A stretch of DNA of 64,000 nt, from assembly GCF_023016005.1 (NCBI RefSeq), contig NZ_JALKAZ010000002.1, forward strand, positions 124,001-188,000, written 5' to 3'. The position numbers and the translations under genes were made by a program. The stretch's first letter is position 1; each line of letters starts with the position of its first letter. Source of the DNA: Erythrobacter sp. F6033. Lineage in GTDB: Bacteria; Pseudomonadota; Alphaproteobacteria; Sphingomonadales; Sphingomonadaceae. The notes under the pieces are model-generated. The model made no database searches. It saw only the letters and a list, made by a program, of their open reading frames with translations, and had not been told where the DNA came from. Below, one piece after another: positions 1-64,000 of this stretch.

Positions 1-630
1 ATGCGTTTGACCCAATTTCTTGAGCAAGAGGTGATGCTCGTCCATGTCCTCAGCCGTCCACTCTTCGGGAACGATTGGCATCAATACATCATAGGTTTTG
101 GCCGTATCCGCTTTCGCCAGGACGATTCCCATCCGCTGCATGATGCGGCGGTGATGCCCGTCGATCACCATGGCTTTGCGGTTGAAAGTGGAGGCATTCA
201 TAACGCCAGCTGCATTCTTGCGGGCAACCCCGGGCAACGTCTCAAGCCATTTTATCGCTTCGGCAGTTTCGAGATTTGATAAGTGCCGCAAATCGGCGCT
301 GCCGCGCTTATTGATGATGTAGGTAAGGCAGTCTTTCAAACGTTTGGCCGCGACGCTCGGAAAAGTTTGCCGCTGGAGCCGCGCCTCCAGTTCCTCGACC
401 GAGACTTCCGCAACAGCTTCCCACGATCCGAACTCCGCCAAAAGCGCGTCTGTCGATGCATTGGAAGCGGCGGTTTTGGTCTGTGCACCGATCACGCCGT
501 GTACCAGCACCCAAACAGGATCGCGGCGCTTTTCCGGCGGCCTCACGATACGCCCGAATGCCGCGATCAGCGCAGGCTGCATCCGGCGCAAGATATCGGT
601 GCGAGGATCAGGTCCGAGTGGCAACTCCAT
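1..630 (-). CDS. Endonuclease III-like DNA glycosylase, C-terminus off the window
   Basis: The gene reads leftward and leaves the window before its stop; 210 codons are visible. Seen: a helix-hairpin-helix with LPGVARKNAAG, whose Lys sits where endonuclease III has its catalytic Lys, followed by MVIDGHHRRIMQR, whose Asp sits at the catalytic Asp. EHHLLLKKLGQTH is the stretch that normally precedes the four-Cys iron-sulfur loop, which would lie outside. Family knowledge: HhH-GPD enzymes excise oxidised pyrimidines and nick the strand. The ATG at 630 is the first start after an in-frame TGA, 18 nt downstream of the next gene's stop. The HHRR after the Asp differs from the usual VDTHV/I, so it may belong to a divergent Nth subfamily. 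Confidence 0.75.
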   Translation of the reverse strand, partial: MELPLGPDPRTDILRRMQPALIAAFGRIVRPPEKRRDPVWVLVHGVIGAQTKTAASNASTDALLAEFGSWEAVAEVSVEELEARLQRQTFPSVAAKRLKDCLTYIINKRGSADLRHLSNLETAEAIKWLETLPGVARKNAAGVMNASTFNRKAMVIDGHHRRIMQRMGIVLAKADTAKTYDVLMPIVPEEWTAEDMDEHHLLLKKLGQTH

Positions 631-648
631 GCCAAGCGGATCGCACGA

Positions 649-1518
649 TCACGGGCGGCGCGCAAACCGCTCTACGAAGTCGCCCACACCTGCCATGCCT
701 TCGTATCCGAAGACATAGGCTGGTTCGACGGTGTCAGAGAAATCCAGCCCGCCCGCGCTGACCGCCGGATTGACATAGGCAGCCGTAGGATTGTGCAGAT
801 CGGATAGGCGCTTTGCTTCTTTCCAGATCGGTCCGATGACGGGATCGCCAAGCAAAGCGGGCCAATGACTGCCATCGTTTGTGTTGAAACTCGGCGTGCC
901 ATTGCCTGCGAAATTGCCGTCCGAAATCCGGTGGTACCTTACCTTGCGCCGGACAAAATAGATGTCCACCTCGCTTGTAGTAGATTCGTTCCAGTCGGAA
1001 TGCTGGACGAGATGGACATTGCCCCACATCTCTTCGGGCAAGCCGCGAATAAAGGCTGCGGAGACATCGGATTGCCCAGCTTCGGTGATCCACACATTGC
1101 CGCCCGCCTCAAGTGTGGCGCGGGCTTCTTTGGTAAGACGAGCAACCGCCGCATCACGGTCTGCATGGGCATCCACCCAGTTTTTGCCAAAGGCCAGATC
1201 GAACAGCTTGGAGGCAGGAATGAACTCGCCATCCTGCGTACCATAGGCACCGGCCGTGGCGATAAAACGAACGCAGGCAAACGCCGGATCGGCCAGCATT
1301 GTGCCCAGGCCAGCAACCGATTGCAGATCATCAACATCGGGCTTGCTGTCATAATTGGCGATCAGCAAATCGCGGTTCGGATCGAACTTGCCAATCATTG
1401 GCGCGTCATCACAGGACGGCGCCGAAGGCGCGGCATGATCGTGCGCGATTGCGGGAACGGCTGGTGCAATTGTCATGCAAACAGCGGTCAGGGCGAGCTT
1501 GAGTGTGCGAATTGTCAT
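649..1518 (-). CDS. Secreted nucleoside-hydrolase-like protein
   Basis: A 289-residue protein with a Sec signal peptide (hydrophobic stretch ending near AIAHDHA). After it, DSKPDVDDLQSVAGLG resembles the Asp-rich N-terminal motif of the inosine-uridine nucleoside hydrolase fold, where the aspartates hold Ca2+. The family normally cleaves N-glycosidic bonds, but the substrate here is unknown and the protein is probably periplasmic. Start: a TTG at 1527 would add three residues; the ATG at 1518 gives a cleaner signal peptide. Neither has a good ribosome site. It shares direction with the glycosylase (18 nt gap) and the DUF457 gene, but a common function is not evident. Confidence 0.55.
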   Translation of the reverse strand: MTIRTLKLALTAVCMTIAPAVPAIAHDHAAPSAPSCDDAPMIGKFDPNRDLLIANYDSKPDVDDLQSVAGLGTMLADPAFACVRFIATAGAYGTQDGEFIPASKLFDLAFGKNWVDAHADRDAAVARLTKEARATLEAGGNVWITEAGQSDVSAAFIRGLPEEMWGNVHLVQHSDWNESTTSEVDIYFVRRKVRYHRISDGNFAGNGTPSFNTNDGSHWPALLGDPVIGPIWKEAKRLSDLHNPTAAYVNPAVSAGGLDFSDTVEPAYVFGYEGMAGVGDFVERFARRP

Positions 1519-1551
1519 CGTTGTCAATTATGCACGATCAGAACTGTTTGG

Positions 1552-2070
1552 CTAGCCCCTTGCTCGCCGAATACCCAATCCAGCCAATGCGAAAAGGGCA
1601 CAAGGAAACCAGATCCATCTCAGTTCTGACAGCAAGGTCTCGACCCCGCGCATTGAGAAGAATTGCATGCCAATGGGAGATACCCGGATCGGCGTAACGG
1701 GCGCAAAGATGCGGCTATCATCGAACGGCCACCACAATGCGGCGCCCAATCCGCCGCTTGTCAGCGTATCGAGCAAACCATGGCTCGCCATCGCGAGAAT
1801 AAGAAAGGCGAAGGCGATCAGACTGCGCGCCTCGCGCCAGCATGCACTCAGAACGCCTGCGCATATCGCGGCAAAAGCAACCGAATGGGTCGCGCCCCGG
1901 TGACCCCACGCATCGGCATATTCCACACCAAGTTTGAAGCCGACCACATCCGCATCAGGCAGCACCGCGAAAGCCATCCCGGCGATTGCCACGCGCGGAG
2001 GAATGCGGTTCGTCCCAGCCGCGACCGCGATTGCCAATGGCACAATCGCGTGTGAGAAGACCGTCGGCAA
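1552..2070 (-). CDS. DUF457 family membrane-bound metal-dependent hydrolase-like protein
   Basis: A 172-aa integral membrane protein. The opening MPTVFSHAIVPLAIA, then VLPDADVVG and GHRGATHSV, are the His/Asp signature of the YdjM/DUF457 family, annotated as putative metal-dependent hydrolases of the inner membrane. About four hydrophobic helices follow. The start is TTG at 2070; no ATG lies near it and the sequence right after it is the conserved N-terminus. It begins nine nucleotides after the stop of the YceI gene, so the two are probably co-transcribed. The biochemical reaction of this family is not established. Confidence 0.75.
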   Translation of the reverse strand: MPTVFSHAIVPLAIAVAAGTNRIPPRVAIAGMAFAVLPDADVVGFKLGVEYADAWGHRGATHSVAFAAICAGVLSACWREARSLIAFAFLILAMASHGLLDTLTSGGLGAALWWPFDDSRIFAPVTPIRVSPIGMQFFSMRGVETLLSELRWIWFPCALFALAGLGIRRARG

Positions 2071-2079
2071 TTGTGCGCT

Positions 2080-2691
2080 TTATCGCTCGAATACGAGCGA
2101 GAATGTCACAGGCACAACGGGCGTGATTGAAGGCAATCCGGCAAGCTCTTGCAACTGCGCAAGACCATCAACCAGTTCGTAGCGCGATGCATCGACTATC
2201 ACCGGAGCATCGGAAACGGCGAGCACGCGGTCCGGGCCGGCGCGGGTCACAGTCACTTCGGCCTGAAACGGTGCCTCCACACCTTTCAGCGCCAATGTTC
2301 CATCAAGGGTGGTCTTGGTGCTTTCGCCGAGACCCAAAGTCTTGAACGGCGCCGGATCGATCTGAGCCGTAACGGTCGCGCTGGGATTGTCTGCAACTAC
2401 GAACAGAACATCGCGCATTCGCTCGTTGCGAATGTCCACGCCGGTGCTGACCGAAGCGAGGTCAATTTCAATGGTCGCCGTGCCTTCTGCCGTGACATTT
2501 CCGCTGACCGTTTCAAACGTGTTGATCTCGGCGATTTCATCGGCCTTGATCGAGACATAGGAAAGCTCAGATGCGGAACCGTCCAGTGTCCATGTGCCTT
2601 CAGTAAGCGCGGATGGCTCTGCCGGAGCTTGCGAGCAGGCCGCTGTGATAAAGAGCGAAGCGGCGGCGAATATGCGGAGTTTCATGGTCAC
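2080..2691 (-). CDS. YceI family lipoprotein
   Basis: A 203-aa protein with a lipobox ending at Cys19 (ITAAC), so it is probably lipid-anchored. The rest matches the YceI lipocalin-like fold: TWTLDGSASELSYVSIK near the start, VDIRNERMRDVLF in the middle, and alternating hydrophobic strands. YceI domains bind polyprenyl chains in other bacteria; the ligand here is unknown. The frame opens at GTG 2691 with a GGGA ribosome site; ATG 2685 is an alternative two codons later. It lies between guaA and the DUF457 gene on the same strand. Confidence 0.8.
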   Translation of the reverse strand: MTMKLRIFAAASLFITAACSQAPAEPSALTEGTWTLDGSASELSYVSIKADEIAEINTFETVSGNVTAEGTATIEIDLASVSTGVDIRNERMRDVLFVVADNPSATVTAQIDPAPFKTLGLGESTKTTLDGTLALKGVEAPFQAEVTVTRAGPDRVLAVSDAPVIVDASRYELVDGLAQLQELAGLPSITPVVPVTFSLVFER

Positions 2692-2763
2692 GAATGGAGT
2701 CCCGTTGATAAGAGCTTTGCAGCGGCAAATATCAGAATGAACGAGACGGGCAAAGGTTGCCGT

Positions 2764-4338
2764 CTATTCCCATTCAATCGTACCGGGCGGTTTGCTCGTA
2801 TAGTCATAAACGACCCTGTTGATGCCTTGCACTTCGTTGACAATCCGCGTGGCGCATCCGGTCAGGAAACTTGCCTCGAACGGGTAGACATCGGCGGTCA
2901 TGCCATCGGTCGAAGTGACAGCGCGCAGTCCGCAGACACTGTCATATGTGCGCCCATCACCCATCACGCCCACGGTTTTGACGGGCAGCAACACTGCGAA
3001 TGCCTGCCAGATGTCGTCGTAAAGTCCGGCATTGCGAATCTCTTCGAGATAGATCGCATCGGCTTTGCGCAGGATATCGCAGCGTTCTTTGGTCACTTCG
3101 CCCGGAATACGGATGGCAAGGCCGGGGCCGGGGAACGGATGGCGCCCGACGAACATATCCGGCAGACCAAGTTCACGGCCCAATTCGCGCACTTCATCTT
3201 TGAAGAGTTCACGCAGCGGCTCCACCAACTGCATATTCATGCGCTCCGGCAGGCCACCGACATTGTGGTGGCTCTTAATCGTCACGCTCGGTCCGCCGGT
3301 GAAGCTGACGCTTTCGATCACGTCGGGATACAGCGTTCCCTGCGCGAGGAAATCAGCGCCGCCGATCTTTCCGGCCTCTTCCTCGAACACATTGATAAAT
3401 TCGCCGCCGATGAATTTGCGCTTTCTCTCCGGATCGGTCTGTCCGGCAAGGCCAGCCATAAACCGCTCTTCGGCGTCCACCACGACGAGCGGTATATTGT
3501 AATGATCGCGGAACATGGTTTCGACCTGCTCGCGCTCGTTCAGGCGGAGGAGACCGTGATCGACGAAGACGCAGGTCAGCTGGTCGCCGATTGCCTCGTG
3601 AATCAGGATCGCGGCGACCGAACTGTCGACGCCGCCGGACAGCCCGCAGATGACTTTACCATCGCCGACTTGATCGCGGATTTCGCGGATCTTGGTGTCG
3701 CGATACGCCGCCATCGACCAGTCACCTGCAAGCCCGCAAACGCGGTGGACGAAGTTTGCGAGCAATTTGCCGCCATCGGGCGTGTGGACGACTTCGGGGT
3801 GGAACTGAGTGCCGTAAAACTGGCGTTCTTCATCTGCGATAACCGCAAATGGTGCGCCGTCGCTGGTCGCGACAATTTCAAAACCCGGTGCGAATTGCGT
3901 GACTTTATCGCCGTGGCTCATCCAGACTTGGTGGCGCTCGCCCTCTTTCCAAAGGCCGTCAAACAGCGCGCAGTCTTTTGTCACGGTCAGATAGGCACGG
4001 CCAAATTCGCCGCCTTCACCGGTTTCATGACCGGGACGGACCTCGCCGCCAAGCTGCTGGCTCATCACCTGCTGGCCGTAACAAATGCCAAGGATCGGAA
4101 TTCCCGCCTCGAAAAAGCTTTGCGGCGCGCGCGGGCTGCCTTCGTCGGGCACACTCGCAGGAGAGCCAGACAGGATGATTCCTTTCGGCTTCATCCGCTG
4201 AAACGCTTCTTCGGCCAGAGTGAAAGGCGCGATCTCGGAATAGACCCCCGCCTCGCGCACTCGGCGTGCAATTAGCTGCGTAACCTGACTGCCGAAATCG
4301 ACAATCAGGATCGAATCTGGGAGATGCTCTGCGTCCAT
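2764..4338 (-). CDS. guaA: GMP synthase (glutamine-hydrolysing)
   Basis: A 524-aa protein with both halves of GuaA. The N-terminal class I amidotransferase has its nucleophile in GICYGQQ (Cys86) and HPE at His180/Glu182. The ATP pyrophosphatase follows with the P-loop SGGVDSS near 234-240, and the dimerisation domain carries [12 protein letters not shown] and ends in PPGTIEWE. It converts XMP, glutamine and ATP to GMP in the cytoplasm. The length is normal. A region holding two similar dyads lies 141-175 nt upstream of the start and could be its control region. Confidence 0.98.
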
Positions 4339-4478
4339 GGATGCGAGTTACGGAGCGAGCTCGCCCCTGTCCAGCGCCTCCGTCCTCGTGCGCTATCGCT
4401 TTCGACAACTATTGCGCGACTTTTGCGCGAGCTGCGTGTCATGCGAAGCCACAGCATGCCGTAGCGACACAGTTTATG

Positions 4479-4513
4479 TTGCAAAATACGCAATCAAATT
4501 GCATATTTTCGCA
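4479..4513. promoter_or_regulatory. Two similar dyads, candidate operator
   Basis: Two copies of a TTGC-A/T-rich-CGCA word lie 20 nt apart: TTGCAAAATACGCAA at 4479-4493 and TTGCATATTTTCGCA at 4499-4513. Each is partly self-complementary and they sit in an AT-rich island inside a GC-rich gap. The two-turn spacing suggests cooperative protein binding. Which regulator binds, and whether it controls guaA (leftward) or transcription rightward, cannot be told from sequence. Confidence 0.4.
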
Positions 4514-5015
4514 TTTGAGTTTCATGCAATCGAACAGCATATGGGCCGTGCAACGCGGTTTAAGGCACTCTCTCTCCCCGCCGAACCGGTTGCAAAGCGC
4601 AGCGCGGGATCATTGAGACCGCCCTGCCTGTCTGCTTGTTACCGGCGAGCGGCCAACCATGCGAACTGATCGGCGTAGCTGGCTTCCAGCACGCTGCACC
4701 GACCTCCCCCATCGCATGGGTTTTCAGCGCAATCCCCCAGCGCTGCGGCCGTCTACAATGGTAACGTACCAGCAGCGAGCGAGACGCGGCCGCCATTCTC
4801 TCCCCCCCCGAAACGGTGGCTGCGTCTCCACCCCGCACGAAGCAATGATCATCCAGCAATCGAATTTTCCGATCACAAGTCTCGGAAATTACCATGCGCT
4901 CGACGGTAACAAAATTACTCCTTGCTTCGTATTTGTAACTAGAACCTCGGAGCCATTCTGGCTTCGTCAGGCCCGGCAGCTAGTCAGCCTCCGGGAATTA
5001 TCAGGAGTACGGGCT
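4514..5015. other. Non-coding stretch upstream of a tiny ORF
   Basis: About 500 nt with no convincing gene. The open frames across it have arginine/cysteine-rich translations without recognisable motifs and no good ribosome sites. A C-rich tract (TCTCCCCCCCCG) lies near 4799-4810. No clear promoter hexamers or hairpin terminator were seen. Confidence 0.4.
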
Positions 5016-5099
5016 ATGAACGCTCTCGCCGAAAAGATGGTCGCAATTGTCATTGCAATCGGCCTCAGCACGGTTTCGCTCAACACGCTTATCGTGTGA
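5016..5099 (+). CDS. Possible 27-residue single-helix membrane peptide
   Basis: An ATG at 5016 opens 27 codons: MNALAEKMVAIV then IAIGLSTVSLNTLIV. An AGGAG ribosome site lies 8 nt upstream, and a strong hairpin lies 15 nt after the stop. The peptide is a short amphipathic start followed by one hydrophobic helix, as in small membrane proteins and type I toxins. A longer frame opens further upstream (4659), but its upstream part looks non-coding. No function can be assigned; the case rests on ribosome site, helix character and terminator. Confidence 0.5.
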   Translation: MNALAEKMVAIVIAIGLSTVSLNTLIV

Positions 5100-5114
5100 T
5101 CGAGCCGACAATTT

Positions 5115-5148
5115 GGAGCGGCACCCGGTTTGATCCGGATGCCGCTCC
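5115..5148 (+). terminator. Hairpin terminator after the tiny ORF
   Basis: GGAGCGGCA...CCGG pairs with CCGG...TGCCGCTCC around a short loop, followed by a T-rich TTGTTTTAT. It ends rightward transcripts just before the convergent acyl-CoA synthetase gene and could serve both strands. Confidence 0.7.
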
Positions 5149-5155
5149 AGTTGTT

Positions 5156-6703
5156 TTATCTGTCCAGTTTCTCGGCCAGATCGCGCAGATCGGTCTTCAA
5201 CAATTTGCCGATATGGCTGCGCGGCATTTCATCGATCGGATGCAATACCGATAGCCGCTGAGTCTTACCCAGCCGTGCGTTCACTTCACCGCAAATCTCA
5301 TCGCAGCTGCGCCCGCCTTCCTTGACAACAACAAAGCCGACAGGCGTTTCGCCCCATTGCCGTGACGCAATGCCGACGACAGCAGCCTCAATGACGTCAC
5401 CTTCTTGTTCGAGTTCGGCTTCCAAATCACTCGGGTAGATGTTGAACCCGCCTGAGATGATCATGTCTTTCGCGCGCCCCACCAGCTCAACAAAGCCTTG
5501 GTCATCGACGCGGCCAATATCGCCCATGCGCATCCAAACCTCGCCTGTCTCCGGATCGGTCCATTGCGCCTCTGCGGTTTTATCCGGGCGATTTTTGTAA
5601 CCGCTCATCATCGTCAAGGACCGCCCGATCAGATTGCCGGGCGTGCCCGCGGGCACCGGATTGTCATCATCATCAAGCACTTTAAGCTCGCTACCCGGAG
5701 CTGGCCTGCCGACGGTGTGCAGTTTATCCGGAAATTCATGACACGCGAGCAGGCAAACGACACCGCCTTCGGTCATCGAATAAATCTCGATCAACCCGCC
5801 CGGCATTCGGCGCAGCACCTCTGCTTTCAGCTCGGCAGAAAACGGCGCCGATGTGCAATATTTGAGCGCCATCGAAGACAGATCAAAATCATCGAATGCC
5901 GGAAAATCCATCAGCCGCTGATATTGCACCGGGACAAGCATCGTGACGGTGGCCTTGTCCGATTGCGCGTGAGCAAGCCATTTGGGAGCGTCGAACTTGC
6001 CCATAATGCGAACCGACCCGCCTGCCAGCAGCGGGGGCAAGAATGCGACCATAGTGGTGTTGGAATAGAGTGGCGTCGAGGCGAGCGAGCGCACCGGCAG
6101 GCCTGCCTCCAGATATGACAGGGCCGTTGAGCCGAATTGCCGCCAACGCATCTGGTGCGAATGCACAATGCCCTTCGGAATGCCGGTGGTACCGCTAGAA
6201 TAGATAATGTTGAAAGGATCACCCGGCTCGGGATCAAAATCTGGCGCAGTTGTTCCCGCTGGAGCCATCCACCCGTTGATCTCTTCCAGAGGCACACGGA
6301 TCAGATCGGCCATAAAGTCAGGGCCAAGCTCGTCCGCTTTTGCTTCATCGATAAACAAATGCCGGGCGCCAGAATCCTTGGCCATGCCTTCAAGCTGGTC
6401 TGGAGACGCCGAAGTCGTCAGCGGCGCGGCAACTCCGCCTGCGCGTACGGCCGCAAGAAAGACGAGTGCATAATTGACGCTTGAATAGCCGAGGATTGCG
6501 ACTGACTGCCCGCGCTTCAATCCGGTTTCGATCAGACGCGCGGCAAGGCGCTCAATCTCACAAATAAGTTCAGCCCAAGCGCACTCGCGGGCTTCATCAA
6601 CGAGAGCGATCCTATCCGGGTTCGCTACAGCCCAGTCACGCAAAATTTCATGGAATGAACCAAAGGGCTCGGTGAGTTTACCGGACATGTTGTGGTCAAT
6701 CAT
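5156..6703 (-). CDS. AMP-dependent acyl-CoA synthetase/ligase
   Basis: A class I adenylate-forming enzyme of about 515 aa. Seen: the phosphate loop YSSGTTGIPKG, the aromatic/TE motif YSMTEGG, the hinge region MGDIGRVDDQG, the AMP-binding GRAKDMIISGGFNIYPSD, and a C-terminal RSHIGKLLK with the likely catalytic Lys. It would activate a carboxylic acid to an acyl-adenylate and then the CoA thioester. The acid cannot be told from sequence; a second, separate ligase lies at 25175. The frame opens at TTG 6721; the ATGs at 6703 and 6688 are equally possible and none has a strong ribosome site. Confidence 0.85.
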   Translation of the reverse strand: MIDHNMSGKLTEPFGSFHEILRDWAVANPDRIALVDEARECAWAELICEIERLAARLIETGLKRGQSVAILGYSSVNYALVFLAAVRAGGVAAPLTTSASPDQLEGMAKDSGARHLFIDEAKADELGPDFMADLIRVPLEEINGWMAPAGTTAPDFDPEPGDPFNIIYSSGTTGIPKGIVHSHQMRWRQFGSTALSYLEAGLPVRSLASTPLYSNTTMVAFLPPLLAGGSVRIMGKFDAPKWLAHAQSDKATVTMLVPVQYQRLMDFPAFDDFDLSSMALKYCTSAPFSAELKAEVLRRMPGGLIEIYSMTEGGVVCLLACHEFPDKLHTVGRPAPGSELKVLDDDDNPVPAGTPGNLIGRSLTMMSGYKNRPDKTAEAQWTDPETGEVWMRMGDIGRVDDQGFVELVGRAKDMIISGGFNIYPSDLEAELEQEGDVIEAAVVGIASRQWGETPVGFVVVKEGGRSCDEICGEVNARLGKTQRLSVLHPIDEMPRSHIGKLLKTDLRDLAEKLDR

Positions 6704-6815
6704 GCGCGAAGGTGTAGACAAGGTGGCACGTGACGCAAAAGGAATTTCGTTAAGGTATGGCTGTCATCGTTGTTGTGTAGCGCCGTGATGAAGTGGGCGC
6801 GGGGAGAATCAAGAA

Positions 6816-7757
6816 ATGCTGGCGATCAAAGGATTATCTTGGGCAGTGATAGCCATGCTCCCTTTAAGTTCATTGGCGGCGCAAGATTTAAAGGATGACC
6901 CCGCTTACAAGGAAATGCTTCGAAAGGGGCCGCCAGCACCTCCGGTCCACACCAATGTCGAGCCGGAGCGCCCGAAAGCAGAAAGCGCGCCCGCACCGCA
7001 ACCTCCGCCGCAAACAGAACCAGACGCTTCTGAAAAGCCATTCGTTGAAATCCCTTCGGTTCTCGCTGTTTTCGCGCATCCCGACGATGAGATTATGTTC
7101 GCGCCAGTGCTTTCCCGCATCGCAAGGGAAGGCGGCGAAGTCACAGTGGTCTACGCCACCAGCGGAGACGCCGGGCCCGGAGTCAGCGGAATGGAGCCGG
7201 GCAATGCTCTGGCCGAGCTGCGCGAAAGCGAGGCGCAATGCGCGGCTGATGCGCTTAAGCTGGACAGTCCAATCTTCTGGAAGCTTGGCGATGGCAAACT
7301 GTCAGATTTCGCCAGAGGTGATCAGACCCTTGGCCCTTCACTAGCCCGCATGGTGGGTGAAGTCATCGCAGAGACAAGCCCGCAGGTCATTATGACGTGG
7401 GGGCCAGACGGCGGGTACGGCCACGCCGATCACCGGATGATCAGCGCCGCTGTCACGCAAGTGGTTCAGACACTGGGTGATGCCCGCCCCGAATTGCTGT
7501 ATTCCGCCATACCCGATGGCAGTCGCCCACAGATTGCGGCATTTGACAGCTGGGCCACGGTCCACCCCGCCCTGGTGACAGATAGGATACGCTACATGCC
7601 GCTCGATCTGTACAATGCGCGCGATGCGATGGATTGCCACAAGAGCCAGTTTAGCGAGGAAGCGCGCAAAGGATTGACCAATCTTCTGCACGATAGTGTG
7701 TGGCGCGGAACGGTCTATTTCAGGCTCGCTTTCCCTGAGCCTGTCGAGCCGGGATAG
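6816..7757 (+). CDS. Secreted PIG-L/LmbE family deacetylase
   Basis: A 313-aa protein with a signal peptide (WAVIAMLPLSSLAAQ), then a proline/glutamate-rich linker to about residue 75. The PIG-L catalytic fold follows: VFAHPDDEIMF (zinc ligands and the general base Asp) and GHADHRM (third zinc His). The family removes N-acetyl groups from GlcNAc-containing or similar amides. A signal peptide and linker place this one in the periplasm, unlike the cytoplasmic mycothiol/bacillithiol members, so a cell-wall or glycan substrate is possible but unproven. A GGGGAGA ribosome site precedes the ATG. Confidence 0.8.
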   Translation: MLAIKGLSWAVIAMLPLSSLAAQDLKDDPAYKEMLRKGPPAPPVHTNVEPERPKAESAPAPQPPPQTEPDASEKPFVEIPSVLAVFAHPDDEIMFAPVLSRIAREGGEVTVVYATSGDAGPGVSGMEPGNALAELRESEAQCAADALKLDSPIFWKLGDGKLSDFARGDQTLGPSLARMVGEVIAETSPQVIMTWGPDGGYGHADHRMISAAVTQVVQTLGDARPELLYSAIPDGSRPQIAAFDSWATVHPALVTDRIRYMPLDLYNARDAMDCHKSQFSEEARKGLTNLLHDSVWRGTVYFRLAFPEPVEPG

Positions 7758-7816
7758 AGCCATCTAACCACGAAGCACTCAAGCGGTGGAAAAGCACGCC
7801 GAATTGCGCGTGTTAG

Positions 7817-10396
<2,580 letters not shown>

Positions 10397-10449
10397 TTGA
10401 GTTGTTCAGGAACCCGATTGAGTTGACGATGTAATTGAAGGTGTAATGA

Positions 10450-11649
10450 TTGGCCGATAACGAACTGGACAAGATGACGGGTGAGCAGCACCATACGACC
10501 GAAATCCAGCAGGTCAGCTTCCTCGCTGTGGTTGGTGCTGTCACCTTTTTGCTTATCTGGATCGCATGGCCATTTGCGACCCCGCTGCTTTGGTCCGCGC
10601 TGGCAGCAATCATGTTCCAGCCCCTTTATAAATGGGTTTTGATCAAAGTTCGCGGGCGCCGAAATCCCGCAGCGATCATCACATTGTCGGTTATCTTTCT
10701 GGCCGTGGTTCTACCGGCATTGTGGATCGGCACGATGGTTGTCGGCCAAGCACTGTCGGCGATCGCATCTTTTCAGAATGACCCCATCGATCTCGCTGCG
10801 TGGGCCAATCATCTATACAGCACGCTACCGATCCCAGTGCAGGATATGATCGATGAGAGCGGCTGGAACGATATGTCTGAGGCGCAGCGCCGGCTTCAGG
10901 ATCTGCTTGGCGAAAGCTCGGGAATGCTGGCCAGCTCAGCCGTTTCCATAGGTAGCGGCGCGCTCAGCTTTTTCCTCAGCTTTGGCCTTGGGCTTTATGT
11001 CACCTACTTCCTGCTGCGCGATGGATCACGGATCGGCGAGACGATCCTCCATTCCGCCCCGGTCGAGCGCGAGATCGCTGACCGATTGGCTGAACGCTTC
11101 CTCGGCATTGTCCGCGCTACTATCAAGGGATCGGGTGTTGTGGGCTTGGTTCAGGGCACATTGGGCGGCATCACTATGGCGATTGCCGGTGTGCCATCCG
11201 CACTGCTGCTGGCCGTAATGATGGCCATTCTCGCACTGATCCCGGCTGTTGGAACGGCGCTCGTCTGGGCACCGGTCGGAATATGGCTGCTTGTCACAGG
11301 GTCTGTGTGGCAGGGCGTGTTTGTTCTGGCATCCGGCTTCATCATCATCAGCTCCGCAGACAATGTCCTGCGCCCGATACTGGTGGGCCGCGACACCGGC
11401 ATTCCTGATTGGATCATTTTGGTGACGACGCTTGGCGGCCTCTCGATCGCAGGTTTCTCCGGCATCGTTCTTGGTCCACTTGTCGCTGGCCTGTTCCTCG
11501 CTAGCTGGTCAATCCTGCAGGAACAACGGGCCGAGGATGAAGAGGCAGCGGCCAAATACCGCACGCGTGTGGGTATCGACGGCAAGGCGAGAGATGATTT
11601 GGTCGCCCCCGTGCTTGCAGTAAACGTCAAGCGCGCCGAGGAAGACTGA
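10450..11649 (+). CDS. AI-2E/PerM family transporter
   Basis: A 399-aa membrane protein with the typical plan: two N-terminal helix pairs (near 25-45 and 65-95), a soluble region containing a coiled segment, then four to five helices ending near residue 360. GVPSALLLAVMMAILALIPAVG is the family's signature region. Members include the E. coli autoinducer-2 exporter TqsA and PerM, and others are Na+/H+ antiporters, so the cargo is unassigned. The start is TTG at 10450 with GAAGG 8 nt before it; no ATG lies nearby. It runs 5 nt before the next gene. Confidence 0.8.
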   Translation: MADNELDKMTGEQHHTTEIQQVSFLAVVGAVTFLLIWIAWPFATPLLWSALAAIMFQPLYKWVLIKVRGRRNPAAIITLSVIFLAVVLPALWIGTMVVGQALSAIASFQNDPIDLAAWANHLYSTLPIPVQDMIDESGWNDMSEAQRRLQDLLGESSGMLASSAVSIGSGALSFFLSFGLGLYVTYFLLRDGSRIGETILHSAPVEREIADRLAERFLGIVRATIKGSGVVGLVQGTLGGITMAIAGVPSALLLAVMMAILALIPAVGTALVWAPVGIWLLVTGSVWQGVFVLASGFIIISSADNVLRPILVGRDTGIPDWIILVTTLGGLSIAGFSGIVLGPLVAGLFLASWSILQEQRAEDEEAAAKYRTRVGIDGKARDDLVAPVLAVNVKRAEED

Positions 11650-11654
11650 ACCCC

Positions 11655-12428
11655 ATGCAATCAATGGTCGCCCCCGGAAGCCAGGCCGAACAGGTCGGGC
11701 GGCTTTTGCTCGCCGGGATAATCGTCGTTACTCTGCCAGCCCTGCCATTTGGCAACTACCTACTCTATCCCTTCGTGATCCTGACGACGTGGTTTCACGA
11801 AATGGGGCATGGGCTAACCGCGCTGCTTATGGGCCAGCATTTTGAGCAATTGATGATCTATTCAAGCGGATCTGGTGTCGCCGAAAGCGCGGTCGATCCC
11901 GATGCTTCGGTGTTTGTGCTCGCGGCGATTTCAGCTGGCGGGCCGCTTGCGCCAAGCATCGCGGGTGCCGGGCTCATCATGGCGAGCGCTCATCAAAAGC
12001 TGTGGCGCCCGACCCTTTGGGCAGTTGCGGGCGCTATTCTAGCCTCGGTGATTATCTATGTCCGTTCGCCTGTAGGGTATGCGGTGCTCCCGCTGGTCGG
12101 GGCAACGCTTGCGGTGATTGCGTGGAAGGCTTCGCCGGGCATCACCCGTTTTACGCTGCAATTCCTCGGCGTAATTGCTGCGATGAGCATGATCGCGGAT
12201 TTTGATTATCTGTTCACAGAAGTGGCGGTGATTGGCGGACAACCCATTCTGTCTGATACCGGACAGATCGAAGCGGCATTGCTGTTGCCCCATTGGGTCT
12301 GGGCCACACTGTTACTCGCGGTTTCTGCCGTGATGATCGGCGCGAGCCTGAAATACGCTCTGAACGAAGACCGCCTGCGTCAACGGCCCAAACCGCCGAA
12401 AAATGTGCTACAATTCAAACGGGATTGA
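11655..12428 (+). CDS. M50-like membrane metalloprotease
   Basis: A 257-aa protein with about seven hydrophobic helices. The motif WFHEMGHGLTAL contains HExxH, which marks an intramembrane zinc protease of the M50B type; a second metal-binding Asp is not obvious. Family members without a PDZ domain are found in many bacteria with unknown substrates. It follows the transporter gene by 5 nt, so the two form an operon. Its stop abuts the convergent TetR gene's stop: the shared TGATCA supplies both stop codons. Confidence 0.7.
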   Translation: MQSMVAPGSQAEQVGRLLLAGIIVVTLPALPFGNYLLYPFVILTTWFHEMGHGLTALLMGQHFEQLMIYSSGSGVAESAVDPDASVFVLAAISAGGPLAPSIAGAGLIMASAHQKLWRPTLWAVAGAILASVIIYVRSPVGYAVLPLVGATLAVIAWKASPGITRFTLQFLGVIAAMSMIADFDYLFTEVAVIGGQPILSDTGQIEAALLLPHWVWATLLLAVSAVMIGASLKYALNEDRLRQRPKPPKNVLQFKRD

Positions 12429-13067
12429 TCACGTTGCGATGCGCAGGGAATTGACCCCTGCCGCTTCATTTCCCGCTTCACCTGACAGGCCGATAAAGAT
12501 CGTATCGACAATCCGGGCGAGTTTTTGCTCGGTGAGTTTGTCACCCAGATAGATCAGCGCATCTGGCAAGGTGTAATTCGATACCATCTGGTTGATCAGC
12601 GACAGTGCTTCATCAATCTCCAGACCCGCCAGATACCCTTCTGCTTGGGCCTGAACGATCACTTCACACTGATAATGATCGGCGAGGTCGACATAGGATC
12701 GCACGCGTTCGAAATTGGCAGCGCCCATTTCGCACAGGATGGTGAAATATTCCGGATCTTCGCGAAACCGCTCGCGAGAGATCACAAAACGGCGGCGGAA
12801 AAATTCGTACATCTTGCGCTGCGGCGGCAAATCGGCAGCCAAGGCCTCTTCCATCGCCACCATATGCGGTTTCAGCCAAAGCTGGGCGATGGCATCAAAC
12901 ATATCGTCATAGTCATCGAATAGCTGATCAAACCGCGCACGCGAAAGACCGCTTTCGGTGATCGCCAGCTGATACGGAATTTCCGCGCCGCGCTCCTTCA
13001 CCAGATCCAGCACCATCTGCGCGATGCGATCACGTTCGTTACTTCGGACTTCTGGCGATAGAGCCAT
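12429..13067 (-). CDS. TetR family transcriptional regulator
   Basis: A 212-aa protein with an N-terminal helix-turn-helix (DRIAQMVLDLVKERG ... ESGLSRARFDQLF) and an all-helical C-terminal ligand domain. The ATG at 13067 has a strong AGGAGG ribosome site. TetR proteins usually repress adjacent genes until a small ligand binds. The divergent neighbour is another minus-strand gene rather than a partner, so its target is unclear; it converges on the M50-like gene. Confidence 0.7.
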   Translation of the reverse strand: MALSPEVRSNERDRIAQMVLDLVKERGAEIPYQLAITESGLSRARFDQLFDDYDDMFDAIAQLWLKPHMVAMEEALAADLPPQRKMYEFFRRRFVISRERFREDPEYFTILCEMGAANFERVRSYVDLADHYQCEVIVQAQAEGYLAGLEIDEALSLINQMVSNYTLPDALIYLGDKLTEQKLARIVDTIFIGLSGEAGNEAAGVNSLRIAT

Positions 13068-13166
13068 GAGCGGGGGCCTCCTGAACTCTGGCTACATAGG
13101 AGCAGGAAGAGGCCTCTTAAAGACGCAAGTTTGAATTATTGGTTGCGTGGCATGCAACGAAGGGTT

Positions 13167-13796
13167 TCAGAACTCGTTTTTGCCTGAGATAATATCGCGC
13201 GCCTGCTGCTCCAGCACCTTGTACCGCTCCAGATCGGGGATCTTGGAACGGAACCATTCGGCGATTTTGAGCAGGTCCTCGCCGTAATTGCCGCTCGGCA
13301 TCATAGGGGGGCTGAACCCGATGGTGCGCTTTTCATTGTCGGCATAGGCTAGGACGAAGGGCACACCTGCCGCCTTTGCGATGTTGTAAAAACCCGATTT
13401 CCATTTGCCATCGGATTTGCGGGTGCCTTCGCACGCCATCACCAAATTGAGCTCGTCACGCTGTTCATATTCACGCTTGAGCTGATCGATGGTGCCGCCC
13501 TTTTGCGAACGATCCACGGCAATGCCGCCCATATCGAGCATGAAATTGCGCATCATCCCTTCAAACAAAGTGTGCTTCCCCATGAAGTTGGGCTGCACTT
13601 TTTCTTCGTGCGTAGCGCCGGCAAAGAACACAAAGTCCCAATTCGACGTGTGCGGCGCGCCCGCGATAACACACTTTTTCACATCGCTTGGAAAGCGTTC
13701 GACGATCCGCCATCCCTTCCATTTGTAGAGGAACAGGATGATCCGGTTCACGATTCGCGACAAAGCGCTGACGCTGCGAGTTTCGTTGTGTTTCAA
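13167..13796 (-). CDS. PlsC-like acyltransferase
   Basis: A 209-aa protein with glycerol-3-phosphate acyltransferase motifs: PHTSNWDF (the HxxxxD catalytic pair) and ACEGTRKSDGKW (the EGT substrate-binding motif). Such enzymes place acyl chains on lysophosphatidate or related lipids at the inner membrane. The small size and the degenerate first motif (HTSNWD) match the short branch often annotated as 1-acyl-sn-glycerol-3-phosphate acyltransferase. Start is TTG at 13796 with GGGGAGAG 8 nt upstream. No specific lipid can be named. Confidence 0.75.
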   Translation of the reverse strand: MKHNETRSVSALSRIVNRIILFLYKWKGWRIVERFPSDVKKCVIAGAPHTSNWDFVFFAGATHEEKVQPNFMGKHTLFEGMMRNFMLDMGGIAVDRSQKGGTIDQLKREYEQRDELNLVMACEGTRKSDGKWKSGFYNIAKAAGVPFVLAYADNEKRTIGFSPPMMPSGNYGEDLLKIAEWFRSKIPDLERYKVLEQQARDIISGKNEF

Positions 13797-13867
13797 AGTG
13801 GTTTCTCTCCCCTAGCTGCCTGTGTGCCCTTAATCGGGTGAGTTACGCAAGAGGAGAGCTTTGGGTT

Positions 13868-14158
13868 TCAGGATTGCGCTTTCAGAATCTCTTTTGCCAG
13901 ACTCTCAGCGGCCTTTCTGACCTGTTGCTCTGATGATGCAATCATCGCGTCGATCTCATCAGTTTCACATCCAAGGGACGCCAGTTCCCTCTGCGTCATG
14001 TCCAATGACATCTTCATTCGCAACAAGGCATTCATGTGGTCACGCGCGACGTCGATTCGAGACTGTGTTTCTGAATGCTGTCGCAGTGTCGCAACAGTGT
14101 CCTTATCGACAATCGTGCCGAGCACCAGAGAAGGATCATACGGAATAGAACTGGGCAT
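13868..14158 (-). CDS. Small helical protein of unknown function
   Basis: A 96-aa protein that starts MPSSIPYDPSLVLGTIVD and is otherwise helical and polar, with no signal peptide or membrane segment. A purine-rich GAGAGA precedes the ATG, which lies 15 nt after the stop of the carboxylase gene. No family is recognised with confidence. The N-terminal IPYDPSLVLG stretch looks like a conserved motif rather than a random sequence, so it may be an intact small protein or the leftover N-terminus of a larger one. Confidence 0.55.
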   Translation of the reverse strand: MPSSIPYDPSLVLGTIVDKDTVATLRQHSETQSRIDVARDHMNALLRMKMSLDMTQRELASLGCETDEIDAMIASSEQQVRKAAESLAKEILKAQS

Positions 14159-14173
14159 AGGTCGGGGTCTCTC

Positions 14174-15781
14174 TTACATCCGGAACACACCAAATGCTGG
14201 TCGCTCGGCAATCGGAGCCTCCAGCGTTGCCGCAAAGGCCAGCCCCAGCACGTCGCGGGTTTGCGACGGATCGATCACACCGTCATCCCATAGGCGCGCG
14301 GTGGCGTAGTATGGGTTGCCTTCATCCTCGTATTTCTGGCGGATCGGAGCTTTGAAAGCCTCGGCCTCTTCCTCGCTCCATTTATCCGCGTCACGGTGAA
14401 CGGTGGCGAGTACGGATGCGGCCTGCTCGCCGCCCATCACGCTGATGCGCGCATTGGGCCATGTGAACAGAAAGCGCGGGGAATAGGCCCGGCCCGCCAT
14501 GCCATAATTGCCCGCGCCAAAGCTGCCGCCGATCACTACGGTGATCTTGGGAACAGTGGCTGTGGCAACCGCTGTCACAAGCTTCGCGCCGTGTTTGGCG
14601 ATGCCCTCCGCCTCGTATTTCCCGCCGACCATAAAGCCGCTGATATTCTGCAGAAACAGCAGCGGGACGCGCCGCTGGCAGGCGAGCTCGATAAAGTGTG
14701 CGCCCTTTTGCGCGCTCTCGCTGAATAGCACGCCGTTATTCGCAAGGATCGCGACCGGCATGCCCCAGATATGGGCAAAGCCGCACACCAGAGTGCTGCC
14801 GTAATGCGCTTTGAACTCATGAAACTCGCTGCCATCGACCAGCCGCGCGATCACTTCTTTCACATCATAAGGCGCGCGCACATCGTCAGGGATGATCGAG
14901 TAAAGATCATCCGCGTCGAACTTGGGCGGGCGCGGATCTTTCAGGCTGATATCTTTGGCGGCTGCCATGTTCGCGCCAAGCTGGCTGACAATATCGCGCA
15001 CAATCGTCAGCGCGTGCTCGTCATTCTCGGCAAGGTGATCGACCACGCCCGACTTCTTGGCATGGAGGTCGCCTCCACCGAGGTCTTCGGCGGTGATTTC
15101 CTCGCCCGTCGCGGCCTTCACCAGCGGGGGTCCGGCGAGGAAGATCGTGCCTTGATTGCGCACGATCACGGTCTCGTCCGACATGGCTGGCACATAAGCA
15201 CCGCCGGCCGTGCAGCTGCCCATGACGCAGGCGATCTGCGGAATGCCGAGCGCGGACATATTCGCCTGATTAAAGAAGATCCGGCCAAAGTGGTCGCGGT
15301 CGGGGAAGACCTCGGCCTGATGCGGCAGGTTCGCCCCGCCGCTATCGACCAGATAGATGCATGGCAGGCGGTTTTCCTGCGCGATCTCCTGAGCGCGGAG
15401 ATGCTTCTTCACCGTCATCGGATAATAGGTGCCGCCTTTGACCGTGGCATCGTTGCACACGATCATCACTTGGCGACCCGACACGCGCCCGATCCCGCAG
15501 ATCAGCGACGCGCCATTGATATCGCCTTCATACATATCGTTGGCGGCCAGCTGACCGACTTCGAGAAACGGCGATCCGGGATCAAGCAGTCGCTCAACAC
15601 GCTCACGCGGGAGGAGCTTACCGCGCGACACGTGACGTTCGCGGCTGCGCTCTGGTCCGCCCAGAGCGGCTTCGGCAACAGTCGCGCGCAGATCAGCGGC
15701 GAGCGCTTTGTTGTGCGCAGAGCGGATCTTCGCTTCAGGCGCCTCACTGTCGAGCTTGGTTGTAAGAACAGGTGCGGTCAT
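14174..15781 (-). CDS. Methylcrotonyl-CoA carboxylase, carboxyltransferase (beta) subunit
   Basis: A 535-aa biotin-dependent carboxyltransferase. Two crotonase-like lobes are seen: a first with [10 protein letters not shown] and [15 protein letters not shown], and a second with [20 protein letters not shown] and [16 protein letters not shown]. This pattern and the adjacent isovaleryl-CoA dehydrogenase favour methylcrotonyl-CoA rather than propionyl- or acetyl-CoA. It transfers carboxybiotin to methylcrotonyl-CoA in leucine breakdown. The biotinylated alpha subunit is not in this window. Its ATG overlaps the upstream gene's TGA (ATGA). Confidence 0.9.
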
Positions 15782-16140
15782 CGATAGGCCCCAATGATTG
15801 CGAGCACACCGGCAATTCCCATGGGAATCCAGCCGGGATGTGCGAATTTTGAAGTGATAATGTCAGCTACGCCAAGGCCGATCCAGAAGACACCGATTGC
15901 CAGTATCAGCATGCGCGGCGTCTCTGGCCAGACGACCACAGCCGCGCTTAGGATCATGAACGCTGACAGTGAATGCCACAGATAGGTCAAAAGGGTCGGG
16001 GCAATTTCCATATCGGGATGCGGGTTGCCGCCTGCCAGGATCGGACCAAGCACCGAATTTGCGCCGCCGGTCGAATGCAAAATGGCTGTGATGACCATTG
16101 TTCCCGCAGACAGCAAAAGCCAGATCGACGCGCCGATCAA
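15778..16140 (-). CDS. Small four-helix membrane protein
   Basis: A 120-aa protein of four hydrophobic segments (roughly 3-20, 45-65, 75-93, 102-118) with short loops. The start is probably TTG at 16140, whose TTGA overlaps the stop of the DUF1330 gene. A longer upstream reading of the frame would overlap that gene entirely and reads as non-coding. Family unassigned. It sits in the leucine catabolism operon and overlaps the carboxylase gene by 4 nt, which suggests translational coupling. Confidence 0.6.
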
Positions 16141-16436
16141 ACCTCGTCCTCCAAGCCTTTCACAATGATCGCTTCCGCCGTGCTGCCAGCATCGCGGAAT
16201 TTGCCGATTTCCTGATATTCGGGCGAGGTCAGCCATGCGAAGAGCTTGGGCTTGTCCGGAAATTCGATCAGGACGGATCGCGTGGCGTTCCATTTGCCAG
16301 AAAGGTCTTGTGGCTCTTCATCGACGCTCAGCATTTTGCCTTCGAACTTCTCGAAAATGTCCATGAAGCGCTCTTCGTATTTGTCATACTGCGCGCGGTC
16401 ATGGATTGTCATGCGGGAGATCATGTAGACGGGCAT
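16137..16436 (-). CDS. DUF1330 family protein
   Basis: A 99-aa protein with PVYMISRMTIHDRAQYDKYEERF at its start and SVLIEFPDKPKLFAWLTSPEYQEI in the second half, a ferredoxin-like dimeric alpha-beta fold typical of DUF1330. The ATG at 16436 starts the conserved domain; codons further upstream in the frame overlap the DUF4177 gene and are not coding. Biochemical role unknown. It belongs to the minus-strand leucine cluster. Confidence 0.75.
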   Translation of the reverse strand: MPVYMISRMTIHDRAQYDKYEERFMDIFEKFEGKMLSVDEEPQDLSGKWNATRSVLIEFPDKPKLFAWLTSPEYQEIGKFRDAGSTAEAIIVKGLEDEV

Positions 16437-16449
16437 TGGGTTTGGCTCT

Positions 16450-16635
16450 CTATGGCGAATAGCTGCGAGGACGCTTGAGAAACAAGGTGATTGCTCCATC
16501 GTCAGGAAACCGCCTTTCCATTGCTGTAGAGACCAACTCCCAGCCATTCTCACCTGCTGCGACCAATGATTGTTCCATCTCTCGATTTTGATTTACGTCC
16601 TTATAGAGGATCGCGTAATCCCACTTCTGGGTCAT
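16450..16635 (-). CDS. DUF4177-like small protein
   Basis: A 61-aa protein. WDYAILYKD, AGENGWELVSTA and a final hydrophobic LFLKRP strand match the small DUF4177 fold. ATG at 16635 has GAAGGA 6 nt before it; ATG 16650 is a weaker alternative. Function unknown. It lies between the dehydrogenase and the DUF1330 gene on the same strand. Confidence 0.65.
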   Translation of the reverse strand: MTQKWDYAILYKDVNQNREMEQSLVAAGENGWELVSTAMERRFPDDGAITLFLKRPRSYSP

Positions 16636-16697
16636 CCTAATTCCTTCCATTTCAATAATTTGCTTGGCCCAGCTACGGCTTAAAGCTCAAATGCAAC

Positions 16698-17867
16698 TCA
16701 ACCCGCCGCCCCAATCAGTTCGCGACCGATCAGCATGCGCCTGATCTCGTTCGTGCCCGCGCCAATATCCAGCAGCTTGGCGTCGCGCATATAACGCTCC
16801 ACTGGCCAGTCGAGCGTGTAGCCCGCGCCGCCCAGAGCCTGCACGCTTTCGGCGGCCACGCGGAAGGCGTTTTCGCTGGAGAGCAGGATAACACCCGCCG
16901 CATCAAAGCGGGTTGTGTTGCCCGCATCGCAGGCTTTCGCCACCGCATAGGTGTAAGCGCGTGCCGATTGCAGCGCGACATACATGTCGGCAACCTTAGC
17001 CTGCATCAGTTGGAACGAACCAATCGGTTTGCCGAACTGTTTGCGCTCGCGCAGATAGGGAATGACCGTGTCGAGGCACGCCTGCATAATGCCTAGCTGC
17101 AATCCGGCGAGCACAACGCGCTCGTAATCCAGCCCGCTCATCAACACGCCAACGCCGCCATTGACCGGCCCCATCACGCGGTCCTCGGGAATGTGGCAAT
17201 CGTCAAACACCAGCTCCGCCGTAGGCGAGCCGCGCATGCCGACTTTCTCGATTTTCTGGCCGATGGAGAAGCCTTCATCGCCTTTCTCGATCAGGAATGC
17301 GGTGATGCCGCGCGAACCAGCATGGCCATCGGTCTTCGCATAGACGACCAGCGTATCCGCTTCGGTCGCGTTGGTGATCCAGAATTTGGTGCCGTTGAGC
17401 ACATATCCGCCCTGAGCGGCCTCGGCCTTGAGCTTCATTGAAACAACATCCGATCCGGCAGACACTTCGGACATGGCAAGCGAGCCGACATGCTCGCCGC
17501 TGATCAGTCCTGGCAGATATTTCGCTTTCTGTTCGTCATTGCCCCAGCGACGGATTTGATTGAGGCACAGGTTTGAATGGGCACCATATGACAGGCCCAG
17601 CGATGCACTGGCGCGGCTGACTTCCTCGACCGCGATCACATGTTCGAGGTAGCCGAGACCCAATCCGCCATCGGCTTCTTCAACGGTGATACCGTGCAGG
17701 CCCAACTCGCCCATTTGCGCCCAAAGCTCGGCGCGGGGAAAATAGTCTTCGCGGTCGATCTTATCCGCGATTGGCATGATCCGCTCATCGGCAAACCGGC
17801 CAACGCTGTCGCGGATCATTTCCGCGCTTTCGCCCAGCTGAAAATCGAAATCGGGGGTGGCTCGCAT
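16698..17867 (-). CDS. ivd: Isovaleryl-CoA dehydrogenase
   Basis: A 389-aa acyl-CoA dehydrogenase. Seen: LAMSEVSAGSD (flavin/substrate loop), KFWITNA, and GLDYERVVLAG, whose Glu249 sits where isovaleryl-CoA dehydrogenase has its catalytic base; this differs from short-chain relatives, where the base lies later. The tail has YMRDAKLLDIGAGTNEIRRM. It oxidises isovaleryl-CoA to 3-methylcrotonyl-CoA, passing electrons to ETF. It is the first gene of the leucine catabolism cluster, with the carboxylase beta chain downstream. Confidence 0.92.
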   Translation of the reverse strand: MRATPDFDFQLGESAEMIRDSVGRFADERIMPIADKIDREDYFPRAELWAQMGELGLHGITVEEADGGLGLGYLEHVIAVEEVSRASASLGLSYGAHSNLCLNQIRRWGNDEQKAKYLPGLISGEHVGSLAMSEVSAGSDVVSMKLKAEAAQGGYVLNGTKFWITNATEADTLVVYAKTDGHAGSRGITAFLIEKGDEGFSIGQKIEKVGMRGSPTAELVFDDCHIPEDRVMGPVNGGVGVLMSGLDYERVVLAGLQLGIMQACLDTVIPYLRERKQFGKPIGSFQLMQAKVADMYVALQSARAYTYAVAKACDAGNTTRFDAAGVILLSSENAFRVAAESVQALGGAGYTLDWPVERYMRDAKLLDIGAGTNEIRRMLIGRELIGAAG

Positions 17868-18065
17868 ATCAGGTCTATCCGTTGTCTTGTCAGCCCGCGC
17901 CGACGCAAAGCTGGGCGCGCTATTGTTTGTTATGATCGCGCCTTAGCAACGCCTCTGCCAAAGGCCAATAATAGCGAACGACAGGAGATGCGGGCCGTTT
18001 ACGAAATTTGACCGAGAACAATAAGGCTGTATGCCAAATTTCCGTTCGTCAGGCAGGACAAAACA

Positions 18066-19577
18066 CTGAACTATTCAGAACTTACCCTTTGGCCCCAAGG
18101 CACTAAGCCCGCGTCCGAGTTCCAAAGCGAGGGCGATCGGCTGGCTGTTCTCGCGAGCTTTGATCCAGACGCACTTCAGGGTGACGAGGAACTGGCGCGC
18201 ATCGCTCGGTTTGCGGCGCATTTGTGCGGCGCACCGAGCGCGTCTGTCAGCCTGGTTGAAGCCGAACGGCAGCGTTTTCTCACCTCCGAAGGTCTTGATG
18301 TGACGGAGACGCCGCGCTCCACCAGCTTCTGCGCCACCACAATGTTGGGCGCGGATATTTTTGAAGTCCTCGATGCAAGCACAGATGAGCGGTTTCGTGA
18401 CTATGCTCTGGTCTCGGGCACAAGCCATCTGAGATATTATGTGGGCGCGCCGCTTATCTCCCGCGAAGGAGCCTCGCTGGGCGCTTTGTGTGTGATCGAC
18501 ACGAATACGCATCCTGAGCCTTTGAGCGAGATGCAACGCGAGGGATTGCGCGTGCTTGCCGAAGCGGTGATGCGCCGGATCGAAGCCCACCGCGAGGCTA
18601 ACCGTACGCTGGCTGAAATTCAGCTAAGCGCAGCGCGGGTGCAATTTGTGCTCGACAGCGTACCCGATATCGCATGGTCGGCCGCGCCGGGAGTGACTTT
18701 TGATTACTTCAATGCGCGTTGGGAAAAGACCACAGGATTGCCGCGGCCAAAGAGTGTCGAAGAGTGGCGCAGCGTTATCCATCCCGAAGATTACGAGGCA
18801 ACGCGCGAGAAGTTTACCGCCGCAGTCAGCAAAGCGGAGCCATTCGAAGACGAATGGCGGATGAAGCAGGCCGATGGCAGCTATCGCTATGTGCTTTCAC
18901 GGGCCGTTCCTTCGACCCATGACCCCGCCACAGCGCGTTGGTATGGCACGCTGACCGATATCGATGACGCATATCGCATATCGCAAGAACGCGAATTGCT
19001 CGCTGGAGAGCTGGCGCACCGGATCAAGAATATTTTCTCGGTAATCATCGGGCTGATATCCATACATTCCCACAGCGACGCCGCGCACAAAGCGTTTGGC
19101 GATATGCTTGCCGACAATGTTCGTGCGCTTTCCCGGGCGCAGGAATTCGCGCTGCGGATCGGCAATCATTCCGAAGAGAACCTGCAGGATCTCCTCGGCG
19201 TGCTGATGGCGCCATACGGTTTGCCCGGAAGCAATAGCGTGAATATCACAGGTGAGAATGTGCCCGCCGGAAGGCGTGCGACCACGCCGCTTGCCCTGAC
19301 CTTTCATGAACTTGCCACCAACTCGGCAAAGTATGGCGCACTCAGCGTGGCTGGCGGCACCCTTTCCATCGCGGTCGAGCGCGTCGATGAAAGTGTGAAA
19401 ATCATCTGGACAGAGAACGGCGGCCCTCAAACCAAGGCGCCAGACAATGCTGGTTTTGGATCGCGTCTGATCCAGATGTCGATCCGCAATCAACTGGGCG
19501 GGCAGATCGAGCAAGATTGGCGCGGCGAAGGTTTGCACGCAGAAATCACCATTCCGCTCGCTCGGCTGGCTCAATAA
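18066..19577 (+). CDS. GAF-PAS sensor histidine kinase, HWE family; start uncertain
   Basis: A kinase of about 503 aa. A GAF-type domain begins with GDRLAVLASFDPDALQ and has SLVEAERQRFLTSEGL. A PAS domain follows (WSAAPGVTFDYFNARWEKTTG). The kinase core is HWE type: GELAHRIKNIFSV for the phosphate-accepting His, TFHELATNSAKYGALS for the N-box, and WTENGG. It phosphorylates a response regulator in light, redox or general stress signalling; no partner is adjacent. Between the in-frame stop at 18009-18011 and TTG 18222 there is no ATG, GTG or TTG, yet the GAF domain starts inside this stretch. CTG 18066, with AGGCAGGA upstream, is the best candidate. It ends 28 nt before the osmoprotectant ABC gene. 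Confidence 0.8.
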   Translation: MNYSELTLWPQGTKPASEFQSEGDRLAVLASFDPDALQGDEELARIARFAAHLCGAPSASVSLVEAERQRFLTSEGLDVTETPRSTSFCATTMLGADIFEVLDASTDERFRDYALVSGTSHLRYYVGAPLISREGASLGALCVIDTNTHPEPLSEMQREGLRVLAEAVMRRIEAHREANRTLAEIQLSAARVQFVLDSVPDIAWSAAPGVTFDYFNARWEKTTGLPRPKSVEEWRSVIHPEDYEATREKFTAAVSKAEPFEDEWRMKQADGSYRYVLSRAVPSTHDPATARWYGTLTDIDDAYRISQERELLAGELAHRIKNIFSVIIGLISIHSHSDAAHKAFGDMLADNVRALSRAQEFALRIGNHSEENLQDLLGVLMAPYGLPGSNSVNITGENVPAGRRATTPLALTFHELATNSAKYGALSVAGGTLSIAVERVDESVKIIWTENGGPQTKAPDNAGFGSRLIQMSIRNQLGGQIEQDWRGEGLHAEITIPLARLAQ

Positions 19578-19605
19578 GGTTTGCACCGCTATCCCCGATC
19601 CCGAC

Positions 19606-20397
19606 ATGCCACCCGCTGAAATATCTCCCGATGCCGTGACCTTCGACGCGGTTGAGCGGCGTTATGGAGAGCACGGCGAAGTTGTCGCAGTGGGCGGCGT
19701 CGATTGCCGGATCGCGAAAGGAAGCTTTGTCGCGCTCGTCGGGGCATCGGGATCAGGCAAGTCGACCCTGCTCAAAATGGTCAACACACTTGTCGCGCCC
19801 AGCGGCGGCCGTGTCTTATTCTCTGGCGAGGATGTTACCTCGCTCAACCAATCTCAGCTGCGCCGCCGCGTCGGATATGTGTTTCAGGGCATCGGCCTGT
19901 TCCCGCATTTCAGCGTCGGAGAGAACATTGCAATCGGGCCGCGTCTTGCGGGCGAGACCTTACCGGACGAGCGCATTGCGGAGCTGTTAACGCTCGTAGA
20001 ACTCGATTCGGAAATGGCAGGCCGAATGCCGGATGAACTCTCCGGCGGTCAGCGTCAGAGGGTGGGCGTCGCGCGCGCATTGGCCGGTGATCCCGAACTG
20101 CTATTGATGGACGAACCGTTTGGCGCGCTTGACCCGATCACCCGCGATGCTCTGGGCGAGAAAGTCCGGGAGCTGCACGAAAGGCTGGGCCTGACCACCA
20201 TTATGGTGACGCATGATATGGCCGAAGCACTGCTGTTGGCTGACCGTGTGCTGGTGATGGACGCTGGGGAGATACAGGCGGATTGTGCGCCGCATGCGCT
20301 GCTGAAAGGCGAAGGCGGCGACATTGCGCAAGGGCTCGTTTCCGTGCCCCGGCAGCAGGCTGAAAGGCTCGCTGCGATGGAAGGGCGGCTGAAATGA
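19606..20397 (+). CDS. Glycine betaine/choline-type ABC transporter ATP-binding protein
   Basis: A 263-aa ATPase with Walker A GASGSGKST, the Q-loop region VFQGIGLFPH, signature LSGGQRQRV, Walker B LLMDEP and the H-loop VTHDMAEA. The arrangement and the neighbouring permease-binding protein fit the osmoprotectant importer family (OpuC/ProV/OsmV). The C-terminal extension is short, without a clear tandem CBS domain, unlike ProV/OpuAA. It powers uptake of a compatible solute at the inner membrane. The fused permease/binding gene begins 13 nt after its stop. Confidence 0.88.
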   Translation: MPPAEISPDAVTFDAVERRYGEHGEVVAVGGVDCRIAKGSFVALVGASGSGKSTLLKMVNTLVAPSGGRVLFSGEDVTSLNQSQLRRRVGYVFQGIGLFPHFSVGENIAIGPRLAGETLPDERIAELLTLVELDSEMAGRMPDELSGGQRQRVGVARALAGDPELLLMDEPFGALDPITRDALGEKVRELHERLGLTTIMVTHDMAEALLLADRVLVMDAGEIQADCAPHALLKGEGGDIAQGLVSVPRQQAERLAAMEGRLK

Positions 20398-20410
20398 TGG
20401 TCGCGGCGTA

Positions 20411-21976
20411 ATGGAAAACTTCGCAGAAATCCTGTTCGGCCTTGGCGATAAGCTAACCGCGCATATCGTGCTGTCGGCGAGCGCGATCGGGCTGGGCATT
20501 GCTGTGGCTCTGCCACTGGCAGTCTGGGCAAGCCGCTCACAGACGGTAAGCCGCGTTGCACTTGGCTTTGCGAGCCTTGTTCAGACCATCCCGGCGCTTG
20601 CCCTGCTCGCGCTGTTTTTCCCGATCCTGTTGTCGCTGCGCAGCGTGTTTGGCGAGGGGTTGCCGACGCTGGGCTTCCTCCCTGCTTTGCTTGCGCTTGC
20701 GCTTTATGCGCTGCTCCCAATCCTGCGCAACGCCGTTACCGCTCAGGCCAATCTCGATCCCGGCGTGCTCGAAGCCGCTGACGGTGTTGGCATGACAAGC
20801 TGGCAAAAACTGCGCCTTGTCGAAGCTCCGCTCTCCGCGCCGTTCGTGATGGCGGGCATCCGCACCGCGAGCGTTTGGACCATCGGCGCGGCAACACTTG
20901 CGACAACAATAGGCCAGCCCAGCCTTGGCGATCCCATCTTTGCGGGCCTTCAGACTCAGAACTGGGCGCTGGTTCTGGCGGGCTGTTTCGCCAGTGCTGC
21001 ATTGGCGTTGATTGTCGATCTGCTGCTCGGCCTGATCGAACGTGGCCTCGCGGCGCGAAATGTGCGGCAATGGGGCGGCGGTATGCTGGCCGTGGCCCTT
21101 GGCATTCTGGCAGCACTTGCATTCCAGTTCGGTGACGACTGGTTTGGCGAAGAGCGCGAGGATGGCGACCTCGGCCCAATCATCATCGCATCCAAGCAGT
21201 TCTCCGAGCAATATATCCTCGCCCAACTGATCGGCGCGCAGCTTGAGAAAGCCGGATACGAAGTCGAATATCGTGACGGGCTGGGCTCGGCGGTGGTGCA
21301 CAGCGCCGTCGCCTCTTCCAATATCGACGTCTCTGTCGACTACACTGGCACAATCTGGACTAACAATCTGAAGCGCACCGACAATCCGGGTCGCGAAGAG
21401 ATGTATCAAACGATCCGGGCATGGGAGGCCGAAGAAAACGGCGTTCGCGTGCTCGGGCGGCTCGGTTTTGAAAACGCCTATGCGTTTGCAATGCGAGGCG
21501 ATCGCGCTGCAGAACTGGGCGTATCTTCGCTGGGCGACCTCGTCCCTATCGCACGCAATCTGACGGTCGGCGGTGATCCGGAATTTTTCGAACGGCCAGA
21601 ATGGATTGCGGTTCGTGATGCCTATGGGTTGGAGTTCGCCGCAAATCGCAATTTCTCGCCCACATTTATGTACAATGCCCTGCGCTCTGGCGAAGCTGAC
21701 GTGATCAGCGCCTATACTTCTGACGGAAGGATTGCGGCAGACAAACTCGTGGTGCTCGAAGACCCTCAAGAGGCACTGCCCAGCTATGATGCGATGGTGA
21801 TGCTTTCGCCGCGTGTCTCACAAGAAGAGGGCATCGCCGAAGCGCTGCAGCCGCTGATCGGGGCGATCAATGTCGAAGCCATGCGCGAGGCGAACTTCGC
21901 TGTCGACCGTGAAGGTGATGGCAAGCTTAGCCCCAAAGACGCAGCGGCGCAGCTTGCAGAAAAAATTGGTCTCTAA
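20411..21976 (+). CDS. Fused osmoprotectant permease and substrate-binding protein
   Basis: A 521-aa two-part protein. Residues about 10-240 are an ABC permease with six or so membrane helices and the cytoplasmic EAA-type loop (EAADGVGMTSWQKL). From about 255 a periplasmic OpuAC-type binding domain follows: IIASKQFSEQYILAQLI, YRDGLGSAVVHSA and VDYTGTIWTN. One polypeptide therefore spans and captures; two copies plus the ATPase make a complete importer. Such fusions are known for the OpuC/OsmU group. Ligand is probably a quaternary ammonium or amino-acid solute, not determined. It is the second gene of the operon. Confidence 0.88.
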   Translation: MENFAEILFGLGDKLTAHIVLSASAIGLGIAVALPLAVWASRSQTVSRVALGFASLVQTIPALALLALFFPILLSLRSVFGEGLPTLGFLPALLALALYALLPILRNAVTAQANLDPGVLEAADGVGMTSWQKLRLVEAPLSAPFVMAGIRTASVWTIGAATLATTIGQPSLGDPIFAGLQTQNWALVLAGCFASAALALIVDLLLGLIERGLAARNVRQWGGGMLAVALGILAALAFQFGDDWFGEEREDGDLGPIIIASKQFSEQYILAQLIGAQLEKAGYEVEYRDGLGSAVVHSAVASSNIDVSVDYTGTIWTNNLKRTDNPGREEMYQTIRAWEAEENGVRVLGRLGFENAYAFAMRGDRAAELGVSSLGDLVPIARNLTVGGDPEFFERPEWIAVRDAYGLEFAANRNFSPTFMYNALRSGEADVISAYTSDGRIAADKLVVLEDPQEALPSYDAMVMLSPRVSQEEGIAEALQPLIGAINVEAMREANFAVDREGDGKLSPKDAAAQLAEKIGL

Positions 21977-21977
21977 T

Positions 21978-22409
21978 CTACTTCGCGCGTTTCCAGATCT
22001 GGGTTTGGCAGAACGGGCCGATGCAGCCTTTCACCTCTAGCGTGTTCGCATCCTTGCGCCGAAGGATCGAACGATAGCTCTTGCCGGTTTTCGGATCGTA
22101 AATCCGTCCACGCCATTGGCTTTTGTCAGCTTTGAATTGGGTCAGCACAGGCAAGCCAAGCAGCTTGCGCTTCTTCTTAACGGGATCGGGATTGTAGATA
22201 TCGCGCTGTCCGGGGCCATCCGGTGGAGAAACAAGAAAACGCGAAATCGTGCCGCAGGTCGCATTGCCACATGATTGGATTGTTACAATCGCGTCCTTGT
22301 CTTCCGTTATCCAGCGGCCATTCACGGGGCCTGCCGCAAGGGCGGGCGCCATGCCCAGCGTGAAAGCCGCCAGAGCAGTCATAACGGCAAGAAAGGCGCG
22401 CGCGATCAT
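21978..22409 (-). CDS. DUF2147 family secreted protein
   Basis: A 143-aa protein with a signal peptide (ALAAFTLGMAPALAA) and then GRWITEDKDAIVTIQSCGNATCGTI, which starts the DUF2147 beta-barrel. Further on, GKSYRSILRRKDANTLEVKGCIGPFC carries the second Cys pair. Members are exported and sit in the periplasm; function is unknown. It converges with the transporter operon, stopping 1 nt from it. Confidence 0.8.
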   Translation of the reverse strand: MIARAFLAVMTALAAFTLGMAPALAAGPVNGRWITEDKDAIVTIQSCGNATCGTISRFLVSPPDGPGQRDIYNPDPVKKKRKLLGLPVLTQFKADKSQWRGRIYDPKTGKSYRSILRRKDANTLEVKGCIGPFCQTQIWKRAK

Positions 22410-22470
22410 CTCGAATCTCCCGAAAGTTCTGTCCGGTATACGGATGGAACGGCTGTCGGGTTACAGCGCT

Positions 22471-24180
22471 TTAGTCGAAACCCTCACCAAACGGCCAACG
22501 GCGACCACACAGGCCCAGCACTTTAAACAGCACGCCCATTTGATCGTCTTCGACCAGACGGTCACGCTGGCGTTGCAGTTGATCCGCCTTTTGCGGCGTC
22601 TGCCGCTTCAATGCCTCCAGCCGGGTGTCGATGTGAAGCTGGCGCAGCCATTCGCCTTGCTGCTGTAGTCCCATGACCTCGGCACCGTTCTTCACCGCGA
22701 CGTCTTGAAGCATTTCAAAATCGACATGCGTTGTCAGATCGGCTTCCCCGGGATGCTCAAGCGGGTCGACCTTTTTATGGTCCTTCAGCGCCTGCAAAGT
22801 TGAACCTTCGCGCAGCTCTGGCGGTCCATAATCCGCGATCAGCGCAGCCCCGCCTTGATTGGTCAGCCGCTGGGCAATCTCTGCCATCACCGTCGAGGCC
22901 GCAGGACTGGTTTCGATAAGCGCGCCCTGCGATGCGCTTTTCCAGCTTTTCGGGACGATCGAATCCATCGGTTTGTCGCCCGCGACAAAGACAAATTTGT
23001 CGCCTTCCAAGCCAACCATCCGCTCTCGCCAACCATCAGCCGAGCGGACCAGTTGATGCACCGGCAACGCATCGAAGAACTCGTTAGCTACGATCAAAAG
23101 CGGACGATCATCTGGAAGCGTCGAAAGGTCGTTGTGAAACCGCACGGTCGGGACAGCCTGACGCTGTATTTTGCGCAGTTCCAGCGAGCCTTCGACAAAA
23201 TGGATTTGCGGGTCGAAACCGTATTTTCCAGCGGTCTTCAGAACATCCTTGGCCAGTGTGCCGCGACCAGGGCCCAATTCAACGTAATGGATGTTTTTCG
23301 ACGCGCCCATTTTGACCCAAAGGTCCGCAATCCAAAGACCAACGAGTTCGCCGAACATTTGGCTGATTTCAGGCGCAGTTATGAAGTCGCCTTCATCGCC
23401 CAGTGGATCGCGGCTGGCATAATAGCGCGCGTTGCTATCACCCATATATTGCGCGAGGCTAATCGGACCGTTCTCGCGGATCAGACGGCGGAATGACTGA
23501 CCGAGATCGAGCGATGCAAGCTCTTTGGCGCGCGCCTCTTCCTCGGCCTGCTGCCGTGCAGCCTCTTCTTCGCGAGCCTTCTGGACTGCCTCGGCTTTGG
23601 CTTTCTCTTCGGCCTCCTTACGAGCGCGTTCGTCGGCCTCTTTCTTTGCTTTGTCTGCAGCGGCCTTTTTGGCCTTTTCTTCAGCCTCGGCTTTCGCCTC
23701 AGCCTCTTTGCGAGCAGCCTCTTCGCGTGCTGCTTTTTCGGCTTCTTCTTTTGCTTTGGCTTCGGCCTTGGCTTTCTTTGCCGCCTCTGCCTCCGCCAAT
23801 TCAGCGGCCGCACGCTTCGCTTCGGCTTCGGCTTCTTCTTTGGCCTTGCGCGCTGCTTCTGCTTGCGCCTTTTGCTGGGCTTCTCGCTCTGCTTTGGCTT
23901 GTTCCTCAGCCAGCCTTTGCGCTTCCAAAGCGGCTGCTTCCTCAGCGGCAGCTTTCGCCTTTAGTTCCGCCTCGCGCGCTGCTTTTTCGGCCGCGTCGGC
24001 CTCTGCTTTGGCGCGCGCATCTTCATCGGATTCAGGATCAATCAGTGCAAGGGCGCGCGGGCGCCAGGCGCCGTCATCGTTTACGCTGTCGCGCTCACGC
24101 TCCCGGTTCCCACCGGTTTGCGCTTCACGGCGTAAAGCGTGACAATCAATCCAATCAAGATCAGCGGTATTGTTAGCCAT
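22471..24180 (-). CDS. Coiled-coil/MidA-type SAM methyltransferase fusion
   Basis: One frame of 569 codons with two parts. Residues about 52-222 are almost wholly Ala, Glu, Lys and Arg, a long charged coiled coil like the central domain of TolA. From about 225 a MidA/NDUFAF7-type methyltransferase begins (FRRLIRENGPISLAQYM, DFITAPEISQMFGELVG, VELGPGRGTLAKDVL, ANEFFDALPVHQL). MidA homologues methylate arginine in respiratory complex I assembly. No ATG, GTG or TTG is in frame between 24180 and the methyltransferase domain, so the Ala/Glu/Lys tract must be translated unless a start was lost. The start then lies 100 nt inside lgt. Ordinary MidA proteins are about 350 aa. Confidence 0.75.
   Translation of the reverse strand: MANNTADLDWIDCHALRREAQTGGNRERERDSVNDDGAWRPRALALIDPESDEDARAKAEADAAEKAAREAELKAKAAAEEAAALEAQRLAEEQAKAEREAQQKAQAEAARKAKEEAEAEAKRAAAELAEAEAAKKAKAEAKAKEEAEKAAREEAARKEAEAKAEAEEKAKKAAADKAKKEADERARKEAEEKAKAEAVQKAREEEAARQQAEEEARAKELASLDLGQSFRRLIRENGPISLAQYMGDSNARYYASRDPLGDEGDFITAPEISQMFGELVGLWIADLWVKMGASKNIHYVELGPGRGTLAKDVLKTAGKYGFDPQIHFVEGSLELRKIQRQAVPTVRFHNDLSTLPDDRPLLIVANEFFDALPVHQLVRSADGWRERMVGLEGDKFVFVAGDKPMDSIVPKSWKSASQGALIETSPAASTVMAEIAQRLTNQGGAALIADYGPPELREGSTLQALKDHKKVDPLEHPGEADLTTHVDFEMLQDVAVKNGAEVMGLQQQGEWLRQLHIDTRLEALKRQTPQKADQLQRQRDRLVEDDQMGVLFKVLGLCGRRWPFGEGFD
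23515..24027 (-). repeat. Low-complexity Ala/Glu/Lys-coding tract
   Basis: About 510 nt inside the fusion gene made of imperfect GCC/GAA/AAG-type codon repeats, coding residues 52-222. The repetition is at codon level rather than in exact units. Such tracts can expand or contract by slippage. It also produces long open frames on the other frames and strand. Confidence 0.7.
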
Positions 24181-24974
24181 TGCCCCATCGAAAGCCCGGT
24201 TCGAACTGCGAACTCCGCCAGTTGTGAATCAGGTTCACGGAAGAATTCGTTAACGAAGCGGGCAATTCCCATCATTATTGTGAATGTTCCGACCAGCAGG
24301 CCCGGGCGATACCGCGCATTCGTCTTCCAGAAAAGCAGCATCAGCACAATGAAAGGAAGCAAGCCTTCCAATCCAGCCTGATACAGCTGACTCGGATGGC
24401 GGGCGATTTCTGTTGTGGCGCACCTTACTCCCTCACGTGGAATTCCATCGCAAAAGACCATCGCCCAAGGCACATCGCTGGCCCGGCCCCAAAGCTCTCC
24501 ATTGTTAAAATTGGCAAGCCGGCCGAGGAAATGTCCCAAAGGATACGTTATCGCGATGTAATCGCATACGCGCAGAAATGAGAGTTTGCCGCTGCGCGAA
24601 ACCCAAGCGATTGCAAGCAACACACCGATCAATCCGCCGTGGAAGCTCATCCCGCCTTCCCAAAGCTTCAAAACATCGAGGGGATTCGCCCAGATTTCGG
24701 GATTATAGAAAATCGCATAGCCAAGCCGTCCGCCCAGAATGACCCCAAGCGTGCAATAAAAGAACAAATCATCAGCATGACGTTGCGCCATCGGCGCCCC
24801 TGGCTGCTTGAGTGATTTAGACAAATGCCAATAGGCGAAAAGGACACCGATAAGGTAGGCAAGCGAATAGAACCGTAGCGTAAAAAAGCCCAAATCAAAG
24901 CCAGGGAATAGCCCCAAATCGGACCAGTAAAGTGGCTCAGCAGCAGCGCCGCTTGCGGCAAGTAGTGACAGCAC
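24081..24974 (-). CDS. lgt: Prolipoprotein diacylglyceryl transferase
   Basis: A 297-aa inner-membrane enzyme with seven or so helices. Family motifs: RFYSLAYLIGVL, GRLGYAIFYNP, GGMSFHGGLIGV (catalytic His region) and the signature GRLANFNNGELWGR. It transfers diacylglycerol from phosphatidylglycerol to the lipobox Cys of prolipoproteins; the window encodes several (YceI, PstS, PhoA, two acidic lipoproteins). The start is GTG at 24974 with AAGAGG 9 nt upstream. The fusion methyltransferase gene overlaps its last 100 nt. Confidence 0.95.
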   Translation of the reverse strand: MLSLLAASGAAAEPLYWSDLGLFPGFDLGFFTLRFYSLAYLIGVLFAYWHLSKSLKQPGAPMAQRHADDLFFYCTLGVILGGRLGYAIFYNPEIWANPLDVLKLWEGGMSFHGGLIGVLLAIAWVSRSGKLSFLRVCDYIAITYPLGHFLGRLANFNNGELWGRASDVPWAMVFCDGIPREGVRCATTEIARHPSQLYQAGLEGLLPFIVLMLLFWKTNARYRPGLLVGTFTIMMGIARFVNEFFREPDSQLAEFAVRTGLSMGQWLTIPLILIGLIVTLYAVKRKPVGTGSVSATA

Positions 24975-25174
24975 CTGTTGAACCTCTTAATAACCTCGCA
25001 AAAGCCGCGATTACGACTTCGTTTGAGCGGCTTGTGGCACAGCCGGACGCTCGGGGAAAGAGCCTGATGGGAAGGGTTCTTTGGACAGCTCGGCTTTGGC
25101 CACTGCAGATTGGTTAGTCGCCGCAGAGCGTCAGCCTAGTAAGTTGAAGAGAGACCTTAAGGAGAGATATCCGC

Positions 25175-26893
25175 ATGCCCACCCAGCTGGACACTGCGCT
25201 TGAAGCGATCATCGGCGAACTGACCAAAGACGGCCAGCCGTTCGCTACGGTTCCATTCGAACGTGATGGTGTTGAAATGCCGGCTTTCGCCGCAGCTCCC
25301 CCCACCATGGCGCACTATTTCGCGCACTTCTGTAACCAGCACAAAGACGTGCCGTTTCTGGTCGATGGCGACCTTCGGATGACCTTTGGCGAGACTTACG
25401 GCGCAGCGGTTTGCGTTGCCGAAGGTCTGGTCAAACATCACGGCGTTGAAAAGGGCGACCGGATCGGCATCGCGGCGCGCAATTCAGCCAACTGGATGAT
25501 CGCTTATATGGGCATCATCATGGCTGGCGGCTGCGCGACATTGCTTAACGGGTTCTGGGCAGGCGAAGAGCTGGCTTACGGTGTGCGGCTTGCGGAATGC
25601 AAATTGGTGCTGGCGGATAGCGGCCGTGCCCAACGGCTCGAAGGTACAGACCACTCGGCCAAAGTTGTGCTGATGGATCACGGCGTTCCTGCTGAAGGAT
25701 TGTCGAGCGTGTGGGCAGCACCTGTCGACCTGCCATCTTCAACCGCAATGCAAATGCTGGGTCAGCTTGGTCCGGATGACATTGCCACCATTCTTTACAC
25801 ATCGGGATCGACCGGCAATTCCAAGGGCGCGTGGTCTGATCACCGGGGCGTTGTGCACGGTGTGATGAACTATGTCGGCCAATCGGCCATGGCGAAAATC
25901 CTGCTCGAAAGTCAGGGCAAGGATGTCAGTGCACAACCATGTGCGCTTATCGCAGTGCCGCTGTTCCACGTAACCGGCGAAGTTCCTTTGTTCCTGCAAA
26001 GCTATGCCATCGCGCGCAAACTGGTGGTGATGCCCAAATGGGACGGCGAAGAAGCGCTACGGCTTATGGACGCGGAAAAAGTGACGTATTTCGTCGGCGT
26101 TCCGCTGATGAGCTACGAGATCGCTACCCACCCGAACCGCGACAAATACGATCTTACAGCGTGTAAGAGCTTTGCTGCTGGCGGTGCGCCACGCCCGCTG
26201 GAGCATGTAACCAAGATCAAAGACGCCTTTCCCGAAGGCTTCCCGCTGCTTGGATACGGCCTGACAGAGACCAACGCTGTCGGCTGCGGCAACTTCAACG
26301 AAAACTACATGGCAAAGCCTGGCTCGACGGGCCGCGCTTCCCCGCCGATGGTCGATCTGGCAATCTTGGATGACGATGGCAACAAACTGCCGCAAGGAAG
26401 CGTTGGCGAAGTGTGCATCCGCTCGGTCGCGAACTTCCGGGGATACTGGAACAACGAAGAGGCGACCAAAGACGCCTTCACCGACGATCAGTATTTCCGT
26501 ACCGGAGACCTCGGCTATCTCGACGAGGACGAATATCTCTTTATCGTTGATCGCAAGAAAGACATCATCATCCGAGGCGGCGAGAACATCTCCTGCATCG
26601 AGGTCGAGGATGCAATCTATGCGCATGACGACATCGCAGAATGTTCAGTCTTCGGTTTGCCGGATGATCGCATGGGTGAGGTGCCCGCAGCCGTGATCCG
26701 CGTCAAAGATGGCCGCGACGCCATGAGCGGCGCGCAGATGCGCGAATTTCTGCTGTCGAACACGGCACCTTTCAAGGTTCCGCTGGAAGAGCACATCTAT
26801 CCTGTGACTGAAGTGCTTCCGCGTCTCGGCACGCAGAAAATCGACAAGAAGTCGCTCCGCGCAGAATATACAGCACGACTCGCTTCGGCGTAA
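25175..26893 (+). CDS. Long-chain acyl-CoA ligase-like AMP-binding protein
   Basis: A 572-aa class I adenylating enzyme. Phosphate loop YTSGSTGNSKG, the GYGLTETNAVG motif, the hinge YFRTGDLGYLDEDEY, DRKKDIIIRGGENIS and a C-terminal RLGTQKIDKK with the probable catalytic Lys. The domain order is standard. Acid unknown; the proximity to glnD is probably only positional. An AAGGAGAG ribosome site precedes the ATG. Confidence 0.88.
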   Translation: MPTQLDTALEAIIGELTKDGQPFATVPFERDGVEMPAFAAAPPTMAHYFAHFCNQHKDVPFLVDGDLRMTFGETYGAAVCVAEGLVKHHGVEKGDRIGIAARNSANWMIAYMGIIMAGGCATLLNGFWAGEELAYGVRLAECKLVLADSGRAQRLEGTDHSAKVVLMDHGVPAEGLSSVWAAPVDLPSSTAMQMLGQLGPDDIATILYTSGSTGNSKGAWSDHRGVVHGVMNYVGQSAMAKILLESQGKDVSAQPCALIAVPLFHVTGEVPLFLQSYAIARKLVVMPKWDGEEALRLMDAEKVTYFVGVPLMSYEIATHPNRDKYDLTACKSFAAGGAPRPLEHVTKIKDAFPEGFPLLGYGLTETNAVGCGNFNENYMAKPGSTGRASPPMVDLAILDDDGNKLPQGSVGEVCIRSVANFRGYWNNEEATKDAFTDDQYFRTGDLGYLDEDEYLFIVDRKKDIIIRGGENISCIEVEDAIYAHDDIAECSVFGLPDDRMGEVPAAVIRVKDGRDAMSGAQMREFLLSNTAPFKVPLEEHIYPVTEVLPRLGTQKIDKKSLRAEYTARLASA

Positions 26894-26909
26894 TCGATAT
26901 GGGGACGCG

Positions 26910-29684
26910 ATGACTGACTGGACACATCCCAGCCGCCGCGTCCCCAAACAGCGCGCGATCATTGATCGGCGGGCAATCGCTGAGCGCATCAACGATCTTG
27001 TTGTCGAGCACGGTGAGAAAGCGCGGCTTGAGGTCGTGGGCGCTCTGCAGGAAGCCTTAGAGAGCGGACGCGCCGAACTTGCGGCGAGGTTGTTGGCAAA
27101 TCCCTCTGCGGGCCATGATTGCACCACCGGTCATGCTTTTCTGGTCGATCAATTGGTCCGTGTGATCCACGACTATGTTACCGAGCATGTCTATCCGGTT
27201 CACAACCGGACGGCGGCGGAGCGGCTCGCGATTATGGCGGTCGGCGGATATGGCCGCGCCGAAATGGCTCCGCATTCTGATGTGGACATCGCATTCATTA
27301 CACCGATGAAGCGCGCACCATGGTGTGAGCAAGTGATCGAAGCGATGCTCTATTTGATGTGGGATCTCGGTCTGAAGGTCGGCCATTCGAGCCGCACGGT
27401 CAGCGACACGATGAAAATGGCGCGTGAAGATCTCACGATCCGCACCGCCTTGCTCGAAGGGCGTCTCATCTGGGGCGATCAGGGCACGTATGAAGAGCTG
27501 CGCCAGAGATTCTGGCAAGAGGTTGTGCAGGGGAGCGAAAAGCTGTTCCTGACGCAAAAGCTCGAAGAGCGAAACCAACGCCACAAACGGATGGGCGACA
27601 GCCGGTACGTGGTTGAGCCGAACGTCAAAGAAGGCAAAGGCGGTCTGCGTGACCTCCAAACGCTATACTGGATCGGCAAATACACGCACCGCGTTGATAG
27701 TGCCGCCCAGCTGGTGGATGTTGGGCTGTTCACGATACAAGAATATCGCAGTTTTCGCCGCGCAGAGTCATTCCTGCTGGCGGTGCGTTGTCATATGCAT
27801 GACCTCACCGACAGAGCCGAAGACCGACTAACCTTCGACCTTCAGCGCCAGGTTGCCGAGCGCATGAATTTTGCCGATCGTCCGGGCAAAAGCGCGGTCG
27901 AACGCTTCATGCAGTATTACTTCATGCAAGCGAAACGCGTGGGTAGCCTTACGGGTGTGTTCCTTTCCCACCTTGAGGACGAGACATCCAAATCAAAGGT
28001 GCGCAGCGGCTTTTTCGCTGGGTGGGGCCAGAAAAAGCGCAACCTCAAAGGCTATGTGGTCGAAGGGGGCCGGATTCGAGCGCCCAGCGATGATTGGTTT
28101 GCCAAAGACCCCGTGCGCCTGATTGAGATATTCCAACTGGCTGAGGCCGATGGCCTCGAAATCCATCCCAAGACGATGCGGCAATTGGGCCGCGACACGA
28201 AACTGATCACGGCTGCGGTGCGCAAGGACCCACGCGCCAATGCATTGTTCCTCGATCTGCTGGGCGGGCGCAATGATCCGGAAACGGCCCTGCGCTGGAT
28301 GAACGAAGCCGGTGTGTTCGGGCGTTTCGTGCCTGATTTTGGCCGCGTGAACGCGCAGATGCAGTTCGATATGTATCACCATTACACGGTCGACGAGCAT
28401 ACAATCCGCGCGATCGGGTTGCTGAGCCAGATCGAACGCGGCTTGCTGGAAAAAGACCACCCGCGCGCGACCCGTGTGATCCACAAGATTGCTTCACGCC
28501 GCGCGCTCTATGTCGCGGTTCTGCTCCATGACATTGCAAAGGGGCGCGGAGGCGACCACTCAGTACTCGGCGCGGAAGTCGCGCGGAAACTCTGCCCGCG
28601 GTTTGGACTGGATCAGAAGGAAACCGATCTGGTCGCGTGGTTGGTTCTGCAGCATCTTTTGATGAGTTCCACAGCGCAAAAGCGCGATTTGACGGATCCC
28701 AAAACAATCGAAGACTTCGTCGGCGAGGTGCGCAGCGTTGAGCGTTTGCGAAATCTGGCGATCCTGACCGCCGTTGATATTCGCGCCGTGGGTCCGGGCA
28801 CTTGGAACAGCTGGAAAGGCCAGTTGCTTGGCGAGTTGTTCGACGCCTCGCAGGAACGGATGCGGCTGGGCCACAAACGACACGGCCGCGCAGAGCGAGT
28901 CGCCGCCAAGAAAGCTGCGACCGCAGAATTGCTGGGCGAAAAGGCAATTCTGGTCGAGCAAGCCGATGAATTGCTGGCCGACGCGTATTGGATCGCCGAA
29001 CCCGAAGACATTATTGCCAAGAACCTTATCCAGTATGAGGAAGCGCAGCGGATCAAGGATCACCTGTCCATCCATTGCGAGGCAGACGAAGAACGCGGCG
29101 CCACTCTGGTGACTGTGATCGCTCCAGACCATCCTGGCCTGTTCTACCGCATGGCGGGCGGCATGCATTTGGCAGGTGCCAACATCATTGATGCCCGCAT
29201 CCACACAGCTTTGAACGGCTATGCTTTCGACAATTTTCTGGTGCAGGACTTACACGCCCTGCCTTTCCGCGAGGCTTCCCAGATTGATCGACTGAAAGAG
29301 GGCATTCGCAAAGCTCTTATGGGCGAAGGGGAGCTTGTGCCGAGACTCGCCGCGCGCCCACTGTCGCACTCGCGGGCCAAAGCATTCGAAGTCGCGCCGA
29401 GCGTGAACTTCGATAACCTTGCATCGAATAATTTCACGGTCGTGGAAATCTCCGCCCGGGACCGACCAGCGCTTTTGAACAGGCTTGCACACGCGCTCTA
29501 TAAGGCGAATCTGATCGTGCAGTCCGCCCATATCACGGCGTATGGCGAAACTGCGGTCGATACGTTCTACGTGACCGACCTGACGGGAGCGAAAGTGACC
29601 GTTCCCGAACGCCTTGCTGAGATCGAGAAAGACCTGCTCGAAGCGGCCAGCGACCGAAAGCAGCGCCAACTCGAAAAGGCCTGA
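26910..29684 (+). CDS. glnD: Bifunctional PII uridylyltransferase/uridylyl-removing enzyme
   Basis: A 924-aa protein in the usual order. Nucleotidyltransferase: GGYGR at 112-116 and HSDVD from 122, whose aspartates bind metal. A central helical region follows. The HD domain has LLHDIAKGRGGDHS (His540-Asp541) for UMP removal. Two C-terminal ACT domains (VTVIAPDHPGLFYRMAGGM and VEISARDRPALLNRLAHAL) sense glutamine. It adds UMP to PII when glutamine is low and removes it when high. It follows the ligase gene by 16 nt. Confidence 0.96.
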   Translation: MTDWTHPSRRVPKQRAIIDRRAIAERINDLVVEHGEKARLEVVGALQEALESGRAELAARLLANPSAGHDCTTGHAFLVDQLVRVIHDYVTEHVYPVHNRTAAERLAIMAVGGYGRAEMAPHSDVDIAFITPMKRAPWCEQVIEAMLYLMWDLGLKVGHSSRTVSDTMKMAREDLTIRTALLEGRLIWGDQGTYEELRQRFWQEVVQGSEKLFLTQKLEERNQRHKRMGDSRYVVEPNVKEGKGGLRDLQTLYWIGKYTHRVDSAAQLVDVGLFTIQEYRSFRRAESFLLAVRCHMHDLTDRAEDRLTFDLQRQVAERMNFADRPGKSAVERFMQYYFMQAKRVGSLTGVFLSHLEDETSKSKVRSGFFAGWGQKKRNLKGYVVEGGRIRAPSDDWFAKDPVRLIEIFQLAEADGLEIHPKTMRQLGRDTKLITAAVRKDPRANALFLDLLGGRNDPETALRWMNEAGVFGRFVPDFGRVNAQMQFDMYHHYTVDEHTIRAIGLLSQIERGLLEKDHPRATRVIHKIASRRALYVAVLLHDIAKGRGGDHSVLGAEVARKLCPRFGLDQKETDLVAWLVLQHLLMSSTAQKRDLTDPKTIEDFVGEVRSVERLRNLAILTAVDIRAVGPGTWNSWKGQLLGELFDASQERMRLGHKRHGRAERVAAKKAATAELLGEKAILVEQADELLADAYWIAEPEDIIAKNLIQYEEAQRIKDHLSIHCEADEERGATLVTVIAPDHPGLFYRMAGGMHLAGANIIDARIHTALNGYAFDNFLVQDLHALPFREASQIDRLKEGIRKALMGEGELVPRLAARPLSHSRAKAFEVAPSVNFDNLASNNFTVVEISARDRPALLNRLAHALYKANLIVQSAHITAYGETAVDTFYVTDLTGAKVTVPERLAEIEKDLLEAASDRKQRQLEKA

Positions 29685-29789
29685 TGTCGGAACCTATCTG
29701 GCGTTCGTAGATTACGTGCGAAGAAGTAGGTTGCATTTCGTGAACGTATCAGTACACGCGACGGCCCCTACGTCATGGAGAGATGTAAC

Positions 29790-32114
29790 ATGAATTTCCG
29801 TACCCCCGTAAAGCGCGCTCCTGCGCTGACCAAAGCAGCCCTTCTGCTTTGCACCGCTGCAGCGTTCCCCGTCGCGGCTCAGGCTCAAGACACAGCTGAA
29901 ACCGACGAAGAAACCACCGAAGAGCGCGGCACACTTGCCAATATCGGCAATATCATTGTGACCGGCACGAAAACCCAGAACCCGGAAGACGTTCAAGATG
30001 TGCCGCTGGCCGTAACCGCCTTCAACTCTGACACACTCGAAGCCTTCAAGGTTCGCGATGTTCAGGGCCTGACATATTCGGCACCGAACGTATCGCTCGA
30101 CCAAATCGGCACCAGCCGTGGTCAAGCGAACTTCTCGATCCGCGGTCTCGGCATCAACTCGTCGATCCCTTCGATTGACCCAACCGTCGGCGTGTTCGTT
30201 GACGGTGTTTACCTCGGCACCAATGGCGGCGTCGTGTTTGACCTGTTCGACCTAGACAGCGTCGAAATTTTGCGCGGTCCGCAAGGCGTGCTGTTCGGCC
30301 GCAACGTGACCGGCGGCGCGGTTCTGATCAACACTGGCAACCCAACCGAAGATTTCCGCGGCAAGTTCCGCGCGGCTGTCGACGGTCCGGTTGATGGCGG
30401 CCGTGGCGGCGCGAACTACACCGCAAGCGGCGTGATCTCCGGCCCGATTGTTGAAGACACGCTGCTTTTCAAAGTCGGCGCGTATTACAACAACGATCAG
30501 GGCTACTTCACCAACCTGTTTGACGGTTCAAACCAAGGTGCGGCTGAAACCTACATCCTGCGCGGCGCGCTTGAAGCCCGTCTCGGCGACCTGACCCTCA
30601 CTGGTAAAATCGATTACTTCGACAGCGAAGGCGATGGCCCTGCCGCGCAAAACCGCGGCATCTTCGAACGCGACACGTTCGATCTCGCGATCAACAATCG
30701 CGGTGCCTATGCCAACGAAACGATCAATGCCTCGCTTACTGCTGAGTGGGACATCGGTCCGGGTACACTGACCAACATCTTTGGCTACCGCGAATATTCG
30801 GCGACCACTGATGCTGATATCGATGCAACAACATTGTTCCTGTTCCACTCGAACACCGAGACCGAGCAAGACCAGATTTCGAACGAACTGCGTTATGCGG
30901 TTTCGACCGATGCATTCGATCTGACGGTTGGCGGCTTCTATTTCGACCAGTCACTGGCCTATACCGAAGTGCGCGATCTTCCGCCGCTTTCGGCGCTGAC
31001 CTTCTACGGCGGCGGACGTCAGGATCACGAAGTTCTCGGCGCATTTGCAAGCGGTCAGTTCAAGCTGACCGACAGTTTCTCGATCATTGGCGGCATCCGC
31101 TGGAGTCAAGAAACCAAAGACGCAGAAGTCACCTACATCCGCCCACGCGTTGCTTGCTCCGTTGTGGACGGGACTTGCCCGACTTCAGGTGTGAACTCGC
31201 TTATCCCAACCGAAAACAACGGTTTCACAGATAGCGTGCGCTTCACCAACTGGTCCCCGAAAGCTGGTGTCCAATATGAGTTCAACGACAGCCAGATTTA
31301 CGCACACTGGACCCGCGGTTTCCGTTCAGGCGGCTATAACTTCCGCATCACCAACGCGAACGCTTTCGAAGCGATTGCCTTGGCACCGGGCGGTTCGTTC
31401 AACTTCGGCGAAGAGCAAGTCGACAACTACGAAATCGGCGGCAAATTCCAGACCGTTGATGGCGCGCTCACTCTGAACGTTGCTGCATACATCACTGAAA
31501 TTCAGGACATGCAGCGCGAAGTGAACCAGTCATCGGCAACCGCCGGTGTTGCTCAGTCGATCTTCAACACAGCTGACGCGTCGATCTTCGGTGTTGAAGC
31601 CGAAGCGCGTATGCAGGTCACAGACTCGTTCATCGTTACGGCCAATATTGGCTTCATCGATGACAGCTATGACGAGATCCTGTTCGACATTTCGGGCGAT
31701 GGCGTCATCAACGACACCGATCTTGCCTTGCGTTTGCCGCGTGTGCCGGAAGTCACCTGGGGCATGGGCATCATCCACGAATTGTTCCTGGGTGACAGCG
31801 AGATCCTGACCCGCATCAACTATCAATACCGCGACGAGTTTGCGTACACTGACAACAACTTCGGTTTTGTTCAGGACATCAGCAACCTCGAAGCAAACGT
31901 AACCTGGAACACGCCAATGGATGGCCTGTCGTTCTCGATCTATGGCCGTAACCTGCTTGATCAGGTTCAAGTCGGTGGTGACACCCAGATCCCATTCGGC
32001 GGTCCGCTCGGCAACGGTGTAAACCGTCCGTTCGACCCGGCTCCTGCTGCGGGCACATTCTCGCCGCTCAGCAAAGGCCGTCAGCTCGGTATCGAGGCCC
32101 TGTTCGAATTCTAA
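29790..32114 (+). CDS. TonB-dependent outer-membrane receptor
   Basis: A 774-aa protein: signal peptide (TKAALLLCTAAAFPVAAQAQ), a plug domain with VPLAVTAFNSDTLEAF and ILRGPQGVLFGRNVTGGAV, then a 22-strand barrel ending in the aromatic EALFEF. It draws energy from TonB to import a ligand across the outer membrane; no ligand is evident and no siderophore or vitamin genes adjoin. Start: ATG 29790 has GGAGAG 8 nt before it; ATG 29775 is less likely. A terminator follows. Confidence 0.92.
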   Translation: MNFRTPVKRAPALTKAALLLCTAAAFPVAAQAQDTAETDEETTEERGTLANIGNIIVTGTKTQNPEDVQDVPLAVTAFNSDTLEAFKVRDVQGLTYSAPNVSLDQIGTSRGQANFSIRGLGINSSIPSIDPTVGVFVDGVYLGTNGGVVFDLFDLDSVEILRGPQGVLFGRNVTGGAVLINTGNPTEDFRGKFRAAVDGPVDGGRGGANYTASGVISGPIVEDTLLFKVGAYYNNDQGYFTNLFDGSNQGAAETYILRGALEARLGDLTLTGKIDYFDSEGDGPAAQNRGIFERDTFDLAINNRGAYANETINASLTAEWDIGPGTLTNIFGYREYSATTDADIDATTLFLFHSNTETEQDQISNELRYAVSTDAFDLTVGGFYFDQSLAYTEVRDLPPLSALTFYGGGRQDHEVLGAFASGQFKLTDSFSIIGGIRWSQETKDAEVTYIRPRVACSVVDGTCPTSGVNSLIPTENNGFTDSVRFTNWSPKAGVQYEFNDSQIYAHWTRGFRSGGYNFRITNANAFEAIALAPGGSFNFGEEQVDNYEIGGKFQTVDGALTLNVAAYITEIQDMQREVNQSSATAGVAQSIFNTADASIFGVEAEARMQVTDSFIVTANIGFIDDSYDEILFDISGDGVINDTDLALRLPRVPEVTWGMGIIHELFLGDSEILTRINYQYRDEFAYTDNNFGFVQDISNLEANVTWNTPMDGLSFSIYGRNLLDQVQVGGDTQIPFGGPLGNGVNRPFDPAPAAGTFSPLSKGRQLGIEALFEF

Positions 32115-32141
32115 TTCGAAACGGTTCTTAGAAACACGGAA

Positions 32142-32169
32142 AGGGGCGTTCTTCGGAGCGCCCCTTTTT
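32142..32169 (+). terminator. Rho-independent terminator of the TonB receptor
   Basis: AGGGGCG pairs with CGCCCCT around a nine-to-ten nt loop, followed by TTTTT. It lies 27 nt after the receptor stop and directly before the convergent hypothetical gene's stop. Confidence 0.9.
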
Positions 32170-32171
32170 CG

Positions 32172-32624
32172 TTATTCCGTGATCAAGAGAAGCGCGATGT
32201 TTGCGTTGTCGAATAACACAAACCCCCACTCCACGGGCGCACCGGATATCGGGTTCCACAGGCCATCGTAGCGGTTTGAGACTACCGTCAACGCTGTTCG
32301 GTCAAAAGCCTCCAGCAACTGGATCGCGCATTGCCGTGCGGTCGCAACATCCAACCAGTCTTGTGAGGGGTTTGAGATGTTTCCCGCCAATGCAGAGGTG
32401 ATTTCGGCGATGGCCGAACGTGGACTTTCGGGGTCGGCTGATGGATCGAGCAGCTCCCAGTTAAAGCCAATCGGCTTGTAGCCTAGGCCGCTCACGAAAC
32501 TATCGGCTACGCCCGAATAAAGGCCATTTTCGCCATCACGCGAGGAGGTCTCGACAACAGTTCTGGCGCCGGAGTTCAGGCGCTCCAGCCAGTCGGCTTT
32601 GAACTGCCTGAGCGGATCACCCAC
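32172..32624 (-). CDS. Hypothetical 150-aa protein downstream of the PLP homeostasis gene
   Basis: A soluble protein of mixed alpha-beta character (VGDPLRQFKADWLERLNSGA near the start; WLDVATARQCAIQLLEAF and a C-terminal EWGFVLFDNANIALLL). No family recognised. GTG at 32624 overlaps the preceding gene's TGA by 8 nt and has a GGAG site; the longer upstream frame runs inside that gene and is rejected. Probably translationally coupled with it. Confidence 0.5.
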   Translation of the reverse strand: MGDPLRQFKADWLERLNSGARTVVETSSRDGENGLYSGVADSFVSGLGYKPIGFNWELLDPSADPESPRSAIAEITSALAGNISNPSQDWLDVATARQCAIQLLEAFDRTALTVVSNRYDGLWNPISGAPVEWGFVLFDNANIALLLITE

Positions 32625-33282
32625 CACGCGCTCCGAACAATGCTGTGCCCACACGCACATGGGTCGCGCCGAGTTGCACTGCGGTTTCATAGTCACCGCT
32701 CATACCCATGGAGAGCCCTTCGACGCCATTGTCAGCGGCAAGCTTTGCAAGGAACGCGAAGAACGGCGCGGGTTCGATGCCTGCTGGCGGCAGGCACATC
32801 AGTCCGGCAATCGGAACATTGGCATCGCGCACTTTCCCGAGGAATTCTGGCAATTCGCCAATCGGGCAGCCGCCCTTTTGCTCTTCATCGCCGATATTGA
32901 CCTGCACAAAGCACGGTACGCGCTTGCCCGCTTTGTCCATCGCCTTAGCGAGCGCTTTCAGCAGGCTGAGGCGGTCGAGCGCATGGATGTAATCAAACAT
33001 GGCGACTGCATCATCGGCTTTGTTGGATTGAAGCTGGCCAATCAGATGTAGCTCAGCACCGGGATATGCGTCGCGCAAAGCGGGCCACTTTTCTTGGGCC
33101 TCCTGAACGCGGTTTTCGCCAAAAACGCGGTGTCCCGCTGCCAGCAAAGGCGCAATCTTGTCAGCAGGATGGGTCTTGCTGACGGCGATCAGGGTAATGT
33201 CATCAACCTCACGGCGCGCGGGTTTGCAGATGCGCGCGATATTGGCGTTGACGGCTTCGAGACGGGTGGCTGCACTTTCCAT
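32617..33282 (-). CDS. PLP homeostasis protein (YggS/PLPBP family)
   Basis: A 221-aa fold type III PLP-binding protein: LIAVSKTHPADKI carries the PLP Lys, FGENRVQEAQEKW and HLIGQLQSNK are characteristic, and GMSGDYETAVQLGATHVRVGTALFG is the C-terminal phosphate site. It balances free pyridoxal phosphate and amino-acid pools. Its ATG at 33282 abuts and overlaps the ThiE-like gene that reads the other way. Confidence 0.93.
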   Translation of the reverse strand: MESAATRLEAVNANIARICKPARREVDDITLIAVSKTHPADKIAPLLAAGHRVFGENRVQEAQEKWPALRDAYPGAELHLIGQLQSNKADDAVAMFDYIHALDRLSLLKALAKAMDKAGKRVPCFVQVNIGDEEQKGGCPIGELPEFLGKVRDANVPIAGLMCLPPAGIEPAPFFAFLAKLAADNGVEGLSMGMSGDYETAVQLGATHVRVGTALFGARGG

Positions 33283-33304
33283 GGTGCCGCGCTATAAGGC
33301 CCTC

Positions 33305-33841
33305 GTGCCGCAAGACCAATCCCTCCCTGCAATCTGGCTCATTTCCGATGCCCGCAACGATGCGGTGCTTGAGAGTGCGTTGAAGCGGTTGCCGCGCGGA
33401 TCAGGCTTTATCTATCGCCATTATCACCTCGATGGGCGTGCGCGGTACGAACGCTACCTTACCCTGCGCAGGGTTGCGCGAGCATACGATCACACAGTGA
33501 TATTGGCTGACAGTGCGCTCACCGCGACTGAATGGCGCGCGGACGGCATTTACGGCCCGTCTCGCGCACTTTACCCTCGGCGGAACGGACTGCTGCACCT
33601 CGCGACTGCCCACAATATACGCGAAGTCGCCTTGGCGAACCAATTTGGTTCGGATGCCATATTGATTTCACCAATTTTCACCACAAACTCGCATCCTAGC
33701 GGCAAAGTGCTCGGCCCCGCGAAGTTCCGCCTGCTCGCAGCGCATTCTAACGCCCCCGTGATCGCGCTGGGCGGTATGAACGCGCATCGCGCGCACACTC
33801 TAAACTGGTCCAGATGGGCAGCAATTGACGGCCTCAGCTAG
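33305..33841 (+). CDS. Thiamine phosphate synthase-like (TenI/ThiE) protein
   Basis: A 178-aa TIM-barrel protein. LLHLATAHNIREVALANQFGSDAILISPIFTT and PVIALGGMNAHRA fit the TMP synthase/TenI family, which joins thiazole and pyrimidine phosphates or rearranges thiazoles. The N-terminal half is short and the pyrimidine-binding GxxD-type motif is weak, so TMP synthesis is not certain. GTG 33305 has AAGG close by; ATG 33281 would be one base from the divergent YggS ATG, leaving no leader. It stands alone. Confidence 0.7.
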   Translation: MPQDQSLPAIWLISDARNDAVLESALKRLPRGSGFIYRHYHLDGRARYERYLTLRRVARAYDHTVILADSALTATEWRADGIYGPSRALYPRRNGLLHLATAHNIREVALANQFGSDAILISPIFTTNSHPSGKVLGPAKFRLLAAHSNAPVIALGGMNAHRAHTLNWSRWAAIDGLS

Positions 33842-33902
33842 TCGCACACAGCTTGACCGCGAGTCGTCAAGGATTCATGGTGTGTTCCAATAGGAGCAAC
33901 CC

Positions 33903-36299
33903 ATGGCGAGCCGCGCTATCAACACTCGAAAAACCACCGCAGATTGGCGCGCAGGATTGCGCCGCAGCTTCCGCCGCGCAGCGCAGATGACGGGTGCCGC
34001 CGTTTTGCTGGGCAGCATGGTTTTCCTCGCTCTGTCGCTGGCCAGCTACACGCAAACAGACCCGAGCCCCTCCACTGCCGCCTCTGCTGATCAGGTCGGA
34101 AATTGGATGGGGCTGAGCGGTGCATGGTTGGCCGATCGTGTGCTGTTTATCTTCGGTCTCCCAGCGCTTCTGCTGCTGCCATTGCTGTACATCTCCGCGC
34201 GTAAGCTTTGGCGCGATGTCGAAAATGGCGATGAACCGGAAACGACCCGCTGGTGGCTGCCAGTGGGTTTGCTGCTGGTCGCGATGGCGCTGCTTTCGAC
34301 TTTTCTCTCACTGGCTTTCGATGCACCCGGCGGCACATTGCCCGCGCAAATGGGCGGTGTTTCCGGCCTTCTGGGCGGGTCCGCGGTTGAAGCAATCGCA
34401 ACCCGCTTTGGCGAAGGCGCTTCTGGCTGGATCACACTCGGCGCATTGGTCGCCTGTCTCGCGGGCGGCGTCACCCTTGTTACGCGCGTGTTCGCCATTG
34501 ATTGGCGCGCGTTATTGACGCTTCCAAAATTTGTCAGTGAAAGCACGATTGGCAATGCAATCCTCTCACGAATTCCCTTTGTCGGAGGCGGCCGTCAACC
34601 ACAGTTGACCTATGTCGACGAGGACGAGACCGAAGCTCCGGCGGCCACGGCGCGCCGAACGGCTAAGGTGGAAACGCCCGAGCGCCCCAGCCCGGCGCCG
34701 CGCCGCGCTCCCGAGATTACCGATCCTTCGGCGCCCCCGAAAAAGGCAACACCAGCAAAGCAGAACCAGAGCGACATGTTCGCGACCTACAACCTGCCAA
34801 GCCTAGAATTGCTGGCGGAGCCGCCCGAAGATCTCGGGCCAAAGCTCGACAAGCTGGCGCTGGAGCGCAATGCCCGCTTGCTCGAAAACGTGCTCGATGA
34901 TTTCAACGTAAAAGGCGAGATTACCGCTGTTCGCACTGGCCCCGTGGTCACCATGTACGAGCTCGAACCAGCGCCGGGCATCAAAGCGAGCCGCGTTGTA
35001 GGCCTTGCCGAGGATATTGCGCGCAACATGTCGGCCATTTCCGCCCGTGTTTCGCCCATTCCTGGCAAAACGGTGATGGGGATCGAACTGCCCAACACTG
35101 ATCGCCAGATGGTGATGCTCAAGGAATTGGCCGCTTGCGCGGACTTTGCCGAGAACAAGGGCAATCTGCCGATCATTCTGGGTAAGGACATTGCTGGTGA
35201 GCCGATCATCGCCGATCTCGCTGCTATGCCGCACTTGCTGGTCGCGGGGACAACCGGCTCCGGTAAGTCGGTCGGCCTCAACTGCATCCTGCTCTCGCTG
35301 CTCTATCACTTCACGCCTGCGGAATGCCGTTTGATCCTGATCGATCCGAAGGTGTTGGAGCTTAAGAGCTACGACGATATCCCGCACCTGCTCTCGCCTG
35401 TTGTTACCGAGCCGCACAAGTCGGTTCGGGCGCTCAAATGGGCGGTTGAGGAGATGGAGCGCCGTTACCGGATGATGAGCTCGGTGAATTCGCGCAATAT
35501 CAATTCATTTAACGAGAAAGTTCGGACCGCAGCCGCCAAGGGCAAACCGCTGGGTCGCCGCGTGCAGACAGGGTTCGATCCCGACACTGGCGAGCAGCTG
35601 TATGAGGAAGAACAGCTCGATTACGAACCCCTGCCCCAGATCGTTCTGATCGTCGATGAACTCGCCGATTTGATGGTCACCGTCGGCAAGGAAATCGAAG
35701 TTTTGATTCAGCGACTTAGCCAGAAATCGCGCGCTGCGGGTATCCACCTGATCATGGCGACACAGCGCCCATCGGTTGATGTCATCACTGGTGTCATCAA
35801 AGCCAACCTGCCGACCCGGATCAGCTTTAAAGTCACCAGCCGCATCGACAGCCGGACAATCCTGGGTGAGCAAGGCGCGGAACAGCTGCTCGGCAAAGGC
35901 GATATGCTGTATAAGCCGAACACAGGCGCGACCGTTCGCGTCCACGGCCCGTTCGTGAGCGACGAAGAAGTTGAAGCGGTTGCCGATTTTTGGAGGGCTC
36001 AAGGCTCTCCCGAGTACATTGAGGCGGTCACCGAAGAGCCGGCAGATGGCGGCGGGTTGAATTTCGAAGATGATTTGACCGCTTCGGACAACCCCGATGA
36101 ACGCAAATATCGTCAGGCGTGCCAGATTGTGATCGAGAACCAGAAAGCGTCCGGCTCTTGGCTCCAACGTCAAATGGGCGTTGGTTATAACACCGCTGCC
36201 AAATGGATTGAGCGGATGGAAAGCGAAGGCCTCGTCGGCCCGGCAAACCATGTCGGCCGGCGCGAAATCTTCCGCGATCAGGATGGCAATCCGCTCTAA
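33903..36299 (+). CDS. ftsK: FtsK/SpoIIIE-type DNA translocase
   Basis: A 798-aa protein. Four hydrophobic helices lie near residues 35-55, 78-98, 117-140 and 175-200; a Pro/Ala-rich linker runs to about 290; then the alpha/beta motor has Walker A GTTGSGKS at 449-456 and Walker B LIVDELADLMV. A gamma winged-helix domain (CQIVIENQKASGSWLQRQMGVGYNTAAKWIERM) recognises KOPS. It pumps DNA at the septum and activates XerCD at dif. The ATG at 33903 has an AGGAG site. The next gene lies 181 nt on. Confidence 0.95.
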   Translation: MASRAINTRKTTADWRAGLRRSFRRAAQMTGAAVLLGSMVFLALSLASYTQTDPSPSTAASADQVGNWMGLSGAWLADRVLFIFGLPALLLLPLLYISARKLWRDVENGDEPETTRWWLPVGLLLVAMALLSTFLSLAFDAPGGTLPAQMGGVSGLLGGSAVEAIATRFGEGASGWITLGALVACLAGGVTLVTRVFAIDWRALLTLPKFVSESTIGNAILSRIPFVGGGRQPQLTYVDEDETEAPAATARRTAKVETPERPSPAPRRAPEITDPSAPPKKATPAKQNQSDMFATYNLPSLELLAEPPEDLGPKLDKLALERNARLLENVLDDFNVKGEITAVRTGPVVTMYELEPAPGIKASRVVGLAEDIARNMSAISARVSPIPGKTVMGIELPNTDRQMVMLKELAACADFAENKGNLPIILGKDIAGEPIIADLAAMPHLLVAGTTGSGKSVGLNCILLSLLYHFTPAECRLILIDPKVLELKSYDDIPHLLSPVVTEPHKSVRALKWAVEEMERRYRMMSSVNSRNINSFNEKVRTAAAKGKPLGRRVQTGFDPDTGEQLYEEEQLDYEPLPQIVLIVDELADLMVTVGKEIEVLIQRLSQKSRAAGIHLIMATQRPSVDVITGVIKANLPTRISFKVTSRIDSRTILGEQGAEQLLGKGDMLYKPNTGATVRVHGPFVSDEEVEAVADFWRAQGSPEYIEAVTEEPADGGGLNFEDDLTASDNPDERKYRQACQIVIENQKASGSWLQRQMGVGYNTAAKWIERMESEGLVGPANHVGRREIFRDQDGNPL

Positions 36300-36462
36300 T
36301 CCGTCTTTGCGGCGTATGGCGGAGTAACGCGCGCCTCGCAGAATTCCGTAGAGTAAAGTTAATCGCCGTGCGTCGAAGCTTGGCGTCCAGAGCGCGCAAT
36401 TACGTGTTTTTTACCGTGTTTTACATGGTTTAAGATCAAGGTTAGGAATTTCTAAATTCTCA

Positions 36463-36480
36463 CTGCGTATTCCCACGCAG
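36463..36480 (+). promoter_or_regulatory. Small hairpin touching the start codon
   Basis: CTGCGT pairs with ACGCAG, and the second arm ends at the base before the ATG of the barrel gene. No ribosome site is visible. Either the hairpin regulates access or the true start is elsewhere. Confidence 0.4.
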
Positions 36481-37416
36481 ATGACAAATCGAACCGTCTT
36501 GAATCGTCTCATTTTGGCCGCTTCGCGTGCGCTCGGCGCCCTTAGCCTGGCCGTCGTGCCGGCAACTGCAGCCGCGCAGGATGAAGAAGGATGGAAACTG
36601 GAGCCCGACGCACGGGTTGAAGTGTCCTTTGTCAGCGCAGAAAGCACCACCCGGGACGAACAATTGGTCGTCGATGGCGATGCCTTCACTGTGCGCGGGC
36701 AGGTTGGCGTCAATCTTGAAAATGATAGCACGCGGTTCCGGCTTGAAGCGGACAGAATTGAGGTCTTGCGCTTGGGCGAAGGCCGCAGCAACACCGCCCG
36801 CGACCGGTTTACCGCGCGGATTCAACACGATCTCAACGACAAATGGGAAATCGAAGCACGGGCGCGTCATTACGATGATTTTGTCACAGCTGAATCCAGC
36901 AACACCGATGAACTTCAAGGTTCCGTCGCAGTCACCTATGAGCCTGAGCGGGCGCACCGCTTCCGAGTGCGGGGAACGTGGCGCGATCGCGAATATGACA
37001 ACGGAAGCGACCAAGCGACACGAGGCGAAGGTGCGCGCATCGATGCGCAATACCGCCACCGGATGGGTCGCTACCACTATCTGACATTCGATTTGCGGGC
37101 GGAATCCATCGAATCCGATGATCCACTGCGCGGCTTTGAACGCCAATCCGCGAGTGTTTCCTACACAAAGCCGATCACACCCGATCTCCGCGTGCGACCG
37201 GCCTTACAGTTCCTGAACACACGCTTTGATGGCCGCCTGACCGACACTGGCGCACAGCGCAACGATCAGCTGATCGTGCCCGAAGTCGAAGTGCTTTGGT
37301 GGCCAGCCAATTGGCGCGTCGAAGCCGAAGCGAAGTATATTTTCTCTGACAGCAATGAGCCCGTGCGCGAGCGCGAAGGGTACCGGCTAACTCTATCGGT
37401 AGGGTATGTATTCTGA
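36481..37416 (+). CDS. Outer-membrane beta-barrel protein, first gene of the ATP-grasp operon
   Basis: A 311-aa protein with a signal peptide (ALGALSLAVVPATAAAQ) and then alternating amphipathic beta strands with aromatic and charged turns, closing with GYRLTLSVGYVF, the terminal Phe typical of barrels assembled by BAM. Probably 14-16 strands. No named family was recognised. Its last 11 nt overlap the start of the membrane-protein gene, so they are co-translated. The ATG follows a small hairpin and no ribosome site is seen; TTG 36499 is an alternative. Confidence 0.75.
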   Translation: MTNRTVLNRLILAASRALGALSLAVVPATAAAQDEEGWKLEPDARVEVSFVSAESTTRDEQLVVDGDAFTVRGQVGVNLENDSTRFRLEADRIEVLRLGEGRSNTARDRFTARIQHDLNDKWEIEARARHYDDFVTAESSNTDELQGSVAVTYEPERAHRFRVRGTWRDREYDNGSDQATRGEGARIDAQYRHRMGRYHYLTFDLRAESIESDDPLRGFERQSASVSYTKPITPDLRVRPALQFLNTRFDGRLTDTGAQRNDQLIVPEVEVLWWPANWRVEAEAKYIFSDSNEPVREREGYRLTLSVGYVF

Positions 37417-38494
37417 TCTGATCTCAAAAATCAGGCGGATACGGGATCGCGCGACCCCTCAGGTCAGGCGTCCATTCTATATCGGCCTTGGCGTGGGCCT
37501 TGCGCTCGCGGTGCTTGTGGCACTGGGTCTCTCTAATACAGAGACCTTTTTTGCTATGCCCTCGTCATTCGGCGAGCAGGCAACGTCGCAGGCTATCTGG
37601 GGTCTGAAGCCGTCCAACTTGCTGATGGTTCTACCGCTGGGCGCGTTTCTGGTCGTGCTGGCCCGCAGCTTTGTCGGGCTGAAAGCATTCGGCCTGTTCA
37701 CACCGATGCTGATCGCGCTGGCATTCCTTCAGATCGGCCCGATCATGGGCCCGGTGGTCTTGGGATCATCGGTCCTCGCCGGAATGATTATGACCCCGAC
37801 ATTGCTCAAACTGCGTATGACACGGGTTGGCTTTCTCGGGGTGCTTATCTCTTCGATTGTGCTCGTTCTTGTGGCGCTTCAAGCGATCCTCGATACCAAA
37901 CTGCAAGTGGATGCCTTCCCTGTTATTGTTTGCGCACTCGTTGTTGAACGTTGGTGGCGACAATGGGAGAAAGACGGCGCGAAAGAGGCCGCTTGGCAAG
38001 CGTTCAACACCTTCATGATCTCGGTGGTCATCCAATTCGTGATGGTCTCGCACATCGCGCTGATGCTGATCGAATGGTCGCCGCTGCTTATGCCAGCATT
38101 CACAGGTCTCGCGATTGCCATTCTCGGTCGATATCGCGGGTTGCGGCTTACCGAAATACACCGGTTTGCGCCGATCTGGCTTGAGCGGCGACGGGTCGCC
38201 AAGCGAATGGATCTACCCGAAGGGGTGGAAGAAGATCGACGCGTTGGCGCTCCAGACACAAGGCGAGTCCCGACCGAAGCGCTCGCCGAAGAAGCACCCG
38301 AAGACGTGCCGGAAAGCATACCGATCGAATTGCATGAGCGCGGGCCTCCGCAGGGCAAAGCACCCGCGAACAGCGCTCAATTCGAACCACCGCTGAAACC
38401 CAATAGCGAGGCGCAATTTGCGGCTCGCTTTGGCACATCTGCAAAGCCTCCAGTCAACAAGACGTGGGTTATAGGATCATCCGAAGATGTTTGA
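37406..38494 (+). CDS. 7-8-helix inner-membrane protein of the ATP-grasp operon
   Basis: A 362-aa protein. Hydrophobic segments: about 26-44, 74-92, 94-112, 113-130, 140-162, 165-182, 203-225 and 227-246. A charged Pro/Glu-rich cytoplasmic tail follows. SFVGLKAFGLFTPMLIALAF resembles the membrane part of a family annotated as inactive transglutaminase fused to seven helices, but no transglutaminase domain is present here. It overlaps the barrel gene before it by 11 nt and the ATP-grasp gene after it by 8 nt. Confidence 0.75.
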   Translation: MYSDLISKIRRIRDRATPQVRRPFYIGLGVGLALAVLVALGLSNTETFFAMPSSFGEQATSQAIWGLKPSNLLMVLPLGAFLVVLARSFVGLKAFGLFTPMLIALAFLQIGPIMGPVVLGSSVLAGMIMTPTLLKLRMTRVGFLGVLISSIVLVLVALQAILDTKLQVDAFPVIVCALVVERWWRQWEKDGAKEAAWQAFNTFMISVVIQFVMVSHIALMLIEWSPLLMPAFTGLAIAILGRYRGLRLTEIHRFAPIWLERRRVAKRMDLPEGVEEDRRVGAPDTRRVPTEALAEEAPEDVPESIPIELHERGPPQGKAPANSAQFEPPLKPNSEAQFAARFGTSAKPPVNKTWVIGSSEDV

Positions 38495-39431
38495 GAGCCT
38501 GAGCAAAATCTGGCGCAAGGATAGATCGCGAGCCATCGGACACGGCATGGAGCCTGTACCCTTCGGCTCGATGGAAGAGATACTTGGGATCAACATGCGC
38601 AACGCGCTGATCGCGAAATACAATCCGCGCAGCGCGATTGAACGCGCCCGCGATAAAGTTGCCGCAAAAGTCGCTTTGGAGGCAGCGGGCATTGCCTGCA
38701 CCGGCACGGTGGCCGTGATTGACGACCACCAAAAGCTGGGCGCGTTCAAACCGACGCGGGACATGCCCGATTCCTGGGCGATCAAACCCGCACGCGGTTC
38801 GCAAGGCGATGGCATTCTACTGGCTGTGCGGCGCGAAGGGGATGTGTGGTTCAAGGGTTCGGGCACGCCGCTCACCGAAACCGACGTGATGCATCACATC
38901 CAGAAGGTCGTGGATGGCGGGTTTTCCGGCGATACGGCGAGCGAGGATGCCGCCCTAATCGAGCCGCTCATTATCGCCGACCCGACCCTCGCCGATCTGG
39001 TGCCCGAAGGCCTGCCTGATCTGCGTGTCATCTGCCTGCATGATGAACCGTTGATGGCAATGCTCAGACTGCCGACAAACGCCTCGGACGGCAAAGCCAA
39101 CCTACACCAACGCGCGATTGGAGCAGGCGTCGATCTCGTAACCGGGCGCATTACCCGCGCGCTTGTGCGCGGAGAGGCGATCACGCACCACCCGGATACC
39201 GGCACCAAACTGATTGGATATCAGGTACCCGGATGGGAACGCGTGCTGGAACTTGCGAGCAAGTGCGGTCCGGCTATCGGTCTTGGCTATAGCGGGTCGG
39301 ACATTGTCCTCGATAAGAACGATGGTCCGCTCATTATCGAGGTCAACGCCCACCCTGGCATCGAAATCCAAAACATCTGCCAGCTTGGCCTAAAGGCGCA
39401 GATGGCAGCTGTTGGTGAGGATTTTAAGTAG
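38487..39431 (+). CDS. RimK-like ATP-grasp alpha-L-glutamate ligase-like protein
   Basis: A 314-aa ATP-grasp protein. Seen: Lys100 in SWAIKPARGSQGDGI and a metal-binding C-terminus EVNAHPGIEIQ with Glu285 and Asn287. YNPRSAIERARDKVAAKVALEAAGI is the family N-terminus. RimK-type enzymes join a carboxylate to an amine with ATP, for example adding glutamates to a protein or peptide end. Here the likely substrate or chain is unknown. It shares an operon with the barrel and membrane proteins, which points to envelope peptide modification. Its stop overlaps the convergent pstS by 8 nt. Confidence 0.82.
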   Translation: MFESLSKIWRKDRSRAIGHGMEPVPFGSMEEILGINMRNALIAKYNPRSAIERARDKVAAKVALEAAGIACTGTVAVIDDHQKLGAFKPTRDMPDSWAIKPARGSQGDGILLAVRREGDVWFKGSGTPLTETDVMHHIQKVVDGGFSGDTASEDAALIEPLIIADPTLADLVPEGLPDLRVICLHDEPLMAMLRLPTNASDGKANLHQRAIGAGVDLVTGRITRALVRGEAITHHPDTGTKLIGYQVPGWERVLELASKCGPAIGLGYSGSDIVLDKNDGPLIIEVNAHPGIEIQNICQLGLKAQMAAVGEDFK

Positions 39432-40512
39432 GCTCGCCGGCTTCTTCCACTTCTGCTGGGGCCGCCCCGCCCAGATCCGCAGCGGTCATCGGGATCTGCT
39501 CATTCACGCGGCGCTCGTTCATTGTTTTCTCTTCATCAGGAGAAGCAACGAGACCAATCTCAGCCAGTGGTCCATCGGCATCCCAGCTCTTGACCCACTC
39601 TTGAAGATAGAGATCAAGACCAGGGATCGCGCGCATATGCGCTTTCTTCACATAGACATAAAGCGGACGGGCACCTGGGTAAGCAAAGCTTGAGATGTTC
39701 TCATAGGTAGGATCGACACCGTTCATCGGCAGACCTTTAACCTTGTCGGCATTCTCTTCGAGATACGAGAATCCGAACACGCCGACTGAGCGAGGATTGC
39801 CTTCGATTTTCTGGACAATGAGATTGTCCTGCTCGCCCTGATCAACATAGGCGCCATCCGAACGCACTTCTGTGCAGATCGTCTGGTGGCGATCTTCATC
39901 GCTGTCTTTCAGTGCCTTCATCTCAGGATTGCTGTCACAGCCTGCTTCCAACACAAGTTCCTTCAACGCATCGCGCGTGCCCGATGTGCTCGGCGGTCCG
40001 TAAACCAGGATTGGCTCATTTGGCAGCGATGGGTCGACATCGGCCCATGTTTTTGCCGTCTGCTCATTGCCGTAAGGGTTGGCGGCCAGCGCTTCGTAAA
40101 CGATGCGCGGTGACAGGTTCAATGTGATGCCTTCTTTCGCCGAAGCAAAAGCAATACCGTCGAGACCGACTTGCAGCTCGATGATTTCTTCCACACCGTT
40201 CGCCTGACAGCGTTCAAATTCCGAAAGCTTCATCCGGCGCGATGCGTTGGCCATATCCGGTGTATCCGCGCCTGCTCCCGAACAAAACAGTTGGATACCT
40301 CCGCCTGTTCCGGTCGATTCAATCAATGGCGAATTATAGCCCGGATTGGAGCGCGCAAAGCTTTCCGCAACCTGTTTGGCAAACGGGTAAACCGTCGACG
40401 ATCCGACCGCACGGATGGAATCGCGTGAGCCACCACCGCCACCGGAACTGTCGCAGCCAGCGAGTGAAATTGAAGCGAGTAGAGCGATTGTAAGAGTCTT
40501 GGTCGATTTCAT
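39424..40512 (-). CDS. pstS: Phosphate ABC transporter substrate-binding lipoprotein
   Basis: A 362-aa lipoprotein with LAGC at Cys20, a Gly/Ser linker and then RAVGSSTVYPFAKQVA, which opens the PstS type II periplasmic binding fold. ESTGTGGGIQLFC and YGPPSTSGTRDALKEL hold phosphate-binding residues. It captures inorganic phosphate for PstCAB, which is not in the window, so it may be an extra binding protein. A PhoB box lies 49-66 nt before the start, so it should be induced by phosphate starvation. Confidence 0.9.
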   Translation of the reverse strand: MKSTKTLTIALLASISLAGCDSSGGGGGSRDSIRAVGSSTVYPFAKQVAESFARSNPGYNSPLIESTGTGGGIQLFCSGAGADTPDMANASRRMKLSEFERCQANGVEEIIELQVGLDGIAFASAKEGITLNLSPRIVYEALAANPYGNEQTAKTWADVDPSLPNEPILVYGPPSTSGTRDALKELVLEAGCDSNPEMKALKDSDEDRHQTICTEVRSDGAYVDQGEQDNLIVQKIEGNPRSVGVFGFSYLEENADKVKGLPMNGVDPTYENISSFAYPGARPLYVYVKKAHMRAIPGLDLYLQEWVKSWDADGPLAEIGLVASPDEEKTMNERRVNEQIPMTAADLGGAAPAEVEEAGEPT

Positions 40513-40560
40513 CGAATTTATCCTTTGGATTTCGTCTGATTGAGCAGATATTGTGATCGT

Positions 40561-40578
40561 ATGACGAGCTTGTGACAG
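40561..40578 (-). promoter_or_regulatory. PhoB box upstream of pstS
   Basis: On the minus strand: CTGTCAC, four bases (AAGC), then TCGTCAT. The two 7-mers match the PhoB half-site CTGTCAT at 6 of 7 and 5 of 7, with the standard 11-nt repeat spacing. It lies 49-66 nt upstream of the pstS ATG. Confidence 0.75.
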
Positions 40579-40596
40579 AAAATCGGGCGCGATCGG

Positions 40597-41949
40597 TTAG
40601 AAGTCGATCTGCGCGCGGACTGCGAAGACATCGACGCCATAATCGCGGTTGCCTGTGACAGTCGGGAAGACCGCATCCCCGTATTCAAGCCGCCCGTAAT
40701 TCGCGAGCAGCATTGTGTAATCGGTCGGCTTCCACACGAGTGAGGCGAAATAACCATCCTGAGTTCCGCCGATGACGGTGCCATCATTCAGATCAAGCCG
40801 GTCATAGCGCACATTCAATTGAAGCGAGCCCATGCCGCCTTCACCAACCGGATTGGCCGGTTTGGTGCGATCAAACTTGCCACCTTTGTAGCCGCGGGTA
40901 TCGCCCTTGGTCAGGAAATAACCGACTTCAGCATAGCCGCCGAAGAAATTGGCTGTGTCCGCAACCATCGGCATATCAAGATTTTGCCAGCGGCCTTCGA
41001 TTGCGGCGTGGAATGACCCGGCAATCACAGCGCCTTCAAGGCCAAACCCGGATTCACTTTCCGCATCCATATTGCCGGTGTTGATGAAACGCTCGCTCGT
41101 AAAGCCAACCAGAGGGCGCTGGCGATAACGAACGGTGTTTCCGTCTTCGTATGAGCGGTAATGGGCCGAGCCGCCGAAATGCAGCTGCGCATCGCCGATC
41201 TTGGGCATGTAGACGACACGCCCGTTCGCACTCCAATTCTGGTTGGAGAGTCGGTCCATATTGTCGGTAAACACACCGCCTTGGACGAGCACATCGCCTT
41301 CGCCATAGGTAACGCCTACGCCGACACGGCGGATAAAGTTAAATGCATCGGTGAACGCCGCACGCTCGATAAAGGATGTGTGCAAGCTGCTGGTCAGTTC
41401 TTCCAGACCCTGGAAATTATTGAACTGGCCGACCTGAACATCAACGTTCCCCGTTTCATAAGAGATGATCGCATCGGTGACGGTAAGATCGCTATTGGCG
41501 ACATCGACTTCGAATTTATAGCCAAAGCCGCCGGGAATATCCCCTGCCACGCCAAGGCGCGCGCGGCGAACGTCATTGCCAAAGCCGTCGTCTCTACCAG
41601 TGGAATCGGGCGCATCGACAATGCCAGCGTCATATTGCAGGCGGCCACGCGGTTTGAAGCTCCAGCCGCCTTCGCTCTTAATCTCTGGCGCCCCTTTGAA
41701 GCCGATCGAAGCATCATTGCTCGGCTCAGCTTCAGCCACGGCTTTCACTTCTGCAGCATTCGTTTCGGTCTGGGTTTTCGTTTCAGCCAGCTGGCTTTCA
41801 AGATTTTCCATCCGCTCTGCCATTTGCGCCATCTCGCCGCGCATTTTGGCGAGCTCTTGCAGAAGCGCCTCTTGCTCCTGCGCAGAAGCAGGCGCCGCAA
41901 CGGCAGCAAGCAACCCGGCTGATAACAAATATGAAACCTTACGTGTCAT
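40597..41949 (-). CDS. OprO/OprP-type phosphate-selective porin
   Basis: A 450-aa outer-membrane protein. A signal peptide is followed by a short coiled coil (about 25-65) as in OprP/OprO, then a 16-strand barrel ending in VRAQIDF. GRLQYDAGIVD and DVANSDLTVTDAIISYETG fit the Porin_O_P family. It passes phosphate or pyrophosphate through the outer membrane. ATG 41949 has a GGGA site; ATG 41961 would add four residues. It is upstream of pstS on the same strand; the 84-nt gap contains the pstS PhoB box, so each may have its own promoter. Confidence 0.88.
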   Translation of the reverse strand: MTRKVSYLLSAGLLAAVAAPASAQEQEALLQELAKMRGEMAQMAERMENLESQLAETKTQTETNAAEVKAVAEAEPSNDASIGFKGAPEIKSEGGWSFKPRGRLQYDAGIVDAPDSTGRDDGFGNDVRRARLGVAGDIPGGFGYKFEVDVANSDLTVTDAIISYETGNVDVQVGQFNNFQGLEELTSSLHTSFIERAAFTDAFNFIRRVGVGVTYGEGDVLVQGGVFTDNMDRLSNQNWSANGRVVYMPKIGDAQLHFGGSAHYRSYEDGNTVRYRQRPLVGFTSERFINTGNMDAESESGFGLEGAVIAGSFHAAIEGRWQNLDMPMVADTANFFGGYAEVGYFLTKGDTRGYKGGKFDRTKPANPVGEGGMGSLQLNVRYDRLDLNDGTVIGGTQDGYFASLVWKPTDYTMLLANYGRLEYGDAVFPTVTGNRDYGVDVFAVRAQIDF

Positions 41950-41984
41950 TTTTTGTCCCATTCTATGTTGAACGGCACGCGTTT

Positions 41985-42035
41985 ATGACAGGATTGCTAC
42001 GTGTGAGTGACCAGCACGTTTCGATTTGATGACAG
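41985..42035 (-). promoter_or_regulatory. Phased PhoB half-sites upstream of the porin
   Basis: On the minus strand, exact CTGTCAT lies at 42029-42035 and at 41985-41991, 44 nt apart (four 11-nt repeats). A weaker TGGTCAC lies midway at 42007-42013. The two exact sites are 36 and 80 nt before ATG 41949. A full adjacent pair is not seen, so binding strength is uncertain. Confidence 0.45.
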
Positions 42036-42072
42036 TGGAAAAGTTTTGTGACGCAGCTGAAATTCGCGGCGA

Positions 42073-42468
42073 TCAATTCTGAAACCGTGCGAGCACTTCC
42101 GGCCTGACGCGGGCAAGCCGCCCGGTTGCCCGATCCAGCATTGCCCAAGTGGTCTGAGCCGAGACAAGCCGTTTGCCGGATTGATCGGTAAACTCGACAT
42201 GACGGACAGACTTGGCTCCGCGCGGAGCGTCGGGAATCCACGTCTCACCCTGCGCTGTCTCGCCCGCTGCAATATTGCCGCGATAATCAATCTCGTGCCG
42301 GATCACGACCCAAAAGAATTGCTCGCGGTGCGCAGGATCGGCGACCGCATCCCAATGCGCGGTCGCCAAATTCTGAATCCATTGCACCCAAACAGAATTG
42401 TTGACGTGGCCAAGCTCGTCAATGTGCTCCGGCGCGGCGGTGAAGGGCTTTGTGAAGCGAGAAGTCAC
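42073..42468 (-). CDS. Acyl-CoA thioesterase (hotdog fold, 4HBT)
   Basis: A 131-aa hotdog-fold protein with HIDELGHVNNSVWVQWIQNL, the 4-hydroxybenzoyl-CoA thioesterase signature in which the Asp/Glu and His-Val-Asn loop make the active site. YbgC/4HBT enzymes hydrolyse acyl-CoA; the chain is unknown. Its ATG overlaps the stop of the peptidase gene (ATGA), so they are translationally coupled. Confidence 0.85.
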   Translation of the reverse strand: MTSRFTKPFTAAPEHIDELGHVNNSVWVQWIQNLATAHWDAVADPAHREQFFWVVIRHEIDYRGNIAAGETAQGETWIPDAPRGAKSVRHVEFTDQSGKRLVSAQTTWAMLDRATGRLARVRPEVLARFQN

Positions 42469-44654
42469 TCGCCCTCCGCTTCGTCAGTCATACCCATTTG
42501 CCACAGGATAAAGGCAAACTCTTCGGCGGTTTCGTAGAGCGAATTCCACCGTCCCGATTTGCCGCCATGCCCTGCGCCCATATTGGTTTTCATCAGCAGG
42601 ACATTGTCATCGGTTTTATACTCGCGCAGCTTCGCGACCCATTTGGCGGGCTCCCAATAGGTGACACGCGGATCGTTGAGCCCTGCGGTCACAAGCATCG
42701 GCGGGTAATCCTGAGCCGAGACCTGATCGTATGGCGAGTAAGAGAGGATATAGGCAAACGCCTGCTTGCTCTCGATCGGGTTGCCCCATTCCTGCCATTC
42801 GCCCGGTGTCAGCGGCAGTTTGTCATTGAGCATTGTGTTCAGGACATCGACGAACGGTACATGGCTGACGATGGCGCCATATTGCGACGGATCTTGGTTG
42901 ATGATCGCGCCCATCAATTCGCCGCCTGCCGAGCCGCCGCTGGCAGTGACTTTGCCTTCGGCGGTGTAGCCTTTAGCGATCAAGCCGCGCCCCACATCAA
43001 CGAAATCATTGAAGGTGTTCGTCCGCTCATTCAGCTTGCCCTGAAGATACCAGCGCCGCCCCAAATCATCGCCGCCGCGAATATGCGCGATGGCATAGGC
43101 GAAACCGCGATCAACCAGTGACAGACGCGTGGTCGAAAAGCCCGGAGGGACCGCGTAGCCATAGGCACCGTAGGCATAGAGGTGGAGCGGCCCGCCAGCA
43201 GGGCGGTCTTTGCGCATAACCACGCTAACAGGAACCATGGTGCCATCGCGCGCCTGAATCTCGGTGCGCTCGGTCACGTAAAGCGAAGCGTCATAGCCGC
43301 TCGGAATTTCCTGCTGCTTGAGCTTTTCGAGCGAACGCGCAGCCACATCGTAATCGAACACCGTGTCAGGCGTGATCATGCTTTCATATGACAGGCGCAA
43401 TTTGGTCTGATCGTATTCCGGATTGTTGGAGAGGCCTGCGTCATAGCTTGCCTCAGGGAATTCGATCGAACTCAGCGCGGTTGGCGCGTCATATTGGCGG
43501 ATCTGCACCTGATCGAGGCCGTTCAGGCGTCCTTCTGTGACGAAGAAATCTTTGAAAAGATCAAATCCAGTCAGATAAAACTCGTCCGATCCGGCAATTA
43601 CCGTTTCCCAATCGCCCGGCGTCTCCAGAGACGCTTTCGCAAGGCGGAAATTGATGTGATCATCATTGGTCCAGACGAACAACTCGCCCTCACGAATGTC
43701 GACCGAATATTCGACACCTTTCTGGCGCGCTTTGATCAGCACAGGCTCTGCAGTCGGATTGTCGGCGGGAACGAAGCGTACTTCGCTTGTCTCGTTATCG
43801 CCGGTCGCGATGACGAGGTAATCGTCTTGTGCCGTCAGACCCGCGCCGACGCTAAAACTCTCGTCTTCCTCCTTATACAGCGAAACATCGTCGGCCTGAT
43901 CGGTGCCAATCACATGCAGCTTCGCCTCAAGCGTGCGCCATTCCTCGGTCGAGGGACCGTATACAATCGCGGTATCATTCGCGACCCAGGTGAGGCCGCC
44001 GCGCAGGTTGGTCAGTTCATCGACGAGCAATTCGCCAGTCTGCAAATCCTTGATCCGCGCGGTGTAACGTTCCGACCCGTTGGTGTCGGTCGCATAGGCC
44101 ATGAAACGGCCATTCTTGCTGATCGAAAGCGCGCCAAGCCGGAAATATTCGAGCCCTTCGGCAAGCTCGTTCTGATCGAGAATAAGAACCGCTTCTCCGC
44201 CTGCAACGGGCTTGCGCCAATGCTTGCGGTACTGCGAGCCTTCTTCGAACTCGGACCAATAGAGGTATTCGCCCATGCGTTGGGGCACGGTGCTGTCGTC
44301 TTCTTTGATCCGCGCGCGCATTTCCTGAAACAGCGTCTCGGTCAGCTCTGCCTGAGGCGCCATCTGCGCCTCGAACCAGGCGTTCTCCGCCTTCACGTAA
44401 TCAAGAACGTCCTCATCATCGATTGTCGGATAGGATTTGTCGTACAGCCAATCATACGGATCAGAGATCGTGATGCCGTGATGCGTGTAGGTATGCGCAC
44501 GTTTTTCGGCCTTTGGCGGAGAGGTGGGTGCCTCTTTTGTCACTGAGCTGTTTTCCTCTTGATTGGATGCGTTGTCGGTTGCTTTGGCGGCGCCCGCAGA
44601 GCCGAGCGTGATGAGCGCGGCGAGCGATGCGGAAACGATCAGGGGAGTGTTCAT
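42465..44654 (-). CDS. Oligopeptidase B-type serine peptidase, exported
   Basis: A 729-aa S9A peptidase: a signal peptide (IVSASLAALITLGSAGAAKA), a seven-bladed propeller and a C-terminal alpha/beta hydrolase. Catalytic: GGSAGGELMG (Ser), NDPRVTYWEPAKW (Asp region) and GAGHGGKSGR (His). Oligopeptidase B cuts short peptides after basic residues. A secretion signal implies periplasmic action, unlike the E. coli enzyme. The ATG at 44654 has GGAG 11 nt upstream; the frame itself opens 45 nt earlier. It overlaps the thioesterase gene by 4 nt. Confidence 0.9.
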   Translation of the reverse strand: MNTPLIVSASLAALITLGSAGAAKATDNASNQEENSSVTKEAPTSPPKAEKRAHTYTHHGITISDPYDWLYDKSYPTIDDEDVLDYVKAENAWFEAQMAPQAELTETLFQEMRARIKEDDSTVPQRMGEYLYWSEFEEGSQYRKHWRKPVAGGEAVLILDQNELAEGLEYFRLGALSISKNGRFMAYATDTNGSERYTARIKDLQTGELLVDELTNLRGGLTWVANDTAIVYGPSTEEWRTLEAKLHVIGTDQADDVSLYKEEDESFSVGAGLTAQDDYLVIATGDNETSEVRFVPADNPTAEPVLIKARQKGVEYSVDIREGELFVWTNDDHINFRLAKASLETPGDWETVIAGSDEFYLTGFDLFKDFFVTEGRLNGLDQVQIRQYDAPTALSSIEFPEASYDAGLSNNPEYDQTKLRLSYESMITPDTVFDYDVAARSLEKLKQQEIPSGYDASLYVTERTEIQARDGTMVPVSVVMRKDRPAGGPLHLYAYGAYGYAVPPGFSTTRLSLVDRGFAYAIAHIRGGDDLGRRWYLQGKLNERTNTFNDFVDVGRGLIAKGYTAEGKVTASGGSAGGELMGAIINQDPSQYGAIVSHVPFVDVLNTMLNDKLPLTPGEWQEWGNPIESKQAFAYILSYSPYDQVSAQDYPPMLVTAGLNDPRVTYWEPAKWVAKLREYKTDDNVLLMKTNMGAGHGGKSGRWNSLYETAEEFAFILWQMGMTDEAEGE

Positions 44655-44788
44655 CGGGATAGTTGCTCCTTTGAAACATGCCGCTTTGCTGGAAAGCACG
44701 GCTGTTCCTCTCTATGTTGCGTTTCATATACAAACAAAGCCGCGCGGCAAGCGCTGCGCCCATACTCGCACCTAAGGATACAGCCGCC

Positions 44789-46606
44789 ATGCTGATGCAG
44801 ACCCACGAAGCCCGATTGAAAGCCCTTCGCGAGGAGCTGAAACGCCGCGATCTGAATGGTTTTGTCATCCCGATTTCGGATGAGCATATGAGCGAATATG
44901 TTGGTGACTATGCGCAGCGGCTGAACTGGCTGACAGGCTTTGGCGGATCGGCTGGCTTTGCAGCTGTCACGCTTGATCACGCGGCGATTTTTGTCGATGG
45001 CCGCTATACCGTGCAAGTGCAGGATCAGGTTGATAAGAACCTGTTCGAATATCGCAGTATTCCGGGCGATAGCCTTGGCGCATGGCTCGTGGAAAAAGCG
45101 GGAGACGGCGCCAAGATTGCTTATGATCCGTGGCTCCATACGTGGAATTGGGTCGAGGCGCTTGAAGCCGAGGTTGAGTCGAACGGTATCAGCATGGTTC
45201 CCGCAGACAGCAACCCGATTGACGTGGTTTGGGCAGACCAGCCTGTGCCTTCCGATGCAGTTGCGATTATCCATGATGATGCGCTTTCGGGCCGCTCATC
45301 TTCGGACAAACGTTCGGCAGTCGCCGATTGGCTAGCGGAGAATGATCTCGATGCGGTCGTCGTCCCGGCGCTCGATTCGATCGCTTGGCTGCTCAACATT
45401 CGCGGCAGCGATGTGGAGCATACGCCGGTCGCGCATTCTTATGTCATCGCGCATAAGGATGGCCGCGCCGAGCTGTTTATGGCGCCGGAAAAAATCACTC
45501 CGGAGCTCACCCAGCATCTGGGCAATGCGGTCTCGATCCGTGACCGAAATCAATTCACCGCCGCGCTTGGCGAGTTTTCGGAAAAGCGTGTCAGCGTCGA
45601 TCCCGATTTCGGCGTTGTCGGCATTGCGCAGGGTCTGCGCGCGGGCGGCGCGAATTTCGTCTTCAAGCAGGATCCAACAATCCTTGCCAAAGCGATCAAG
45701 AACCCTGCCGAGCAGCAGGGGCACCGCGACGCGCAAGAACGCGATGGCGCAGCCGTCAGCCGGTTCCTGCGATGGTTGGAAGTCAACGCACCATCGGGCG
45801 AGATTGACGAACTGACCGCGGCGGCCAAACTCGAAGGGTTCCGCCGCGAGCATGGCGATTTGCGCGATACGTCGTTCGACACGATCAGCGCGGCGTCGGG
45901 CCACGCCGCTCTGCCGCATTACAAAGTGGACGAAGACACCAATATCCCGATCCCCGCAGGTTCGATCTATCTCGTCGATAGCGGCGGACAATATCCGGCG
46001 GGCACGACAGACATCACCCGCACCGTCTGGATCAATTCGCCAGATGGCTCCGCCGCGCCAAGCGCCGAGATGAAAGACCGTTTCACCCGCGTTTTGAAAG
46101 GCCACATCCAGATTGACCGTGCACGCTTCCCGCAAGGGACCAATGGCGGCCAGATCGATGCGCTTGCCCGCCAATATCTCTGGGAAGCGGGCGTGGATTA
46201 CGCCCACGGTACAGGCCATGGTGTTGGCAGCTTCCTGGGTGTGCACGAGGGCCCGCAGCGCATCGCCAAGCCAAGCGGCGGGCAGGCTGGCACCAGTCAG
46301 GAATTGTTCGCCGGCATGATCCTGTCGAATGAGCCGGGCTATTACAAAGCAGGCGAGTTTGGCATCCGGATCGAGAATCTGGTTTTGACCGTCGAACAGC
46401 AAATTGCGGGCCAAGAGGGCACATATCTGGGTTTCGAAACGCTCACCTTTGTTCCGCTCGACCGGACATTGATCGAGAAAGATCTTCTGACGGACAGCGA
46501 GATCGCTTGGGTTGATGCTTATCACACACGCGTGCACGAAATCGTCGCGCCGCAGCTTTCGGGCGATGATCTTGCGTGGCTCGATCGGGAATGCGCACCG
46601 CTTTAA
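44789..46606 (+). CDS. Xaa-Pro aminopeptidase (M24B)
   Basis: A 605-aa enzyme with two creatinase-like N-terminal domains and a pita-bread C-terminal domain. The metal site has VDSGGQYPAGTTDITR (two Asp), HGTGHGVG (His), and EPGYYKAGEFGIRIEN (two Glu). It removes an N-terminal residue before proline and uses two Mn2+ ions. The size matches the eukaryote-like three-domain form. TAAGGA lies 10 nt before the ATG. It is divergent from the oligopeptidase gene, so peptide turnover is paired here. Confidence 0.92.
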   Translation: MLMQTHEARLKALREELKRRDLNGFVIPISDEHMSEYVGDYAQRLNWLTGFGGSAGFAAVTLDHAAIFVDGRYTVQVQDQVDKNLFEYRSIPGDSLGAWLVEKAGDGAKIAYDPWLHTWNWVEALEAEVESNGISMVPADSNPIDVVWADQPVPSDAVAIIHDDALSGRSSSDKRSAVADWLAENDLDAVVVPALDSIAWLLNIRGSDVEHTPVAHSYVIAHKDGRAELFMAPEKITPELTQHLGNAVSIRDRNQFTAALGEFSEKRVSVDPDFGVVGIAQGLRAGGANFVFKQDPTILAKAIKNPAEQQGHRDAQERDGAAVSRFLRWLEVNAPSGEIDELTAAAKLEGFRREHGDLRDTSFDTISAASGHAALPHYKVDEDTNIPIPAGSIYLVDSGGQYPAGTTDITRTVWINSPDGSAAPSAEMKDRFTRVLKGHIQIDRARFPQGTNGGQIDALARQYLWEAGVDYAHGTGHGVGSFLGVHEGPQRIAKPSGGQAGTSQELFAGMILSNEPGYYKAGEFGIRIENLVLTVEQQIAGQEGTYLGFETLTFVPLDRTLIEKDLLTDSEIAWVDAYHTRVHEIVAPQLSGDDLAWLDRECAPL

Positions 46607-46691
46607 GCCCGCTTGCCGACGAACTGATGTTCTAGTAATGTTCCCCTATCGCGAGTCGCAATTGGGCGCCTCGCCACGGGAGAACTCTGCC

Positions 46692-47075
46692 ATGATCGGC
46701 TATGTCACACTGGGAACAAACGATCTGCCGCGCGCGGCGAAATTCTATGATGCGATTGCCGAACAGTTCGGAGTCGGGCGGATGATGGAATTCGATACCT
46801 TTATCGCTTGGGGCGAAATGGGCGGCGCACCAGGCGTTGCCGCAACCAAGCCGTTTGACGGTGAGGAAGCCTGCGTTGGCAACGGCACAATGGTCGCTTT
46901 GCAGGTCGAAAACCCTGAGAAGGTGCAGGCCGTGTATGACACAGCCATCGCGCATGGCGGCAGCGACGAAGGCGAACCGGGCCCGCGCGGCGATGATGGT
47001 TTCTATGCAGGATATTTCCGCGATCCGGACGGCAACAAGCTAAACGTGTTCTGCATGGTTCAGCCATCCTCATGA
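46692..47075 (+). CDS. VOC (glyoxalase/bleomycin-resistance fold) family protein
   Basis: A 127-aa protein with MIGYVTLGTNDLPRAAKFYD and a final FRDPDGNKLNVFCM, the beta-alpha-beta-beta-beta unit of vicinal oxygen chelate proteins. The metal ligands are not all evident, so a lyase or binding role is equally likely. ATG 46692 has GGGAG 9 nt before it. It overlaps the cupin gene by 4 nt (ATGA). Confidence 0.82.
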   Translation: MIGYVTLGTNDLPRAAKFYDAIAEQFGVGRMMEFDTFIAWGEMGGAPGVAATKPFDGEEACVGNGTMVALQVENPEKVQAVYDTAIAHGGSDEGEPGPRGDDGFYAGYFRDPDGNKLNVFCMVQPSS

Positions 47076-47467
47076 CCGCTCGCAAACTAAGCGATGCCTT
47101 CTTGCATTTGGGGCTCGGCGCAACCGCCGTGCCCCAACCACCCTTTGAAGGGATGGAATGGTATGCAGGCTATGGCGCTCGCCACGGCAATGACGGTGCA
47201 GAAGGGCGTTTGGTTTCGCAGCATACTTTTACGGAAGGCTGGGACAGTTGGGAAATGCATCCCAAGGGTTCGGAAGTCGTTATCTGCACGCACGGATCAA
47301 TGGTTCTGACACAAGAGCATCCTAATGGTTCGCGTGAACAGGTCACGCTTGCAGCTGGCGAATACGCGATCAATCCGCCCGGCGTCTGGCATATCGCCGA
47401 TGTAGACGAGAGCGCGACAGCCATTTTCATTACCGCCGGTGAAGGCACACAGCATCGCCCGCGCTAA
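47072..47467 (+). CDS. Cupin-domain protein
   Basis: A 131-aa beta-barrel protein with SWEMHPKGSEVVICTHG and an EYAINPPGVWHIADVD stretch, matching the two cupin motifs (H/E in the first, P-G-x-x-H in the second). Metal binding is probable but the reaction is unknown. Coupled with the VOC gene by an ATGA overlap. Confidence 0.8.
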   Translation: MTARKLSDAFLHLGLGATAVPQPPFEGMEWYAGYGARHGNDGAEGRLVSQHTFTEGWDSWEMHPKGSEVVICTHGSMVLTQEHPNGSREQVTLAAGEYAINPPGVWHIADVDESATAIFITAGEGTQHRPR

Positions 47468-47637
47468 GCCGTAGGAAGGCCGTTTTCTTGCCGCCAAATG
47501 AATGAAATAGCTCGCTAAATTGCGCGCAAGTGAACAGGCATAGCGCTCTGATACAAAGCGCGACATTTTGGCCGTAATCCGGGATATTCCTGCGACACTG
47601 GTCCTCTAGAACAGGTCTCATGAGTTGCGGTGAGTTT

Positions 47638-47708
47638 GCCAAGGCGGCATCCTCCCCCCTGTTGAATCGGTGGCCTTTCCCCTGGGGCCAACCGCTCGCC
47701 GCCTTGGC
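47638..47708 (+). promoter_or_regulatory. Long-range stem in the EF-hand gene leader
   Basis: GCCAAGGCGGC at 47638-47648 pairs perfectly with GCCGCCTTGGC at 47698-47708. The loop holds CCTCCCCCCTGTTG and a second stem (GGTGGCC with GGCCAACC). The C-rich loop could pair with the GGAG ribosome site 40 nt downstream. See the shared module near 58170. Confidence 0.5.
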
Positions 47709-47755
47709 GGCTCATCGCGGCTCGCTCAATGAGAACACGATTTTGGAGAACGATA

Positions 47756-48457
47756 ATGAAAAAGATCACACTGGGACTTGCAGCTGTTGTTTTGACAGTC
47801 GGCGGCGCTGGCGCTGCTCTGGCTGACCATCACGCTGGGAAGCGCGGTCCGATGGCAGCTGACGCAAACAATGACGGCATCATCACACTGGCGGAAACGA
47901 AAGCCCATGCTAGCGAGCGTTTCACCAGAATGGATGCCAATGGCGATGGCGCGATCAACCGCGAAGATCGCGAAGCCAAACGCGCTCAGCGTTTCGCAGC
48001 CGCTGATACCAATGGTGACGGTGAATTGAGCGCCGCAGAAATGAGCGCAGCTCGTGAAGCTCGCGAAGCCAAGCGCGAGGAACGCCGCGCCAAGCGTCAG
48101 GCCATGCGGATGGAGCGGCTGGATACCGATGGAAATGGCGCTCTTTCCGAAGCAGAACTTAAAGCCGGTCAAGAAAAGCGCGCCGAGGCACGCAGCGAAC
48201 GTCGCGGTAAGCGTGGCGAAATGCGACGCGGTGGCCGGGGCGGAAAAGGCGCAATGCGGATGCTCCGCCGCGCCGATGCCAATGGCGACAAAAGCGTAAG
48301 CCGCGCTGAATTCGACGCGGCCGTCGAAAAACGTTTCGCCAAAGTCGACACTGACGGCTCCGGCACGATTACTGCCGAAGAACGCGAAGCAGCCAAAGCG
48401 GCCATGAAAGAACGTCGCGGCAAGCGCGGTGAGCGGCGCGGCAATCGCGGCGCATAG
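47756..48457 (+). CDS. Secreted six-EF-hand protein
   Basis: A 233-aa protein with a signal peptide (LGLAAVVLTVGGAGAALA). Six EF-hand loops start at Asp36, Asp60, Asp84, Asp123, Asp174 and Asp198 (such as DANNDGIITLAE and DTDGSGTITAEE). They are separated by Arg/Lys-rich linkers. It probably binds Ca2+ in the periplasm; the very basic linkers could bind lipid A phosphates or DNA. GGAG lies 7 nt before the ATG. An OmpR-type pair is downstream in the same direction. Confidence 0.85.
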   Translation: MKKITLGLAAVVLTVGGAGAALADHHAGKRGPMAADANNDGIITLAETKAHASERFTRMDANGDGAINREDREAKRAQRFAAADTNGDGELSAAEMSAAREAREAKREERRAKRQAMRMERLDTDGNGALSEAELKAGQEKRAEARSERRGKRGEMRRGGRGGKGAMRMLRRADANGDKSVSRAEFDAAVEKRFAKVDTDGSGTITAEEREAAKAAMKERRGKRGERRGNRGA

Positions 48458-48468
48458 TCAACCAAATC

Positions 48469-48503
48469 GCGATCCGGCAGGCTCCCCCCGCAAGCCGGAT
48501 CGC
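48469..48503 (+). other. Hairpin with C-rich loop after the EF-hand gene
   Basis: GCGATCCGG pairs with CCGGATCGC around a 17-nt loop containing CTCCCCCC. No run of T follows, so it is not a classic terminator. A stabilising 3' structure or a small RNA target is possible. Confidence 0.4.
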
Positions 48504-48592
48504 TCCTCCCTCGGTCCAGCCCGAAACCTGTCATGGGTTGCGCGCTGGGCCGTTTTCCATTCATGACACGCTCAATTGCGCGCGAGAGGCCG

Positions 48593-49336
48593 ATGACCAA
48601 CGACACCCCCGTTTCGATCCTGCTGGTTGATGATGAGGCAAGCCTGCGCGAACCGCTGGCCGAATACCTCACGGGTCAGGGATTTGACGTCACCGAAGCT
48701 GAAAGCGCCGCCGGGGCCCGCAGCGAGCTTACCAATCAATCACCCGACATCGTTTTGCTTGATATTATGATGCCGGGCGAAGACGGATTGTCGCTGTGCC
48801 GGCATCTCGTGGAAACGCGCAATCTACCCGTGATTTTCATCACCGCACGCAGCGAACCGACCGACCGTATTATCGGCTTGGAACTCGGAGCAGACGACTA
48901 CATCGTCAAGCCTTTTGAACCGCGTGAACTGGTGGCGCGCATCCGCACGGTTCTGCGCCGCGTTGGACGTTCCACCGCACCATCGCAGCAAAGCGACGAT
49001 TGGCTATATGTGTTCGAAGGGTGGCAGCTTGATCCGCTCAAGCGCAAGCTGACCGACCCCGAGGGAGTGATGGTGCCTATCTCCACAGCCGAATTTCGGC
49101 TGCTCCGTGCCTTTCTGGATAACTCGCGCAGCGTGCTCGACCGCGACCGGCTGCTCGATATGGTCCAAGGCCGAACAGCGCATCTGTTTGATCGCGCCGT
49201 CGATAATCAGATTAGCCGCCTGCGCCGCAAGATCGAAGCCGATACGCGCAACCCTCAATTTATCCTGACCGTTCGCGGAGGTGGCTATCGCTTTGCCGCG
49301 CAGGTGCAGCGGATCGCATCACCAGAAAACGTATGA
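48593..49336 (+). CDS. OmpR-type response regulator
   Basis: A 247-aa two-domain protein. Receiver: ILLVDDEASLREPL, LLDIMMPGEDGLSLC (phospho-Asp) and a final KPFEPRELVARIRTVLRR. DNA-binding winged helix: LTDPEGVMVPISTAEFRLLRAFLDN and DNQISRLRRKIE. It should control transcription after phosphorylation by the following kinase. ATG 48593 has GAGAGG close by; the frame is open from 48533. It overlaps the kinase gene by 4 nt. Confidence 0.92.
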   Translation: MTNDTPVSILLVDDEASLREPLAEYLTGQGFDVTEAESAAGARSELTNQSPDIVLLDIMMPGEDGLSLCRHLVETRNLPVIFITARSEPTDRIIGLELGADDYIVKPFEPRELVARIRTVLRRVGRSTAPSQQSDDWLYVFEGWQLDPLKRKLTDPEGVMVPISTAEFRLLRAFLDNSRSVLDRDRLLDMVQGRTAHLFDRAVDNQISRLRRKIEADTRNPQFILTVRGGGYRFAAQVQRIASPENV

Positions 49337-50778
49337 ATCGGTTCCTGCCATCCAGCCTGCTTGGCCAGGTCATGCTCGTGCTGGCAATCGGCTTGCTCGC
49401 GGCACAAACTGTATCGGCGGTGCTCCTCTATCGCGCTTCAGAAGACCGGCGCGAGACTGCTATTGTCAGTTCAATTGCTTTCCGCTTGATCGAAGATGGA
49501 GCGCGGGCTGGTGGCGGCCAGCGCGCCGAACGCCGCGCCCGTTTGCAGGCGCTGCGCCGCGAGGGCATCCGGCCCGATCGCCGACGCGGACCGGGGGAAG
49601 GCCCCGCCCTATCGCGCCGGCTGCGGTTAGGTGTCGAACGCAGCGAAACAAGCCCGATATTGCCATCCGAAGAGCGACTGACGGGATACGAACAAAGCTT
49701 GAGAGATATACTGCAAGCACAGAACCTCGTCGCGGGTGACATAGCCGTAACGCGCAGGCTTGCAGGGGATGATCCGTTCGTTCGCGAGCAGATTGTGGAT
49801 CGCCCGCGAATGCGCACCGCCGATTGGGAACAACGCCGGATTCTCGTCGCGTCGGTCGAACGCACCGATCAGGCTGGGTGGTTAACAGTTCGTATACCAG
49901 AACCACGCCGGGCACCGGGCGGTATTGCGACGATTGTGATCCAAACATTGGTGATATTCGTAGTGCTGGTGCTGCTGCTCTATCTTGTTTTACGCCGGAT
50001 TACCCGTCCGCTTGGACTGCTAACCGAGCGGTTGACTGACTTTTCGCGCAGGCCCGATCAAGCCGTCATTCTAAAAGAAAGCGGGCCGTCCGATACGCGC
50101 AGGTTGATTGCAGCACATAACGCGATGGAAGCGCGCATCGCCGCACTTCTTGATGAGAAGGATGTGATGCTCGGCGCGATTGGCCATGACCTCAAGACCC
50201 CGCTTGCCGCCCTGCGTGTACGCATCGAAAGCGTGCCCGATGAAACGCAGCGCGAGCGCATGGCTGATAGTATCGAAGACATCACAGCTACGCTTGATGA
50301 CATTCTCACTCTGGCCCGGGTCGGTCGGTCGCATTCCGGCGCTGAAGCGGTTGATCTGGGCGCCTTGGCATTGAGTGTTGTCGAGGAATTCGAGGATTTG
50401 GATGAACCTGTTTCGATCACCAATCACCCCCGGGTGGTTGCGACAGTGCAGGTTACGTGGCTGAAACGGGCGCTGCGCAACCTTGTCAGCAATGCGGTTC
50501 GCTATGGCGAGACAGCGCGGGTCTCGATCTATTCCACTGCCGAGATGGCGATCATCACGGTCGATGATTCTGGCCCAGGCATACCAGCGGAATTGCTCTC
50601 CGATATGCTGGAACCGTTCACCCGCGGCGAAACGTCCCGCAACCGTGCAACGGGCGGTGCCGGACTCGGCCTGACCCTAGCGCGGGCGATTGCTGAACAA
50701 CATGATGGGACGCTAAAGCTATCCAACCGTGAGGAAGGCGGGCTGCGCGCAGAGATTCACATTCCCTTGGGCGGCTAA
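49333..50778 (+). CDS. EnvZ-like sensor histidine kinase
   Basis: A 481-aa kinase with a first membrane helix near 10-30, a periplasmic domain, a second helix near 195-215, a HAMP linker (RRITRPLGLLTERL), the H-box GHDLKTPLAAL, N-box LKRALRNLVSNAVRYG, DDSGPGIP and GGAGLGLTLARAI. It is the partner of the preceding regulator. The periplasmic part is Arg-rich with no recognised sensor fold. Proximity to the EF-hand gene raises the possibility of a Ca2+ or envelope signal, unproven. Confidence 0.92.
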   Translation: MNRFLPSSLLGQVMLVLAIGLLAAQTVSAVLLYRASEDRRETAIVSSIAFRLIEDGARAGGGQRAERRARLQALRREGIRPDRRRGPGEGPALSRRLRLGVERSETSPILPSEERLTGYEQSLRDILQAQNLVAGDIAVTRRLAGDDPFVREQIVDRPRMRTADWEQRRILVASVERTDQAGWLTVRIPEPRRAPGGIATIVIQTLVIFVVLVLLLYLVLRRITRPLGLLTERLTDFSRRPDQAVILKESGPSDTRRLIAAHNAMEARIAALLDEKDVMLGAIGHDLKTPLAALRVRIESVPDETQRERMADSIEDITATLDDILTLARVGRSHSGAEAVDLGALALSVVEEFEDLDEPVSITNHPRVVATVQVTWLKRALRNLVSNAVRYGETARVSIYSTAEMAIITVDDSGPGIPAELLSDMLEPFTRGETSRNRATGGAGLGLTLARAIAEQHDGTLKLSNREEGGLRAEIHIPLGG

Positions 50779-50823
50779 AGACGCCATGGTAACTTTGCTT
50801 CTCAAGCTGGCGAAAGACACATC

Positions 50824-51915
50824 ATGACGAACACAATGTACGGCTCACCAGCTTCGCTTTTTTCCGGAAAAGCGCGCGCTTACCTCGACTGGAAAGGCGC
50901 CGACTACGTTGAAATTGCGCCCAATCTCCAGATCCGAAACGAAGTGATCGTTCCGGCCATTGGCAGAATGATCATTCCGGTTGTCGAGACCGAAGATGGC
51001 GCAGTGTTGCAAGACACATCGCTGATCATCGATCATTTCGAAAAAACGCTGGGCGGCCCTTCGATCTATCCAGACACACCCAGACAACACTTCGCCGCGC
51101 GACTGCTGGAATGCTTTGGCGATGAATGGTTGGTGCTGCCCGCCATGCATTACCGCTGGAACTACAACGAAGAATGGATTTTGGAGGAGTTCGGGCGAAA
51201 TATGATGCCCGATGCGCCGCGCGATCAACAGATCGCGGCAGGCGCCATGATCGGGAAACAGTTCCGCGGATTTGTGCCGATGCTTGGTATCAATGACACG
51301 ACCATCCCCGCTATTGAAGCGAGCTACGAAGCGTTGCTTGCCGATCTGGACGCGCATTTCGCGGATCATCCGTTTCTATTCGGCAGTCGCCCTTCAATCG
51401 GCGATTATGGTTTGATCGGCCCTCTCTACGCCCACTTGTACCGTGATCCTGCGTCCGGAAAGATCATGAAGCGGCTTGCCCCGCGCGTTGCCGAATGGGT
51501 CGAAAGGATGGTCAGTCCAGAAACGCCGCTATCCGGCGACTTTTTGCTTGACGACGAAATTCCCGAAACCTTGCTGCCTATCCTTGCGCGGATGATGCGA
51601 GAACACGTTCCGTTTCTGGGCGAAACTGCAAACCTGCTAGAAAGCTGGCTGCAAGAAAATCCCGAAGCAGAAATCCCGCGCGGTGTCGGGATGGCATCAT
51701 TCACAATTGAAGGCGTCCAAGGCGAAGGCATCGCTCGCACATTCAGCCTGTGGATGCTGCAACGCGCGCTCGATCACTTTGAATCACTCGAAGGGAATGA
51801 TCGCGCTGCATGCGAAGCGTTGTTGGAAGAGGTCGGTGGAGAGGCGCTGATCAAGTTTTCGATGCCGGTCCGGCTCGCATATGAAAACCACACATTGGTC
51901 GCCGCAAAAAGCTGA
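50824..51915 (+). CDS. Glutathione S-transferase-like protein
   Basis: A 363-aa protein with an N-terminal thioredoxin-like GST domain (MYGSPASLFSGKARAYLDWKG ... VLQDTSLIIDHFE) and a longer-than-usual helical C-terminal domain with SIGDYGLIGPLYAHLYRD. Typical GSTs are about 210 aa, so the C-terminal half carries an extra helical extension. Catalysis and substrate unknown. Confidence 0.78.
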   Translation: MTNTMYGSPASLFSGKARAYLDWKGADYVEIAPNLQIRNEVIVPAIGRMIIPVVETEDGAVLQDTSLIIDHFEKTLGGPSIYPDTPRQHFAARLLECFGDEWLVLPAMHYRWNYNEEWILEEFGRNMMPDAPRDQQIAAGAMIGKQFRGFVPMLGINDTTIPAIEASYEALLADLDAHFADHPFLFGSRPSIGDYGLIGPLYAHLYRDPASGKIMKRLAPRVAEWVERMVSPETPLSGDFLLDDEIPETLLPILARMMREHVPFLGETANLLESWLQENPEAEIPRGVGMASFTIEGVQGEGIARTFSLWMLQRALDHFESLEGNDRAACEALLEEVGGEALIKFSMPVRLAYENHTLVAAKS

Positions 51916-51936
51916 ATGCGCTCGGGAAGTCAGGCT

Positions 51937-52332
51937 CTAACTCCAATAAGAGAATGCCTTTCCCTGCAGTTGGCGCACGAAGCGCTTGGCCTCCTGCCCC
52001 GTCCACACGCCGTCATAATCGCGCCTGCCCGTCCACCAACCTTGCCCCGGGAGGCCATCGCTCTCCCGGACAACCAAAACGGCCAGTTCCGGCTCGCGAT
52101 TTGTGCTGGCGGCGGCGTCGATTGCGTCGAGCGTCCGGCACAACGCTCGCATCTTAGGCCGCGTGAAGCGGAATCCTAACCGCGCGAGTATCTCCGAGTA
52201 GCTGAGGGCTCGCTCGCTACGCGCTGCCTCCAACAGCAAGGCACGTACTCGCTCTGCATCGTAAAGCGCACTCCAATCTTCGGGATCCGCCAGTTGGTTC
52301 TTGGTAAGGAAATCGGCGAGCGCGCGGTCCAT
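51937..52332 (-). CDS. Hypothetical protein with winged-helix-like N-terminus
   Basis: A 131-aa protein. ALSYSEILARLGFRFTRPKMRALCRTLDAID looks like a small helix-turn-helix-like domain, and GQGWWTGRRDYDGVWTGQEAKRFV is a Trp-rich C-terminal end. The family is unknown to me. Its ATG lies 5 nt after the stop of the HerA-like gene, so they are probably co-expressed. Confidence 0.55.
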   Translation of the reverse strand: MDRALADFLTKNQLADPEDWSALYDAERVRALLLEAARSERALSYSEILARLGFRFTRPKMRALCRTLDAIDAAASTNREPELAVLVVRESDGLPGQGWWTGRRDYDGVWTGQEAKRFVRQLQGKAFSYWS

Positions 52333-52337
52333 CGCCC

Positions 52338-53912
52338 TTAGCGCATCAGCCCGCCGATAAGATTACGCACAAAGCGGCCAGCGATCGGCCCAGCGAGGTC
52401 GGTCGCAATTGAGCCCGCCGCCGATTTGATGCCCGACTTCATCGGGTTGGAACGGCTCTTTTTGCCAAGCACTGCGGCAGCAGCCGCGCCAGCCATACCG
52501 CCTGCCGCGACTTTGGTGCCGCGGGAGATTGCTTTCTCCCACATACTTTTGGTCTTGCGAGGGCGCTTCGCCACTTCGGCCTCACCCTTTTCGGCGACCT
52601 CTTCGGCGGTCTCGACAGCATCTTTTGTCTTTTGAGCGAGAACTTCCTCTGCGCTCTGGCGGTCAACTGTTTCGTCGTACTTCCCTTCAAACGGACTGAT
52701 CGACTGGATGATCGCCCGCTCTTTCTTTGTGAGCGGGCCGAGCCGCGAGCGAGGCGGCTTAATCAAAGTGCGCTGCACCACTGTCGGAGCACCCTCTTCA
52801 TCCAACGTTGAGACCAGCGCCTCACCCACTTTGAGTTCTGTGATAACCTCTTCAGTGTCGAGATCATCATTGATCCGAAATGTCTCGGCTGCCGCTTTGA
52901 TCGCGCGCTGATCCCGTTTCGTGAAGGCCCGCAGCGCATGCTGAACGCGATTGCCCAACTGGCCCGCGACTTCCTCAGGAATGTCGATCGGGTTTTGCGT
53001 CACGAAGAACACGCCCACGCCTTTGGAGCGGATCAGGCGGACGACTTGCTCGATCTTTTCCTGCAGCGCTTTGGGCGCATCATCGAACAGCAGGTGGGCC
53101 TCGTCGAAAAAGAAAACGAGCTTGGGCTTTTCAGGATCACCGACCTCAGGAAGCGTTTCGAAAAGCTCCGCCAGCAACCACAGAAGGAATGTCGCATACA
53201 GTTTTGGACTGCGCATCAATGTGTCCGCTGCGAGCACATTCACATGTCCCCGCCCATTCTCATCGGTCATCAGAAAATCATCGATTTCCAGCGCAGGCTC
53301 GCCAAAGAAATGGTCTGCGCCTTGCGCCTCGAACGACAACAATTGCCGCTGGATCGCGCCTACCGATTGCTTTGATACGTTGCCGTAGACGCCCGAAAGC
53401 TCTTTCGAGTTTTCATGAGCCCATTGCAGCAGCGATTGCAGATCGCCAAAATCGAGCAGCAGCAAACCGTTTTCATCGGCATGCTTGAACACGATCTGGA
53501 GCACGCCTTCCTGAGTGTCATTCAGATCAAGCAGACGCGCGAGCAAGAGCGGGCCCATCTCTGTGATTGTCGTGCGGATCGGGTGGCCTTGCTCGCCAAA
53601 CAAATCCCAGAAAACCACCGGATTATCGGAATAGGTATAGTCTTCCATGCCCAATTCTTTCGCGCGGCCTTCCAGCTTGTCAGCATGCTTGAAAGTCGGC
53701 GAACCCGGCATTGCGATGCCCGACAGATCGCCTTTCACATCGGCAACAAACACTGGAACACCATTGGCAGAAAAGCTTTCGGCAAGGCCCTGCAGTGTAA
53801 CTGTTTTACCGGTACCGGTCGCCCCTGCGATCAACCCGTGGCGGTTTGCACGGCTCAGCGCGAGGCTCTGGTTTTCGCCATTGCCACCAAGTCCAAGAAA
53901 GATATCGCTCAT
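52338..53912 (-). CDS. DUF853/HerA-like helicase-type ATPase (YjgR family)
   Basis: A 524-aa P-loop ATPase. [14 protein letters not shown] is Walker [16 protein letters not shown]alker B and [15 protein letters not shown] follows; the HerA/FtsK-like fold is complete. The C-terminus has a Lys/Arg-rich helical region and a short Gly/Ala hydrophobic stretch ([13 protein letters not shown]). DUF853 proteins are widespread and of unknown job, perhaps DNA processing. Start ATG 53912. Confidence 0.85.
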
Positions 53913-54018
53913 TGTGTGCCCGTCCCTGAGGTTAAAATTGTTCGTCCAAAGCTCTGCATAGGCAAAGCGGAGCGGTCAAGCACTCGACTTGAGAGCGCAA
54001 TTGGCTAAGGCAGGGGTG

Positions 54019-55824
54019 ATGGGTCAGACTACGCCTTTCCTCCTGCTTGATGATGCCCGCGATGAGTGCGCGGCGGATACGCTTTTTTACGAAGCGCCGC
54101 GCGAAATCTTCGTGGCGCATAGGCCTGATCAAGTCGATGAGGTTCTGGCCAAAGCCGATATTGCACGAGCCAAAGGGGGCCACCTTGCTGGCTATATCGC
54201 TTATGAAGCGGGGCTTTCGCTCGAACCGAGGCTGGCGGCGCTTGCTGAAGCTCGGACAGGTGCGTCGGGACCGCTGGTTTGGCTCGGCCTGTTTGACGAA
54301 CCTGTACGCATCGCTGCTCAAGACGTGCCATCATGGCTTGCCGCGCGCAGCGAAGGCACCGCCTCAATCGGCCCGCTCGATCCGCAGCTTTCGCCCGGCG
54401 GTTACGAAGCGGCTTTTGCGGCATTGCGCGAAGCCATCCATGCGGGCGATATTTATCAGGCCAATCTGACCTACCCGCTGGCCGGGTCCTATCGCGGCGA
54501 CGCCTTGGCGCTCTATGCCTCGCTGCGAAGCGCCGCGAGCGCGGGCTATGGCGGATTGTTGTTTGACGGTTCGCACTGGCTTTTGAGCTTTTCGCCCGAA
54601 CTGTTCGTGGCGCTCGACGGCGATCAGGCAAAAGCCAAGCCGATGAAGGGCACCCGCCCGCGGGCCGCTGATCCTGCTGCGGATCGCGCCTTGGCGGACG
54701 AGCTGTCGACTTCGGTCAAGGACAAAGCCGAAAATCTGATGATCGTTGATCTGATGCGGAATGATCTCAGCCGCGTTGCGGTGCCAGGCAGTGTGCGCGT
54801 CGACGCTCCCTTTGCGATCGAAAGCTACCCGACGGTTCATCAAATGGTTTCCAGTGTCCGCGCGCAGCTTTCGCCTGATACCAGCGCCATGGATCTTGTT
54901 CGCGCGCTTTTTCCGTGCGGCTCGATTACAGGCGCGCCGAAAATCCGCGCGATGGAACTGATCAATGAACATGAACGCGACGCTCGCGGCCCGTATTGCG
55001 GGGCTATCGGACGGATAGACGAAGGCGGCAACGCAGCCTTTAATGTTGCGATCCGAACGTTGCGTCTAACACCGATTGAGAACAATCAGGGCAGCGCCGT
55101 TCTGGGGGTTGGATCGGCCATCGTGGCAGACAGCGATCCGCTAGCCGAGCGGCGCGAATGCGAAGTGAAGGCAGGTTTTGCGCGCCGTTCGTCGCCGGAC
55201 CACACCGCGCCAGCATTCGATTTGATCGAGACAATGGCGTTTGACCCGGAAACCGGGATTGCCCTGCTCGAATTGCACCTCGCCCGGATGAAGAAGAGCG
55301 CTGCGGAGCTTGGGTTCGAGTTTGATCGCCACGCCGCACGCAATCAGATCCAGGCTTTGTGCTTTGAACTGGAAGAACCAGCGAAACTGCGACTTCTCGC
55401 TGCGCGCAGCGGCGCAACTGCGCTGGAAACGGGCCCGATGCCCGCACCTCGACAGGCTCCCGCTAAAGCGATTGCGCTGCCCAACCCGCTTGATCCGTCC
55501 GATTGGCGGCTTGCCCACAAGACATCGGATCGCGGGTTTTACGAAGATGCGCTTGCGGCAGCAAAGAGCATGGGCGGCGATGAAGCCATCCTAGTGCGCG
55601 AAGACGGACTTGTAACCGAGGGCACCTATACCAACATCTTTATCGAGCGGGACGGCATTTACCTCACCCCGCGCGCATCATCTGGCCTGTTGCCGGGAGT
55701 GCTGCGCGAATTCTTGATCGAGAAAGAGCAGGCGCACGAAGCGGACCTGACGCTCGATGATCTTACCAATGGCTTTATGCTCGGCAATGCTGTGCGCGGC
55801 CTGTTTAAAGGCACGCTCATATGA
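54019..55824 (+). CDS. pabB: Aminodeoxychorismate synthase I fused to aminodeoxychorismate lyase (PabBC)
   Basis: A 601-aa fusion. The chorismate-binding half has KGTRPRAADPAADRALADEL, CGSITGAPKIRAMELI and YCGAIG near its end. The PLP lyase half follows from about 400 (TSDRGFYEDALAAAKSMGGD, TEGTYTNIFIERDGIYLTP, FMLGNAVRGL). It makes p-aminobenzoate for folate; a separate PabA amidotransferase is needed and is not here. ATG 54019 has AAGG 8 nt before; TTG 53989 opens the frame. It overlaps the RluA gene by 4 nt. Confidence 0.92.
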   Translation: MGQTTPFLLLDDARDECAADTLFYEAPREIFVAHRPDQVDEVLAKADIARAKGGHLAGYIAYEAGLSLEPRLAALAEARTGASGPLVWLGLFDEPVRIAAQDVPSWLAARSEGTASIGPLDPQLSPGGYEAAFAALREAIHAGDIYQANLTYPLAGSYRGDALALYASLRSAASAGYGGLLFDGSHWLLSFSPELFVALDGDQAKAKPMKGTRPRAADPAADRALADELSTSVKDKAENLMIVDLMRNDLSRVAVPGSVRVDAPFAIESYPTVHQMVSSVRAQLSPDTSAMDLVRALFPCGSITGAPKIRAMELINEHERDARGPYCGAIGRIDEGGNAAFNVAIRTLRLTPIENNQGSAVLGVGSAIVADSDPLAERRECEVKAGFARRSSPDHTAPAFDLIETMAFDPETGIALLELHLARMKKSAAELGFEFDRHAARNQIQALCFELEEPAKLRLLAARSGATALETGPMPAPRQAPAKAIALPNPLDPSDWRLAHKTSDRGFYEDALAAAKSMGGDEAILVREDGLVTEGTYTNIFIERDGIYLTPRASSGLLPGVLREFLIEKEQAHEADLTLDDLTNGFMLGNAVRGLFKGTLI

Positions 55825-56555
55825 ATATCCCGATCCTGTTCGAAGATGGCGAGGCGCTGGTCATCAACAAACCTGCTGGCCTTCCGGTTGACCGTCCAAA
55901 ACGCGGCGGTCCCGCCCTGTTCGATCACATCGAACAATTGAAGATGGGCTTTCAACGCCCGCCGGTTGCTGTGCATCGGCTTGATACCGACACCAGCGGC
56001 TGCCTGCTGATGGCCCGCAACCCGAAAGCCTTGAAGCGTTTCAATAAGGCTTTTGAAGATCGGCTCGTGGGCAAGACCTATCTCGCGATTGTCGATTTCG
56101 AGCCTGCCGAGCATTCTGGCACAATTTCGCTCAATCTGTCGAAAATCAGTTCAGCCGAAAAAGGCTGGCGGATGATCGCTGCGAAAAAAGGCAAGCCCGC
56201 CGTTTCGCATTGGGAATTGCTACAGGTGATTGGTGAGGGCGATAAGAAGCGCTCGCTAATCCGGTTCCGCCCTGAAACAGGCCGCACGCACCAACTCCGC
56301 GTCCACGCTCTGCAAGGGTTGGGCGCTCCGCTGCTTGGCGATCCGGTATACGGGCCGGTGCGCGGGCAAAACAAAGGCGCGCCGCGCACGATGCTGCACG
56401 CAGAGGCGATCCATATCACCCGCGAGGGCAAAAATCCGATCAGTGCATTTGCGCCGTTCCCCGAGGATTTCGAGCGTGCTGGGCTAACCACACCAGAGCC
56501 ACCCGCCCCTCCAGAGCGGGCACCTGCGCCAACATCCGAATCGGACAATGGATAA
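55821..56555 (+). CDS. RluA-family pseudouridine synthase
   Basis: A 244-aa enzyme: VINKPAGLPVDRPKRGG opens the catalytic fold, VHRLDTDTSGCLLMA has the catalytic Asp motif HRLD, and RFRPETGRTHQLRVHA binds RNA. It isomerises uridine in rRNA or tRNA; the exact site cannot be told. No S4 domain at the N-terminus. It overlaps the genes on both sides, so the four-gene run pabBC-rluA-like-arfB is coupled. Confidence 0.88.
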   Translation: MNIPILFEDGEALVINKPAGLPVDRPKRGGPALFDHIEQLKMGFQRPPVAVHRLDTDTSGCLLMARNPKALKRFNKAFEDRLVGKTYLAIVDFEPAEHSGTISLNLSKISSAEKGWRMIAAKKGKPAVSHWELLQVIGEGDKKRSLIRFRPETGRTHQLRVHALQGLGAPLLGDPVYGPVRGQNKGAPRTMLHAEAIHITREGKNPISAFAPFPEDFERAGLTTPEPPAPPERAPAPTSESDNG

Positions 56556-56964
56556 CACTCTAATCGACCGGGCCCATGCGCTCGCAGAGGAAAGCTTCCT
56601 CGCGGGGTCGGGCCCCGGCGGGCAAAATGCGAACAAGGTCGCAACCGAAGTGCAGCTGCGCGTGAACATCTACGCGCTGCGTCTTCCTCCGCCCGTGTTC
56701 GCGCGGCTCCGCGACGTAGCAGGATCAAAACTGACTGCAGCGGGCGACTTGCTCATTACTGCGCGCCAACACCGGACGCAGGATGCCAACCGGCAGGCGG
56801 CGCGCGCGAAGCTGGAAGAGTTGATTGAGGAAGCCCACCGGCAACCCAAAAAGCGCGCCAAAACCCGCGTGAACCGCGTCGGAAAGACCAAACGCCTCAA
56901 GAGCAAGAAAGTCCGCGGCGAGGTAAAGGCCAATCGCGGGAAGGTCAGCCGATCAGATTGGTAA
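56548..56964 (+). CDS. arfB: Ribosome-rescue peptidyl-tRNA hydrolase ArfB (YaeJ)
   Basis: A 138-aa protein with the GGQ release-factor motif in GSGPGGQNANKVATEV and a Lys/Arg-rich C-terminal tail that enters the mRNA channel of a stalled ribosome. It hydrolyses the peptidyl-tRNA when no stop codon is present. Length and domain order match. Starts inside the last 8 nt of the preceding gene. Confidence 0.93.
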   Translation: MDNTLIDRAHALAEESFLAGSGPGGQNANKVATEVQLRVNIYALRLPPPVFARLRDVAGSKLTAAGDLLITARQHRTQDANRQAARAKLEELIEEAHRQPKKRAKTRVNRVGKTKRLKSKKVRGEVKANRGKVSRSDW

Positions 56965-57107
56965 CTCTGAAGGCGCAGCGCGCTTGACTTTTCCACGGGA
57001 ATCGGCGAATGGCGCGCTTCTATCGGCGGTGCCCCACGCAAATGGGCGCGCCGCTTTATATTTTCTGGCCGATCTCCGGCCCACCAGAACAGACTTAGGA
57101 TAGCGCC

Positions 57108-57275
57108 ATGGCGAAGCCCGCAACCGTCAAGATCAAGCTCGTCTCGACCGAGGGCACGGGCTTTTACTACACGACCAAAAAGAACCCGCGCAATATCACC
57201 GAAAAGATGGTGTTCCGTAAGTACGATCCGGTCGCGCGTAAGCACGTCGAGTTCAAGGAAGCGAAGATCAAGTAA
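57108..57275 (+). CDS. rpmG: 50S ribosomal protein L33
   Basis: A 55-aa protein, [18 protein letters not shown] then [23 protein letters not shown] and a Lys-rich end. [12 protein letters not shown] is the L33 signature. It lacks the CxxC pairs, so it is the zinc-free form. TAGGA lies about 8 nt upstream of the ATG. It sits alone between arfB and lolA. Confidence 0.95.
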
Positions 57276-57380
57276 GATCTCCGTTCTGGCGCGCCTGCCG
57301 ATACGCAGCTTGCCAACCTTACTGCTTGCAATTCTGACAGTTCAGCCGCAGTTCAACGCTTCGTCCTTAACGACCGGGGC

Positions 57381-58064
57381 ATGACAATGCTGACCTCATT
57401 CCTGAAAACCCGCTCCTCGCGGATCGTAGCCGCAGCCTGCATTGGCGCGGCAGCTCTTGCCTTGCCCATTGCGCAGCCTTTTACCGCTGTCCCTGCGGCT
57501 CAGGCGCAATCAAACAGCGCCAAGCTTGATCGCGCAGTTGCGGCCTTGCGCGCGATTTCAACCATGCGCGCGGACTTCTCCCAGACTGATCGCGCTGGCA
57601 ATGTTGCGCGTGGCACCATGACGTTGAAACGTCCGGGCAAAATTCGTTTCGATTACGGCAAGGATTCCGATCTGCTCGTGATCTCGAACGGCAGATCGCT
57701 CTACATGGTCGATTACGAGGTCAATCAGGTCGAACGCTGGCCTATCAAAAACTCGCCTTTAGGTGCGTTGCTCGATCCCAGCCGCGATGTGAAAAAGTAC
57801 GGCAAGCTTATGCCAACAAGCTCGTCAGAAGTTTTGAGCATCGAAGTTCGCGATCCCAAACGTCCTGAATTTGGCGTGATGAACCTGATTTTCGTCAACG
57901 ATCCCAGCGCTCCGGGCGGGATGCAGCTTACCCACTGGGTGGCGATGGACGCACAGAATCACCGGACAACGGTGCGGCTGACGAATCACCGCTACGGCGT
58001 CTCTGTCGCAGAGAGCACTTTCAAGTTCCGCGATCCGCGCCGTTCATCCCGTCGCCCGCGCTGA
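57381..58064 (+). CDS. lolA: Outer-membrane lipoprotein carrier protein LolA
   Basis: A 227-aa exported protein: a signal peptide (ACIGAAALALPIAQ...) and then MRADFSQTDRAGNVARGTMTLKRPGKIRFDYG, which is the LolA hydrophobic cavity opening. NQVERWPIKNSPLGALLD continues the beta sheet. It ferries lipoproteins across the periplasm and pairs in function with lgt. The ATG at 57381 lies near GGGG. The following gap of 215 nt holds a candidate small RNA and a terminator. Confidence 0.9.
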   Translation: MTMLTSFLKTRSSRIVAAACIGAAALALPIAQPFTAVPAAQAQSNSAKLDRAVAALRAISTMRADFSQTDRAGNVARGTMTLKRPGKIRFDYGKDSDLLVISNGRSLYMVDYEVNQVERWPIKNSPLGALLDPSRDVKKYGKLMPTSSSEVLSIEVRDPKRPEFGVMNLIFVNDPSAPGGMQLTHWVAMDAQNHRTTVRLTNHRYGVSVAESTFKFRDPRRSSRRPR

Positions 58065-58119
58065 ACGGTTTGACCTCAAAAAGTTGTACGTATGCGACAA
58101 AACTAGGGTGTTATTCATA

Positions 58120-58275
58120 TACCTGAAAGCCAATTTCGCGTAATTATACATCACAAGGTAGCGGAAAGGCGGGTTTCCCCCCTGTTGCCCAGCCCTTCGG
58201 GAATGCTGCTTTGTACAAGCGTGACGAACGCTAAATGGAACCCCTGTCCCACCGCCCCCGGGACAGGGGTTTTTT
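58120..58275 (+). ncRNA. Candidate small RNA upstream of a terminator
   Basis: The gap between lolA and phoA is 215 nt with no protein gene. It contains AAGGCGGGTTTCCCCCCTGTTG near 58166-58187, a small stem AGCGT/ACGCT near 58219-58233 and then a strong terminator. The AAGGCGG and TCCCCCCTGTTG words also occur in the EF-hand leader. A promoter is not obvious, so this could also be the long 3' end of lolA mRNA. Boundaries are guesses. Confidence 0.35.
58239..58275 (+). terminator. Strong Rho-independent terminator
   Basis: CCCCTGTCCC at 58241-58250 pairs with GGGACAGGGG at 58260-58269; two A-T pairs extend the stem, and TTTTTT follows. It ends rightward transcription from lolA or a small RNA; phoA converges on it. 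Confidence 0.93.
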
Positions 58276-58279
58276 GTAT

Positions 58280-59722
58280 CTACTTCCAGCCGAATGCTGA
58301 TCGGATGATGTCGTAGATTTTGTTCTGCTCAATCACACCGCGCGCTTTTTCCGATCCCGGACCACTGGCGTAAAGCGCGACATCTTCACCTGCATGCGTT
58401 TCACTCCGCGTCGGGATTGCTGACTGCTGCTTTGCGTTGATGCCGGTTTCCGGGACGGAACGCTCGGCCTGATTGGCGATAGCACCGGGGCCGTTGGCAT
58501 AGCCAAGCGTCGTGTAAGGTTTGCCATCTGCGGCCTTCGCGGCTTCAGCGCCACCACTTTCAGGCGACACAACCAAGCCTAAGATGTCATTCCCGCGCCG
58601 CGGATAGCCTGCGATTGTGAAGACGTGGCTGTGATCGGCGGTGACCATGATCAGAGTTTCATCGGCATCGGTGTTGTCGATTGCGTATTGGATTGCCCGA
58701 GCGAACTCGACGGTTTCTTCCAGAGCCCAACCAGCACGGCCCGCATGATGCCCGTGGTCGATCCGTCCCGATTCGACCATCAGGTAGTAGCCTTCAGGGT
58801 CGGATTTGAGCCGGGCGATGGCTTGCGAGGTCATATCCGTTAGCGTCGGCTCGCCTTCCCCTTTCCCGTCCATGCGTTCTGCCATGTAAGTCATATGACT
58901 GAGCGAAAAGAGGCCGAGCAGCGGCTTGCCCATCGGCGCAGAGGCCAATGCATCGGCACTGGTCACGAATGTGCCACCGGTCCGCTGCACCCAATTTGCC
59001 GTCAGATCCGCATCCGGCTCAAGGCGTCGGCCCGCATCCTCGACACTTTTGCCGTAGAAAGCGGCCAGTCCGCCGCCCAATGCGACGTCCCAATCGGCTT
59101 CGATAAGCTGCGTCGCAATGTCCTTACAGCCCAGACCGCGCTGGTCTTCGGGCATGCCCATATCGGATTCCCAATTTCGGTCCGGGCTGCGCGAATAAAC
59201 GCTAGCCGGCGTTGCATGCGTGATCCGCGCGGTCGAAACGATACCCAATGCCAAGCCCTTGCCTTTGGCCTCTTCGCCAAGCAGCGGAAGCGGATTGGCA
59301 AGACCCGACGCACAATCGCCGCGCTGCGTATCGGGACCGACACCGAGCAGGCCGATATTTGTCTTTTCGCCGGAATGCATGGCTGTCGCAGTGCCCGCAC
59401 TGTCTGGGACTTGCGCATCGACATTATAGGTTTTGACCAACGCGACATTCTCGAACTTTTCAAAGCTAAGCAGGTTTTCTTCGCCGGTCTCCCCGCGCTT
59501 TTGCCCTTCATAAATCCGCGCGGCCGTGATCGTGGAAATCCCCATCCCGTCACCAATAAACAGGATCACGTTCTTTGCCTTTTTCGGAGCATCCGCAGCA
59601 GGTGCGCTTTGCACCGGGCTAGCGGCGATTGGCACGCCATTGTAATTGTTCGTTGTGTTGCAAGCAGCAAGCGACAGGGTAGACGCGATCAAAGCAGTGG
59701 TGAACAGGCGCGTGCGGATCAT
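58280..59722 (-). CDS. phoA: Alkaline phosphatase, lipoprotein form
   Basis: A 480-aa protein with lipobox LAAC at Cys21 and then FIGDGMGISTITAARI (metal site), PDSAGTATAMHSGEKT with the nucleophilic Ser and MVTADHSHVF (metal-binding Asp/His). It hydrolyses phosphate monoesters outside the inner membrane, tethered by lipid. GGAG precedes the ATG. With the PstS/OprP block it forms the window's phosphate response; a clear PhoB box was not seen here. Confidence 0.93.
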   Translation of the reverse strand: MIRTRLFTTALIASTLSLAACNTTNNYNGVPIAASPVQSAPAADAPKKAKNVILFIGDGMGISTITAARIYEGQKRGETGEENLLSFEKFENVALVKTYNVDAQVPDSAGTATAMHSGEKTNIGLLGVGPDTQRGDCASGLANPLPLLGEEAKGKGLALGIVSTARITHATPASVYSRSPDRNWESDMGMPEDQRGLGCKDIATQLIEADWDVALGGGLAAFYGKSVEDAGRRLEPDADLTANWVQRTGGTFVTSADALASAPMGKPLLGLFSLSHMTYMAERMDGKGEGEPTLTDMTSQAIARLKSDPEGYYLMVESGRIDHGHHAGRAGWALEETVEFARAIQYAIDNTDADETLIMVTADHSHVFTIAGYPRRGNDILGLVVSPESGGAEAAKAADGKPYTTLGYANGPGAIANQAERSVPETGINAKQQSAIPTRSETHAGEDVALYASGPGSEKARGVIEQNKIYDIIRSAFGWK

Positions 59723-59825
59723 TGAGAGGACTCCAAGAACAGATTTGCGCTCACGCTATCGCTATCCATTGTGACGGGAAAGCTAAACCTTGTCGGATTT
59801 TCCCCGGCCCCCTAAGTGCGGTCAC

Positions 59826-60614
59826 ATGATTTCTGTAGCCACTTGGAACATCAACTCGGTCCGCTTGCGCCTGCCGATTGTCGAAACTTATTTGCAGGAG
59901 CACGCACCGGACATCCTGTGCTTGCAAGAGATCAAGTGTGAGAACGACAAGTTCCCCGCCGAAGCCTTTGCCGCGATGGGTTATGAACATCAGGCCGTTT
60001 GCGGGCAAAAGGGATATCACGGGGTGGCCACCGTCAGCCGCGTGCCGATCCGCGAAGTCTCCCGCTATGATTGGCAAGCCAATGGCGAAGCGCGACATGT
60101 CGGTGTCGAAATCATCGGTAAAGATACTGTCGTCGAGAATGTCTATGTCCCCGCTGGCGGCGACATTCCCGACCGCGAAAAGAACGTGAAATTCGGCCAA
60201 AAGCTCGACTTTCTGGAGCGGATGACTCGTTGGGCCGAGAATATCGAAAAGCCCACTCTAATCGTTGGCGATTTCAACATCGCACCGCTCGAAAGCGACG
60301 TGTGGAGCCACAAACAACTCCTGAAAGTCGTCAGCCACACCCCGCTTGAAGTGGAAACGCTCAAGCGCTTCCAAGACGCGCATGGATTTGTGGATCTGGG
60401 ACGTGAGTTCATCAAAGACCCCGATCGTTATTTCAGCTGGTGGTCGTACCGCTCTCCAGACTGGAGCAAGAATGATCGCGGGCGGCGGTTGGACCACATG
60501 TGGGCCAGCGAAAGCTTGGCGAAGCAGGCAACCGGCCACCGCATTCTTGAAGAAGCGCGCAGCTGGGAAAAACCGTCCGATCATATCCCGCTCATCACGG
60601 AGTTTGATCTCTGA
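59826..60614 (+). CDS. xthA: Exodeoxyribonuclease III
   Basis: A 262-aa protein: ATWNINSVRLRLP, LCLQEIKCENDKFP (metal-binding Glu), VVENVYVPAGGD, GDFNIAPLESD and a C-terminal SDHIPLI with the catalytic His. It is an AP endonuclease and 3' exonuclease of base-excision repair. ATG 59826 starts the conserved domain; TTG 59790 would add 12 unneeded residues. It overlaps the riboflavin gene if the CTG start is used. Confidence 0.93.
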   Translation: MISVATWNINSVRLRLPIVETYLQEHAPDILCLQEIKCENDKFPAEAFAAMGYEHQAVCGQKGYHGVATVSRVPIREVSRYDWQANGEARHVGVEIIGKDTVVENVYVPAGGDIPDREKNVKFGQKLDFLERMTRWAENIEKPTLIVGDFNIAPLESDVWSHKQLLKVVSHTPLEVETLKRFQDAHGFVDLGREFIKDPDRYFSWWSYRSPDWSKNDRGRRLDHMWASESLAKQATGHRILEEARSWEKPSDHIPLITEFDL

Positions 60615-61681
60615 GCGAGACACCGTCTCCGTCCCGCCGCGCGGCGCAGGCCGTCGATGCCTTGCGTCATGGATGGCCACTCGCGTTTGAAGGTGGCCCT
60701 GTCTTGCTGCCAGTGGAAACAGCCGTCGCTAGCGGCGCGGTCGCCGATCAAATGCTGATATCCGCTGCCCGGGCCGCGACGCTAAAACTTGCCAATCAGC
60801 GTGAAGCTGCTGCTCCCCATGCTCCGGTTCTGATCCGCGGCGGGGAGCCGTTTGATATGACAAGCGCGATCCCGATTGCCGATCCGGCGCTCGATTTGCG
60901 CAATCCTTTAAAGGGGCCGTTTCAGGCCGCAACGCTTCGTTGGGAAGACATCGCCGCGACAGCCATGGAGCTCGCCCGCATTGCGGGTATCTTGCCCGCC
61001 TTCATGGTTGATCCAGTTGATGCTGGCGAGCCGCAGGCTGTTTCTACATCCGATCTGGACGCTTACACCGAAACGGGCGCCCTAAGGATTGTGACCCGCG
61101 CGAAACTTCCAGTCACTGCCAGTGAAACAGCCGAGATTGTTGCGTTCCGCTCCTCTGCAGACACCCGCGAGCATGTGGCGCTCATCATCGGCAATCAATC
61201 GGGTGACCGGGAACCATTGGTCAGGCTCCATTCCGAATGCCTGACTGGTGATATTCTCGGCAGCCTCAAATGCGACTGCGGGCCGCAGCTCGATGCCGCT
61301 CTTCATGCCATGGCGGAGCACGCTGCCAAAGACGGCGGCTGGGGCGCGCTGCTTTACATGAGGCAGGAAGGACGCGGGATTGGCCTTATCAATAAGCTGC
61401 GCGCCTACCGGCTGCAGGATGTTGGCTTTGATACAGTCGATGCGAACCAGCGGTTGGGCCTGCCCGATGAAGCCCGCGATTTCGGCACCGCTGCGCGCAT
61501 GCTCGAACTGCTGGGTGCGACAACGATTCGTCTGATGACCAACAATCCGAAGAAGGTCGACGCGCTTTCAAGCGCGGGCGTCACCATAACGCAGCGGGTT
61601 CAACATCAGCTGCCTGACAATCCTTTCAATGAGCGTTACCTCGCGACCAAACGAGACAGATCAGGACATTTGCTGAAATGA
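60611..61681 (+). CDS. ribA: GTP cyclohydrolase II; start at CTG or TTG
   Basis: The catalytic half has CLTGDILGSLKCDCG with three Cys for zinc, MRQEGRGIGLINKLRAYRLQD and GATTIRLMTNNPKK. It opens GTP to form the pyrimidine precursor of riboflavin. The N-terminal half is a degenerate DHBP-synthase-like region. The only canonical start is TTG 60662, but coding character extends upstream (RRAAQAVDALRHG) to CTG 60611, whose CTGA overlaps the xthA stop. With CTG the protein is 356 aa. It overlaps the GNAT gene by 4 nt. Confidence 0.85.
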   Translation: MSETPSPSRRAAQAVDALRHGWPLAFEGGPVLLPVETAVASGAVADQMLISAARAATLKLANQREAAAPHAPVLIRGGEPFDMTSAIPIADPALDLRNPLKGPFQAATLRWEDIAATAMELARIAGILPAFMVDPVDAGEPQAVSTSDLDAYTETGALRIVTRAKLPVTASETAEIVAFRSSADTREHVALIIGNQSGDREPLVRLHSECLTGDILGSLKCDCGPQLDAALHAMAEHAAKDGGWGALLYMRQEGRGIGLINKLRAYRLQDVGFDTVDANQRLGLPDEARDFGTAARMLELLGATTIRLMTNNPKKVDALSSAGVTITQRVQHQLPDNPFNERYLATKRDRSGHLLK

Positions 61682-62190
61682 GAGGCCCGGAAATCGCCAT
61701 CACGATCCGACCCGAAGCGCCGGGCGACGAAGCAACCATTCACGCGATGACTACGGCTGCATTCAATCCCATGCCGTTCTCGGACGGGAGCGAGCCCGAC
61801 CTTATTGATCGCTTGCGCGCGGATGGTGACCTGACCCTTTCTCTGATCGCAGAAGACGCCGAACGGATCGTGGGGCATATCGCATTCTCTCCGGTAACAG
61901 TCGGAGACGGCGCAAAGGACTGGTACGGGCTTGGACCGGTCTCCGTCTGGCCCGAGCTTCAACAACGCGGCGTTGGCGGCGCTTTAATCAAGCGCGGAAT
62001 TGCCGACATGAGGGCGCATGGTGCGAAGGGCATCGTCTTGCTCGGCAGCAATATTTATTATCCGCGCTTCGGCTTCGTGCACGAGCCGCAGCTCACCTAT
62101 GAAGGCGCGCCGCCCGAGTTTTTTCAGTGCCTGTTGCTGGAAGGCGATTTGCCGAGCGGCGCAGTGCACTTCGCGCCCGCTTTCGGCTAA
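61678..62190 (+). CDS. GNAT family N-acetyltransferase
   Basis: A 170-aa acetyltransferase with LGPVSVWPELQQRGVGGALIKRGI, the acetyl-CoA pyrophosphate loop, and a C-terminal LLGSNIYYPRFGFVHE. The fold matches the YhbS-type group. The acceptor is unknown. Its ATG overlaps the stop of ribA. Confidence 0.85.
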   Translation: MRGPEIAITIRPEAPGDEATIHAMTTAAFNPMPFSDGSEPDLIDRLRADGDLTLSLIAEDAERIVGHIAFSPVTVGDGAKDWYGLGPVSVWPELQQRGVGGALIKRGIADMRAHGAKGIVLLGSNIYYPRFGFVHEPQLTYEGAPPEFFQCLLLEGDLPSGAVHFAPAFG

Positions 62191-62194
62191 ACCC

Positions 62195-63199
62195 TTACCG
62201 CTCTTCGTATTGCGTCAGACCGTCTGCGAGACGGTTACCAGACATAACCACGCGCGAACCTGTCCAATCGGCGAGGAATACGCTTGCGCGGCGCAGACCG
62301 GGAACAAAGCGGGCTTCGTTGTTGGTCACGTTCAGACCGTCAGAGCCATGCAGGTTCTGCTCTGCGCCCAACGCGATGAAGGCGGAGTAGTTTTCCTTGT
62401 CACGCCCCTGCACAAACCAGTTTTGGGCGATGCGTCCCGTGGCGCCTGCGGGCAGATCGATCATGTAGTTCGTTCCGCGGCCATTGGCATCGTCAAACGA
62501 ATTGCCTTCAATCACCACATTGCTGGCACGCGCTTTGAGATAGTGCCCGCCTTGACCGCGCTCAAACCGGCTTTCGCGCACCGTCAGCTGACCATAGTCG
62601 CCAGTGTAGATCGAGTGCGCGCAGCCTGCGGAATTCTCGCATGTGCCAAGCCCGCTGAATGTCGAACGCGTGATGAAGATGCGGCCATTCGGATTGTTAG
62701 CCGTCAGAATGCCTTGCTGGCTGTTTAGGAAACGCCCGAATGCAACATTGAGCGAGCCTTTCTCCAACCGGATGCCCGCGCCATTGCCATCGCGCACATT
62801 GATGCCGCTGAACGTCACGCCGCGCACCTCAGCGCCAACACCGCGCAATACCAGCGCCGCTTTACCTTCGCAGGCGGTCCGATCGAGCACCGCCGTGCCA
62901 TATGTGTCCGCAACGTAGCTAATGACGCCTGCGGTCTGAACGGCGCATTGGCGATAAGTGCCCGGAGCGATTTGGATGGTTCCCTTGGCCGCGCCAATCG
63001 AGTCGACCGCTTGCTGTAGACTTTCGAAGCCGCGGCCCGTTTCCATCACAGTGAAAGCCGACATGCGGGGCGCTGGAGCCTGCGCCGTGACAGCCGCCAC
63101 AGGCAAGGCGGCAGCCGCCAGTGAAGCAACGACGAGGCCACCCCAGATGGATGGGCGGGAAAGCGAGGCTGTTTCAGCTGATGGGCGCGTGTGTGTCAT
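62195..63199 (-). CDS. Exported right-handed parallel beta-helix protein
   Basis: A 334-aa protein with a cleavable or anchoring hydrophobic segment (GGLVVASLAAAALPVAAV) and then TIQIAPGTYRQCAVQTAG, the start of a pectate-lyase-like beta-helix. Asn- and Gly-rich turns recur (GVTFSGINVRDGNGAGIRL, NVVIEGNSFDDANGRG). No catalytic Asp/His set was picked out. It may bind or cut a polysaccharide. ATG 63199 starts the N-terminus; an in-frame ATG further up adds 14 residues. Confidence 0.75.
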   Translation of the reverse strand: MTHTRPSAETASLSRPSIWGGLVVASLAAAALPVAAVTAQAPAPRMSAFTVMETGRGFESLQQAVDSIGAAKGTIQIAPGTYRQCAVQTAGVISYVADTYGTAVLDRTACEGKAALVLRGVGAEVRGVTFSGINVRDGNGAGIRLEKGSLNVAFGRFLNSQQGILTANNPNGRIFITRSTFSGLGTCENSAGCAHSIYTGDYGQLTVRESRFERGQGGHYLKARASNVVIEGNSFDDANGRGTNYMIDLPAGATGRIAQNWFVQGRDKENYSAFIALGAEQNLHGSDGLNVTNNEARFVPGLRRASVFLADWTGSRVVMSGNRLADGLTQYEER

Positions 63200-63349
63200 T
63201 CCGGTGGCATAGCGCGCTTTGTGGAAAGACGAGCGCGCCAAGGCACCACTGTCTCGATACGGATCATCATTTCGCGCTTTGATAAACAGCCCGGCCTTGG
63301 CTACACGTCTCAGGCAATCATGTTTGGGATTATCGAGGAGGAAACCCTG

Positions 63350-63676
63350 ATGAAGAAATTCACCACTATCGCCATGCTTGGCACCGCGTCACTCGCATTG
63401 GCTGCATGCGGAAGCTCGGATGACGCTTCGAACAATCTTGAGGTCGAAACGGTAGAAATGCCTGCCGAGGAAGCGCTTGAGCCGGTTGCGGAAGAGCCGG
63501 TTGAAGACACGTCTGTCGCCGAAGTTGAAGGCCCGCCTCCGGTGGACACGGCAACGGCAGAAGAAGCGGCAGAAGCTGCTGCAGGTGTTGCAGAAGCCGT
63601 TGAAGCAGCGGAAGCCGCCGAAGCCGCACTGGCCGCTGAAGCAGCAGAAGCCGCAGCCAATATCGAAATCGAATGA
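63350..63676 (+). CDS. Small acidic Ala-rich lipoprotein
   Basis: A 108-aa lipoprotein: ITAMLGT... then LALAACGSSDD with the lipobox Cys. The rest is Glu/Val/Pro-rich and then a run of Ala and Glu (EAAEAAEAALAAEAAEAA). It has no recognised domain and may be a surface-exposed charged tail. GAGGAGGA precedes ATG 63350. Its stop overlaps the next gene's ATG by 4 nt. Confidence 0.7.
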   Translation: MKKFTTIAMLGTASLALAACGSSDDASNNLEVETVEMPAEEALEPVAEEPVEDTSVAEVEGPPPVDTATAEEAAEAAAGVAEAVEAAEAAEAALAAEAAEAAANIEIE

Positions 63677-63924
63677 TGCGACTTTCACATCGTCACAGCC
63701 AAGTGATGCTTGTGACAGCCTGCGTCGCTCTGGCGGCTTGCGACAGCTCGGGCGGAACCGCGCCCGGCGCTGTTAGCGAGGGCGAAGCGCGCGCGCTCGA
63801 AGAAGCCGCTGAAATGCTGGACGAACGCGGCCTGCCGGAAGGCGTGGTGCCCGATCCAGATGCGGCGGTTGCCGCGGAACCGGTGGACGAAGACGCCAAT
63901 CCTTCTGGTGCGGAAGCCGAGTAG
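63673..63924 (+). CDS. Second small acidic lipoprotein
   Basis: An 83-aa lipoprotein (VTACVALAACDSSGG) followed by an acidic, Ala- and Pro-rich tail. It resembles the preceding gene in composition but not in detail. Coupled by the ATGA overlap, so the two are made together. Function unknown. Confidence 0.7.
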   Translation: MMRLSHRHSQVMLVTACVALAACDSSGGTAPGAVSEGEARALEEAAEMLDERGLPEGVVPDPDAAVAAEPVDEDANPSGAEAE

Positions 63925-63968
63925 GATAGGCGACAAGCCTGCGCCCTAATGAGAGGATCGAACCTGCA

Positions 63969-64000
63969 ATGAATGCCGCCGTAAATCCGGGAATGGACGA
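63969..64000 (+). CDS. Start of a gene that leaves the window
   Basis: ATG at 63969 begins MNAAVNPGMD and then the window ends. GAGAGG lies 12 nt upstream. Ten codons are too few to assign a family. Confidence 0.4.
   Translation, partial: MNAAVNPGMD

Follow-up and report, generated by a model that had tools for sequence, protein, structure and literature searches.

Layout of the operon and its three products

The operon of Erythrobacter sp. F6033 was located in a 64-kb stretch of DNA (the window, 64,000 nucleotides) and was composed of three intact open reading frames on the + strand, in the order barrel, 7TM membrane protein and ligase. The features of the locus were as follows.

33903..36299, + strand: FtsK-like DNA translocase, upstream context, named by reading the sequence
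36481..37416, + strand: predicted outer-membrane beta-barrel protein, 311 aa; signal peptide, ~14 predicted strands, C-terminal Phe
37406..37416, + strand: overlap of the barrel and 7TM genes, 11 nt, ATGTATTCTGA
37406..38494, + strand: inner-membrane 7TM_transglut protein (PF14402), 362 aa; without a transglutaminase domain
37535..37615, + strand: short TM1–TM2 loop of the 7TM protein, ~residues 44–70, from hydropathy
38487..38494, + strand: overlap of the 7TM and ligase genes, 8 nt, ATGTTTGA
38487..39431, + strand: ATP-grasp ligase (PF14397; TIGR02291-like, under the cut-off), 314 aa; residues K100, E285 and N287
39424..40512, − strand: PstS-like phosphate-binding protein, opposite-strand context, named by reading the sequence

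An earlier note on this DNA had described three rightward genes with overlaps of 11 and 8 nt and a ligase carrying K100, E285 and N287, and all of this was confirmed. A scan for promoters and terminators gave no signal exceeding that of shuffled sequences. A count of junction motifs (16 of 45 loci) was discarded as uninformative because the positions had been fixed. In many relatives, the FtsK-like translocase gene likewise adjoined the main cassette.

The first gene product was predicted to be an outer-membrane beta-barrel from its signal peptide, amphipathic strands and terminal aromatic residue. Its N-terminus was signal-peptide-like and ended in ATAAAQ, its C-terminus was GYVF (both read by eye), and about 14 amphipathic beta stretches were counted by eye from the profile. 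The Pfam matches, OMP_b-brl (24 bits, cut-off 28.7) and DUF481 (20.4 bits, cut-off 21.1), were both sub-threshold. Homologs numbered 359 at E ≤ 1e-3, the best 120 of which were listed. The sequence search of solved structures gave no convincing relative, and no polymer-export barrel family was matched above threshold by profile. Among 29 invariant columns, 14 were Arg. The predicted net charge of the lumen face was +0.2 over the family, +6 for the window barrel alone and +2.5 for the barrels of a second, transglutaminase-TPR subtype (type II), compared with −5 for a porin represented by a single sequence. An Arg-lined basic pore was borne out only in part, as the invariant arginines were many yet the family lumen was near neutral, and the lack of a clearly basic lumen counts against export of a polymer through the barrel.

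The second gene product matched PF14402 (7TM_transglut) with 101.7 bits (cut-off 25) and showed about 7–8 hydrophobic segments in its hydropathy profile. The earlier note had rightly read it as lacking a transglutaminase domain, which was confirmed by Pfam and NCBIfam profile search; absent from that note was that the protein itself belongs to the family described as 7TM usually fused to inactive transglutaminase, and by sequence profile it was no unrelated transporter. Residues R87, E181, E250 and R253 were invariant charged residues throughout the family (alignments of 39 and 23 sequences) and were common to the window protein and RloB, while the tail was variable beyond about residue 260. 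In the relatives that were read, the slot between TM1 and TM2 held a degenerate transglutaminase, a Cys-His-Asp transglutaminase or a retropepsin domain. The PF14400 profile had no match in the genome of the window and matched no control genome either.

The third gene product matched PF14397 (ATPgrasp_ST) with 208.7 bits (cut-off 31.4) and TIGR02291 (alpha-L-glutamate ligase-like) with 262.1 bits, which was under the curated cut-off of 314.2. Residues K100, E285 and N287 were conserved across 15 aligned ligase sequences. These results support the earlier grouping with RimK-like ligases that accompany a 7TM/inactive-transglutaminase protein. The family name of PF14397, sugar-transfer associated, counts against an amino-acid polymer.

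The barrel, 7TM and ligase genes form a conserved unit

The order barrel, 7TM, ligase was kept in 55 of 57 alphaproteobacterial loci, and the two exceptions (L132 and L155) were cut by contig ends, their sequence starting within the 7TM gene. As these loci were retrieved with an alignment built from barrel-bearing loci, the unbiased count was taken from a search for the PF14402 family in 114 genomes of the genus. This search gave 54 places, with a barrel directly upstream at 51 and a ligase downstream at all 54. The agreement of both counts indicates that the arrangement is not due to chance. The earlier note had proposed looking for the same order in relatives and had named absence of the barrel from their neighbourhoods as a finding that would speak against its reading; the order was found, the barrel was present in relatives, and it stood as a real, conserved first gene. 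Genome G605 contained a copy with the 7TM protein and ligase in two frames and no barrel, and in G151 there was a PF14402 remnant of only 39 positions for which no partner was found.

Barrel and ligase were present or absent together in the genus, with a Fisher p of 2e-19 when all barrel genomes were counted and 3e-28 when nine genomes with a Pgs-type barrel were set aside post hoc, kinship being ignored in both values. A barrel outside the ligase and Pgs contexts was seen in the genus census only on contig ends or split contigs. A diverged cassette (30–47% identity) retained the same order in 10 of 10 loci; none of these loci had the genes that flank the main site, and three of the ten had less than 0.6 kb of sequence before the barrel. 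Rubrobacter is taken as single-membraned, and its locus L162, the sole Rubrobacter locus with ample flanks, contained the 7TM protein and ligase and no barrel.

Comparison with RloABC and with other barrel-bearing loci

The earlier note had called the operon an undescribed system, which was overstated. The core of a 7TM protein and an ATP-grasp ligase is already known, having been studied as RloB/RloC in Pseudomonas aeruginosa (PMC12239564); the barrel association is the part for which no report was found in open-licence papers. RloB is a PF14402 7TM protein encoded together with its ATP-grasp ligase. In that work, RloA cleaves polyglutamate in vitro, loss of rloB or rloC rescues the loss of RloA proteases, and RloB/RloC act in a stress and antibiotic-tolerance pathway (PMC12239564). 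The window operon likewise encodes a PF14402 7TM protein with an ATP-grasp ligase, and the invariant 7TM residues were the same. However, RloB was composed of an inactive transglutaminase and the 7TM part, whereas the window protein had the 7TM part only, and the barrel stood first where no secreted PF05618 retropepsin (RloA) was found. No retropepsin gene adjoined the operon; the PF05618 search of the genome gave a single gene, of RimB type, next to RimK and with no signal peptide seen by eye.

Of the Rlo-type loci that were read, 54 had sequence upstream of RloB, and all 54 carried a PF05618-type gene there; one further locus was cut on that side. The two barrel profiles matched none of 30 Rlo-type neighbourhoods, whereas they matched 55 of 57 window-type loci, 10 of 13 loci of the transglutaminase-TPR subtype and 9 of 9 Pgs-linked loci. 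The barrel and the retropepsin thus alternate between window-type and Rlo-type loci. In the ligase tree, in which RimK and L164 were long branches, 15 RloC rows formed one side of a branch with support 100/99, the ligases of the window and of other Erythrobacter were placed elsewhere, and one diverged-cassette set was grouped with Rubrobacter (93/95). Descent from RloABC by loss was unsupported because the Erythrobacter ligases lay outside the RloC branch. Judged by sequence, the 7TM/ligase pair falls within the broader RloB/RloC group yet is not RloABC, and even so it could do the same job.

A barrel unique to this ligase was ruled out, since 9 of the 114 genus genomes had a barrel homolog (~30% identity) without the operon. 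These homologs led to the Pgs clusters, as PgsB- and/or PgsC-like genes accompanied the barrel in seven of the nine genomes and the other two ended at contig edges. The Pgs-linked homolog was 31% identical across 305 residues, with a pairwise E of 1e-35. Both barrel kinds occurred together in none of the 114 genomes, where 3.7 were expected (p 0.007, kinship ignored). Profile searches of Pgs clusters covered one locus, L222, which scored 138.6 bits with PF14102 and 177.8 bits with TIGR04012. Its NCBIfam scores were under the equivalog cut-offs (PgsB, 177.8 of 222.7; PgsC, 51.6 of 96.45), and its PgsB-like protein had no Pfam match. The L222 barrel was in a separate, divergent transcription unit shared with a response regulator. 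The Pgs-linked barrel matched EpsL (22.2 bits, cut-off 275) and PelB_C (16.2 bits, cut-off 31) weakly.

PgsBC/CapBC resembles the window operon in pairing a ligase with a polytopic membrane protein and, in sister Erythrobacter, in clustering with the same barrel family. However, PgsB is of another ligase family (TIGR04012). Similar G-x-P motifs had suggested that the 7TM protein and PgsC/CapC are homologous, which was rejected on a profile probability of 3%. The link to polyglutamate is therefore provided solely by the barrel and by the substrate of RloA. BLAST found no PgsB or PgsC homolog in the 64-kb window or in 60 loci, and PF14102 had no match in the genome of the window.

The type II loci encoded a Cys-His-Asp transglutaminase fused to 7TM, an ATP-grasp ligase, a TM-TPR protein and a barrel. 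The triad was kept in 9 of 9 aligned sequences, and the transglutaminase is apparently live. This subtype shares the barrel, 7TM and ATP-grasp proteins with the window operon but differs in its transglutaminase domain, its TPR protein and the barrel as last gene; a barrel was matched in 10 of 13 loci, and the remaining three ran off contigs. The type II barrel profile matched 37 of 57 window-type and 6 of 9 Pgs-linked loci, and the window profile matched 2 of 13 type II loci. An hhalign comparison of the two barrel groups gave 92% over 186 columns, and the groups look homologous; the barrel controls, each a single sequence, gave 40% (37 columns), 2.4% and 0.25%. No report of this subtype with its barrel was found in open-licence papers.

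Proposed function

We give about even chances to the reading that the three genes encode an envelope system for the synthesis and export of a chain of amino acids, polymeric or oligomeric and probably acidic. In the cytoplasm, the ATP-grasp ligase would join amino acids using ATP, with glutamate suggested by analogy. Together with the ligase, the 7TM protein would carry the chain across the inner membrane, and the barrel would pass it through, or hold it at, the outer membrane. We infer the substrate, the polymer, the direction of transport and the contact among the three proteins. In Rlo systems the product would stay in the periplasm and be clipped by the secreted retropepsin; the window variant would have a barrel in place of an envelope hydrolase, none of which was found in it. 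The barrel homologs in PgsB/PgsC-like clusters are the main hint of polymer export.

A modification system, which we regard as rather unlikely, would have the ligase and 7TM protein add amino acids to an envelope lipid, glycan or protein, with the barrel as acceptor, regulator or outer-membrane enzyme and no channel. ATP-grasp ligases modify proteins and metabolites too. The invariant charges of the 7TM protein (R87, E181, E250 and R253), the barrel lumen that is not strongly basic and the vesicle overproduction seen in Shewanella when a 7TM gene with an inactive transglutaminase is mutated agree with modification, as do the cell-shape and beta-lactam phenotypes of Rlo mutants (PMC12239564). 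However, the Pgs-linked barrels and the TPR–barrel pair of the second subtype look more like export. The barrel as an ordinary small porin for stress tolerance, in the same regulon and with no direct role in the ligase pathway, would account for its presence without the ligase in nine genus genomes, and a single operon can contain several genes of a stress regulon. The tight gene overlap, the retention of all three genes in diverged copies, the joint presence or absence of barrel and ligase, and the confinement of the barrel to ligase and Pgs contexts, contig ends and split contigs aside, make such a porin improbable. Least probable, at a small fraction of our confidence, is a reduced RloABC, without its former protease and transglutaminase domain, that still does the same periplasmic osmotic job with the barrel as a safety valve; the 7TM residues shared with RloB and the barrel in the first place of RloA are consistent with it, but the 100/99 branch and the grouping of a diverged set with Rubrobacter are not.

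For the polymer-export reading, the barrel in the place of the protease and its family beside poly-gamma-glutamate genes suggest a testable guess at the RloB/RloC product, an exported amino-acid chain, and the marine genus Erythrobacter, which is not known as a pathogen, offers a setting for the test. An outer-membrane exit devoted to amino-acid polymers would, to our knowledge, be a component of a new class. More tentatively, one barrel family may be the Gram-negative exit for such polymers, common to the unrelated PgsB/PgsC and RimK-like ligase/7TM_transglut synthases. If so, RloB/RloC would be a periplasm-only form, and the retropepsin and transglutaminase domains would be interchangeable modules for trimming, located either between TM1 and TM2 or next to the operon.

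AlgK/AlgE, PelB and BcsC are TPR/barrel polymer exporters in which a barrel serves the operon that makes the polymer, as is proposed for the window operon. RimK/RimB, which acts on ribosomal protein S6, also has a RimK-like ATP-grasp ligase but is cytosolic, unlike the window system, and the genome of the window has its own separate RimBK. A rimB-rimK pair immediately preceded the barrel in four loci, and in a fifth it lay about 3 kb ahead of the barrel.

Genes and families of the operon

Reading the open reading frames of the window recovered three rightward genes with overlaps of 11 and 8 nt, exactly as the earlier note had described them:

36481–37416, forward strand, predicted outer-membrane barrel protein (gene 1)
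37406–38494, forward strand, seven-transmembrane (7TM) protein (gene 2)
38487–39431, forward strand, ATP-grasp ligase (gene 3)
39424–41961, opposite strand, PstS-like gene and OprP-like porin gene adjoining the operon (named by sequence reading)
upstream of the operon, FtsK-like gene (named by sequence reading)

The sole Pfam match of gene 2 was PF14402 ("7 transmembrane helices usually fused to an inactive transglutaminase"; 101.7 bits, cut-off 25), which bore out the claim that the membrane protein carries no transglutaminase domain. In NCBIfam, gene 2 matched the 7TM part of the RloB model at 63.7 bits, far below the cut-off of 900. Residues Pro77, Arg87, Gly91, Gly96, Phe98, Pro100, Ala104, Gly115, Pro172, Glu181, Gly245, Glu250, Arg253, and Phe254 (window numbering) were common to all 23 members aligned across types, and the variable domain sat after TM1 in those sequences that were read, where the window protein had a loop of ~27 residues. 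Gene 3 matched PF14397 (208.7 bits), RimK (31.9 bits), and NCBIfam TIGR02291 (262.1 bits, below the cut-off of 314.2). The previously named residues Lys100, Glu285, and Asn287 were all present in this ligase and conserved across 15 aligned sequences. In a sequence search of solved structures, the ligase hit RimK-type and related glutamate-ligase chains only (best 25.2 bits), and genes 1 and 2 gave no convincing match. Gene 1 matched sub-threshold Pfam families alone, among which outer-membrane barrels scored best.

The host genome (3.04 Mb, 2 contigs, estimated 100% complete) contained PF14402 at one place. Its sole PF05618 gene, located on the other contig immediately ahead of RimK, encoded a RimB-type protein of 163 aa; therefore, the PF05618 profile search found no Rlo-type secreted retropepsin of this family in the genome. 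PF14400 also gave no match there, a weak result since control genomes gave none either.

Conservation of the barrel–7TM–ligase order

A scan with an 11-sequence 7TM alignment, using one genome per species, returned 60 loci, of which 57 were alphaproteobacterial by record title; the alignment was drawn from barrel-bearing loci, so the scan favours such loci. The ligase followed the 7TM gene in all 57 (some cut at contig ends), and a barrel preceded it in 55, the same 55 being found by the barrel profile. In the other two (L132 and L155), a contig edge cut the 7TM gene, so that the sequence started within it; L116 held the barrel end only, and L140 held the barrel in two pieces. An unbiased count was obtained from a Pfam-family search of 114 Erythrobacter-genus genomes, where PF14402 occurred at 54 places in 48 genomes, with the ligase downstream at all 54 and the barrel directly upstream at 51. 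The three-gene order was thus kept in related genomes, and the barrel was not absent from them. The three exceptions lay in genomes G605, G607 (barrel on another contig), and G561 (a fragment); the G605 copy lacked a barrel, and its ligase was split over two frames. Barrel and PF14402 occurred together in 46 genomes, the barrel alone in 10, and the 7TM alone in 2 (Fisher p = 2e-19, uncorrected for kinship). Post hoc removal of nine genomes with a Pgs-type barrel locus reduced the barrel-only class to 1 (p = 3e-28, likewise uncorrected). In an order survey, the barrel was present in 15 of 15 window-type loci, the window counted, and genome G151 held only a 39-position PF14402 remnant without partners.

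The FtsK/PstS site was kept in many relatives, PstS lying near the operon in many and the OprP-like porin in two; those neighbours were not seen at L112, L123, L133, L136, and L148. A diverged cassette, with the barrel 30–40% and the 7TM protein and ligase 39–47% identical to those of the window, was found in 10 of the 57 loci, and five assemblies, matched up by contig name, carried both kinds (L119/L152, L120/L158, L126/L151, L127/L154, and L131/L157). The gene order was kept in all ten, and none of six genes flanking the main site was seen, the upstream side being unreadable in the three loci with <0.6 kb before the barrel. Therefore, the linkage of barrel, 7TM protein, and ligase reflects more than inherited position alone.

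Several variants were observed. L062 (6154–7946) was a decaying diverged cassette with a 7TM gene and a ligase in two frames, without a barrel match. In L065 (4605–6443), the ligase frame of the diverged cassette was 612 aa long, its ATP-grasp domain being followed by ~330 residues that matched no Pfam family; this may be no more than an extended reading frame. The rimB–rimK pair lay directly before the barrel in L138, L139, L144, and L145 (three Aurantiacibacter, one Erythrobacter) and ~3 kb before it in L147.

Types of PF14402 locus and comparison with RloABC

The PF14402 search matched 18 of 246 genomes from the order, 14 of 289 from the class, and 65 of 398 from the phylum; in the phylum to which a Nitrospiraceae locus, L164, belongs, it matched 14 of 245. 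The loci read formed a modular picture of five types. Type I (Rlo) comprised a retropepsin gene, a transglutaminase-7TM gene, and a ligase gene. A PF05618-type gene, called by BLAST to two Pfam-confirmed members and two others, lay upstream in all 54 Rlo-type loci read that had sequence there (L066 was cut); 32 came from outside the class (the best 30 of 65 phylum matches plus two), 14 were alphaproteobacterial, and 8 came from the Nitrospirota search. The profiles of both barrel groups, which barrels of other families would escape, had no match in 30 Rlo-type neighbourhoods.

Type II comprised a transglutaminase-7TM protein, a ligase, a TPR protein, and a barrel. Its transglutaminase kept Cys, His, and Asp in 9 of 9 aligned sequences, whereas RloB kept the Cys in 0 of 6. 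The TPR protein, which has an N-terminal hydrophobic stretch, was identified by similarity in 11 of 13 loci. The barrel was matched by profile in 10 of 13, nine of these being in the profile's training set, and the other three (L026, L188, and L193) ran off their contigs; no retropepsin matched in the 13 loci. In L074 (5323–7824), L025 (1154–3160), and L026 (1851–4301), a Cys-His-Asp transglutaminase, the 7TM part, and the ligase formed one polypeptide, followed by a TPR protein and, in L074 and L025, by a barrel. No report of this arrangement was found in the open-licence literature.

Type III was the barrel–7TM–ligase form of the window. Type IV, L164, encoded a retropepsin, a barrel, a retropepsin-7TM protein, and a ligase, and was the one locus with retropepsin and barrel together. 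Type V (Rubrobacter) comprised a retropepsin-7TM protein and a ligase; in L162 a second aspartyl protease followed the ligase and a barrel was lacking, and the flanks of L163 and L196 (one assembly) were too short to judge a barrel. The retropepsin domain was fused before the 7TM helices in L164 (3600–7447), L162 (5401–7982), and L163 (1488–3694); the first two of these showed an IDTGA/VDTGA motif.

In RloABC of Pseudomonas aeruginosa, the retropepsin gene lies upstream of RloB, whereas the window operon has a barrel in that place. In a tree of 39 ligases, a single branch (100/99) set the 15 RloC rows apart and the window group was separate (98/99); by this tree, the window ligase is not an RloC ortholog. 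The diverged-cassette ligase grouped with that of Rubrobacter (93/95); L156 and L164, on long branches, fell together (94/91). RloA is reported to have cut reporters with 8 or 10 glutamates and not those with 6 or fewer, and a triple protease mutant, unable to grow in hypo-osmotic medium, was rescued when rloB or rloC was lost (PMC12239564). In Shewanella, disruption of an inactive-transglutaminase 7TM gene is reported to raise vesicle output (PMC12096838). The kind of operon is known in part, and the window form is a variant new to it; no report of barrel-linked forms of the 7TM and ATP-grasp pair was found in the open-licence literature.

Barrel families and proposed function

The window barrel family (42 sequences) had ~14 alternating stretches, counted by eye, and 29 invariant columns, 14 of which were Arg (hypergeometric p = 5e-7). 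A basic pore was not established: leave-one-out face assignment placed 13 Arg on the predicted lumen side, offset by 13 Asp and Glu (family net +0.2). The predicted lumen net charge was +6 for the window protein, +2.5 for type II, and −5 for the one comparison porin. The type II barrel profile matched 37 of the 57 loci of the window type and six of the nine Pgs-linked loci; the window profile matched only L074 (E = 1e-8) and L025 (E = 3e-6) among type II loci and had no match in L164. The two profiles aligned by hhalign at 92% over 186 columns, against 40% over 37 columns, 2.4%, and 0.25% for single-sequence barrel controls, and the two barrels look homologous.

Nine genus genomes had a barrel homolog without PF14402 (G602, with a partly masked 7TM gene, was set aside), and proteins resembling the poly-gamma-glutamate synthesis proteins PgsB and/or PgsC were encoded near it in seven. 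In six loci (L222, L223, and L229–L232), the barrel and a response-regulator gene diverged from a Pgs-like operon encoding a sensor-like protein, a response regulator, a PgsC/CapC-type protein, and three proteins of unknown kind. A PgsB-like ligase was present in five of the six, the L232 stretch stopping before its position. In L227, a partial PgsB-like gene adjoined the barrel, and in L224 and L228 contig edges were reached before any Pgs gene. Profiles were run on L222 and on L055 of the same genome, and the other Pgs loci were called by BLAST to the L222 proteins. The L222 PgsC/CapC-type protein matched PF14102 in two stretches (138.6 bits) and the NCBIfam PgsC model at 51.6 bits (cut-off 96.45); its PgsB-like ligase had no Pfam match and scored 177.8 bits with TIGR04012, below the cut-off of 222.7. 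The Pgs-linked barrel shared 31% identity with that of the window across 305 residues, and by BLAST neither the window nor any of the 60 loci contained a PgsB or PgsC homolog. One barrel family therefore stands beside two pairs of ligase and polytopic membrane protein that are unrelated to each other.

This is the strongest reason for reading the window operon as an amino-acid polymer system. The ligase would join amino acids in the cytoplasm, the 7TM protein would pass the product across, and the product would exit, or be anchored, at the barrel. The sequences themselves establish the genes, their families, their linkage, and the exchange between retropepsin and barrel as partners; the substrate, polymer, and direction are inferred. 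We hold this scheme to be the most likely reading, with about even odds of being right. The observation behind the earlier note was real, and its guess points the right way.

In L222 (1601–15048) and the matching L223 and L229–L232, PgsB/PgsC-like genes of the poly-gamma-glutamate kind are clustered with those for the sensor, the response regulators, and the barrel. PgsC/CapC-type proteins of ~1080 aa were also encoded in L225 (8486–11725) and L226 (7686–10937), from small genomes of family f181, which carries the transglutaminase-TPR-barrel subtype (type II) as well.
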